A stretch of 39,436 nucleotides of DNA from Clostridia bacterium (GTDB lineage: Bacteria; Bacillota; Clostridia; UBA1381; UBA9506): positions 1 through 39,436 of the forward strand of contig JAFWAT010000032.1 of the NCBI GenBank assembly GCA_017507525.1, read 5' to 3'. The notes under the pieces are model-generated. The model was not told the DNA's origin and ran no database searches. It worked only from the letters and a program-made list of their open reading frames with translations. Position numbers and translations under genes: made by a program. Below, one piece after another: positions 1 through 39,436 of the stretch (within the stretch, counting starts at the first letter, position 1; every line of letters starts with the position of its first letter).

Positions 1-2
1 TC

Positions 3-551
3 AAATTATGGTTGGCACAAGTGGGTAGAGAAAGAATTGAGGAAACCATTGATCCTGAACTTACAATAGAAAGGGCACTTGAAACCTATCTCAAAAAAGG
101 TTACACAAGAGAGTGGATAAATCAACGATTGCAAACTATTCAGGTAAGAAAAGAATTAACAGACGAATGGGATGCAAGAGGTGTTCAAAAAGGTGTAGAG
201 TATGCTATTCTAACAGATGAAATCACAAAAGCATGGTCAGGAATGACAACTAAGAAATATAAAAACCTCAAAGGTCTGACCAAAGAAAATTTGCGTGACA
301 ATATGAGTACGCTAGAATTGGTATTAAATATGCTTGCCGAAGCAACAACCACAGAATTATCAAAAGCACATAATCCTCGAACTTTTGAAGAAAATCGTGA
401 AATTGCAAAAAGAGGCGGAAAGTATGCCGGTAATGCACGAAAAGAAATTGAAGCAGATACAGGCAAACCGGTAATCACATCAAAAAATGCTACAGAACTA
501 AATCAAGTGGTAGTTGATTTGATTGAGGGCATAGCAGAAGATGAAGAATAA
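3..551 (+). CDS. BRO/antirepressor-family protein, C-terminal part (5' end outside window)
   Basis: The reading frame is open from the first complete codon of the window and ends at TAA 549-551, so only the C-terminal 182 residues or so are seen. A TTG at 12 is in frame but has no ribosome site, so the gene very probably begins upstream. The segments GRERIEETIDPE, IQVRKELTDEW, GVEYAILTDEI and KGLTKENLRDNM resemble the C-terminal domain of proteins annotated as BRO-N/phage antirepressor or DinD-like. This resemblance is from memory, not a search. Such proteins are usually phage or mobile-element regulators, with a DNA-binding BRO-N domain in the missing part. No other phage gene follows. The fragment may mark the edge of an accessory island that includes the hairpin arrays downstream. 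Confidence 0.65.
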   Translation, partial: KLWLAQVGRERIEETIDPELTIERALETYLKKGYTREWINQRLQTIQVRKELTDEWDARGVQKGVEYAILTDEITKAWSGMTTKKYKNLKGLTKENLRDNMSTLELVLNMLAEATTTELSKAHNPRTFEENREIAKRGGKYAGNARKEIEADTGKPVITSKNATELNQVVVDLIEGIAEDEE

Positions 552-601
552 TTTTTAAATTTAATAAAACAGTTTGCCGATAATAAATATTTACATATCG
601 G

Positions 602-686
602 GCAGGAAAATCTAACATTCCTGCGGGTTCTGATGAAAAGTGATACAGAAAAAAGCAGTGAAAATAGTAGGTCCTATTATTCACTG
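602..686. other. Two hairpins downstream of the BRO-like gene
   Basis: The stretch 552-715 has no credible gene. It holds a hairpin with arms 602-608 (GCAGGAA) and 618-624 (TTCCTGC), and a second with arms 656-662 (CAGTGAA) and 680-686 (TTCACTG) extended inward by AATAG/CTATT with one bulged base. Neither has a clear T-run, so they are poor intrinsic terminators. They lead directly into the tandem hairpin arrays. Confidence 0.5.
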
Positions 687-715
687 TTCGCCCGACTTGA
701 CACGAACGAGCGCTG

Positions 716-935
716 AAAAAGGTTTGCATCTAAATCTCATATCCCTTATATGCGACTTGTACTCAAGTCGCAATGAATTGCCTTCGGCATGAATTGAAAT
801 CAAAGATTTCATGAATTGAGCCTTGCGGCTCATGAATTGCACCTATCAGTGCATTAAAAGGTAATTCAATTCATGGAGCGAAGAGAGAATTCATGGCTTT
901 TAGCCAATTCACGACAACGTAGTTGTCAATTCATT
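716..935. repeat. Tandem hairpin array A with ATGAATT linkers
   Basis: A 39-base leader (716-754) is followed by short hairpins: 752-771 (GCGACTT/AAGTCGC), 779-789 (TGCC/GGCA), 796-810 (GAAATC/GATTTC), 818-831 (GAGCC/GGCTC) and 839-852 (GCAC/GTGC). The linker ATGAATT occurs at 773-779, 789-795, 811-817 and 832-838. In the right half the linker appears as its reverse complement AATTCAT/AATTCAC, around hairpins 895-905 (GGCT/AGCC) and 913-927 (GACAAC/GTTGTC). The whole array is therefore roughly mirror-symmetric. Stem sequences differ from each other but each is self-complementary. No open frame of interest crosses it. The class of element is not recognised. Confidence 0.75.
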
Positions 936-1130
936 AAAAAAGGTTTGTATCTAAATCTCATATCCCTTATATGCGGTTGCGTATCAACAGCAGCTAAATT
1001 GCCTGCGGCAGCTAAATGTGCTCCGCACACTTTTGACGAATTTAATTTAGCTACTCCGAGGGAGTTATATCGCATTTGAACAGAGTGAAAATATATCGCA
1101 TGAACGGAGCGAGTATATCGTCAAAAAACG
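936..1130. repeat. Tandem hairpin array B, second copy of the same leader
   Basis: The leader of array A is repeated almost exactly at 936-975; the two copies differ at about one base over 39. Hairpins follow at 976-988 (GTTG/CAAC), 1000-1010 (TGCC/GGCA), 1018-1028 (GTGC/GCAC) and 1053-1065 (ACTCC/GGAGT). The linker is AGCTAAAT (992-999, 1010-1017) and then its reverse complement ATTTAGCT (1045-1052). After that come three copies of TATATCG(CA), at 1066-1074, 1092-1100 and 1114-1120. A degenerate third leader (GGTGGCATCTAA, from 1130) follows. Together with array A this looks like a duplicated unit of about 220 bp that has diverged in linker and stem sequence. Confidence 0.7.
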
Positions 1131-1229
1131 GTGGCATCTAATTTATACACTAATTCTATTATGAAATCGCTTGTTCCAACAAGAGCCAAGCAGAAAAATT
1201 TAGTTTTAACAAAAGAGGTCGTGAATGTC

Positions 1230-1508
1230 ATGTACGGTGGTGTTATTGTTTTAATATGGAATATTTGCATCTGTGCGCTCTATGGCATGGACAAGGCTTT
1301 TGCCAAAAAGAGACACCGGCGCATCAGTGAGAAAATACTGCTTTTGCTGCCTTTGTTTCTGGGTGGACCGGGTGCGCTGTTCGGCATGGTTTTATTTAAT
1401 CATAAAACATCTAAGCCAAAATTTCGCGTGTGGATTCCTGCGGAGGTTATTTTAAATATAGTACTCCTATTTGTCATTAACTATCTAATACGATGCTATC
1501 TTGTATAA
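1230..1508 (+). CDS. DUF1294 family small membrane protein
   Basis: This 92-residue protein has an N-terminal hydrophobic segment (about 3-17), then the family signature YGMDKAFAKKRHRRISEK, then a hydrophobic segment with LGGPGALFGM and FNHKT, and a final hydrophobic helix. This is the usual layout of DUF1294 proteins, which are integral membrane proteins of unknown function. The frame is open from a GTG at 1131, but ATG 1230 is chosen. It has AAGAGG at 1213-1218 at a normal distance, it gives the family's usual length, and the earlier codons lie in repeat-derived sequence. It stands alone between the hairpin arrays and gapA. Confidence 0.75.
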   Translation: MYGGVIVLIWNICICALYGMDKAFAKKRHRRISEKILLLLPLFLGGPGALFGMVLFNHKTSKPKFRVWIPAEVILNIVLLFVINYLIRCYLV

Positions 1509-1664
1509 AAAATAGTTGCCAAACGTGCTGTTTTAAAGATGGAAATTTTATCTGATTATACGCCGTCACGGGCACAATAGTGATGCAAAATACCTAAAGA
1601 AACTCGAAAAAAATAAGAAAATTCTGTTTATTAACGAAATTTTTGAAAAAAATGCAAATAACAC

Positions 1665-1693
1665 TTGCATATTTTGTTACAATATTGTAAAAT
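1665..1693 (+). promoter_or_regulatory. Probable gapA promoter in the 1509-1740 gap
   Basis: TTGCAT at 1665-1670 and TAAAAT at 1688-1693 are separated by 17 bases, about 47 bases before the gapA ATG. The gap 1509-1740 is AT-rich and otherwise shows no gene or strong structure. Confidence 0.55.
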
Positions 1694-1740
1694 GTATAGT
1701 GATAATTTATTAACAATAATTTTTAGGAGGTTATATTACT

Positions 1741-2754
1741 ATGGCAGTAAAAGTAGGTATCAATGGTTTTGGTCGTATCGGCCGTCTGGCTTTTAGACAG
1801 ATGTTCGGTGCAGAAGGATATGAGGTTGTTGCAATCAACGATTTAACCAGCCCCAAAATGCTGGCTCATCTTCTGAAGTATGATTCCGCTCAGGGTAAAT
1901 ACGCTCTGGCTGACACTGTTTCCGCTAGCGACGATTCCATCACTGTTGATGGCAAGACAATTAAAATTTATGCAGAGAAAGACGCTGTAAACATTCCCTG
2001 GGGCGAACTGGACGTTGACGTTGTATTAGAATGTACCGGTTTCTACACCTCTAAGGAAAAGGCTTCTGCACATTTGACTGCAGGCGCTAAGAAGGTTGTT
2101 ATTTCAGCTCCTGCTGGTAACGATCTGCCCACCGTTGTTTACAATGTTAACCATGACATTCTGACTAAGGAAGACAAGGTTATCTCCGCTGCTTCCTGTA
2201 CAACAAACTGCTTAGCTCCCATGGCTAAGGCTCTGAATGATTACATGCCCGTTGAAAGCGGTATCATGTCTACCATTCACGCTTACACCGGCGATCAGAT
2301 GATCTTAGACGGTCCTCAGAGAAAGGGCGACCTGAGAAGATCCAGAGCAGGTGCTATCAACATCGTTCCTAACTCCACCGGTGCTGCTAAAGCAATCGGT
2401 CTGGTTATTCCCGAATTAAACGGCAAGCTCATCGGTTCTGCTCAGCGTGTTCCGACCCCGACCGGTTCTACCACCATTTTGGTTGCTGTTGTTAAGGGTC
2501 AGGCTACTGTTGAAGGCATCAACGCTGCTATGAAGGCTGCTGCAAACGAATCTTTTGCATACAACGAAGACGAAATCGTTTCTTCCGACATCATCGGTAG
2601 CAGATTCGGTTCCATCTTTGACGCAACTCAGACCATGGTAACCAACATGGATAACGGTTACTCTCAGGTTCAGGTTGTTTCCTGGTATGACAATGAAAAT
2701 TCTTACACCAGCCAGATGGTAAGAACAATCAAATACTTCGCTGAATTAGGCTAA
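1741..2754 (+). CDS. gapA: Glyceraldehyde-3-phosphate dehydrogenase, type I
   Basis: This cytosolic glycolytic enzyme oxidises glyceraldehyde 3-phosphate to 1,3-bisphosphoglycerate with NAD+. At 337 residues it has full family length. The Rossmann glycine motif [10 protein letters not shown] is at 6-15. D34 follows N33 at the end of the second strand, as in NAD-preferring enzymes. The catalytic site SAASCTTNC places the nucleophile at C153. The start follows a near-perfect AGGAGG at 1723-1728. Codon choice is strongly biased, consistent with high expression. It is monocistronic: its own promoter lies upstream and a strong terminator comes right after the stop. No pgk or tpi lies next to it. 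Confidence 0.98.
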
Positions 2755-2764
2755 GATATTTAAA

Positions 2765-2794
2765 AGAGCCGTGCCACTTGGCACGGCTCTTTTT
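2765..2794 (+). terminator. gapA intrinsic terminator
   Basis: Arms AGAGCCGTGCC (2765-2775) and GGCACGGCTCT (2780-2790) form an 11-bp GC-rich stem with loop ACTT, followed by a T-run. Confidence 0.92.
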
Positions 2795-2807
2795 GCTTGT
2801 AACAAGA

Positions 2808-2831
2808 AAGCCGCACCAATTGGTGCGGCTT
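2808..2831 (-). terminator. Hairpin terminator between gapA and mscL
   Basis: A perfect 24-base palindrome (AAGCCGCACCAA and its complement) lies just past the mscL stop on the reverse strand, followed there by TCTTGTT. It is a likely mscL/dusB terminator and could act in both directions. Confidence 0.75.
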
Positions 2832-2837
2832 GAATTT

Positions 2838-3269
2838 TTATTCAGCGTTCTTTTTTAATAAGTCACGAATTTCAGTAAGCAGTTCTTCCTGCGTGGGTCC
2901 CTTGGGTTCTTCCGGTTCTGCTTCAACTTCTTTTTTTGGTACAATTTTGTTTTTGGTTTTTGTGACAAAACGAATCATTAAGAAAATAGAAACAGAGATG
3001 ATTAAAAAGTCAATAATGTTTTGCAGGAAGTTACCGTATAAGATAGCGGCTTCTGCGGTTTTTACAACATCGCCTTCCATCACAGCGGGACTTAAAACCC
3101 ATTTGAGAGTTTTAATATCCATCCCGGCTGTTAAAAAGCCGAAGAAGGGCATGATAATATCGTTCACCAAAGAGGTAACGATTTTTCCAAATGCACCGCC
3201 GACAATAACACCAATCGCCATGTCAATGACGTTGCCTTTCAGGGCAAATTCCTTAAATTCCTTTAGCAT
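2838..3269 (-). CDS. mscL: Large-conductance mechanosensitive channel MscL
   Basis: This 143-residue protein forms a homopentameric inner-membrane channel that opens under membrane tension to release solutes on osmotic downshock. The N-terminal amphipathic helix (MLKEFKEFALKGNVIDMAIG) leads into the pore-lining first membrane segment with IGVIVGGAFGKIVTSLVND. A second hydrophobic segment is IIDFLIISVSIFLMIRF, and a charged cytoplasmic helix ends the protein. AAGGAG precedes the ATG at a good distance. It lies 14 bases after dusB on the same strand, so the two are probably cotranscribed. Confidence 0.97.
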   Translation of the reverse strand: MLKEFKEFALKGNVIDMAIGVIVGGAFGKIVTSLVNDIIMPFFGFLTAGMDIKTLKWVLSPAVMEGDVVKTAEAAILYGNFLQNIIDFLIISVSIFLMIRFVTKTKNKIVPKKEVEAEPEEPKGPTQEELLTEIRDLLKKNAE

Positions 3270-3283
3270 ATGTATTCTCCTTT

Positions 3284-4234
3284 TTAAAATATCTCGCTGA
3301 CGATTGTCTGCATTTCAGACAATGTCGAAGCGGAAAAAGCTTTGTTTTTAGCAGCAGATGAGTGGGGAATGCCTTTTAAATACCAGGCAATGTGTTTGCG
3401 GGATTCTAAAATGCCCAAATGCTCACCTTTGCATTTTACTAATAAATCTAAATGCCGCAAAATTGTTTCTGCCTTTTCGTCTGGGGTAACCGGATTATAT
3501 GAGCCGGTTTTCATATATTCATGAATCTGCCGAAAGAGGAACGGATTTCCCTCAGCTCCGCGCCCAATCATCACGCTGTCGCAACCGGTTTGCTCTTTCA
3601 TAGAAAGGGCATCTTGGGGGGAGAAAATATCACCGTTACCAATCACAGGAATAGTGACAGCTTCTTTCACAGCACGAATATCCGCCCAATTCGCCTTGCC
3701 GGCATAAAACTGCTCTCTGGTTCTGGCGTGGAGCGTTACGGCAGCAATGCCTTCAGCTTCTGCCGCTTGTGCTAAAGCCACACAGTTTTTGCTTTCGTCG
3801 TTCCAACCGGAACGAAACTTTATACTCACCGGCACCGAAGTCTCATGGCAAACAGAACGCATTACACGAGTTGCCAGTTCAATGTTTCGCCCCAAGGCCG
3901 CACCATCACCGTTTGAGACTATTTTCGGTGTCGGGCAGCCCATGTTGATATCAATGGCTTTGGCACCTTGCTCTTGCACAAATACAGCAGCACGCGCCAT
4001 AACATCAGGGTCGTTGCCAAAAATCTGCACAATCAGGGGTGCTTCGGCTTCGTTTGTTTCGAGCAATAAATTTGTTTTTTTGTCGCGATATTCAATGCCC
4101 CGCGAGCTGACCATTTCGCTTACAACAAGGTCTGCACCAAATGCTTTGCAAATTAAACGAAAGGGCAAATCAGTCACACCTGCCATGGGGGCAAGAAAAA
4201 TTTTATTGCAATAATCCAAGGATATAACTCCCAT
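3284..4234 (-). CDS. dusB: tRNA-dihydrouridine synthase (DusB type)
   Basis: This flavin-dependent enzyme reduces uridine to dihydrouridine in the tRNA D-loop. Its TIM-barrel signatures are in order: FLAPMAGVTDLPFR (FMN binding), AIDINMGCPTPKIVSNGDG with the catalytic cysteine, VTLHARTREQFYAGKA, and PVIGNGDIFSP followed by MIGRGAEGNP. At 316 residues it is near the family norm. The ATG at 4234 lacks a clear ribosome site. GGGAG at 4228-4232 sits eight bases before an in-frame TTG at 4217-4219, so the true start may be that TTG, five codons later. It is first in a dusB-mscL unit. Confidence 0.95.
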   Translation of the reverse strand: MGVISLDYCNKIFLAPMAGVTDLPFRLICKAFGADLVVSEMVSSRGIEYRDKKTNLLLETNEAEAPLIVQIFGNDPDVMARAAVFVQEQGAKAIDINMGCPTPKIVSNGDGAALGRNIELATRVMRSVCHETSVPVSIKFRSGWNDESKNCVALAQAAEAEGIAAVTLHARTREQFYAGKANWADIRAVKEAVTIPVIGNGDIFSPQDALSMKEQTGCDSVMIGRGAEGNPFLFRQIHEYMKTGSYNPVTPDEKAETILRHLDLLVKCKGEHLGILESRKHIAWYLKGIPHSSAAKNKAFSASTLSEMQTIVSEIF

Positions 4235-4251
4235 TCTTTCAGTTTAAGCTT

Positions 4252-4280
4252 ATTGTATCATAACTTGGGAAAAATGAAAA
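4252..4280 (-). promoter_or_regulatory. Probable dusB-mscL promoter
   Basis: On the reverse strand an extended -10 (TGATACAAT, core at 4252-4257) lies 17 bases from a weak TTTTCA (4275-4280). Confidence 0.5.
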
Positions 4281-4308
4281 GATTTTTATGAAAAAAATCT
4301 GTTTTTTG

Positions 4309-4337
4309 TTGAATAAGAAAGGGAATTATTGTATAAT
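4309..4337 (+). promoter_or_regulatory. pncB promoter
   Basis: TTGAAT (4309-4314), a 17-base spacer and TATAAT (4332-4337) lie about 60 bases before the pncB ATG. Confidence 0.75.
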
Positions 4338-4399
4338 AAATAGAAGCACAAGGGAATTGCAGAAACAAAAAAGTCATTACAAATCCGGAGGGGACATGT

Positions 4400-5854
4400 A
4401 TGCTTGAAAAACTGAATCTAACCATGCTTGCAGACTTTTATGAATTTACCATGGCAAACGGCTACTTTGTAAAGGGATTTAAAAACCGGATTGCCTATTT
4501 TGATATGTTTTTCAGAAAAGTTCCTGATGACGGTGGCTTTGCCATTATGGCAGGTCTTGAGCAGTTTATTGCGTATATTAAAAATCTGAAATTTGATGAT
4601 GAGGATATCACATATTTAAGAAGCAAAGGCATTTTTAATGAAGAATTTTTAAACTATTTAAAGAATTTTGAATTCTCCTGTGATGTATGGAGTGTGCCGG
4701 AGGGCACACCGATTTTTCCTATGGAGCCTATTGTAACGGTTCGGGGCCCTGTCATTGAGGCGCAGTTTATTGAAACCATGCTATTGCTCACCATTAACCA
4801 CCAGTCTTTGATTGCCACCAAGGCAAACCGCATTGTTCGTGCGGCAGATGGCAGGAGCGTTATGGAATTTGGTTCACGCCGTGCGCAGGGCTATCACGGG
4901 GCAATCTTTGGCGCAAGAGCTGCTTATATTGCCGGTTGCAATGGTACAGCATGTGCAATTTCTGACCGCAATTATGGCATTCCGGCGCTGGGCACCATGG
5001 CGCATAGCTGGGTGCAACTGTTTGATACAGAATATGAGGCATTTCGCGCGTATGCCGAGACCTACCCTCAAAACTGCATCCTGCTAGTGGATACCTATAA
5101 TGTTTTAAAGTCCGGCATTCCGAATGCCATCCGTGTATTTAACGAGGTTATTGTGCCTCAGGGTTTTCGCCCGAAGGGCATTCGCATTGATAGCGGTGAT
5201 ATTACCTATTTATCTAAAAAAGCGAGAGAAATGCTGGATGCGGCAGGTTTTTCAGATTGCACCATTACGGCATCTAATTCTCTGGATGAATACATTATCC
5301 GCGAGACCTTGATGCAGGGTGCTCAAATTGACATGTACGGTGTGGGCGAACGGCTCATAACCTCCCGCTCTGAGCCGGTGTTTGGTGGCGTTTATAAGCT
5401 GGCGGCGGTGGAGAAAAACGGTGAGATTATTCCGAAAATTAAAATCAGCGAAAACACGGCAAAAATCACCACCCCTGGCTTTAAGCAGGTATATCGCTTG
5501 TATGCTAACGAAACCGGTGAAGCCTTTGCTGATGTTATGACGCTGTTTTCTGAAACCATTGATGACAATAGGCCTTACGAAATCTTTGACCCGGAGCATA
5601 CATGGAAACGGAAAAAGGTGGGCAATTTTACTGCAAAACCGCTGCTTACTCAAATTTTTAATAAAGGCAAATGCGTATATGAAAGTCCGGATGTTCATGA
5701 AATTCGGAGGTATTGCCAAGAACAAATTGATAAGCTTTGGGATGAAGTAAAGCGATTTGAAAATCCCCATCGTTATTATGTGGATTTGTCACCATCCTTG
5801 TGGAAAGTTAAAGAAGAGCTTTTAGAAAAATTTTCTGATAGTGAAAAGGAGTAG
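4400..5854 (+). CDS. pncB: Nicotinate phosphoribosyltransferase
   Basis: This cytosolic enzyme of NAD salvage joins nicotinate and PRPP, with ATP hydrolysis, to give nicotinate mononucleotide. The 484-residue protein has the N-terminal signature LTMLADFYEFTMANGYF. It then has MEFGSRRAQG, and GTMAHS with H202 as the conserved histidine phosphorylated during turnover in this family. RIDSGDITYLS is the phosphoribosyl-binding region. GGAGGGG lies just upstream of ATG 4400. A short-chain dehydrogenase follows five bases after the stop, so the two are cotranscribed with the HD gene, although no functional link is evident. Confidence 0.96.
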   Translation: MLEKLNLTMLADFYEFTMANGYFVKGFKNRIAYFDMFFRKVPDDGGFAIMAGLEQFIAYIKNLKFDDEDITYLRSKGIFNEEFLNYLKNFEFSCDVWSVPEGTPIFPMEPIVTVRGPVIEAQFIETMLLLTINHQSLIATKANRIVRAADGRSVMEFGSRRAQGYHGAIFGARAAYIAGCNGTACAISDRNYGIPALGTMAHSWVQLFDTEYEAFRAYAETYPQNCILLVDTYNVLKSGIPNAIRVFNEVIVPQGFRPKGIRIDSGDITYLSKKAREMLDAAGFSDCTITASNSLDEYIIRETLMQGAQIDMYGVGERLITSRSEPVFGGVYKLAAVEKNGEIIPKIKISENTAKITTPGFKQVYRLYANETGEAFADVMTLFSETIDDNRPYEIFDPEHTWKRKKVGNFTAKPLLTQIFNKGKCVYESPDVHEIRRYCQEQIDKLWDEVKRFENPHRYYVDLSPSLWKVKEELLEKFSDSEKE

Positions 5855-5859
5855 AGTGT

Positions 5860-6633
5860 ATGCGTGCTTTGATTACAGGAGCAAGCTCCGGCATTGGCAG
5901 GGATATTGCCCGGGTGCTGTCCGGCATGGGGTACGATTTGGTTTTGGTTGCTCGCCGCAAAGACAGGCTGGAAGAGCTGAAACAGACCCTTAAGACAAAG
6001 GTTGAAATTATCTCTCTTGATTTGTCAGAAGCCGAAAACTGCTACGCACTTTATGAGCAGACAGGGGAGATTGACGTTTTAATCAACAACGCCGGCTTCG
6101 GTTTGTTTGGCGATTTTTTAGAAACAGATTTAGAGGAAGAGCTGAAGATGCTGCGGGTCAACAGCCAGGCAATGCATATTTTGATGAAATTGTATCTCAG
6201 CGATTTTGTGAAAAGAGACAGCGGCTATATTTTAAATGTGGCGTCAGCGGCAGGATTTATGCCGGGCGGACCCCTTTTAAATACGTATTATGCAACCAAG
6301 GCGTATATTTTAAATTTAAGCCGTGGTGTTAGCCGCGAACTCAAAAAGCAAAAAAGCCGTGTGGTGCTGTCCGTTCTTTGTCCCGGACCGGTACAGACAG
6401 AATTTGAAGCGGTTGCCGGCGTGGATTTTGCATCGGTAGGGCTGAAAAGCGAAACAGTAGCACGTTATGCCATTCGTAAGCTGTTTCGCGGGAAAAGAGT
6501 CATTGTGCCGGGAATTATTTTTAAATTAGGTCGACTTCTTACGAAAATTTTGCCGGACTCTGTGTTGCTTTCTGCCGCATACATTATTCAGGCACCGAGA
6601 CGCAGGGCTGTGGAGGGAAAAAGACATGCGTAA
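5860..6633 (+). CDS. Short-chain dehydrogenase/reductase
   Basis: This 257-residue classical SDR has a Rossmann fold. The cofactor motif TGASSGIG is at 6-13, INNAG near 75-79, a conserved serine in NVASAAGF, and the catalytic YYATKAY near 143-149. VARRKDR after the second strand suggests NADP(H) preference, which is inference. The substrate cannot be told. It resembles the DltE/YqjQ-like oxidoreductases of Firmicutes in general shape. It lies in an operon after pncB and overlaps the next gene by eight bases. Confidence 0.85.
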   Translation: MRALITGASSGIGRDIARVLSGMGYDLVLVARRKDRLEELKQTLKTKVEIISLDLSEAENCYALYEQTGEIDVLINNAGFGLFGDFLETDLEEELKMLRVNSQAMHILMKLYLSDFVKRDSGYILNVASAAGFMPGGPLLNTYYATKAYILNLSRGVSRELKKQKSRVVLSVLCPGPVQTEFEAVAGVDFASVGLKSETVARYAIRKLFRGKRVIVPGIIFKLGRLLTKILPDSVLLSAAYIIQAPRRRAVEGKRHA

Positions 6634-7207
6634 AAAAGAAGAATTTATTGAGATTTATCAAAAGAATATTCATAGAGAGGGCGCAGAGAGGCTGCTTGAA
6701 TATCTGGCGTCTTCTGCCAGTGATTTTTTTACGGCACCTGCCAGCACTCGTTTTCACGGGTCATACCCCGGCGGTTTGGTGGAGCACAGCTTAAATGTGT
6801 ATCATTGCTTAAAGGATTATCTTGCCCGCCCCAGAGTGCGGGAGACCTACGGACTTGTGCCATGCGAGGAGACGGTTGCTATTGTGTCACTCTTGCATGA
6901 TTTGTGCAAGATTAATTGCTATCATGAGGGCACCCGCAACGTAAAGGGTCCTGATGGCAAGTGGACAACGGTTCCCACCTATGAATATGATGATGACCTG
7001 CCCTACGGTCATGGAGAAAAGTCTGTTTACATCATCAGCGGATTTATGCGCCTGACTCGAGAAGAGGCGTTTGCCATTCGGTATCACATGGGCTTTTCTG
7101 AGGACGAAAGCAAGCGGAATGTAGGCAAGAGCTTTGAGCTTTACCCCTTAGGCTTTGCCTTAAATACCGCCGATATGGAGGCAACATACTTTTTAGAAGG
7201 AAAATAA
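6626..7207 (+). CDS. HD-domain phosphohydrolase-like protein
   Basis: This 193-residue protein has an HD metal-binding pattern: a first histidine in GLVEHSLNV (about H54), the HD pair in SLLHDLCKIN (H91-D92), and later histidines in YGHGEKS and IRYHMGF. HD proteins hydrolyse phosphate esters, often nucleotides, but the substrate here is not evident. Its start overlaps the dehydrogenase by eight bases, with GGAGGG upstream, so the two are translationally linked. Similar stand-alone HD proteins occur in Firmicutes chromosomes and in phages. Confidence 0.8.
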   Translation: MRKKEEFIEIYQKNIHREGAERLLEYLASSASDFFTAPASTRFHGSYPGGLVEHSLNVYHCLKDYLARPRVRETYGLVPCEETVAIVSLLHDLCKINCYHEGTRNVKGPDGKWTTVPTYEYDDDLPYGHGEKSVYIISGFMRLTREEAFAIRYHMGFSEDESKRNVGKSFELYPLGFALNTADMEATYFLEGK

Positions 7208-7212
7208 ACAAA

Positions 7213-7247
7213 AACGTCAATTTCTAGAAAAGAAATTGACGTTTTTT
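7213..7247 (+). terminator. Terminator of the pncB-SDR-HD unit
   Basis: Arms AACGTCAATTTCT (7213-7225) and AGAAATTGACGTT (7231-7243) form a perfect 13-bp stem followed by T residues. Confidence 0.9.
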
Positions 7248-7249
7248 AA

Positions 7250-7362
7250 GTGAAATATTTTGCTAACGCAAAATGTGAAATAATTTACTTCGTAAATTGT
7301 GAAATAGAAAGCTCCGCTTTCTGTGAAATGAAATAAATCAACACAACGTATTGATTTATTTC
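7250..7362. repeat. Tandem hairpin array C with GTGAAAT linkers
   Basis: Four exact copies of GTGAAAT (7250-7256, 7275-7281, 7299-7305, 7323-7329) alternate with four different perfect hairpins: 7257-7274 (ATTTTGC/GCAAAAT), 7282-7298 (AATTTA/TAAATT), 7306-7322 (AGAAAGC/GCTTTCT) and 7330-7362 (12-bp arms GAAATAAATCAA and its complement). The array lies exactly between the terminators of two converging transcripts. The architecture matches arrays A and B, but with a different linker and different stems. Confidence 0.85.
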
Positions 7363-7365
7363 GTT

Positions 7366-7397
7366 AAAAAAGCACTTGCAAAATGCAAGTGCTTTTT
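7366..7397 (-). terminator. tRNA-Gly terminator
   Basis: AAAAAAGCACTTGCA and its complement pair around a short A loop. On the reverse strand the stem follows immediately after the tRNA CCA end and finishes in a T-run. Confidence 0.9.
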
Positions 7398-7472
7398 TGG
7401 AGCGGGAAACGAGATTCGAACTCGCAACGTTCACCTTGGGAAGGTGACGCTCTACCATTGAGCCATTCCCGC
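7398..7472 (-). tRNA. tRNA-Gly (anticodon CCC)
   Basis: Read on the reverse strand, the acceptor arms are GCGGGAA and TTCCCGC, the D-arm is GGCTCAATGGTAGAGC, and the anticodon stem TCACC/GGTGA encloses the loop TTCCCAA, giving anticodon CCC. The T-arm contains GTTCGAATC. The discriminator T is followed by an encoded CCA. It reads GGG glycine codons. Confidence 0.96.
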
Positions 7473-7488
7473 AATTTGACACAGCCTT

Positions 7489-7518
7489 ATTGTATCATGT
7501 TTTTTAGGTTGTGTCAAG
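7489..7518 (-). promoter_or_regulatory. tRNA-Gly promoter inside an inverted repeat
   Basis: On the reverse strand, consensus TTGACA (7513-7518), an 18-base spacer and TACAAT (7489-7494) precede the tRNA. The -35 arm TTGACACAACC (7508-7518) is nearly complementary to 7475-7485, so the region can also fold as a hairpin just after the glutamate-cysteine ligase stop. Confidence 0.75.
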
Positions 7519-7531
7519 AATTCTGTTATGC

Positions 7532-8866
7532 TTAAATCACATATTCAGGATTTGCGTAATCTGCTATAATCTGCTTCATGGATTCACCCTTTGCCAGCCG
7601 TTCTTTTGTAACTTTAGCAGGGCAGGAGAGGGTTTGTGCCCGATTAAACAAGGGGGCGAGCAGGCGTTCTTCGCCCAGATTCCGTTCTTCTAGTTTGTGA
7701 ATTGCCAACGTGACCAGCTTCAATAAAAGAGTCTTGACAGATTCTTCTTTAATGGGTAAGAGCTCGCCGTTTATGACCATGCGCCGCAGGATTTTGTTTC
7801 TGCTTGGAGAGTCTGCAATCTCAGCAGGCAGGTGAGCAAAAAAATCCTGCATGAGTTGTTCGGCTTCAGCAAGACCGTGGAAGATGCCCAAATTAAACGC
7901 AGGGGGTGCAAAGGCGGCACCCACAGGCTGAGCACAGTCACTACGGATTTCCAAAGTGCCGCGACGGGTGATTTCCACATTTTTAAAAGATAAATAACCG
8001 TCTATGTCAGAGGGAATGCCCTCTGTTTCAAAATACGTATCAAGCTCTGTGGGGGTTATCATCTTATATTGCTCATCACGGTAGGATAAAAACATTGATT
8101 TTTTGCAAATCATATCAGTAATATCATCTAAAATTCTGAACTCTCCGCAAACGGGACCTGTATTATCCGCTAGATAGCCAAAGCCGCTGTGCTCCCATAA
8201 ATAGTCCCGGAAGCAAAGGGTGTTTTCGTGACCTGTGTCGCCTGAAAAAGGCAGAGAGTTTGAAAACAGCAAGCCTCTGACAAAGTCCATTGAGGCAAAT
8301 AAGGTCAGCGCCCGGGGGAGGCTTACCGCGGTTACATCCAAATGAGTCTGGACAGAAGAAAGCCAGGCAGGAAAGTCAGTATAGCGGTGAAAATATCCAC
8401 CGGAAAAATCAGATAAATAGTCACGCAGGGTGCAATAGATGGGAAAGTCCACCGGAGAGGTTTCAGCCTTTTGTTGGTGGGGGTTTGTGCCCATGCCGCA
8501 AAGGGTGTGATTGTTTGGCAGTAAAAAATTCTGAACCAGTTGATACAGTTTATAAAAGCGAATGGCAGTGTTAAATAAATTTTCATCCTTTGCCATGGCA
8601 AATTCAAAATTGTTGTAAGAATTATCAAAGGAAAGGCTGTCGCCGTCAGCGTTAATTAAAAAAACGCTGTTGCCATGAATATCTGTTCCGTCAGTTGTAA
8701 ATCCGTTTTTAAACAAATGGGCAATGAGCCCCCGAACGACTTCTTCTGAAACAGAACCGCCCTCTAAGGAAAGCAGAGGAAACTCCAGCTCTACGCCGGT
8801 AAATTTGCGCTTCTCCTGAAAAAAGCGGGATAAAAATTCTTTTTCTACGAATTCTCTTGCGTTCAT
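7532..8866 (-). CDS. Glutamate-cysteine ligase, GCS2 type
   Basis: The predicted reaction joins glutamate and cysteine through the gamma-carboxyl with ATP, the first step of glutathione-type thiol synthesis. The 444-residue protein has the N-terminal GVELEFPLL, typical of the GCS2/EgtA-like fold. It also has INADGDSLSFDNSYNNFEFA, GMGTNPHQ, HRYTDFPAWLSSVQTHLDV and, near the C-terminus, GTLEIRSDCAQPVGAAF. ATG 8866 is chosen because AGGAGG sits just before it; the longer frame to 8917 runs into the upstream terminator hairpin. No glutathione synthetase is nearby, so the product may be gamma-glutamylcysteine itself. Other GCS2-family activities cannot be excluded. Confidence 0.8.
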   Translation of the reverse strand: MNAREFVEKEFLSRFFQEKRKFTGVELEFPLLSLEGGSVSEEVVRGLIAHLFKNGFTTDGTDIHGNSVFLINADGDSLSFDNSYNNFEFAMAKDENLFNTAIRFYKLYQLVQNFLLPNNHTLCGMGTNPHQQKAETSPVDFPIYCTLRDYLSDFSGGYFHRYTDFPAWLSSVQTHLDVTAVSLPRALTLFASMDFVRGLLFSNSLPFSGDTGHENTLCFRDYLWEHSGFGYLADNTGPVCGEFRILDDITDMICKKSMFLSYRDEQYKMITPTELDTYFETEGIPSDIDGYLSFKNVEITRRGTLEIRSDCAQPVGAAFAPPAFNLGIFHGLAEAEQLMQDFFAHLPAEIADSPSRNKILRRMVINGELLPIKEESVKTLLLKLVTLAIHKLEERNLGEERLLAPLFNRAQTLSCPAKVTKERLAKGESMKQIIADYANPEYVI

Positions 8867-8880
8867 AATGCCTCCTGTAT

Positions 8881-8914
8881 AAAAAGCAAAAACAGGGCAG
8901 AAGCTTCTGCCCTG
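8881..8914 (-). terminator. Intercistronic terminator between the cysteine-synthase-like gene and GCS2
   Basis: The perfect palindrome at 8893-8914 (CAGGGCAGAAG and its complement) is followed on the reverse strand by TTTTTGCTTTTT. It lies after the upstream stop codon and only about 10 bases before the GCS2 ribosome site. Confidence 0.85.
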
Positions 8915-8918
8915 CATA

Positions 8919-9929
8919 TTAGCGGATTACTTTAACACCTTGCAGCTTTATGTCTGCCGTCAGGGCGTTTTCACCGCAAGCCTGCGGTTTTGCATAATCG
9001 GTTGAAAGATATTTTTTATTATCATCAGCAAAAACGGTCACAACAACCGAATCATCACCTAACATATTTTGCGCTAAAACACAACCCAAGAAATTAGCAC
9101 CGGAAGAAACACCAACGCCAATGCCTAAGGTTTCAGATAACAATCTTGCCATGCAAATAGCGTCCCCATCATCAACGGAAACAATTTCATTCATCTGAGA
9201 GAGCTTTAAAATGTCGGGAATAAACTCATCAGAAATGCCGTAAATCCGATGCTTTCCCACCTTGTAACCGGTGGAGAGTGTGGGGGAGTTAGAAGGCTCT
9301 AAGGGGAAGGCGCGACAAGCTGGATTTTCATCACGTAGTCGTTTTGCGATGCCCATAATGGTGCCGCCGGTGCCAACACCGGCAACCACGCCGTCTGCTG
9401 CCAGACCAATGCTTGCAAGCTGAGATACAATTTCTTCACCGGTGGTTTTAACGTGTGCTTCTACGTTATCTTCATTCGAGAACTGACAGGGGAGAAAAAC
9501 ACCGCCCTGTTTTGCATATGCTTCAGTCATTTCAATGGAGCCTAAAAAACCGCCTTCTTCGTGAGACACAAGACGCACCTCGGCACCGAAGCTTTCCATT
9601 AAGGCAATGCGTTCCCGGCTCATCCAGTCAGGCATATAGATTTTTACCGGATGATTTAGATAGCGACCGATTGCGGAAAAAGAAATGCCGGTGTTACCGC
9701 TGGTGGCTTCAGCAATGGTGTTCCCCGGGGAGATAGCACCTGTTTCGTAGGCTTTTTCTAAAATGTAAAGAGCCACACGGTCTTTAATGCTGCCGGTTAA
9801 GTTAAAATATTCTGCTTTGGCAAACAGCCGACGGACTTTGCCTTTATAAGAATAAGAAATTTCCAAAAGAGGGGTGTTGCCGGTTAGCGGGCGGATTGCA
9901 TCAAAGCGTTGTTTTAATTCCTGATTCAT
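8919..9929 (-). CDS. PLP-dependent cysteine synthase family protein
   Basis: This fold-type II PLP enzyme is expected to make cysteine from O-acetylserine (or a related activated serine) and sulfide. In the 336-residue protein, K49 in LTGSIKDR is the Schiff-base lysine, TSGNTG (76-81) is the substrate loop, and GVGTGGT binds the PLP phosphate. ATG 9929 is chosen. It has GGCAGGAA upstream, and the longer frame to 10061 runs through the promoter. The C-terminal tail after about 300 is longer than in the shortest CysK enzymes. It sits directly before the GCS2-type ligase gene, suggesting channelled synthesis of a gamma-glutamyl thiol. Cystathionine- or diaminopropionate-type reactions remain possible. 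Confidence 0.85.
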   Translation of the reverse strand: MNQELKQRFDAIRPLTGNTPLLEISYSYKGKVRRLFAKAEYFNLTGSIKDRVALYILEKAYETGAISPGNTIAEATSGNTGISFSAIGRYLNHPVKIYMPDWMSRERIALMESFGAEVRLVSHEEGGFLGSIEMTEAYAKQGGVFLPCQFSNEDNVEAHVKTTGEEIVSQLASIGLAADGVVAGVGTGGTIMGIAKRLRDENPACRAFPLEPSNSPTLSTGYKVGKHRIYGISDEFIPDILKLSQMNEIVSVDDGDAICMARLLSETLGIGVGVSSGANFLGCVLAQNMLGDDSVVVTVFADDNKKYLSTDYAKPQACGENALTADIKLQGVKVIR

Positions 9930-10010
9930 AAAAGTTCCTGCCTTTAATCCCCGAAGGGTCATTACGTTTCTATCATATGCGGCATAATGCCGTTTTGAGT
10001 CACTCTTATT

Positions 10011-10039
10011 ATTATAATATGAACAGAGGGATTTTGCAA
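10011..10039 (-). promoter_or_regulatory. Promoter of the cysteine-synthase/GCS2 pair
   Basis: On the reverse strand TTGCAA (10034-10039), a 17-base spacer and TATAAT (10011-10016) start a leader of about 75 bases. The leader contains a short palindrome, CGGCATTATGCCG, at about 9980-9992 and a small CCCTTCGGGG hairpin. No recognisable T-box or S-box is present. Confidence 0.8.
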
Positions 10040-10064
10040 GAATTTTATGGAAGGTTTTCAAAAA

Positions 10065-10098
10065 AAGGGGCTGTAAAAATAAATTTTTACAGCCCCTT
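10065..10098 (-). terminator. Terminator after the glucuronidase gene
   Basis: A 16-bp perfect stem (10065-10080 with 10083-10098, core GGGGCTGTAAAAAT) with a two-base loop. It is followed on the reverse strand by a T-run. Confidence 0.92.
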
Positions 10099-10100
10099 AT

Positions 10101-11900
10101 TTAAGATTTATATCCAAAATCGGGAATTCGATGCCAGCGCTTTTTAAAGTAGTGGGCGGCAAGCTTGGGCTGGCGGTCACGGGTGAAAATGCCTTTTTTA
10201 TTCCCTACAACACGCATGATGCCCTGAATGGTTGCAAAATCTGCAAAGTTCCAGACCTGCTCACCAATGAAATAATCATAGCGGTCTGTTATCTCGTGAG
10301 TTGCTTCATAGAAATCCACCTGATATTCTTCTGTAAACATGACAGGCGTAGATGCATGGAAGCCTGCAATTGTATCAGCACCGTATTCAGTAAACATCAG
10401 CGGCTTGTTAAACTGCTTCCAGTAATTAAGCTCTAAAGTCAGTGCCTGCTGTGCCGCCTTTAAGTCACCGCCGTAAACATACCAGCCATAATAGCGGTTT
10501 AGGCAGATGACGTCCATAAGCGGCAGGGTTTTGTCACGAACATATTCATTCTGCACGCCAACGATGGTAACGGGGCGGTTTTGGGGATCGCAGCTGTGAG
10601 CTAAATCATACAGGGGTTTATAATAGTCTACAGCACTATCGGGAAAGGCGGTGGTGTCAGACTCGTTGGCAATAGACCACATGACTACGCAGGCGCGGTT
10701 TTTATCACGGCAAATCATGTCACGAATGACCTCTTCGTGATGTTCCTTGGTTTTCAAAATCTTGTAGGTATCCTTTGGTTCACCGCCGGCTGTTGCACCG
10801 AAATTCATGTTTACTCCCACAGCCGGGGTTTCGTCGATGACCACAATGCCTTCACGGTCACAAAGCAGCATCATTTCCTCAGAATAAGGGTAGTGGCTGG
10901 TGCGGAAGGAGTTAGCGCCCATCCATTTCATCAGGCTGATATCCTTTACGTTTAGCACCTCGTCTATACCACGCCCGCGGATTGCGGAATCCTCGTGCTT
11001 GCCAAAGCCTTTAAAATAAAAGGGCTTGCCGTTAATTAAAAATTCCGTACCCCGAACTTCTACAGTTCTGATGCCGAAAGGCTCGCTGTAGCAGTCATCG
11101 GCAAAGCGGACCTCTGCGGTGTAGAGATAGGCATTTCCCGGTTGCCACAAAATGACGTCAGGGATGACAACAGAGCCTTCCTTGCCCGTTGCTTCTGCTA
11201 CGATTTTACCCTCTTCGGTTCGGATGAGCAGTTGGACATCTCCGGCACCAACGGTATCAACTTTATATTGAACCGTGGCTGTGTTTTCGCCTACTGTGGG
11301 GACAAGCGTGATATCTTTAATATAATTCTTGGGTGTTGTGTAGATTTTAACAGGGCGGGTAATACCTGCATAGTTAAAAAAGTCAAAGTTGGGATAGTTC
11401 TGTTTTTTGGGTGTGACCCCCGGCATTTCGGGGATGAGTCCGGAAAGCATATTGCCGCCGGATTCGCTGCCTACGGGCAGGGTGGTGTGATTGACACGGT
11501 TATCAACGGCAACGGTTAACCGGTTTTCGCCGTCTGCGAGCTTATCGGTAAGCTCTGCTTCAAAGGGCAAAAAGCCGCCTTTATGCTCACAGAGCAGCTT
11601 GCCGTTTACATACACTTTTGCACTTTGCGTAACCGCACCAAAACGCAGAACAATGCGCTGGGTCTTCATATAATCCGGCAGAAAAAAGCAGGTTTCATAC
11701 CATGCCCAGCCGTAATGGTCGCGGAATTCCTCTCCTTCCTTCTGGTCGTTATAGGAGGCGGGAACGGCGATGGTCATAGGGGTTTTAAGGGATGATTCTG
11801 CCAAGGCTTCGGTAAAAGTTTCGCTTTTGTCTAACTGCAAGTTCCAAATGCCGGATAAATCAATTAAGGCACGGGAGGCAGTGAGTCTGGGATAGAGCAT
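10101..11900 (-). CDS. uidA: Beta-glucuronidase (GH2)
   Basis: This retaining glycosidase releases glucuronate from beta-glucuronides. It has 599 residues with the GH2 order: sugar-binding-like N-terminal domain, immunoglobulin-like domain, TIM barrel. WSIANESD places the acid/base at E413 and FTEYGADT the nucleophile at E505. [12 protein letters not shown] gives N567 and K569, the pair that recognises the glucuronate carboxylate and separates true glucuronidases from galactosidases. A long segment after VGVNMNFG corresponds to the Loop 1 region of the E. coli enzyme. No signal peptide is seen, so it is cytosolic. ATG 11900 is preferred to 11909 because AAAGG then has normal spacing. It lies 19 bases after the transporter gene. 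Confidence 0.96.
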
Positions 11901-11919
11901 GGGTAACATCCTTTCTGGT

Positions 11920-13299
11920 TTATGTTTTTGAATGACGTTCTTTTATAATACGTTGATTTTCGGCAATTCTCTTTTTGGAAAGAGGATACCAGAAAATCAA
12001 AATGACGGCAACAATAAAATAGCAGATAGCGGGAATCAAGGTGGAAACGGTGTAAATCCGCTCCACAACCTCGGGGGATTGTACTAGGTTATCCGTTGAG
12101 GAAACGTAGCCGATTAAGGTCAGGGCATAACCGCCCAGACCGCCGGCTAAAGCCTGACCGATTTTTCTGGCAAAGGAGTAAACGGCATAAACGGTGCCGT
12201 CTTCACGGTTGCCTGTGAGTACCTCCTGGCTGTCGATGATGTCGGTGATAAATGCCCAAATCATCAAGTTGAAAAGGCCAACACCCAGATTTCCGAAGAT
12301 TAGAAATACACAGAAAATCCACGGATCTCGGATACGCAGCATAAACAGCAAAAAGAAGATAACGGAGGTGAACAAAACTGCAACGCCGGAGGCTTCTTTT
12401 TTGCCAAACTTTTCTGCTATGGTTGCGCTGAAGGGGGCAAGCAAAAGGGTGCAGGCGGTTTGCAGAAAGCCTGCTACGCTCATGGCTTCTTTGCTTTTGA
12501 AGTAATCCATGAAGAGGTAAAGATTCATGGTGCTGGAAAGCAGCGAGGATAACAGCAAAACAATGGCGGCGGCAATCATTGCCCAAAGGGAGCGGTTTTT
12601 TATCATGCCGCGCAGGGCAACGGAAAAGCGGGTGTCTTTTTGCTTTGGCGGCGGCATAACCCGTTCGCGAACGAGGGTGTAGCACAAGGCGTAACAAATG
12701 AGGGCTAAAATACCAAAAACCAGCACAACCGGCAGAAAACGATCGCCTAAGATTAATTGGTTTCCCTGTGCATCGTATGTGTAGATAACAAGCGGTACAC
12801 CGGCGGATACGATGACGCCGGCAATGGCGGCCCCAATGGAACGAAAGGTAGAAAGGGAGGTGCGCTCGATGGGGTCTTCTGTTATGGCTGATGCCATAGA
12901 GCCATAGGGAATGTTAATTGCGGTGTAACAAATGCTGCCCCAAAACAGATAGGTGACATAAATGTACACAAGCTTTCCAACATAAGGCAGATTTTTTGCT
13001 GCCGGGAGGAACATAATAATACCGGCAAGCACAACGGGAACGGCTATACGGAGAATCCAGGGGCGGAAACGCCCGTTTTTTGTTGGTTTTGAGATGTCAA
13101 CGATCCGACCCATGGTGATATCGGTAAAAGCATCCACGGCGCGGGCGACTAAGAAGAGTGTTCCCACCACCTCGCCGGCAATGCCCAATACCTTTGTGTA
13201 AAAAACCATTAAAAATGAACTTGCCAGAATAAAGAAAAAATCGTTGCCGAGGTCTCCTAACATGTAACCGATTTTGTCCTGTAAACCAAATTTTCTCAC
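11920..13299 (-). CDS. GPH-family glycoside/hexuronide:cation symporter
   Basis: This is a 459-residue polytopic membrane protein with about twelve hydrophobic segments. It has family signatures such as GDLGNDFFF near the N-terminus, [20 protein letters not shown] and [25 protein letters not shown]. The family imports glycosides, pentosides and hexuronides with Na+ or H+. The start is GTG, since the overlapping ATG is followed at once by a stop codon; AAAGGAG lies nine bases before it. Being first in the unit with beta-glucuronidase, it is the likely glucuronide importer (UidB-like). Substrate is inferred from context. Confidence 0.9.
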
Positions 13300-13385
13300 A
13301 TGTAAACACTCCTTTTGACAGTTAGTGTATCCGTATTTTTCGTTTCTATAGAAAAAATTTCAAGAAATCGGAAAAATTATTAAAA

Positions 13386-13414
13386 TTAATATGAAATGCA
13401 TAAAGAAAAATCAA
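13386..13414 (-). promoter_or_regulatory. Probable transporter-glucuronidase promoter
   Basis: On the reverse strand TTGATT (13409-13414), a 17-base spacer and TATTAA (13386-13391). A perfect 12-base palindrome TTTCTATAGAAA (13343-13354) lies in the untranslated leader and could be an operator. Confidence 0.5.
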
Positions 13415-13423
13415 TTTCAAAAC

Positions 13424-13452
13424 TTGACCAAAAGAATTTCTTGTGATACAAT
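13424..13452 (+). promoter_or_regulatory. kdgA-kdgK promoter
   Basis: TTGACC (13424-13429), a 17-base spacer and TACAAT (13447-13452) with an extended TG at 13444-13445. It is divergent from the transporter promoter, with the two -35 boxes about 10 bases apart. Confidence 0.8.
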
Positions 13453-13470
13453 ATATATTGCGCTAATCTT

Positions 13471-13493
13471 GTTATACTAATAGTGTTATACTA
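13471..13493 (+). promoter_or_regulatory. Possible operator between kdgA promoter and start
   Basis: GTTATACTA occurs twice in the same direction (13471-13479 and 13485-13493), and the middle reads ACTAATAGT, a short interrupted palindrome. It lies about 20 bases past the -10, where a repressor would block transcription. No regulator gene is present in the window. Confidence 0.45.
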
Positions 13494-13517
13494 TAGATGA
13501 CAAGAGAGGAGAAAATC

Positions 13518-14195
13518 ATGGATAAGGAAAAAATTATTACAAAAATCTGTGATTCCGGTATCGTGGCTGTTGTCAGAGCTAACGATGCTGAGCAGGCTGT
13601 CAGAATTGCTGACGCTTGTATTGATGGCGGTGTTCCTGCCATTGAGCTGACATTTACGGTTCCCGCGGCTCATCGTGTTATTGAGGAGCTGTCAAAACGT
13701 TACACATCGGATCAAATTATTTTAGGTGCTGGAACGGTTATGGATTCTGAAACTGCAAGGATTGCTATTTTATCCGGTGCACAATATATCGTTAGCCCCT
13801 ATTTTAATTTAGAAACTGTTAAGCTGTGTAATCGTTACAGAAAGGCTTGCATGCCAGGCGCCATGACGATTAAAGAAGTCGTTGAAGCAATGGAAGCCGG
13901 TGCAGATGTCGTAAAACTGTTCCCCGGCGAAGCTGGCGGTCCTAAAATGATTAAGGCTATCCGTGGCCCAATTCCCCATGCAAAAATTATGCCCACCGGC
14001 GGTGTTGATGTGGATAATGTTGGCGACTGGATTCGTTCAGGCGCAGTGGCAGTCGGTGCAGGCAGCTCTCTAACAGCCGGTGCAAAAACCGGCGATTATG
14101 CGGCAATCACTGCCATGGGCCGCGAATTTGTTAAGAGAATTAAAGAAGCCAGGGAGAATAGTTTTAATTGTAAATGGAGGCAGAGCAATGGCTAA
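13518..14195 (+). CDS. kdgA: 2-keto-3-deoxy-6-phosphogluconate aldolase
   Basis: This enzyme cleaves 2-keto-3-deoxy-6-phosphogluconate to pyruvate and glyceraldehyde 3-phosphate, the last step of hexuronate breakdown and of the Entner-Doudoroff route. The 225-residue protein has the class I aldolase TIM barrel. VVAVVRAN is at the N-terminus, GAGTVMDSE follows, and VVKLFPGE places the Schiff-base lysine at K133, matching the E. coli Eda position. ATG 13518 follows AGGAG; an in-frame ATG at 13497 lies upstream of that site. The last eight bases overlap kdgK. Confidence 0.95.
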   Translation: MDKEKIITKICDSGIVAVVRANDAEQAVRIADACIDGGVPAIELTFTVPAAHRVIEELSKRYTSDQIILGAGTVMDSETARIAILSGAQYIVSPYFNLETVKLCNRYRKACMPGAMTIKEVVEAMEAGADVVKLFPGEAGGPKMIKAIRGPIPHAKIMPTGGVDVDNVGDWIRSGAVAVGAGSSLTAGAKTGDYAAITAMGREFVKRIKEARENSFNCKWRQSNG

Positions 14196-15210
14196 AGTGA
14201 TTACGTTTGGTGAAATCATGCTGAGACTTCAGACTTATGACAATCAGAGATTGATTCAGGCAACCGGTCTTGAGGCAAAGTTTGGCGGCGGTGAAGCAAA
14301 CGTTGCTGTTTCCTTGGCAAATTACGGTCATGAGGCTCATTTTGTTACAAAACTTCCTGATAACTTAATTGGTGCATGGTGCGAATCTGAATTGAAAAAG
14401 TACGGTGTTAATACCGATTATATTGCAAAGGGCGGCGAGCGTGTCGGCATTTACTTTGTAGAAAAGGGTGCTTCCCAACGCGCATCTACCGTCACCTATG
14501 ACCGTGCACATTCTTCCATTTCTACTGCAAAGCAGGAAGACTTTGACTGGGATGCAATTTTTGAGGGTGCAGATTGGTTCCACTTTACCGGTATTACTCC
14601 GGCACTGTCTGATGATGCGGCAGAATTGTGCCTGCTTGCGTGCAAAACAGCAAAGAAAAAGGGCATTACCACAAGCTGTGACTTAAACTTCAGAAAGAAG
14701 CTATGGACCAGCGAAAAGGCCGCCAAGGTTATGGGCGGCTTAATGGAATATGTTGACGTTGTCATTGCCAACGAAGAGGATGCTGAAAAGGTATTTGGCA
14801 TTCATGCCGCTGAAACGGACATCACCGCTGGTGAACTTTCCGATGCCGGCTATCGTGATGTTGCAAAGCAGCTGGCTGACCGTTTTGGTTTTTCTCACGT
14901 TGCAATTACCCTGCGTGAGAGCATTTCCGCATCTGTTAATAACTGGTCTGCGCTTTTGTATGACGGTAAAGATTATTATAAATCCAAAAAATATACCATT
15001 AACATTGTTGACCGTGTCGGCGGCGGAGACTCCTTTGGCGGCGGTTTAATCTACGCCATGCTGGAAAAATTCAGCATGCAGGACACCATTGAGTTTGCGG
15101 TAGCAGCATCTTGCTTAAAGCACACCATTGAGGGTGACTTCAACTTAGTCAGCGTGAAAGAGGTTAAGAGCTTAGCAGAAGGTGACGGCTCCGGTAGAGT
15201 ACAGAGATAA
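14188..15210 (+). CDS. kdgK: 2-keto-3-deoxygluconate kinase (PfkB family)
   Basis: This enzyme phosphorylates 2-keto-3-deoxygluconate with ATP to give the KdgA substrate. The 340-residue ribokinase fold has the N-terminal sugar-binding segment FGGGEANVAVSLANYG. The C-terminal anion hole DRVGGGDSFGGG puts the catalytic base at about D281. GGAGG is eight bases before the ATG, inside kdgA. Overlap with kdgA makes the pathway assignment firm, although PfkB sequence alone would not fix the sugar. Confidence 0.92.
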   Translation: MAKVITFGEIMLRLQTYDNQRLIQATGLEAKFGGGEANVAVSLANYGHEAHFVTKLPDNLIGAWCESELKKYGVNTDYIAKGGERVGIYFVEKGASQRASTVTYDRAHSSISTAKQEDFDWDAIFEGADWFHFTGITPALSDDAAELCLLACKTAKKKGITTSCDLNFRKKLWTSEKAAKVMGGLMEYVDVVIANEEDAEKVFGIHAAETDITAGELSDAGYRDVAKQLADRFGFSHVAITLRESISASVNNWSALLYDGKDYYKSKKYTINIVDRVGGGDSFGGGLIYAMLEKFSMQDTIEFAVAASCLKHTIEGDFNLVSVKEVKSLAEGDGSGRVQR

Positions 15211-15216
15211 TTTAGG

Positions 15217-15248
15217 TGCAGTGTGACCGAAAAGCCGGTCGCACTGCA
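15217..15248 (+). terminator. Probable terminator after kdgK
   Basis: TGCAGTGTGACC (15217-15228) pairs with GGTCGCACTGCA (15237-15248), with one G-U. The following T-run is short, so some read-through into the pur genes is possible. No clear separate purF promoter was found in 15249-15319. Confidence 0.65.
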
Positions 15249-15319
15249 TGACTTTTAATAATAGTGGCAGCAAGTGTTGTTGCTGATATGTTAATTAAGC
15301 TAGGGGGCGTTTTGTTTAA

Positions 15320-16768
15320 ATGAAAAAACAAGAATCTGTTATGGTTTCAGACAAATTAAAGGAAGAGTGCGGCGTATTCGGCTTTTATGATAATGATGGC
15401 TTTGATGTAGCACGGCTTACCTATTATGGGCTTTATGGCTTGCAGCACAGAGGGCAGCAAAGTGCGGGCATCGCGGTGAATGACGATAATGTGTTTCACT
15501 GCCATAAAGACCTTGGTCTTGTGCCCGATATTTTTAACGACAGAATTTTGAGCAATTTAACCGGTACAATTTCAGTCGGTCATGTCCGCTATTCCACAAA
15601 GGGCGACAACAAGCGGGAAAACGCACAGCCTTTAGTATATCAATACGTGAAGGGCACCTTAGCTTTAGCTTATAACGGTAACTTGATTAACGCAGGACAG
15701 CTGCGTGATGACTTTCAAAGAAACGGTGCAATTTTTCATACCTCTATTGACCCTGAGGTTATGATGTATAAAATTGCTCAGGAACGGATTAAGACCCATG
15801 CCATTGAGCGTGCGGTTCTCAACATGATGGATTATGTCCACGGTGCTTATTCTTTAGTTTTGATGAGCCCTCGTAAGCTCATTGGCGCAAGAGACCCTTA
15901 CGGACTGCATCCACTTTCCATCGGCAAACTGGAAAATTCTTATGTATTATCTTCGGAAACCTGCGTGTTTGATAATATCGGCGCAGAGTTTATCCGTGAT
16001 GTGGAGCCGGGCGAAGTTGTCTGGATTGATAAAGATGGTCTCCATTCCATTAAACACGAAAAGGCATTAGAGAGAGCCAGAATCTGTGTTTTTGAATATG
16101 TCTATAATGCAAGACCTGACAGCGTCATTCAGGGTGCTAGCGTGTATGAAGTGAGAAAGGCTATGGGTCATCAGCTGGCAAAAGAGCATCCGGTGGATGC
16201 AGATCTCGTTTTCGGTGTGCCGGATTCAGGTCTTTGTGCCGCTATCGGTTATGCAGAAGAGTCCGGTTTGCCTTACGGTAAAGGCTTTATTAAAAATAAA
16301 TATGTAGGCAGAACTTTTATTCTGCCCACTCAGGCGCAACGCGAGGCTGCTGTTAACATTAAGTTAAATGTTTTAAGGAGCAGTGTAGAAGGTAAACGCG
16401 TGGTTATGGTAGACGATTCCATTGTCCGCGGTACAACCTGCGCAAACATTATTCGTGCCTTAAAAGAAGCCGGTGCTAAAGAAGTGCATATGCGTGTTTC
16501 CTCGCCGCAGTTTTTGTGGCCCTGTTATTTTGGAACAGATATTCCGTCTAGGGATTGCTTGATGGCGGTTAAATACAGCGTTGAGGAAATCAGACAAAAA
16601 ATTGGTGCAGATTCTTTAGGATACCTGAGTATAGAAGGTTTAAAAGAAGCAACTAAATCGCTAAACTGCGATTATTGTCAGGCGTGCTTTACCGGGGTTT
16701 ACCCCATGGAAGTTCCCCTGAATGTTGATGAAGCAGATTATAAACACACCAAGGAGGGCAAAAAATGA
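15320..16768 (+). CDS. purF: Amidophosphoribosyltransferase
   Basis: This enzyme catalyses the committed step of purine synthesis, converting PRPP and glutamine to 5-phosphoribosylamine. The 482-residue protein begins with a 16-residue propeptide that should be cleaved before C17 of CGVFGFY, the N-terminal glutaminase nucleophile. The PRPP loop reads [13 protein letters not shown]. The C-terminal cysteines in [14 protein letters not shown] indicate the [4Fe-4S] class known from Bacillus. AGGGGG lies about 12 bases before the ATG, slightly long. It overlaps purM by four bases and leads the pur cluster. Confidence 0.97.
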
Positions 16769-17799
16769 GTACAGCATATAAAGCAGCCGGCGTTGACGTT
16801 GAAGCCGGTTACGAAGCAGTTAAATTGATGAAGGAACATGTTAACAAAACCTTTACTTCCGGCGTGCTCAGCGGTCTGGGCGGTTTTGGAGGCTTGTTTG
16901 AACTGGGCGCAGGTTATGAAAATCCTGTTTTGGTTTCCGGTACTGACGGTGTCGGCACAAAGCTCAGGCTTGCATTTTTGATGGACAAGCATGACACCAT
17001 CGGTCAGGATTGCGTGGCTATGTGCGCCAATGACATTGCTTGTTCCGGTGCAAAACCCTTGTTCTTTTTAGACTATCTTGCAGTTGGCAAAAATGTACCG
17101 ACGCGCATTGCCGAAATTGTTAAGGGTGTGGCAGACGGATGCCTTTTGGCAGGTGCTGCTTTAATTGGCGGTGAAACCGCTGAAATGCCCGGTTTTTATG
17201 AAGTAAATGAATATGACCTGGCAGGCTTCTGCGTTGGCGTTGTTGACAAAAATAAAATTGTTGACGGCACAAAGACCAAAGCCGGTGACGTGCTGGTTGG
17301 TATTGCTTCCTCAGGCATTCACTCAAATGGCTATTCGTTAGTTCGCAAAATTTTTAACTTAGATTCTGAGGGCGCTAAAGAGCGGTTGGCAGCAACACCT
17401 GCCGGCTTACATACAACGCTGGGTGAAGCCCTTTTAACACCGACCAAGATTTATGTTAAGCCGCTTCTTTCGGTTATTGAGAATTTTGGTATTCATGCAG
17501 TTTCTCACATTACCGGCGGCGGTTTTTACGAAAACATTCCCCGTATGCTGCCGGATGGCTTATATGCAAAAATTGAAAAGAATAGTTTTGAGATTCCAGC
17601 TATCTTCCGCCTGATGGAAGAAACTGCCGGTCTTTCTGAGCGTGATTTATTTAACACCTTTAACATGGGCATCGGTCTTTGCCTGGCTGTTGAAAAGGAA
17701 AAGGCAGATGCTATTGTCAGCCACCTTGCAGCCATGGGCGAAAAGGCATGGGTCATCGGTGAAGTGGCAGAAGGCGGCAGCGAAGTCGTTTTAGGGTAA
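16765..17799 (+). CDS. purM: Phosphoribosylformylglycinamidine cyclo-ligase (AIR synthetase)
   Basis: This enzyme closes the imidazole ring of aminoimidazole ribotide using ATP. The 344-residue protein carries the PurM fold signatures: [15 protein letters not shown] for phosphate and ATP binding, [33 protein letters not shown], and [15 protein letters not shown]. Its ATG overlaps the purF stop, with GGAGG immediately upstream, giving coupled translation. Length and order are typical for clostridial pur operons. Confidence 0.97.
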
Positions 17800-17810
17800 G
17801 AGGAATCAAT

Positions 17811-18443
17811 ATGGAAAATAAAAAACGAATCGGTGTTTTGGTTTCCGGCGGCGGTACCAATCTGCAGGCTCTGATTGATGCCCAGATGGGTGGCGAGCTT
17901 AAAAGCGGCGAGATTTGCGTTGTGGTAGCAAGCAAAGCCGGCGCTTATGCTTTGGAACGTGCTGAAAAGGCGGGCATAGAAGGCATTTGTGTTGAAAGGA
18001 AGAGCTTTTCTGATAAAGCGTCTTTTGAAGCAGCACTTTTAGAAGAGCTGACCAAACGCCGGATAGATATTTTGATTTTAGCCGGCTTTATGCTGGTGTT
18101 ATCTGACAGGTTTATCCGTCATTTTCCGGATCGAATTATCAATGTGCATCCGGCGCTGATTCCGTCCTTTTGCGGTGACGGTTTTTATGGCTTACATGTT
18201 CATGAGAGAGCGCTTTCCTATGGTGTTAAGGTCACAGGGGCAACGGTGCATTTTGTGAACGAAGTGACAGATGGCGGTGCCATCATTCTGCAAAAGGCTG
18301 TAGAGATTCCCGAAGGAATTTCGGCAGAAGATTTGCAGCAGAAGGTTATGCGTGAGGCGGAGCATATTTTGCTCCCAAAAGCAGCAGAGCTTTTATGTGC
18401 CGGCAGGGTAAGGCGTGACGGCCGGCGGGTTGTGATTCAATAA
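17811..18443 (+). CDS. purN: Phosphoribosylglycinamide formyltransferase
   Basis: This enzyme transfers a formyl group from 10-formyltetrahydrofolate to glycinamide ribotide. The 210-residue protein has the N-terminal phosphate site VLVSGGGTNLQALID, catalytic-loop residues in INVHPALIPSF, and GATVHFVNEVTDGGAII with the conserved aspartate. It begins 12 bases after purM. GAGGAA is the likely ribosome site. Confidence 0.96.
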   Translation: MENKKRIGVLVSGGGTNLQALIDAQMGGELKSGEICVVVASKAGAYALERAEKAGIEGICVERKSFSDKASFEAALLEELTKRRIDILILAGFMLVLSDRFIRHFPDRIINVHPALIPSFCGDGFYGLHVHERALSYGVKVTGATVHFVNEVTDGGAIILQKAVEIPEGISAEDLQQKVMREAEHILLPKAAELLCAGRVRRDGRRVVIQ

Positions 18444-18470
18444 TTTTTGACAAAAGAAGGGAAGAGAACA

Positions 18471-20015
18471 ATGGCAAAAAGAGCATTACTGAGTGTATCT
18501 GATAAAAGCGGCATTGTAGATTTTGCGAAAGGACTTTTGGATTTAGGTTTTGAAATCGTTTCAACCGGGGGTACCAAACGCGCTTTGGAAGAAGCAGGCT
18601 TGGCTGTTACCGGCGTATCTGAAATCACTGGTTTCCCCGAATGTTTAGACGGCCGTGTGAAAACCCTGCATCCGAAAATTCATGCAGGAATCTTAGCAAT
18701 GCGCTCCAATCCTGAGCACATGGAGCAGCTCAGCGAATTAGGCGTTGACACCATTGATGTGGTAGCAATCAACCTGTATCCTTTTAAAGAAACCATTCAA
18801 AAGGAAGGCGTTACTTTAGAAGATGCCATCGAAAATATTGACATTGGCGGACCTACCATGATTCGTGCGGCAGCTAAGAACTATCAGGACGTTGCCGTTG
18901 TTGTTGACCCGGCTGATTATGAAACCGTTTTAGCTGAATATAAGGCAAACGGTGCTGTTAGCCGTGACACTAAATTTTATCTGGCATATAAAGTATTTGA
19001 GCACACAGCAAGCTATGATACGTTGATTTCTACATATTTAAGAAAGACCATCGGCAAGGAATTGTTCCCCAAGAACCTGTCCTTAACCTTTGAAAAGGTG
19101 CAGGAAATGCGCTATGGCGAAAATCCCCATCAGCAGGCTGTGTTCTACAAAGAGGTGGGTCCTTGTGCAGGCACACTGTCTGCGGCAAAGCAGCTTCACG
19201 GTAAGGAACTTTCTTACAACAATATTAATGATGCGAACGGTGCGCTTGATTTGGTTAAGGAGTTTGCCGAGCCTACTGTTGTTGCATCTAAGCATGCAAA
19301 TCCCTGTGGTGTTGGTACCGGTGCAACCATTTTAGAGGCATATCAGAAAGCCTACGAGGGCGACCCTGTGTCTATCTTTGGCGGTATCATTGCGGCGAAC
19401 CGTGAAATTGACGGTGCAACCGCTCAAGAGATGAGCAAAATTTTCTTAGAGATTATTGTTGCGCCCTCTTTCTCCAAAGAGGCGATGGAAATTTTGACTC
19501 AGAAGCAGAACATCAGATTGCTTGAACTGCCTGACCTGGCAGTTAAGCCCGATATTAATGATTTTGATATGAAAAAGGTTATGGGCGGTCTTTTAGTTCA
19601 GCAGCGTGATACTGAACTCTATGACGAGGAAAACTGGCAGGTTGTAACGAAAACACAGCCTACAGAAGAACAGATTCGTGATATGAAATTTGCGTGGAAG
19701 GTTGTTAAACACACCAAGTCTAATGCCATTGCAGTTGCGAAAGATAATATGTCAATCGGTGTTGGCCCCGGTCAGACAAACCGCGTTATGGCGGCTAGAA
19801 TTGCCCTTGATTACGCAGGTGAACGTGCAGAGGGTGCAGCACTCGCGTCTGATGCATTCTTCCCCTTCCCGGATACTGTTGAAGAAGCTGCAAAAGCCGG
19901 CATCAAGGCTATCATTCAGCCGGGTGGCTCAAAGCGCGATCAAGAATCCATTGATGCTTGCGACAAATACGGCATTGCAATGGTGTTTGTAGGTATGCGC
20001 CACTTTAAACACTAA
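18471..20015 (+). CDS. purH: Bifunctional AICAR transformylase/IMP cyclohydrolase
   Basis: This enzyme catalyses the last two steps to IMP. The 514-residue protein has an N-terminal MGS-like cyclohydrolase domain ([38 protein letters not shown]). The C-terminal formyltransferase domain has [10 protein letters not shown] with the catalytic Lys-His, and [10 protein letters not shown]. The ATG at 18471 follows AAGGGAAG; a TTG at 18447 in the same frame has no ribosome site and would lengthen the protein unusually. Confidence 0.97.
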
Positions 20016-20037
20016 TTAGCGGAAAGGACAGAACGAT

Positions 20038-21315
20038 ATGAAAGTATTGGTTGTTGGCGGCGGCGGTCGTGAACATACAATTTTATGGAAGCTTGCCCAG
20101 AGCCCAATGAAGCCGGAACTCTATGCAGCACCGGGCAATGGCGGCATTTCTCAGATAGCGACTTGTGTTAATATTAAAGCAACAGATGTTGACGGAATTG
20201 TTTCTTATGCAAAAGAAAACAAGATGGACTTTGTTGTAGTTGCACCGGATGACCCCTTAATGCTGGGTATGGTAGACCGCTTAGAGGCGGAGGGTATTAA
20301 GGCTTTTGGACCCAGACAGAATGCAGCCATCATTGAAGGCAGCAAAGTTTTTTCCAAGGAACTGATGAAAAAATATCAGATTCCCACAGCGGCATATGAG
20401 GTATTTTCGGACAGCAAAGATGCCATCAGCTATTTAGAAACCGTTTCTTATCCTACGGTTATTAAGGCAGAGGGCTTAGCACTGGGTAAAGGCGTTATCA
20501 TTGCTGAAAGCTTTGAAGAAGCCAAGGCAGCCGTCAATGACATGATGTGTGACAAGGTCTTTGGCGATGCCGGTAACCGTGTGGTTGTTGAAGAATTTTT
20601 AACCGGTAACGAGGTTTCGGTTTTAGCTTTTACTGACGGCAAAACCATTTATCCCATGGTTAGTGCACAGGACCATAAGCGTGCCTATGACAATGACGAG
20701 GGCTTAAACACCGGCGGTATGGGAACCTTTTCCCCCAGCCGGCTGTATACAGATTCTATTCATGAAGAATGCATGAAGAATATCTTTTTGCCCACTGTGG
20801 AAGCTATGAACAAAGAGGGCAGAACCTTTAAGGGCGTTCTGTACTTTGGTTTGATTATGACCAAAAACGGCGTGAAGGTCATTGAATATAACGCCCGTTT
20901 TGGTGACCCTGAAACCCAGGTGGTTCTGCCGAGACTAAAGACAGACCTATTAGAAATCTTTATGGCAGTTAGCGATGAACGCTTGGGCGAAATCACGATT
21001 GAGTGGGAAGATAATGCGGCAGTTTGCGTTGTTATGGCATCCGGCGGATACCCCAAAAAGTATGAAACCGGCTTTGCAATCAGCGGCTTAGATGCGGCAG
21101 AAGCCGACCCTGATTTGACGGTGTTCCACGCAGGAACCAAGTGTGACGGTGAAACATTTTTAACAGCCGGCGGCAGAGTGCTGGGCGTAACAGCAGTGGC
21201 GTCTGATTTGGAAACGGCTATCTCTAAGGCATATGATGGTGTTTCTAAAATTTCCTTTGAGGGTGCACACTTCCGCCGCGATATTGGCAGAAAAAAAGAG
21301 ATTGTTTTTAACTAA
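20038..21315 (+). CDS. purD: Phosphoribosylamine-glycine ligase
   Basis: This ATP-grasp enzyme joins phosphoribosylamine and glycine. The 425-residue protein has the N-terminal VLVVGGGGREHTILWKL, the ATP-grasp segments VIKAEGLALGKGV and VVVEEFLTG, LNTGGMGTFSPS, and IEYNARFGDPETQ with metal-binding Glu and Asn. AAAGGA lies upstream of the ATG. It is the last gene of the purF-M-N-H-D run. purE, purC, purL, purS and purQ are not in the window. Confidence 0.97.
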   Translation: MKVLVVGGGGREHTILWKLAQSPMKPELYAAPGNGGISQIATCVNIKATDVDGIVSYAKENKMDFVVVAPDDPLMLGMVDRLEAEGIKAFGPRQNAAIIEGSKVFSKELMKKYQIPTAAYEVFSDSKDAISYLETVSYPTVIKAEGLALGKGVIIAESFEEAKAAVNDMMCDKVFGDAGNRVVVEEFLTGNEVSVLAFTDGKTIYPMVSAQDHKRAYDNDEGLNTGGMGTFSPSRLYTDSIHEECMKNIFLPTVEAMNKEGRTFKGVLYFGLIMTKNGVKVIEYNARFGDPETQVVLPRLKTDLLEIFMAVSDERLGEITIEWEDNAAVCVVMASGGYPKKYETGFAISGLDAAEADPDLTVFHAGTKCDGETFLTAGGRVLGVTAVASDLETAISKAYDGVSKISFEGAHFRRDIGRKKEIVFN

Positions 21316-21331
21316 AAGAAGGTAATCTACA

Positions 21332-22120
21332 TTGGTAAGAAAAGTTGTAGATTTTCATGCCCACGCATTTCATGATAAAATTGCGGAAAAGGCAGCGAAA
21401 AATCTTGAGAATTATTACAAAATCCCTCTGGCGGGGAACGGCAGGTTTTATGTTGTGACCAACAGCATGAAGGAGCACCAAATTGATAAACTGGTGGTGC
21501 ATGCAACGGCCACAAAAAAAGAGCAGGTTGAAGTGATTAACGATTATGTTGCGGGCCTGCTTACAGAGGATATTATTGGTTTTGGAACTCTTCATCAGGA
21601 CTATGAGGATTTTGAAAACGAGCTTGACAGAATGAAAGCTTTAGGTCTGCGGGGGATTAAATTTCACCCGATTTTTCAAGGCTTTAAAATTGACGATGAG
21701 GCAATGCTTCCTGTGTATCGTTCTATTGCAAAGCGTGGTCTTCCTGTCCTTATGCATATGGGGGACAAAAATGCTGACGGAGCAACCCCTAAGCGGCTTG
21801 CAAAAGTGCTTGATGAGGTTTCGGACTTAATTGTTGTAGCAGCACATTTGGGCGGCGTTTTTGAGTGGGATGAGGCAGAAAAACACCTTTACGGTCGAAG
21901 TAATGTGTATCTTGACACCTCCAGCGCTATGCGTTTTATGGAGCCGAGTGAGGCGACTGAACGCATCCGTGCTCACGGCACAAAACGTGTACTCTTTGGA
22001 ACGGACTATCCTTTATCACTGCACCAATATGAACTTGAAATTTTTGACAAATTGGAACTTTCTGAGGAAGAACAAGAAGATATTTTATGGAAAAATGCAT
22101 ACCGCTTGCTGAATTTGTAA
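21332..22120 (+). CDS. Amidohydrolase family protein (Amidohydro_2 type)
   Basis: This 262-residue TIM-barrel metal hydrolase has the HxH metal motif in VDFHAHAFH near the N-terminus, GIKFHPIFQG, VLMHMGDK, VAAHLGG and the terminal aspartate in LFGTDYP. These are the usual metal-ligand positions of the Amidohydro_2 group, which includes decarboxylases and lactonases. The substrate is unknown. The start is TTG 21332, nine bases after AGAAGG; no in-frame ATG precedes the HxH motif. It follows purD by 16 bases and is probably cotranscribed, but nothing ties it to purine metabolism. Confidence 0.82.
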   Translation: MVRKVVDFHAHAFHDKIAEKAAKNLENYYKIPLAGNGRFYVVTNSMKEHQIDKLVVHATATKKEQVEVINDYVAGLLTEDIIGFGTLHQDYEDFENELDRMKALGLRGIKFHPIFQGFKIDDEAMLPVYRSIAKRGLPVLMHMGDKNADGATPKRLAKVLDEVSDLIVVAAHLGGVFEWDEAEKHLYGRSNVYLDTSSAMRFMEPSEATERIRAHGTKRVLFGTDYPLSLHQYELEIFDKLELSEEEQEDILWKNAYRLLNL

Positions 22121-22142
22121 CGCGGTAAGCGAATGAGGTAAC

Positions 22143-23204
22143 ATGAAACATAATGATATTTTGGCGGCGATGATTTCGCCGCTTTGTTCTTGGTATGAAA
22201 CAAATAAAAGGCAACTCCCCTGGCGCAAGAACCGTGACCCGTATCGGGTATGGGTATCTGAAATCATGCTGCAGCAAACAAGAGTAGAGGCGGCACTACC
22301 ATATTATCAGCGGTTTCTAGAGGCACTTCCCACCGTAGAAGCGCTGGCAAATGCCCCTGTGGATTTGCTTTTAAAGCTTTGGGAGGGTCTTGGCTATTAC
22401 AGCCGTGTGAGGAATATGCAAAAAGCGGCGCAGACAGTGGTAGAAGTGTATGGCGGACAGTTTCCGGCTGACAGAAAGCTTTTATCCGGTCTTTCCGGCA
22501 TCGGTGAATATACTGCCGGTGCGGTGGCATCCATTGCCTTTAATTTGCCGGAGCCCGCTGTTGATGGAAACGTTCTTCGGGTCATAGCAAGACTGCTGGA
22601 TGATGATACAGACATTATGCTGCCTGCCTTTAAAAAACAGATACAAGGGGCACTTGCGGCGGTTTATCCGCAGGCAAAAGACTGTGGTGACTTGACCCAG
22701 GCGATTATGGAGCTGGGTGCGCTTGTCTGCATTCCCGGTGGCGTGCCGAAGTGTGACAAATGTCCTCTGGCGCATCTTTGCCAGGCAAAGCAAAATGGCA
22801 GGGAGCAGGTTTTGCCTGTCCGCAATGTGAAAAAAGAGAAAAAACTTGAAAAGCGCACGGTATTTGTTTTGGAACACGAGGGCAAGCTGGCGCTTATAAA
22901 AAGACCGGAATCCGGTGTTTTAGCAGGTATGTGGGAATTCCCGGCGGTAGAGGGGCACGTTGCTTTAAAAGCGGTGAACAAGGTTGTGGAATCTATGGGT
23001 GGTGCTGAGCGCGTTTCTAAACTGGCATCACACCGCCATGTTTTTACCCATTTGGTTTGGGATATGAAAGGCTATTATGTTTTAGCCAAGGAAAAAAGCG
23101 AGGCTTTTTTCTGGATAACGCCGGAAGAACTGGCTCACACAGTGGCACTGCCATCAGCTATAAAGCCGTTTTTTCAAGCGTATTTGGAGCAAAAGAAAGG
23201 ATAA
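22143..23204 (+). CDS. mutY: A/G-specific adenine DNA glycosylase
   Basis: This enzyme removes adenine mispaired with 8-oxoguanine. The 353-residue protein has the catalytic Glu in VSEIMLQQTRVE (E40), the helix-hairpin-helix LSGIGEYTAGAVAS, and the catalytic Asp in EPAVDGNVLRV. Four cysteines in the CIPGGVPKCDKCPLAHLC region ligate the [4Fe-4S] cluster, with spacing C-X7-C-X2-C-X5-C rather than the X6 of E. coli. The C-terminal MutT-like domain (about 235-350) reads 8-oxoG. It starts 22 bases after the amidohydrolase gene. Confidence 0.96.
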   Translation: MKHNDILAAMISPLCSWYETNKRQLPWRKNRDPYRVWVSEIMLQQTRVEAALPYYQRFLEALPTVEALANAPVDLLLKLWEGLGYYSRVRNMQKAAQTVVEVYGGQFPADRKLLSGLSGIGEYTAGAVASIAFNLPEPAVDGNVLRVIARLLDDDTDIMLPAFKKQIQGALAAVYPQAKDCGDLTQAIMELGALVCIPGGVPKCDKCPLAHLCQAKQNGREQVLPVRNVKKEKKLEKRTVFVLEHEGKLALIKRPESGVLAGMWEFPAVEGHVALKAVNKVVESMGGAERVSKLASHRHVFTHLVWDMKGYYVLAKEKSEAFFWITPEELAHTVALPSAIKPFFQAYLEQKKG

Positions 23205-23211
23205 AAAGGGC

Positions 23212-23238
23212 GAGGGGACTGCAAAAAGCAGCCCCCTC
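23212..23238 (+). terminator. Probable mutY terminator
   Basis: GAGGGGACTGC (23212-23222) pairs with GCAGCCCCCTC (23228-23238), with one mismatch. The T-run is weak (ATTTGGTTTG). Confidence 0.6.
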
Positions 23239-23274
23239 ATTTGGTTTGTGTCGCAACAATCGGAGCCGTTGCAT

Positions 23275-23441
23275 TAAAAAAGTGCATCAACAAAGGTTGA
23301 TGCACCGAAAAATACACCACTCTCAAATTTGTTACCACACAAATTAAAGAATCACACTCAAGGATGCATAAATAGAGCGTGCATTTTTGCCATAAAACAA
23401 AAATACACCCTGAATCTGATTCTATTAAAATTTGTGTGGTA
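23275..23441 (-). ncRNA. Candidate small structured RNA, unassigned
   Basis: A reverse-strand transcript of about 165 bases is predicted. It has a full-consensus promoter just upstream. Near its 5' end TACCACACAAATT (23429-23441) pairs over 13 bp with 23333-23345. Inside this are AGAATCA/TGATTCT and an 11-bp hairpin, GTGTATTTTTG with CAAAAATGCAC. It ends in a 10-bp GTGCATCAAC hairpin (23282-23305) and six Ts. No open frame of note lies within. The 5' and 3' ends do not pair with each other, which argues against a simple 6S RNA. The family is not recognised. Confidence 0.7.
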
Positions 23442-23446
23442 GCCTT

Positions 23447-23475
23447 ATTATACCATATCCGTTTTATTTTGTCAA
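23447..23475 (-). promoter_or_regulatory. Perfect consensus promoter for the candidate small RNA
   Basis: On the reverse strand TTGACA (23470-23475), exactly 17 bases, TATAAT (23447-23452). No coding gene follows on that strand until mutY's antisense, so the product must be a non-coding RNA or nothing. Confidence 0.85.
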
Positions 23476-23580
23476 ACAGAAGATACGCAAAAATATACTT
23501 TACTTTGTTTCTTATTTATGATAAAATAGTGGTAGTATAATATTTTATTATATCGTCAGGGATGACTTGGAGGGGATACT

Positions 23581-24090
23581 ATGAGAAAGGGATATAAAAA
23601 GGGCTTTTTGCAACGCATCAACAAACGTACCATAGTCTTCACAATGGGCGCAATTGCTTTGCTGATTCTCCTGTTTTTTGCTTCTTTCTGGGTTACCACA
23701 ATGGTTTTAAGAAAAGATTGGGCTGTACCGATTCCGCAGCAGTCAGATTTTGTAACGCCATCTCCCAGTGCTGAGCCGGATGAGCCTGATTATGATCATG
23801 AAGATAACACAAATAAAATCTCGGATGCAGGGTGGGGTGTAATGCCTGCGGCGACTCAAAAACCGGCGGACGAATTGCCAGCGTCGGAGGCTAGCACGGC
23901 ACCGGCAGCAAGCAGTGCACCACAGGCAAGTGCTAAGCCGGCAATGCCTTCAACTGCACCTAGTGCAGATGCACCGGTTGTGCCGTCAGCTAAGCCTGCA
24001 GAAACGCAAAAACCGGTTGAAAGACCCAGCCCGACGGTCGCGCCGTCAAAACTGCCGATTGAGATTATCTCGCCGAATGTGGGTGAATAA
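23581..24090 (+). CDS. Membrane-anchored low-complexity protein, unknown function
   Basis: This 169-residue protein has a short basic N-terminus, one hydrophobic segment at about 18-43 (IVFTMGAIALLILLFFASFW) and then a Pro/Ala/Ser-rich tail, in an N-in, C-out orientation. No catalytic motif is seen. The tail looks like a disordered wall or periplasm-facing linker. GGAGGGG precedes the ATG. TATAAT at 23536-23541 may be its -10. It lies 11 bases before tsaE and probably heads that transcript. It is likely a lineage-specific protein. Confidence 0.7.
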   Translation: MRKGYKKGFLQRINKRTIVFTMGAIALLILLFFASFWVTTMVLRKDWAVPIPQQSDFVTPSPSAEPDEPDYDHEDNTNKISDAGWGVMPAATQKPADELPASEASTAPAASSAPQASAKPAMPSTAPSADAPVVPSAKPAETQKPVERPSPTVAPSKLPIEIISPNVGE

Positions 24091-24101
24091 GGAGTTACAG
24101 C

Positions 24102-24548
24102 ATGAACCTTACAGAAGAACAGATAAAGGTTTATATGACAGGCAGCGAAACAGAAACCAGGCAGCTTGCCGAAACCTTAGCCAAGCAGTTTGTACCCGGT
24201 CAGGTTGTTTGCTTGCGGGGTGATTTGGGCGTAGGAAAAACTGTTTTTGCAAAAGGGCTTTGCAGTGCGTTGGGTGTTGTAGAGCATGTCAGCAGCCCGA
24301 CCTTTACGTTGGTTAATGAATATGAGGGCATAAACGGCACGATTTATCATTTTGATTTATACCGGATTGAAGACCCGGATGAATTATATGAAGTTGGCTT
24401 TGAGGATTTTGTCGGTGGCGGCGGCGTTGCTATCATTGAGTGGCCGGAGCGGGCAGAAGACATGCTTCCTCGAAAAAGACTTGAAATTTTGCTGGAGAGA
24501 CATGGCGAAAACGGTCGCCGTATTACCGTTAAGGAGCTTTTTGAATGA
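24102..24548 (+). CDS. tsaE: tRNA threonylcarbamoyladenosine biosynthesis ATPase TsaE
   Basis: TsaE is the ATPase that works with TsaB and TsaD in t6A37 formation on ANN-decoding tRNAs. In the 148-residue protein the Walker A motif GDLGVGKT is at about 40-47. SSPTFTLVNEYEG, HFDLYRI and IIEWPER are typical family motifs. AAGGAG lies upstream of the ATG. It overlaps tsaB by four bases, the usual coupling in Firmicutes. Confidence 0.96.
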   Translation: MNLTEEQIKVYMTGSETETRQLAETLAKQFVPGQVVCLRGDLGVGKTVFAKGLCSALGVVEHVSSPTFTLVNEYEGINGTIYHFDLYRIEDPDELYEVGFEDFVGGGGVAIIEWPERAEDMLPRKRLEILLERHGENGRRITVKELFE

Positions 24549-25231
24549 TTGTTTTAGGACTTGATGCATCCTCTGATGCAGCAGCAGCCGGCATTATGGC
24601 AGATGGGGTGTTGTTATGTGAGTATACACTCAATAACGGAAAAAATCACTCCGTTAAGCTGCTTCCCATGATAGAGGAAATGCTTAGACAGACAGGAATT
24701 ACCTTTCCTGAAATTGATGCTTATGCCTGTGGCGTGGGGCCGGGTTCCTTTACCGGCGTTCGCATTGGCGTGGCAACGGCTAAGGGCTTTGCCCAAAGCT
24801 ATCAAAAACCGGTTATTCCCATATCCAGTTTGCAAATTCTGGCAGACAATATATCGGAATATGATGGCTTGCGCGTGCCTTGTGTGCATGCAAGGTGCGA
24901 TGAGCTTTACTGTGCGGCATACAATGGGGCAGGAGAAGCGATTTTAGAGCCATCTGTCATGACAATAGCAGAGCTTTCTCAGTATCTGGATGATAAGCCC
25001 TGCATGCTCTGTGGTGACGGCGTGAGCTTGCTTGGAGATTTGGGCAGTCAGGCACGTGTTGCCAGAATGAGTGCCAATGTCGTTCGCGGCGGTGCAGCTG
25101 CAGAGCTTGGCTATCGGTTACTTTTAGAGGGAAAGCAACAACATTATGAGGCGGTGGCGCCCTTATACCTTAGGGCGTCTCAGGCAGAAAGAGAATATGA
25201 GGCTCGGAAAAACGGGCAAAATATAAAATAA
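24545..25231 (+). CDS. tsaB: tRNA threonylcarbamoyladenosine complex subunit TsaB
   Basis: TsaB is the non-catalytic ASKHA-fold partner of TsaD. The 228-residue protein starts with VLGLDASSDAAAAG and has the diagnostic CGVGPGSFTGVRIGVATAKG-like run (about 62-81). The N-terminal half is better conserved than the C-terminal half, as usual. In many Firmicutes rimI and tsaD follow directly; here they lie about 10 kb away, behind tsaC. Confidence 0.95.
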   Translation: MIVLGLDASSDAAAAGIMADGVLLCEYTLNNGKNHSVKLLPMIEEMLRQTGITFPEIDAYACGVGPGSFTGVRIGVATAKGFAQSYQKPVIPISSLQILADNISEYDGLRVPCVHARCDELYCAAYNGAGEAILEPSVMTIAELSQYLDDKPCMLCGDGVSLLGDLGSQARVARMSANVVRGGAAAELGYRLLLEGKQQHYEAVAPLYLRASQAEREYEARKNGQNIK

Positions 25232-25245
25232 ACAGGAGGCAAAAT

Positions 25246-25680
25246 ATGATTGTTATTGGTAGTGACCACGGCGCGTATGAACTCAAAAGCGTGTTGGTAG
25301 AACATTTAAAGTCAAAGGGGAAGGAAGTTTGCGATTGTGGCGTTTTTGATGCCACAAGTGTAGACTATCCGGATATTGCAAAGGAAGTTTGTGATAAGGT
25401 AAAAAGCGGCGACTATGAATTTGGTATTCTGCTTTGCGGAACCGGTATCGGTATTTCCATTGCGGCAAATAAGATTGACGGCATTCGTTGTGCTTTGGTT
25501 TGCAATGAATATTCTGCAGAAAAAACAAAACAGCATAACAATGCAAATGTGATTGCTATGGGCGGTCGCGTTATTGGTCCTGATCTTGCAAAAAACATCT
25601 TAGATGCGTATATGAATGCAGAATTTGAGGGCGGACGTCACCAGAAACGGATTGATAAAATCCACGAGCTGGAAAAATAA
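25246..25680 (+). CDS. rpiB: Ribose-5-phosphate isomerase B
   Basis: This enzyme interconverts ribulose 5-phosphate and ribose 5-phosphate in the pentose phosphate pathway. The 144-residue protein begins IVIGSDHGAYELK and has the catalytic-cysteine motif LLCGTGIGISIAANK, followed by CNEYSAEKTKQHNNANV. AGGAGG lies before the ATG. It is 14 bases after tsaB. Allose-phosphate isomerases share this fold, but the housekeeping context favours RpiB. Confidence 0.94.
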   Translation: MIVIGSDHGAYELKSVLVEHLKSKGKEVCDCGVFDATSVDYPDIAKEVCDKVKSGDYEFGILLCGTGIGISIAANKIDGIRCALVCNEYSAEKTKQHNNANVIAMGGRVIGPDLAKNILDAYMNAEFEGGRHQKRIDKIHELEK

Positions 25681-25706
25681 CATTTCAAAGAGGGGGGCAA
25701 GTATCA

Positions 25707-26216
25707 ATGGATAGACGGGACAAAATTAACTATTATCTGGATATTGCCCAGACAGTGTCAGAACGGGGAACCTGTCTGCGGCGGAATTACGGCGCAATCT
25801 TGGTAAAAAATGATGAAATTATCTCAACGGGTTATACCGGTGCACCCAGGTCACGGAGAAACTGTATTGATTTAGGGCACTGCTTGCGTGAAAAAATGAA
25901 CATTCCCTCCGGAGAACGGTATGAGCTTTGCCGCTCTGTGCATGCTGAGGCAAACTGTATCATCAGTGCTTCTCGCAGGGATATGTTGGGTTCAACGCTG
26001 TATCTTGCTTGTCGTGATGCTAAAACCGGTGAGGTTTTCCCCGGTTCAAACAGTTGCAGTATGTGCAAGCGCATGATTATCAATGCCGGCATTAAAGAAG
26101 TCGTTGTCAGAGATACGATGGATGCATATCGCATTATTCCGGTATCCCGCTGGATTACCAATGATGACAGCTTGTTTGAAGAAGAATTGAACCAGAAAAT
26201 AGAATCAGAAAAGTAA
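25707..26216 (+). CDS. dCMP deaminase family protein (ComEB-like)
   Basis: This zinc cytidine/deoxycytidylate deaminase has 169 residues. The zinc site is HAEANCI (His and catalytic Glu), followed by the cysteine pair in SNSCSMCKRMIINAG. The N-terminal TCLRRNYGAILVKNDEIISTGYTGAP is typical of dCMP deaminase/ComEB proteins, which deaminate dCMP to dUMP for thymidylate synthesis. GAGGGGGGC precedes the ATG. It is the last gene of the tsaE transcript. Confidence 0.9.
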   Translation: MDRRDKINYYLDIAQTVSERGTCLRRNYGAILVKNDEIISTGYTGAPRSRRNCIDLGHCLREKMNIPSGERYELCRSVHAEANCIISASRRDMLGSTLYLACRDAKTGEVFPGSNSCSMCKRMIINAGIKEVVVRDTMDAYRIIPVSRWITNDDSLFEEELNQKIESEK

Positions 26217-26221
26217 AAAAG

Positions 26222-26262
26222 AAAGACGCTGTTTTTGGGGGGCTAAAAACAGCGTCTTTTAT
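26222..26262. terminator. Bidirectional terminator between the deaminase gene and spo0A
   Basis: AAAGACGCTGTTTTT (26222-26236) pairs perfectly with 26245-26259 around a G-rich loop. T residues follow on the + strand and TTTCTTTTTT on the reverse strand. Both converging genes end within 80 bases of it. Confidence 0.9.
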
Positions 26263-26296
26263 ATAACAATGCTGGGAACATTGCTATATGCAAAAA

Positions 26297-27133
26297 TTAA
26301 TAGTTAACAGTATTTTTCATTTTGAGACGGATGGAATCGGAGATCATAGCAATAAACTCACCGTTTGTGGGCTTTCCTTTATTTGTGTCAATGGTGTAGC
26401 CGAAAATACTGTTTAAAATTTCTTCCCGGCCACGGTTCCATGCTACCTCAATGGCGTGGCGGATGGCACGCTCTACCCGGGAGGAAGTAGTTTGGTAGTT
26501 GCGTGCCACGGTGGGGTACAACATTTTAGTAATGGAATTGATAAATTCTTTATCCTGAATGCAAAGACTGATGGCTTCACGCAGGTAGTTATAACCCTTA
26601 ATATGCGCCGGAACACCAATTTCGTGAATAACATTTGTAATAATTGTTTCCAGATTTTCTGAATTTACGGGCGGTAACTTTTTTAAAGGTTGGGAATTTG
26701 TGAGTGAAAAATTTTCTGCAGCATTACTTGTCAGGGCTTGAGAGGTGCCGATTTGACTTTTAATTGCTTGCCGGATTCGTTTTAAAACAATTTCATTATC
26801 TTCTACGGGTCTTACCAAATAGTAGCTGGCACCAAGCTGTAGGGCTCTGTTTGTAATGTTGTCATTATTGACAGCAGACAGTACAATGCATACCGGTTTT
26901 TTCTTCATTCCGCTTTTTTGCAGTAGTTCTAATAGTTCCAGACCGTCCTTTCGCGGCATGATAATATCCAGCACAACAACATCCGGATTTTTTTCTGTAA
27001 TCAGGTCATATCCGCTTGCACCGTCATGTGCCATGCCGATGATTTCTATATCGGCGGTACCTTCAATGTCCTTTGCCAGCTCCTGACATTGTACCTTGTT
27101 ATCATCTACTAAAATAACTGAGATTTTTTCCAT
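26297..27133 (-). CDS. spo0A: Sporulation master regulator Spo0A
   Basis: This response regulator, once phosphorylated, starts sporulation and controls hundreds of genes. The receiver domain (about 1-120) has the acidic pair D10-D11 and the phospho-acceptor D56 in [13 protein letters not shown]. The C-terminal DNA-binding domain (about 170-278) has [16 protein letters not shown], the recognition region [29 protein letters not shown] in outline, and [14 protein letters not shown]. The start is the ATG preceded by AGGAGGAG; upstream in-frame codons reach a TTG at 27172 and lie in the leader. It stands alone. In Bacillus and many Clostridia spoIVB precedes it, but that gene is not here. Confidence 0.97.
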
Positions 27134-27200
27134 TTTAAAGCTCCTCCTCATACAGTAAAAGAAATATACCAATTTTTTACAATTTTTATTTATTGAGGTT

Positions 27201-27230
27201 ATTATAACATTACAGAAAGGGAAAATGCAA
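27201..27230 (-). promoter_or_regulatory. Probable spo0A promoter
   Basis: On the reverse strand TTGCAT (27225-27230), an 18-base spacer and TATAAT (27201-27206) with an extended TG. It looks sigma-A-type. A sigma-H form or Spo0A boxes were not convincingly seen. Confidence 0.6.
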
Positions 27231-27542
27231 GCTATATTTTGGCAATAATTGTATAATTATGGAAGTTCGTAAATTTGTTTCACAATGACGCCTTAAAATA
27301 AGGGAAAAGTTATAAAAGAAGTGACAAAGTACACGAAAAGTGTCAAAAAAAGTTAATTAAGAAATCAGTTTTTAAATAAAGGGAAATGCGTGTGACTAAT
27401 TTCTGCGTTTTTCACATATATTGCATAGTAAGAAGGCAAAATACATAAATAATGCACAAAAAACAAAGAAAAAAACTATTAATAATTGTTGATAATTTCT
27501 TTTTTGTTTTCTATTTATTTTATATATAATTTGTGCTATAAT
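27231..27542 (+). promoter_or_regulatory. AT-rich spacer with extended -10 promoter for pnp
   Basis: About 300 bases of very AT-rich sequence without a gene. At its right end TGCTATAAT (27534-27542) is an extended -10 site without a good -35. A second TATAAT is at 27525-27530. Confidence 0.5.
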
Positions 27543-27570
27543 ATATAATAAGTATATTTAACTTCGGCAG

Positions 27571-27645
27571 GCTCAAAAGGTAAGATGTAAGAAATAAGCC
27601 TTAAAATGGTATTTACGGTTTATTTCTTATCTCTTGCTTTTGAGC
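27571..27645 (+). promoter_or_regulatory. Long hairpin in the pnp leader
   Basis: 27571-27600 and 27617-27645 form an almost continuous stem of about 28 bp: GCTCAAAAG pairs with CTTTTGAGC, and GTAAGAAATAAGCC with GGTTTATTTCTTAT, with few mismatches. The loop is about 16 bases. It ends about 20 bases before the pnp ribosome site and has no T-run, so it is not a terminator. Its position recalls the RNase III-cleaved leader through which E. coli PNPase controls its own mRNA; the same role here is inference. Confidence 0.75.
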
Positions 27646-27674
27646 ATGTCAAAAAATAAAATTGGAGGTTTACC

Positions 27675-29774
27675 ATGTTTAAAAGCTTTGAAATGGAACT
27701 GGCGGGTCGTCCGCTGGTAATCGAAACAGGCAAATATGCTGAGCTTGCAGGCGGTGCAGTTATGGTGCGCTACGGCGATACTGTTATTCTGTCTACAGCA
27801 ACAGCATCTGCCAAACCCAGAGAGGGCATTGACTTCTTTCCGCTGAGTGTGGATTTTGAAGAAAAACTCTATTCTGTAGGTAAAATCCCCGGTGGATTTA
27901 TTAAGCGTGAGGGCAGACCCACTGAGAAGGCAATTTTGACTTCCCGCGTTATTGACCGCCCCATTCGTCCCTTATTCCCCAAGGATTTGAGAAACGATGT
28001 ATCGGTTGTTAACACCGTTATGTCTGTTGAACAGGACAATTCTCCTGAGGTTGCTGCCATGATTGGTACATCTTGTGCCATCAGCATTTCAGACATCCCC
28101 TGGAATGGTCCCATTGGCGGAGTTATCGTTGGCTATGTTGACGGCAAGCACGTTATTAACCCCACCAGCGAGCAGCGTGAACGGAGCCTGATGTCTTTGA
28201 CTGTTGCCGGCACCAAAGAAAAGGTTGTTATGATTGAAGCCGGTGCAAAAGAGGTTTCTGAAGAGGTTGTGTTTGAAGGCATCCAGCTGGCTCATGAAGA
28301 AATCAAAAAGATTTGCGACTTTATCGCAGGCATCCAGGCTGAAGTTGGTAAGGAAAAATTCTCCTACGAGGCTCACGTTGTTGACCCCGTTATGTATGAA
28401 GATGTTAAGGCTTTTGCTGAAGACAAGCTGAAAATTGCATTAGATACTGACGACAAGAACATTCGTGAAAAGAATTTAAAAGCTTTATACGAAGAAATGT
28501 ATGCTCACTTTGACGGTAAATATACCGAAGAAGAGCATGGCGGTCAGATTTATGAAGCAATGGAGAAACTGCAGAAGACCATCGTTCGCCGCTGGATTTT
28601 AGACGAAGGCAAGCGTGTTGACGGTCGTGGTATTACCGATATTCGTCCGCTGTCTGCTGATGTTGCTATTTTACCCAGAACGCACGGTTCCGGTATGTTT
28701 AAGCGTGGTCAGACACAGGTTTTAACGGTTGCTACTTTAGGCGCTATGGGCGATGCTCAGGCACTTGACGGCATCGATTTAGATGACCAGAAGCGTTATA
28801 TGCATCACTACAACTTCCCCTCATATTCTGTTGGTGAAACCCGTCCTTCCAGAGGTCCGGGACGTCGTGAAATCGGTCACGGTGCACTGGCAGAACGTGC
28901 ACTCGAGCCCGTTGTTCCTTCTGAAGAAGAATTCCCCTATGCAATCCGTCTGGTTTCTGAAGTGTTAAGCTCAAACGGCAGTACCTCTCAGGCATCTGTT
29001 TGTGCCAGCACCTTAGCACTCATGGATGCAGGTGTTCCCATTAAGGCGCCTGTTGCCGGTATTTCTGTTGGTTTAGTTACCGAGGGCGACCGCTTCATTA
29101 CCATGGTTGACATTCAAGGCTTAGAGGACTTTTATGGCGACATGGACTTTAAGGTAGCCGGTACCAAAGAGGGTATCACTGCCATTCAGATGGATATTAA
29201 GATTGACGGTTTAACACCCCAGATTATTAAGCAGGCACTGGCACAGACCAGAAACGCACGCTTCCAGATCATTGATGAAGTTTTATTAAAGACCATTGAA
29301 GCACCCAGAGCCTCATTGTCTACCTACGCACCGAAAATCTTCACCATGACCATTGATACTGATAAGATTCGTGACGTTATCGGCTCCGGCGGTAAGACCA
29401 TTCAAAAGATTATTGCTGAAACCGGCGTTAAAATTGATATTGAGGACGACGGCAAGGTTTACATCGCAACCGCTGATGAAGAAATGGCAAATAAGGCTAT
29501 GGAAATCATCAAGGGCTTAACCGGTAACATTGAAATCGGCTCTATCTATAAAGGTAAGGTTGTTAACATTCTGCCCTTTGGTGCGTTTGTTGAATTCCTG
29601 CCGGGTAAAGACGGTATGGTTCACATCTCTAAGCTTGCGAACAAGCGTGTAGAGAAGGTTGAAGATGAAGTGAATATCGGTGATGAAATTATGGTTAAGG
29701 TCATCGAAATTGACAGACAGGGTCGCATTAACCTGTCCAGAAAAGATGCGATGAATGAATTAAACCTCTGGTAA
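27675..29774 (+). CDS. pnp: Polyribonucleotide nucleotidyltransferase (PNPase)
   Basis: This is a phosphorolytic 3'-5' exoribonuclease and minor polymerase in mRNA decay. The 699-residue protein has two RNase PH domains, the first with [13 protein letters not shown] and [16 protein letters not shown], and the second with [35 protein letters not shown] in outline and [13 protein letters not shown]. These are followed by a KH domain with [11 protein letters not shown] and an S1 domain with [26 protein letters not shown] is upstream of the ATG. Its usual neighbour rpsO is absent just upstream; spo0A is there instead, divergent. Confidence 0.98.
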
Positions 29775-29817
29775 AAAACTGGCTTTTCCGGTTGACAGGA
29801 ACCCATTGTCAAACACC

Positions 29818-29866
29818 AAAATGCGGCGGAGGGTTTTTCCTGCTCCGTCGCATTTTGTTTGTTTTA
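29818..29866 (+). terminator. pnp terminator
   Basis: AAAATGCGGCGGA (29818-29830) pairs with TCCGTCGCATTTT (29844-29856), with one G-U, then GTTTGTTTT. Confidence 0.88.
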
Positions 29867-29897
29867 TTACCTGTGCCGGAAAAAGGAGATTTGGCAT

Positions 29898-31541
29898 ATG
29901 CTTTTAGTGGGAATTAACGCAAAATATGTGCACAGCAATCTGGCGATTCGGTATCTTTCTAAAATGGAACCGCGATTTGGGTTCTGTGAATATACCATTT
30001 CAGACCGCCCGGAGAGCTTAGCATCCGCCCTTTTTAGAACGGGGGCAAAAACATTTTTGTTCTCTTGCTATATCTGGAATATTGAGCATGTGTTGAAGGT
30101 TTGCGAAATTTTAAAAAAGGCAGACAGTTCTGTCAGAATTCTGTTGGGCGGTCCTGAGGTCAGCATTGATGCCGAAGAGCGGCTCGCACAACATGATTAC
30201 ATTGATTTTGTTTTATGCGGCGAGGGAGAAAAAGCAATTTCTTCCTTTGCCGATAGTTTAGAAAGTGGCGATTTTTCGTGCGTTCCCGGGCTATATTACA
30301 GAGAGGACAGCGAGATTAAAAAAAGCCTCATTCCCCCGCAGGAAGCGGATTTAAATGAAATTCCTTTCCCTTATGAGACGGCGGATATGCCGGCGCTTTC
30401 AAACCGTATTGTATATTATGAAACGTCCCGCGGGTGCCCGTATCGCTGCGCATTCTGTTTGTCGGGTGTTGCCGGCAGCTTACGGTTTTTACCGGTTGCG
30501 CGAGTGGAGCGAGAGCTTGCCTTTTTTGAAGAGCAGGGCGTTCCTTTGGTGAAGCTTGTTGACCGTACCTTTAATGCTGACCCTGACCGTGCCCTTACAA
30601 TTATTGAGGGAATTAAAAAGCGGGGCGGCAAAACCACGTATCATTTTGAAATTCGTGCAGAAAGTATGACTGAGGCGTTAATCCACAGCCTGCAGGAAGC
30701 TCCCAAAGGCATGTTTCAGCTTGAAATCGGTGTGCAAAGCACACAACCTGAAACCTTAAAAGCTATTTGCCGCAATCCGCAGCATCAGCGTCTGGTTGAG
30801 GTGGTGCAGGCACTTTCAAAAAACCGGAATATGCATTTGCATTTAGATTTAATTGCCGGTTTGCCCGGTGAAACGCTGGAGGCATTTGTTTCTTCTTTTC
30901 ACGATGTGATGAAATTAAGACCCAATGACCTGCAGCTTGGCTTTTTAAAAAAGCTTAAGGGTTCAGCCTTATGTGCTCCCGGTAGCGAGTTTCAAAGCTT
31001 TCCGCCTTATGAGGTGGTACATAGCGACGGAATGCGCTATGAGGAGCTTTTGCACTTAAAGCAAGTGGAGGAAATGCTTGAGCGCTATTATAACAGCGGC
31101 GTTTTTACAAATACGATTTTATATATATTAGATACATATTACCCTGAGAGAGAATTTGATTTTTTTGCACAAATGGCTGCATTTTTAAAGGGTGATACAG
31201 CCCCCAAAAGTCAAAAAACTGCTTATGAAGACTTGTATCGCTTTGCGTGTGTTACCTTTCATGACGCAGGCATCACGCATCGGCTGATTTATGATTATTG
31301 CTTGCGGCACAGGGATTCTCTTTCTTTTATGCAGTCCGGTGACGGAGTAAAATCCGCAGCGTTTGAATTTTTAAAGCAGCCGGAACGCGTCAAACTTTAT
31401 TTTGCAGATTATGCCGGTGAAAAACCGGTCTCACTATATAAAAAAATCCGTTTTGTGCCTATTGGCTCTAAAATCTTCGCATTTGATTATGAGGGTGGGC
31501 GAGCCATAGACGTAACAACGGAATTTAAATTGGAGGAGTAG
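29898..31541 (+). CDS. B12-binding domain radical SAM protein with DUF4080-like C-terminus
   Basis: In this 547-residue protein the N-terminal cobalamin-binding-like Rossmann domain (about 1-135) contains LLGGPEVS and CGEGEKA. The radical SAM core has the [4Fe-4S] motif RGCPYRCAFC (C180, C184, C187) and later QLEIGVQSTQ and LDLIAGLPGE. The C-terminal helical part resembles the domain annotated DUF4080 in Clostridia. Such enzymes use SAM radicals, often for methylation or ring chemistry, but the substrate is unknown. ATG 29898 follows AAGGAG; the frame upstream of it lies in the pnp terminator. thrS begins three bases after its stop. Confidence 0.88.
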   Translation: MLLVGINAKYVHSNLAIRYLSKMEPRFGFCEYTISDRPESLASALFRTGAKTFLFSCYIWNIEHVLKVCEILKKADSSVRILLGGPEVSIDAEERLAQHDYIDFVLCGEGEKAISSFADSLESGDFSCVPGLYYREDSEIKKSLIPPQEADLNEIPFPYETADMPALSNRIVYYETSRGCPYRCAFCLSGVAGSLRFLPVARVERELAFFEEQGVPLVKLVDRTFNADPDRALTIIEGIKKRGGKTTYHFEIRAESMTEALIHSLQEAPKGMFQLEIGVQSTQPETLKAICRNPQHQRLVEVVQALSKNRNMHLHLDLIAGLPGETLEAFVSSFHDVMKLRPNDLQLGFLKKLKGSALCAPGSEFQSFPPYEVVHSDGMRYEELLHLKQVEEMLERYYNSGVFTNTILYILDTYYPEREFDFFAQMAAFLKGDTAPKSQKTAYEDLYRFACVTFHDAGITHRLIYDYCLRHRDSLSFMQSGDGVKSAAFEFLKQPERVKLYFADYAGEKPVSLYKKIRFVPIGSKIFAFDYEGGRAIDVTTEFKLEE

Positions 31542-31544
31542 TAT

Positions 31545-33485
31545 ATGTTTAAAGTAAGCTTGAAGGATGGAAGCTTGCTGTCAGTTGAGGCAGAAAAGAC
31601 CTTATACGATCTGGCAGGCGACATTAGCGGTGGATTGCAACGTATGGCGCTGTCTGCTGAGGTAGATGGTACCGTTATGGATTTAACCCGAACTATTACG
31701 CAGGACGCCACCGTCAATTTTCTGACATTTAATGACCAGAAAGGCCGCGACACCTTCCGTCATACCGCTTCTCACGTTTTAGCGCAGGCAGTAAAACGGT
31801 TATATCCCCAGGCAAAGCTTGCCATTGGACCTGCGATTGAAAACGGATTTTACTACGATTTTGATTGTGATGTTTCCTTTACGGCTGACATCTTAAAAAA
31901 TATTGAAGCAGAAATGGCAAAAATCGTGAAAGAGGATGTCAAAATTGAGCGCTTTACCATGAGCCGCGATGAAGCTATTAAATACTTTGAAGAAGCCGGC
32001 GAACCTTACAAAAAGGAACTAGTTGAAGACCTGCCGGAGGGTGAAGAAATTTCCTTCTACCGTCAGGGTGACTTTACTGACCTTTGTGCCGGTCCGCACC
32101 TTCCCTCAACCGGAAAGATTAAGGCAATTGCCTTAACGCAGGTTGCCGGTGCTTATTGGCGCGGTAATGAAAAGAACAAGATGCTACAGCGTATTTATGG
32201 AACGGCTTTCCCCAAAAAGAGTGAACTGGAGGAATATCTGGCAGCTGTAGAAGATGCTAAAAAGCGTGATCATAACAAAATTGGCCGTGAACTGGGTTAC
32301 TTTACAACATCAGAGCTCATTGGTCAGGGTCTTCCCATCCTGCTTCCCAAGGGTGCACGTGTTATCCAGTTAATGCAGCGTTTTGTTGAAGATGAAGAGC
32401 AGAAGAGAGGCTATCTCTTAACCAAAACGCCTTTTATGGCAAAACGTGATTTATACAAAATTTCCGGCCACTGGGATCATTACAGAGATGGTATGTTCAT
32501 TATGGGTGACCCGGATGCTGAGGGTGAAGTGTTTGCCCTGCGTCCCATGACCTGTCCGTTCCAGTTCCAGGCATACCTCACTGATATGCGTTCTTACCGT
32601 GACCTGCCGCTGCGTTATGCAGAAACCTCAACCCTGTTCCGTAACGAGTCTTCCGGGGAGATGCACGGCTTAATCCGTGTTCGTCAGTTCACCATTTCCG
32701 AGGGGCACTTAGCTTGTACGCCGGAGCAGCTTGAGGGCGAGTTTGCACAGTGTGTTGAACTTGCAAAATTCATGCTGACGACGTTAGGTTTGGGTGATGA
32801 TGTTTCTTACAGATTCTCCAAGTGGGATCCTAATAATAAAGAAAAATACATTGGTTCAGCTGAAGAATGGGAAAATGTTCAGGCTCGTATGAAAGAGATT
32901 TTGGATGACCTGAAGATTGATTACACCGAAGAAGAGGGCGAAGCTGCTTTCTACGGTCCTAAGCTTGACATTCAGATTAAAAATGTTCACGGCAAGGAAG
33001 ACACCTTGGTTACCGTTCAGATTGACTTCCAGTTGGCAGAGCGTTTTGGCATGGAATATGTGGATAAAGACGGTTCTAAGAAATATCCTTATGTTATTCA
33101 CAGAACCTCTATTGGTTGCTACGAAAGAACCTTAGCATTGCTCCTCGAAAAATATGCAGGTGCACTGCCCACATGGCTGGCGCCTACTCAGGTTAAAATT
33201 CTGCCTATTGCTGATGCGCATCATGATTATGCGTATGCAGTTCGTGACTTACTTATGGAAAACGGCATTCGCGTAGAGGTTGACAGCCGTAACGAAAAAA
33301 TCGGTTATAAGATTCGTGAAGCCCAGATGGATAAAACGCCCTTTATGCTGATTATCGGCGGTAAGGAGTGCGAAGAGGGTACAGTTTCTGTTCGCGGCCG
33401 CAAGCAGGCAGATTTGGGCGCTATGACTAAGGAAGAATTCTTAAGCATGATTTTGGAAAAGGTTAAGACAAGAGATAATAATTAA
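31545..33485 (+). CDS. thrS: Threonine-tRNA ligase
   Basis: This class II aminoacyl-tRNA synthetase charges tRNA-Thr. The 646-residue protein has a TGS domain (about 1-62), the editing/SAD domain with HTASHVLAQAV and DLCAGPHLPSTG, and the catalytic core with the zinc cysteine in RPMTCPFQ, FRNESSGEMHGLIRVRQF and PYVIHRTSIGCYERTLALLLE. The C-terminal anticodon-binding domain follows from about 540. GGAGGAG precedes the ATG. No T-box leader is possible here, since it follows the radical SAM gene directly, so threonine-responsive control must act elsewhere or be absent. Confidence 0.98.
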   Translation: MFKVSLKDGSLLSVEAEKTLYDLAGDISGGLQRMALSAEVDGTVMDLTRTITQDATVNFLTFNDQKGRDTFRHTASHVLAQAVKRLYPQAKLAIGPAIENGFYYDFDCDVSFTADILKNIEAEMAKIVKEDVKIERFTMSRDEAIKYFEEAGEPYKKELVEDLPEGEEISFYRQGDFTDLCAGPHLPSTGKIKAIALTQVAGAYWRGNEKNKMLQRIYGTAFPKKSELEEYLAAVEDAKKRDHNKIGRELGYFTTSELIGQGLPILLPKGARVIQLMQRFVEDEEQKRGYLLTKTPFMAKRDLYKISGHWDHYRDGMFIMGDPDAEGEVFALRPMTCPFQFQAYLTDMRSYRDLPLRYAETSTLFRNESSGEMHGLIRVRQFTISEGHLACTPEQLEGEFAQCVELAKFMLTTLGLGDDVSYRFSKWDPNNKEKYIGSAEEWENVQARMKEILDDLKIDYTEEEGEAAFYGPKLDIQIKNVHGKEDTLVTVQIDFQLAERFGMEYVDKDGSKKYPYVIHRTSIGCYERTLALLLEKYAGALPTWLAPTQVKILPIADAHHDYAYAVRDLLMENGIRVEVDSRNEKIGYKIREAQMDKTPFMLIIGGKECEEGTVSVRGRKQADLGAMTKEEFLSMILEKVKTRDNN

Positions 33486-33530
33486 TGTATAAAAAAAGTA
33501 TATCCGGTAACATTTAAAGGAGGGTTTCGT

Positions 33531-33728
33531 ATGTGGATGGTAGCCTATGTAACACAAAGTAAGGAGTCAGCAGAAAGAATTAGAACGCTTCTGCAGGAGG
33601 CAGGCTTGCTGGTTAAAATCCGCAGCGTAAACCAAAGTGGTAACGGACAATTTGGCTGTTATGAAATTTTGGTGCCCGAAGCTGAGCTTTCTGAGGCTCA
33701 TGAAATCATTATAGAAAAAGCATTGTAA
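33531..33728 (+). CDS. Small conserved-looking protein, DUF2007-like
   Basis: This 65-residue protein (WMVAYVTQSKESAERIRTLL at the start, YEILVPEAELSEAHEIIIEK at the end) has a predicted beta-alpha-beta pattern. It resembles small DUF2007-type or putative signal-transducing domains placed between thrS and pfkA in Clostridia. The resemblance is from memory. AGGAGGG lies before the ATG. No catalytic motif is seen. Confidence 0.7.
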   Translation: MWMVAYVTQSKESAERIRTLLQEAGLLVKIRSVNQSGNGQFGCYEILVPEAELSEAHEIIIEKAL

Positions 33729-33760
33729 GAATCAATTTATACATTAAAAAGGAGGGCATT

Positions 33761-34723
33761 ATGAAGAGAATTGGTGTTTTAACCAGCGGCGGCGATGCGC
33801 CGGGGATGAATTCAGCAGTTCGTGCGGTTGTGCGAACGGCTCTTTCAAAAGAGATGGAGGTTTTCGGTATCCGTAAAGGCTATGCCGGATTAATGAATGG
33901 GCTATTTGAAGAAATGAACGCACGCAGCGTTTCTAACATTTTGCACCATGGCGGTACTATTTTACAGTCCTCCAGATGCCCTGAGTTTTGTAAGGCAGAG
34001 GGCGTGGAAAAAGCAGTAGAAGTAGCAAAAAACGCCGGCATTGAGGGCCTTGTTGTCATCGGCGGTGACGGTTCTTTCCGCGGTGCGAAGGATTTATCTG
34101 AGGCAGGTCTTCCCACGATTGGCATTCCCGGTACCATTGATAATGATATTGGGTGTACGGATTATACCATTGGCTTTGATACGGCACTCAACACGGTTAA
34201 AGATGCCATCGATAAAATCAGAGATACTGCCCAGTCTCACGAGCGTTGCTCTATCATTGAGGTTATGGGTCGGGGCGCAGGCTACATTGCAGCCTATGTT
34301 GCCATTGCCTGCGGCGCTGAAGCGGCGATTATTCCCGAACAACCCTATGATTTCCACAAGGATATTATTCAGCCGATTTTAAATAACAAAAAACGCGGCA
34401 AAGAAAATAACTTAATTGTTGTGGCAGAGGGTGTTGGTGGCAGCGTTGAAATGGCAAAATGCATTGAAATGATGACCGGTATTGAAACCCGTGCCACCAT
34501 TTTAGGTCATATTCAGCGTGGCGGCAGCCCCACGGTTAACGACAGAATGCTTGCAAGCCGTATGGGCGTTCATGCGGTGAAGCTATTGCATCAGGGTATT
34601 GGTAACCGGATTGTTGCAGTAAGAAATGATGAAATTGTAGATTATGATATTTCAGAAGGATTGAAAATGGAAAAGTCCTTTAAGAAAGACATCATGAAAA
34701 TGGAAAGAGTTTTAAGTATGTAA
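33761..34723 (+). CDS. pfkA: ATP-dependent 6-phosphofructokinase
   Basis: This glycolytic enzyme phosphorylates fructose 6-phosphate. The 320-residue protein has the nucleotide loop LTSGGDAPGMNSAVRAVV, the ATP-binding GGDGSFRGA (a glycine after the GGDG motif fits ATP rather than pyrophosphate use), the catalytic PGTIDNDI, and EVMGRGAGYIA. AAGGAGG is upstream of the ATG. It is monocistronic or follows the 65-residue gene by 32 bases. Confidence 0.97.
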   Translation: MKRIGVLTSGGDAPGMNSAVRAVVRTALSKEMEVFGIRKGYAGLMNGLFEEMNARSVSNILHHGGTILQSSRCPEFCKAEGVEKAVEVAKNAGIEGLVVIGGDGSFRGAKDLSEAGLPTIGIPGTIDNDIGCTDYTIGFDTALNTVKDAIDKIRDTAQSHERCSIIEVMGRGAGYIAAYVAIACGAEAAIIPEQPYDFHKDIIQPILNNKKRGKENNLIVVAEGVGGSVEMAKCIEMMTGIETRATILGHIQRGGSPTVNDRMLASRMGVHAVKLLHQGIGNRIVAVRNDEIVDYDISEGLKMEKSFKKDIMKMERVLSM

Positions 34724-34726
34724 CAG

Positions 34727-34761
34727 ATGGCAGGCGGTCGCAAACGGCGATTGCCTGTCAT
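34727..34761 (+). terminator. Probable pfkA terminator
   Basis: ATGGCAGGCGGTCGC (34727-34741 region) pairs with GCGATTGCCTGTCAT through G-U pairs, followed by TTTGGCATTGTATTTT, which is an imperfect T-run. Confidence 0.6.
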
Positions 34762-34798
34762 TTGGCATTGTATTTTAAAGAGATAAACAGGTGAGAAA

Positions 34799-35839
34799 AT
34801 GACGAAAGTGATTCAAATAGAGGACGATTTTTCAGTTTTGGATGAAGCGGCAAAAAGCCTGTCGCAAGGCGGCTTGGTGGCTTTCCCGACGGAAACGGTT
34901 TACGGTCTTGGCGCCAATGCCCTTGACCCTGAAGCTGTAGCCAATATTTTTGTTGCAAAAGGTCGCCCTCAGGATAATCCCTTGATTGTACATATTAGCG
35001 ATCAATCAATGCTCAGCCAGGTGGTTTCGCATGTTCCGCCGGCGGCAGAAAAGCTGATGGAAGCTTTCTGGCCGGGGCCTTTGACCATTATTTTAGAAAA
35101 ATCTGAAACAATTCCTGTTTCTGTGACGGCAGGATTATCCACCGTAGGTGTGCGAATGCCATCTCATCCTGTGGCACTTGCGTTAATTGAAAAAAGTGGC
35201 GTGCCTGTGGCGGCCCCCAGTGCCAATTTGTCGGGCAGTCCCAGCACAACTCGTGCCTCTCATGTGATTCATGACTTAACCGGTCGGGTAGATTATATTA
35301 TTGACGGCGGAGCCTGTGAGGTAGGGCTTGAATCAACGGTTTTGGATATGACAGGGAAGATACCGCAGATTTTGCGCCCGGGTGGGGTTAGCTTGGAAGC
35401 ATTGCAAGCTGTTTTAGGTCAGGTGATGTATGAACCGGCATTAAAGGACAGCCGCGAAGTGCCTAAAAGCCCCGGCATGAAATATCGTCACTATGCGCCC
35501 CGGGGTGAACTGTATCTTGTAGAAAAAAAGCATGAGGACAAGCTTAGACAGATGCTCTCAGACTATCGTGCACAGGGCAAAAAAACCGGTGTTTTGTGCT
35601 GCGGTGCAAAGCAGTATGAGGCGGATGTCTTACTTAATTGCGGCAAAACGGCTAAAGCCTATGCCAACGCTTTGTTTGATGCCCTGCGTCATATGGATGA
35701 TATGGGCGCAGAGGTTATTTTTGCGGAACTCCCTTGCGATGAGGGCGGCATTGTGCCGGCTTTAATGAACCGTATGCTGAAGGCTTCCGGAGGGTACGTG
35801 CTGGCAGAGGATGTAACGATTAAGGTTGAACGTTTATAG
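34799..35839 (+). CDS. tsaC: L-threonylcarbamoyladenylate synthase (Sua5/TsaC, two-domain)
   Basis: This enzyme makes threonylcarbamoyl-AMP from threonine, bicarbonate and ATP, the first step of t6A. In the 346-residue protein the YrdC domain (about 1-200) has GGLVAFPTETVYGLGANA, KGRPQDNPLIVHI and GVPVAAPSANLSGSPSTT. A Sua5 C-terminal domain follows after the linker around SPGMKYRHYAPRGEL. It is thus the long Sua5 form. rimI and tsaD follow in the same transcript. Confidence 0.96.
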   Translation: MTKVIQIEDDFSVLDEAAKSLSQGGLVAFPTETVYGLGANALDPEAVANIFVAKGRPQDNPLIVHISDQSMLSQVVSHVPPAAEKLMEAFWPGPLTIILEKSETIPVSVTAGLSTVGVRMPSHPVALALIEKSGVPVAAPSANLSGSPSTTRASHVIHDLTGRVDYIIDGGACEVGLESTVLDMTGKIPQILRPGGVSLEALQAVLGQVMYEPALKDSREVPKSPGMKYRHYAPRGELYLVEKKHEDKLRQMLSDYRAQGKKTGVLCCGAKQYEADVLLNCGKTAKAYANALFDALRHMDDMGAEVIFAELPCDEGGIVPALMNRMLKASGGYVLAEDVTIKVERL

Positions 35840-35849
35840 GGAGACAGTT

Positions 35850-36320
35850 ATGAAATATCAGATGGCTATTTTAACAAAGGACATGCTTTCTGACCTTGCC
35901 AAGCTTGAAAAAATGTGTTTTTCAGTGCCCTGGACAGAGACTATGTTTTTAGGCGAGTTGTTAAATCCGGCAGCGGTTTACCGGGTCATTCTGTATGAGG
36001 GAAAACCTGTGGCATATATGGGTATGTGGCTTGTGGCTGATGAAGGGCAGATCACCAACGTTGCGGTGCATCCTGACCATCGCAGGCAGGGTCTTGCCAA
36101 AGAGCTGATTCATGCTTTTATTGATATTGCAAAGCACGAAGAACTTGCGCTTTTAACATTAGAGGTCCGTGCCGGTAATCAGCCTGCTATTTCTTTGTAT
36201 GAAAGCCTTGGTTTTTATCAGGTTGGCCTCAGGCGAAACTATTACGAAGGCAAAGAGGATGCCCTGCTGATGAATCTTGCTGTAAGCGGAGAGCAGGAAA
36301 AAGGAGAGAAAAACAGTTGA
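35850..36320 (+). CDS. rimI: Ribosomal-protein-alanine N-acetyltransferase RimI
   Basis: This 156-residue GNAT acetyltransferase has the acetyl-CoA motif [17 protein letters not shown] and [21 protein letters not shown]. RimI acetylates the N-terminus of ribosomal protein S18 in E. coli. ATG 35850 follows AGGGAGA; an in-frame ATG at 35826 lies inside tsaC without a ribosome site. Its stop overlaps the tsaD start. The pairing with tsaD is common in bacteria. Confidence 0.92.
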
Positions 36321-37324
36321 GTCAATTATTATTAGCGATAGAGTCCTCCTGTGATGAAACAGCAGCCGCTGTTTTAAAGGATGGCAGAACGGTTTTATCA
36401 AATGTTATTTCATCGCAGATTCCCATTCACGAACGATACGGTGGCGTTGTACCCGAAATCGCTTCCCGAAACCATGTGTTGAATTTGCCGGGGGTGATTG
36501 ATAAGGCACTTTCTGATGCCGGATGCACGTTCCGTGATTTATGCGCCATTGCGGTGACCTACGGTCCGGGCCTTGTGGGTGCGCTTTTAACCGGTGTTTC
36601 AGCAGCAAAAGCCATTGCCTCGGCGCGCAATCTGCCCTTGATTGGTGTCAATCACATTCACGGTCATATTGCGGCTAACTACATAGCACACCCTGACCTT
36701 GAGCCGCCTTTTGTTTGTTTGGTGGCGTCTGGCGGTCACAGCCATATTGTTTATGTAAAGGATTATACAGAGTTTGAGATTTTAGGCAGAACCCGTGACG
36801 ATGCGGCAGGGGAAGCCTTTGATAAAATAGCCAGGGTATTGGGTCTTGGCTATCCCGGCGGTCCCAAGCTTGAAAAACTGGCGGAGGAAGGAAACAGCGA
36901 GGCAATTTCATTCCCCAGAGTTACCTTTGGTGATGGGTGTTATGATTTCAGCTTCAGCGGCGTAAAAACGGCGGTTATTAATTATATTCACCGGCAGGAA
37001 CAACGCGGCGAGGCAATTTGCAAGGCAGATTTGGCGGCGTCCTTCCAGCGTGCGGTTGTTGAAGCACTCACTGAACATACCATAGCGGCAGCGAAGGAAA
37101 AGGGCTGCTCCGTCATCACCCTAGCCGGCGGCGTCAGCGCCAACGGTGCTCTGCGGAGAAGCTTTGATGCAGCAACCCAAAAAGAGGGATATACCTTGTA
37201 TTATCCGCCCCTTGTTTTGTGCACCGATAACGCGGCAATGATTGGTTGTGCCGGTTATTATCTATATGAAAAAGAAATTTTTGCAGACAGTACGTTAAAT
37301 GCTGTACCAAATTTAAAACTCTAA
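36317..37324 (+). CDS. tsaD: tRNA N6-adenosine threonylcarbamoyltransferase
   Basis: This enzyme transfers the threonylcarbamoyl group to A37 of tRNA. The 335-residue protein begins [15 protein letters not shown] and has the metal-binding [22 protein letters not shown] and [12 protein letters not shown]. It also has [21 protein letters not shown] and CTDNAAMI, all ASKHA family marks. The start is TTG 36317, overlapping the rimI stop (TTGA), with GGAGAG upstream. Confidence 0.97.
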
Positions 37325-37345
37325 CTTTAGGTTGATGGAGGGCTT

Positions 37346-38362
37346 ATGCAAAGAAAAAACGGTCAAAAAAAATCCGACAAAAAAATAGCGCTCTTAATTT
37401 GTTTGATTTTGGTTCTGTTATACGGCGGCTCCGTGCTTTCTGATTATCGGGGCAGCTCAAAGGGCGAGCCGTGTGAGGTGACCATTTCTGAGGGCAGCGG
37501 CACCATCCAGGTGGCAGAAGCATTGCAGGAGCAGGGAATTATTAAAAAACCGTTTTGGTTTCGGGTGTTTTCAAAACTGGGCGGGCACGATGGCGATTAT
37601 CAGCCGGGGACATTCAGCCTGCAAACAAAAACCGGATACCCTGAGCTGTTTAAAACCTTAACGCAGATGCCCCTGTCACACTTTGTAACCCTTACCATTC
37701 CTGAGGGCTATGAGCTCCGGCAGATTGCAGATGCTTTAGAAGAAGCGGGGTTGATTGATCGGGCACGTTTTTATGATGCTGTGGAAAACGGCAATTTTGA
37801 CTATGATTTTTTACGTGATGTCCCAAGGCGTGAAAACCGCCTGGAAGGGTATTTATTTCCTGATACCTACCAGTTTATGCGTGGAGAAAGCGAAGAAACC
37901 ATTATAGATAAAATGCTTTCACGGTTTGATGAGATTTATTCGGAAGAATATAAAAACCGTGCAAAAGAGCTTGGCATGACAGATGATGAGTTGATTACCC
38001 TGGCATCCATTGTGGAAAGAGAAGCGCAGGGAGACGCAGACAGAACTCTGGTTGCAGGGGTTTTTCACAATCGCCTAAAAAGTGTGCAATACCCCTACCT
38101 TGAATCTTGTGCAACGGTGCAGTATATTTTGAAAGAGAGAAAAGCAGTGTTGTCCGTTGCGGATACAAAAATTAATTCGCCCTATAACACCTACCAAAAT
38201 CCGGGATTGCCCCAAGGACCCATAGCATCACCGGGGAAGGAGGCCATTGAAGCGGCGTTGTATCCGGAGGAAACAGAGTATCTGTTTTTCGTTTTGGATT
38301 CAAGCGGAAAACATCGTTTTGCCAAAACTTTTGAGGAACACAGGGTGAATATGGGTAAATAA
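37346..38362 (+). CDS. mltG: Endolytic murein transglycosylase MltG
   Basis: This inner-membrane enzyme cleaves nascent peptidoglycan strands. The 338-residue protein has a cytoplasmic basic N-terminus, one membrane segment (about 14-30), and a LysM-like region. The YceG catalytic domain has the catalytic glutamate in TLASIVEREAQGDADR, FHNRLKSVQYPYLESCATVQY, and SPYNTYQNPGLPQGPIASPG. GGAGG lies before the ATG. Its TAA stop is formed partly by the inverted-repeat element that follows. Confidence 0.95.
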   Translation: MQRKNGQKKSDKKIALLICLILVLLYGGSVLSDYRGSSKGEPCEVTISEGSGTIQVAEALQEQGIIKKPFWFRVFSKLGGHDGDYQPGTFSLQTKTGYPELFKTLTQMPLSHFVTLTIPEGYELRQIADALEEAGLIDRARFYDAVENGNFDYDFLRDVPRRENRLEGYLFPDTYQFMRGESEETIIDKMLSRFDEIYSEEYKNRAKELGMTDDELITLASIVEREAQGDADRTLVAGVFHNRLKSVQYPYLESCATVQYILKERKAVLSVADTKINSPYNTYQNPGLPQGPIASPGKEAIEAALYPEETEYLFFVLDSSGKHRFAKTFEEHRVNMGK

Positions 38363-38404
38363 AGAGGCTGTAGCAAAATGATTTCATTTTGCTACAGCCT
38401 CTTT
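38361..38404 (+). terminator. mltG terminator, perfect 21-bp hairpin
   Basis: 38361-38381 and 38384-38404 are perfectly complementary, with a two-base loop (core GAGGCTGTAGCAAAATGA), and the 3' arm ends in TTTTA. It is also the left end of the larger inverted-repeat element. Confidence 0.85.
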
Positions 38405-38639
38405 TAGGGATGGATGCAAAATAGTGCAGATTGGATAAACTGAATCCCGTCGGCGTACGTTGGTACGCCAAGAGGTGAAGTTTATTCAAAGCGCAAAGCA
38501 TTTTTTATTTAGAAATTCATTACATAATGAATTTCTACCATAACTTTTTCATTCTTTTTTTGTATTCAGCTTCTAAAATCAATGTTATTATAACGCTTTT
38601 GTGCTTTGCGCGGTCTGTGCATTTTGCTACAGCCCCTTT
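38361..38639. mobile_element. MITE-like inverted-repeat element between mltG and sigG
   Basis: The ends 38361-38380 and 38620-38639 are inverted repeats matching at 19 of 20 positions (AAAG(A/G)GGCTGTAGCAAAATG read inward). TA lies at both borders, as expected of Tc1/mariner or IS630-type target duplication. The interior has no gene but holds nested hairpins: 38431-38441 with 38479-38489, 38452-38469 (GGCGTAC/GTACGCC), 38511-38536 (AGAAATTCAT/ATGAATTTCT), and 38491-38500 with 38602-38611 (GCGCAAAGCA/TGCTTTGCGC). No transposase is present, so it would be non-autonomous. It could instead be a paired terminator that grew by duplication. Confidence 0.6.
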
Positions 38640-39414
38640 ATATATACTTCCTCATTCTCTCCAGTGCCCCTTTTTCAAGCCTTGACACCTGTGCCTGAGA
38701 AATTCCGATTTCTTCTGCCACTTCCATTTGCGTTCTGCCGGAGAAAAACCGGAGTGAGATAATGTGTTTTTCCCGGTCAGACAGCCGCTTCATGGCTTCC
38801 GATAAGGCTATGTTTTCCAGCCATTGTTCATCGGTGTTTTTGGTATCCTTCACTTGGTCCATGACAAAGATTGTGTCTGTCCCGTCGTTATATGCCGGTT
38901 CGTGGAGGCTGATGGGGTCTTGGATGGATTCTAAGGCAAACACCACCTCTTCTTTTGAAAGCTCCAACATTTTAGCAAGCTCATCAATGGTGGGTTCTTT
39001 TGAATTTTGACTAATAAATTCCTCTTTTGCCTTTAGGGCTTTATAGGCAATATCCCTAAGGGAACGGCTGACACGAATTTGGTTGTTGTCCCTGAGATAA
39101 CGCCTGATTTCGCCAATAATCATGGGTACAGCATAGGTGGAAAATTTTACATTATGAGAGGTATCAAAATTATCAATGGCTTTAATTAAGCCAATACAAC
39201 CGATTTGAAATAAATCATCCATGTTTTCGCCACGGTTATTAAACCGCTGAATAACGCTTAAAACAAGGCGCAAATTGCCGCCGATAAAGGTTTCGCGCGC
39301 CTCTTTATCCCCTTGCTTGATTTTTTCAAATAACGCTATTTTTTCGTCGTTACTAAGTACCGGCAGCTTTGCTGTATTTACGCCGCAGATTTCTACTTTG
39401 TTTGCCACAATCAA
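38638..39414 (-). CDS. sigG: Sporulation sigma factor SigG
   Basis: This is the late forespore-specific RNA polymerase sigma factor. The 258-residue protein has the SigG-typical N-terminus NKVEICGVNTAKLPVL. It has region 2 with DLFQIGCIGLIKAIDNFD and FSTYAVPMIIGEIRRYLRD, and region 4 with LSDREKHIISLRFFSGRTQMEVAEEIGISQAQVSRLEKGALE in outline. The start is TTG 39414 (AAAGG seven bases upstream) or GTG 39408 (GGTGA six bases upstream); the latter gives MANKVEICG. sigE, usually just upstream, would lie beyond the window. Its stop codon abuts the inverted-repeat element. Confidence 0.95.
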   Translation of the reverse strand: MIVANKVEICGVNTAKLPVLSNDEKIALFEKIKQGDKEARETFIGGNLRLVLSVIQRFNNRGENMDDLFQIGCIGLIKAIDNFDTSHNVKFSTYAVPMIIGEIRRYLRDNNQIRVSRSLRDIAYKALKAKEEFISQNSKEPTIDELAKMLELSKEEVVFALESIQDPISLHEPAYNDGTDTIFVMDQVKDTKNTDEQWLENIALSEAMKRLSDREKHIISLRFFSGRTQMEVAEEIGISQAQVSRLEKGALERMRKYI

Positions 39415-39436
39415 TCACCAGCCTTTTACTTTTTCA

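Follow-up and report, generated by a model that had tools for sequence, protein, structure and literature searches.

The array and its setting

In the window, by which we mean the whole 39,436-nt stretch of DNA analysed here, the heptamer GTGAAAT occurs in exact copies at positions 7250, 7275, 7299 and 7323, within the interval that separates an HD-domain gene from a tRNA-Gly gene transcribed towards it. The genes neighbouring the array are the HD-domain gene and a 461-amino-acid open reading frame without a Pfam match. The features of the interval are as follows.

6626-7207, plus strand: HD-domain gene
7210-7246, no strand assigned: bidirectional terminator hairpin 3' of the HD-domain gene
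7250-7329, minus strand: hairpin array of four GTGAAAT linkers (ATTTCAC on the minus strand, the tRNA sense) and three perfect hairpins
7257-7274, minus strand: hairpin 1, ATTTTGC(GTTA)GCAAAAT, with a C(GNNA)G loop
7282-7298, minus strand: hairpin 2, AATTTAC(GAA)GTAAATT, with a C(GNA)G loop
7306-7322, minus strand: hairpin 3, AGAAAGC(GGA)GCTTTCT, with a C(GNA)G loop
7330-7362, no strand assigned: outer stem GAAATAAATCAA/TTGATTTATTTC after the last linker, a 12-bp stem with a 9-nt loop
7366-7398, minus strand: bidirectional terminator of tRNA-Gly, 3' of that gene
7398-7472, minus strand: tRNA-Gly (CCC), its 3' end toward the array
7489-7517, minus strand: promoter-like site TTGACA-17-TACAAT upstream of tRNA-Gly (a consensus match only)

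The three spacers between the GTGAAAT copies are perfect hairpins with 7-bp stems and loops of 3-4 nt, which read on the plus strand as ATTTTGC-TAAC-GCAAAAT, AATTTAC-TTC-GTAAATT and AGAAAGC-TCC-GCTTTCT. The first-pass annotation of this DNA had described four perfect hairpins separated by four linkers. All four linkers are indeed present, but only three of the hairpins are perfect 7-bp structures; the fourth, at 7330-7362, is of another kind and represents the outer stem of a larger element. In full-length relatives this outer stem encloses a half-array with forward linkers, which the window copy lacks. Judged by the orientation of these related elements, the window array corresponds, in the orientation of the tRNA and of the partner gene described below, to the second half of the element, the one with reverse linkers.

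The placement of the array between two terminators, also put forward by the annotation, holds, and both terminators are bidirectional. The sole promoter-like site near the array (7517-7489, minus strand) would drive tRNA-Gly, and none was found between the two flanking terminators (7210-7246 and 7366-7398). When the minus strand was folded as single-stranded DNA, exactly the array hairpins were recovered (z = -9.7). Perfect hairpins flanked by heptamers were also sought de novo, in a comparison with shuffled sequence of the kind that the annotation had suggested; this returned the ATGAATT and GTGAAAT arrays of the window and nothing in five shuffles. Searches of the genome, which comprised a pattern, a family model and selected stretches, located the three-linker GTGAAAT pattern once in the 1.36-Mb assembly, at the window array. 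Two familiar identities were discarded: the 7-nt repeats and palindromic spacers rule out a CRISPR array, which has long repeats and unique, non-palindromic spacers, and the position between an HD-domain gene and tRNA-Gly is not that of an intervening sequence in a 23S rRNA helix.

A member of the Gut-1 family

A covariance model search identified window positions 7248-7334 as Rfam Gut-1 (RF01706), with a score of 51.1 bits against a gathering cut-off of 50 and with model positions 1-77 complete in the match. The 2010 publication on Gut-1 (PMC2864571) presented it as a probable noncoding RNA, with human gut sequence as its only known source. Membership of the window feature in Gut-1 is thus already covered by Rfam; what is new here is what Gut-1 belongs to. 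In the literature searched, a scope outside which most subscription journals and preprints fell, there was no paper linking Gut-1 to the protein family PF05635, and the same literature made no mention, for Gut-1, of the coupling of heptamer to protein clade, the niche at tRNA 3' ends or the loop rule described below.

Matches to the Gut-1 model occur in 52 of 199 related genomes, the window's own genome bringing the total to 53. In a pattern scan of GTDB, palindromic GTGAAAT arrays among the matches listed came from many gut Clostridia metagenome-assembled genomes (MAGs) and from some of Akkermansia, the hosts among these matches including goat, sheep, deer, horse and cattle; Gut-1-type arrays are therefore not restricted to the human gut, as the 2010 description had it. 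The Akkermansia and Akkermansiaceae MAGs at loci L007, L010 and L120 place such arrays outside the Clostridia, although contamination of the assemblies is possible. In genomes G007, G171, G183 and G193 many Gut-1 arrays are no more than a few hundred bases away from contig ends. This is to be expected if near-identical copies break assemblies, in which case Gut-1 copy numbers in MAGs would be underestimates.

A symmetric element at the 3' end of tRNA genes

Among relatives, the Gut-1 array generally makes up half of a symmetric, roughly 200-bp element that lies mostly just 3' of a tRNA and is built from a terminator, forward-linker hairpins and inverted-linker hairpins. Read in the tRNA sense, the full element starts with tRNA-CCA, a G, an A-run, the terminator hairpin, a T-run and CAACGAAAT; there follow forward GTGAAAT linkers with short GC-rich hairpins and a segment completing the outer stem (GGATTTATTTC), and finally inverted ATTTCAC linkers with longer AT-rich hairpins, terminating in ATTTCACT. 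A full site carries 7-8 heptamers. The window copy consists of the reverse-linker half and the outer stem, the forward half being absent, and has heptamer-spaced perfect hairpins with a terminator on the tRNA side. Stems are maintained by pairing in nearly every array copy.

The annotation had seen in the gap between converging transcripts a safe niche for insertion. This holds, and the niche can be narrowed to the region 3' of tRNA genes. Of 97 palindromic GTGAAAT arrays, 44 have a tRNA no more than 250 bp away; every one of these 44 faces the tRNA 3' end, and they are spread over many tRNA species. By comparison, only 6 of 68 non-palindromic GTGAAAT arrays lie within the same distance, four of those facing the 3' end. 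No target-site duplication was established for the elements. Past the far end of the copies at L042, L080, L095, L137 and L182 there are sequences resembling the tRNA T-arm (GTTCGAATCC), possibly remnants of a tRNA-directed attachment site.

A four-helix-bundle gene accompanies the element

At four loci a small open reading frame, whose start lies no more than about 100 bp from the element's far end, encodes a four-helix-bundle (4HB) protein of PF05635. To our knowledge these proteins have no known activity, and the family, although widespread, is functionally uncharacterised. PF05635 is the '23S rRNA IVP' family, encoded in 23S rRNA intervening sequences; a solved S23p homologue of the 4HB protein is a homopentamer, and the family resembles Avd (PMC10053308). 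A search of the same 199 genomes for PF05635 repeatedly returned matches just downstream of Gut-1 matches. Both families occur in 42 genomes, Gut-1 only in 11, 4HB only in 27 and neither in 119 (p = 4e-15, with relatedness ignored; since copies and relatives are non-independent samples, p-values such as this are too optimistic). Upstream of 59 of 89 distinct 4HB genes a heptamer is repeated in both orientations, compared with 8 of 88 on the downstream side and about 9 expected from shuffles. A tRNA precedes 31 of 86 4HB genes, always on the same strand, and follows three.

The window's own genome conforms to this arrangement, as all four of its 4HB genes have arrays or a tRNA just 5'. These are ATGAATT arrays at contig C20, GTGATAT-type arrays at C26 and C19, which are also the genome's two weaker Gut-1 matches, and tRNA-Leu with short hairpins at C24. 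A 4HB gene of the GTGAAAT clade was not detected in this genome, nor is there a cognate 4HB gene among the neighbouring genes directly downstream of the window array. In another genome of the same genus, however, a GTGAAAT array 82% identical to that of the window lies directly 5' of a 4HB gene (G002, contig C16). Only 5 of the 64 GTGAAAT-array loci examined have a 4HB gene nearby, as expected if gene-less copies either moved in trans or are remnants.

Heptamers follow the protein clades

The linkers seen in these elements are GTGAAAT, ATGAAAT, GCTAAAT, GTGATAT, ATGAATT, GTGAAGT, GTGATGT, GCGATAT and TCGATAT. Mapped on the 4HB protein tree, the linker labels can be accounted for by 15 changes, whereas shuffled labels need 45.2 on average, a contrast inflated by close relatives and drawn on a tree with many unresolved forks and a few labels assigned by eye from the sequence. 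GTGATAT (nine genes), GCTAAAT (eight) and ATGAATT (five) each occupy a single 4HB clade, while the near-identical GTGAAAT and ATGAAAT are intermixed in one. A distribution of this kind would be expected if the 4HB protein recognised its heptamer specifically.

The window holds two further arrays, some 6 kb from the first.

751-940, plus strand: array A, four ATGAATT copies followed by inverted AATTCAT copies; a gene-less homologue of the 4HB element at C20 of the same genome, with which it was aligned
993-1122, plus strand: array B, two GCTAAAT copies, ATTTAGC and three TATATCG copies; gene-less

Array B has the appearance of a hybrid between the GCTAAAT subfamily and the CGATATA-type one. The ATGAATT, GCTAAAT and GTGAAAT elements share one architecture and each occurs directly 5' of PF05635 4HB genes. 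The annotation's proposal that the three arrays form one family can thus be retained at the level of a superfamily; they are nevertheless diverged subfamilies, each with its own 4HB clade, rather than copies of one another. The common linker pattern proposed with it (AA, then A or T, then a final T) describes the three window linkers but breaks down in the related GTGATAT and GCGATAT. Because all three arrays belong to subfamilies with 4HB-linked members, those in the window are gene-less copies.

Several observations adjoin these. The repeat GGTTTGcATCTAAATCTCATATCCCTTATATGCG stands ahead of both array A and array B (714-752 and 940-975), and GCATCTAAACCATTCGGC flanks resembling it adjoin arrays at L126, L132 and L134. 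Directly after array B, the small membrane-type open reading frame at 1131-1508 belongs to DUF1294 (PF06961) and is not a 4HB gene. Other 4HB clades (L186, L174, L171, L192, L214, L221 and L224) have no hairpin arrays; in their place are tandem heptamers that lack hairpins, such as GTGCAAA and GTGAATA, or long inverted repeats, and several of these loci likewise lie just 3' of a tRNA. The use of heptamers may not be confined to hairpin arrays.

Loops follow a rule for DNA hairpins

When every array hairpin is read on the strand carrying the reverse linker, 35 of 58 distinct 3-nt loops are C(GNA)G and 31 of 50 distinct 4-nt loops are C(GNNA)G, a total of 66 of 108, and the complementary type does not occur. 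Control hairpins elsewhere in the same loci show this loop class in 28 of 560 cases, with both strands counted. All three hairpins of the window array obey the rule on the minus strand. RNA would favour GNRA loops, a subset of GNNA that is stable in RNA too. In DNA, GNA and GNNA loops with any N constitute the rule for extraordinarily stable minihairpins (PMC4686876). Among the array loops GNYA outnumbers GNRA by 22 to 11, in agreement with the DNA rule and not with that for RNA. Moreover, loop polarity inverts with the linker between the two halves of the element, and each DNA strand thus has one favourable half, whereas a single RNA would hold one good and one poor half. The oriented stem mismatches, five G.T and nine A.C, are too few to assign a strand. 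The fit to the minihairpin rule and the polarity flip together favour a role at the level of DNA, and Gut-1 probably acts as DNA.

This bears on the strongest competing explanation, that Gut-1 is genuinely a noncoding RNA, or a 5' leader, whose heptamers are single-stranded protein-binding RNA sites, for instance an autoregulatory leader bound by the 4HB protein for which gene-less copies act as sponges. RF01706 was, after all, proposed as an expressed RNA, and the stems are preserved by pairing. The position of promoter-like sequences is divided. In the GCTAAAT and ATGAATT subfamilies such a sequence lies upstream of the array, which would then be in the 4HB mRNA; in the GTGAAAT, ATGAAAT and GTGATAT subfamilies, however, it lies between the array and the 4HB gene, and the window array, enclosed by its two terminators, lacks a promoter-like site. 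Together with the loop sequences and their inversion, these arrangements make the RNA explanation unlikely in our judgement, although it retains appreciable weight.

Dispersal

In genomes G001, G002 (contig C72) and G007 the orthologous interval between the HD-domain gene and tRNA-Gly is only 43-60 bp long and contains the terminator but no array, and in G008 it is filled by other sequence. Elsewhere near-identical copies occur twice in one genome with unrelated flanks, 236 of 247 bases being identical at L026 and 206 of 211 at L042. Array-free orthologous loci and near-identical copies at unrelated flanks together demonstrate that the elements disperse. In both L026 and L042 the duplicated unit takes in the terminator, and at L042 it begins at a tRNA-like CCAG. 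As the homologue of the window terminator at 7366-7398 has been copied with the array in these two genomes, that terminator is probably part of the mobile unit.

It could be argued that the arrays are passive remnants, cis-regulatory or structural leaders left after loss of the 4HB gene and spread by ordinary duplication and recombination alone. The great excess of gene-less over gene-linked copies and the missing half of the window copy would sit well with such decay. Precise dispersed copies that include the terminator but have unrelated flanks, orthologous sites free of the array and arrays at many different tRNA species speak instead for an active spread, and we rate this explanation as improbable, slightly more so than that based on RNA.

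Two explanations that invoke known enzymes have been weakened to the point of being very unlikely. In the first, the 4HB protein is Avd-like and a reverse transcriptase makes copies from the array RNA beside the 3' CCA of the tRNA, as the resemblance of PF05635 to Avd and the tRNA-like CCAG at the start of at least one off-tRNA copy (L042) might suggest; RVT_1 (PF00078), however, has no match in the window's genome (G000; assembly about 96% complete) or in the nine other genomes of its genus, and reverse transcriptase occurs less often in genomes with Gut-1 (9 of 53) than in those lacking it (62 of 146). In the second, and marginally the weakest, the arrays are extragenic palindromes of the REP/BIME kind that owe their movement to a Y1 (RAYT/IS200-type) transposase. 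This would account for hairpins that are extragenic and multi-copy, share a short conserved sequence at their foot and stand between converging transcripts, but the partner gene found is PF05635, Y1_Tnp (PF01797) has no match in the window's genome, and across 199 genomes it is not associated with Gut-1 (34 of 53 with Gut-1, 81 of 146 without; p = 0.33).

Discussion

On balance we think it likely, with some reserve, that the window array derives from a dispersed DNA element, mobile or selfish, of which it is a non-autonomous copy of half length, and that it is a site recognised by a cognate 4HB protein. The full element comprises a terminator, hairpins spaced first by forward and then by inverted heptamers, a promoter and a PF05635 4HB gene, preferably just 3' of a tRNA. 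Each strand is predicted to expose, in one half, ultra-stable C(GNA)G and C(GNNA)G DNA minihairpins between subfamily-specific heptamers. We infer that the cognate 4HB protein probably recognises heptamer and hairpin together in single-stranded or cruciform DNA, the putative working form, and that the array would serve as a cis-acting site for the copying of the element, its control, or both. Gene-less copies such as that in the window may have been moved in trans by the 4HB protein, in the manner of MITEs.

A bolder proposal, which we advance tentatively and regard as doubtful, is that PF05635 pentamers are sequence-specific DNA-hairpin binders of a new class of tiny transposable elements without a known transposase, reverse transcriptase or recombinase, which settle at tRNA 3' ends and use the heptamer as a co-evolving private address. 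Gut-1 would then be the DNA site of one subfamily and not an RNA.

Under the preferred reading, Gut-1, whose function has so far been obscure, gains a gene partner and a testable role, its first functional lead, and PF05635 gains a candidate ligand in the clade-specific 7-nt sequence repeated between ultra-stable DNA hairpins. As the heptamer changes with the protein clade, specificity could be tested by heptamer swaps. If 4HB proteins do move or copy array sites, this would constitute a route of mobilisation without a recognised transposase, and it would establish a link among 23S rRNA intervening sequences, Avd and extragenic palindromes.

Comparison with known systems

The window copy shares with Gut-1 RNA (RF01706) the sequence and structure model, scoring above the gathering threshold. 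Rfam, however, models one half, as RNA, whereas here it is half of a DNA-symmetric element that is tied to 4HB genes and tRNA 3' ends and is present also in ruminant and other gut genomes. With Avd of the diversity-generating retroelements the partner protein has in common a homologous four-helix-bundle family, but a search of the host genome detected no reverse transcriptase and the linkage is to hairpin arrays instead. Among known kinds, those closest to the present elements are the intervening sequences that encode S23p and repeats of the REP type. Like REP/BIME and RAYT-dependent repeats, the elements are extragenic palindromes with paired inverted halves and non-autonomous copies; in contrast with these they have no Y1 partner and consist of multi-hairpin arrays whose heptamer co-varies with the 4HB clade. 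The intervening sequences of 23S rRNA that encode S23p (PF05635) are likewise small selfish elements with complementary ends and the same 4HB family, but the arrays described here lie outside rRNA, 3' of tRNAs or in other intergenic positions, and are distinguished by their heptamer-hairpin design and by an abundance of gene-less copies.
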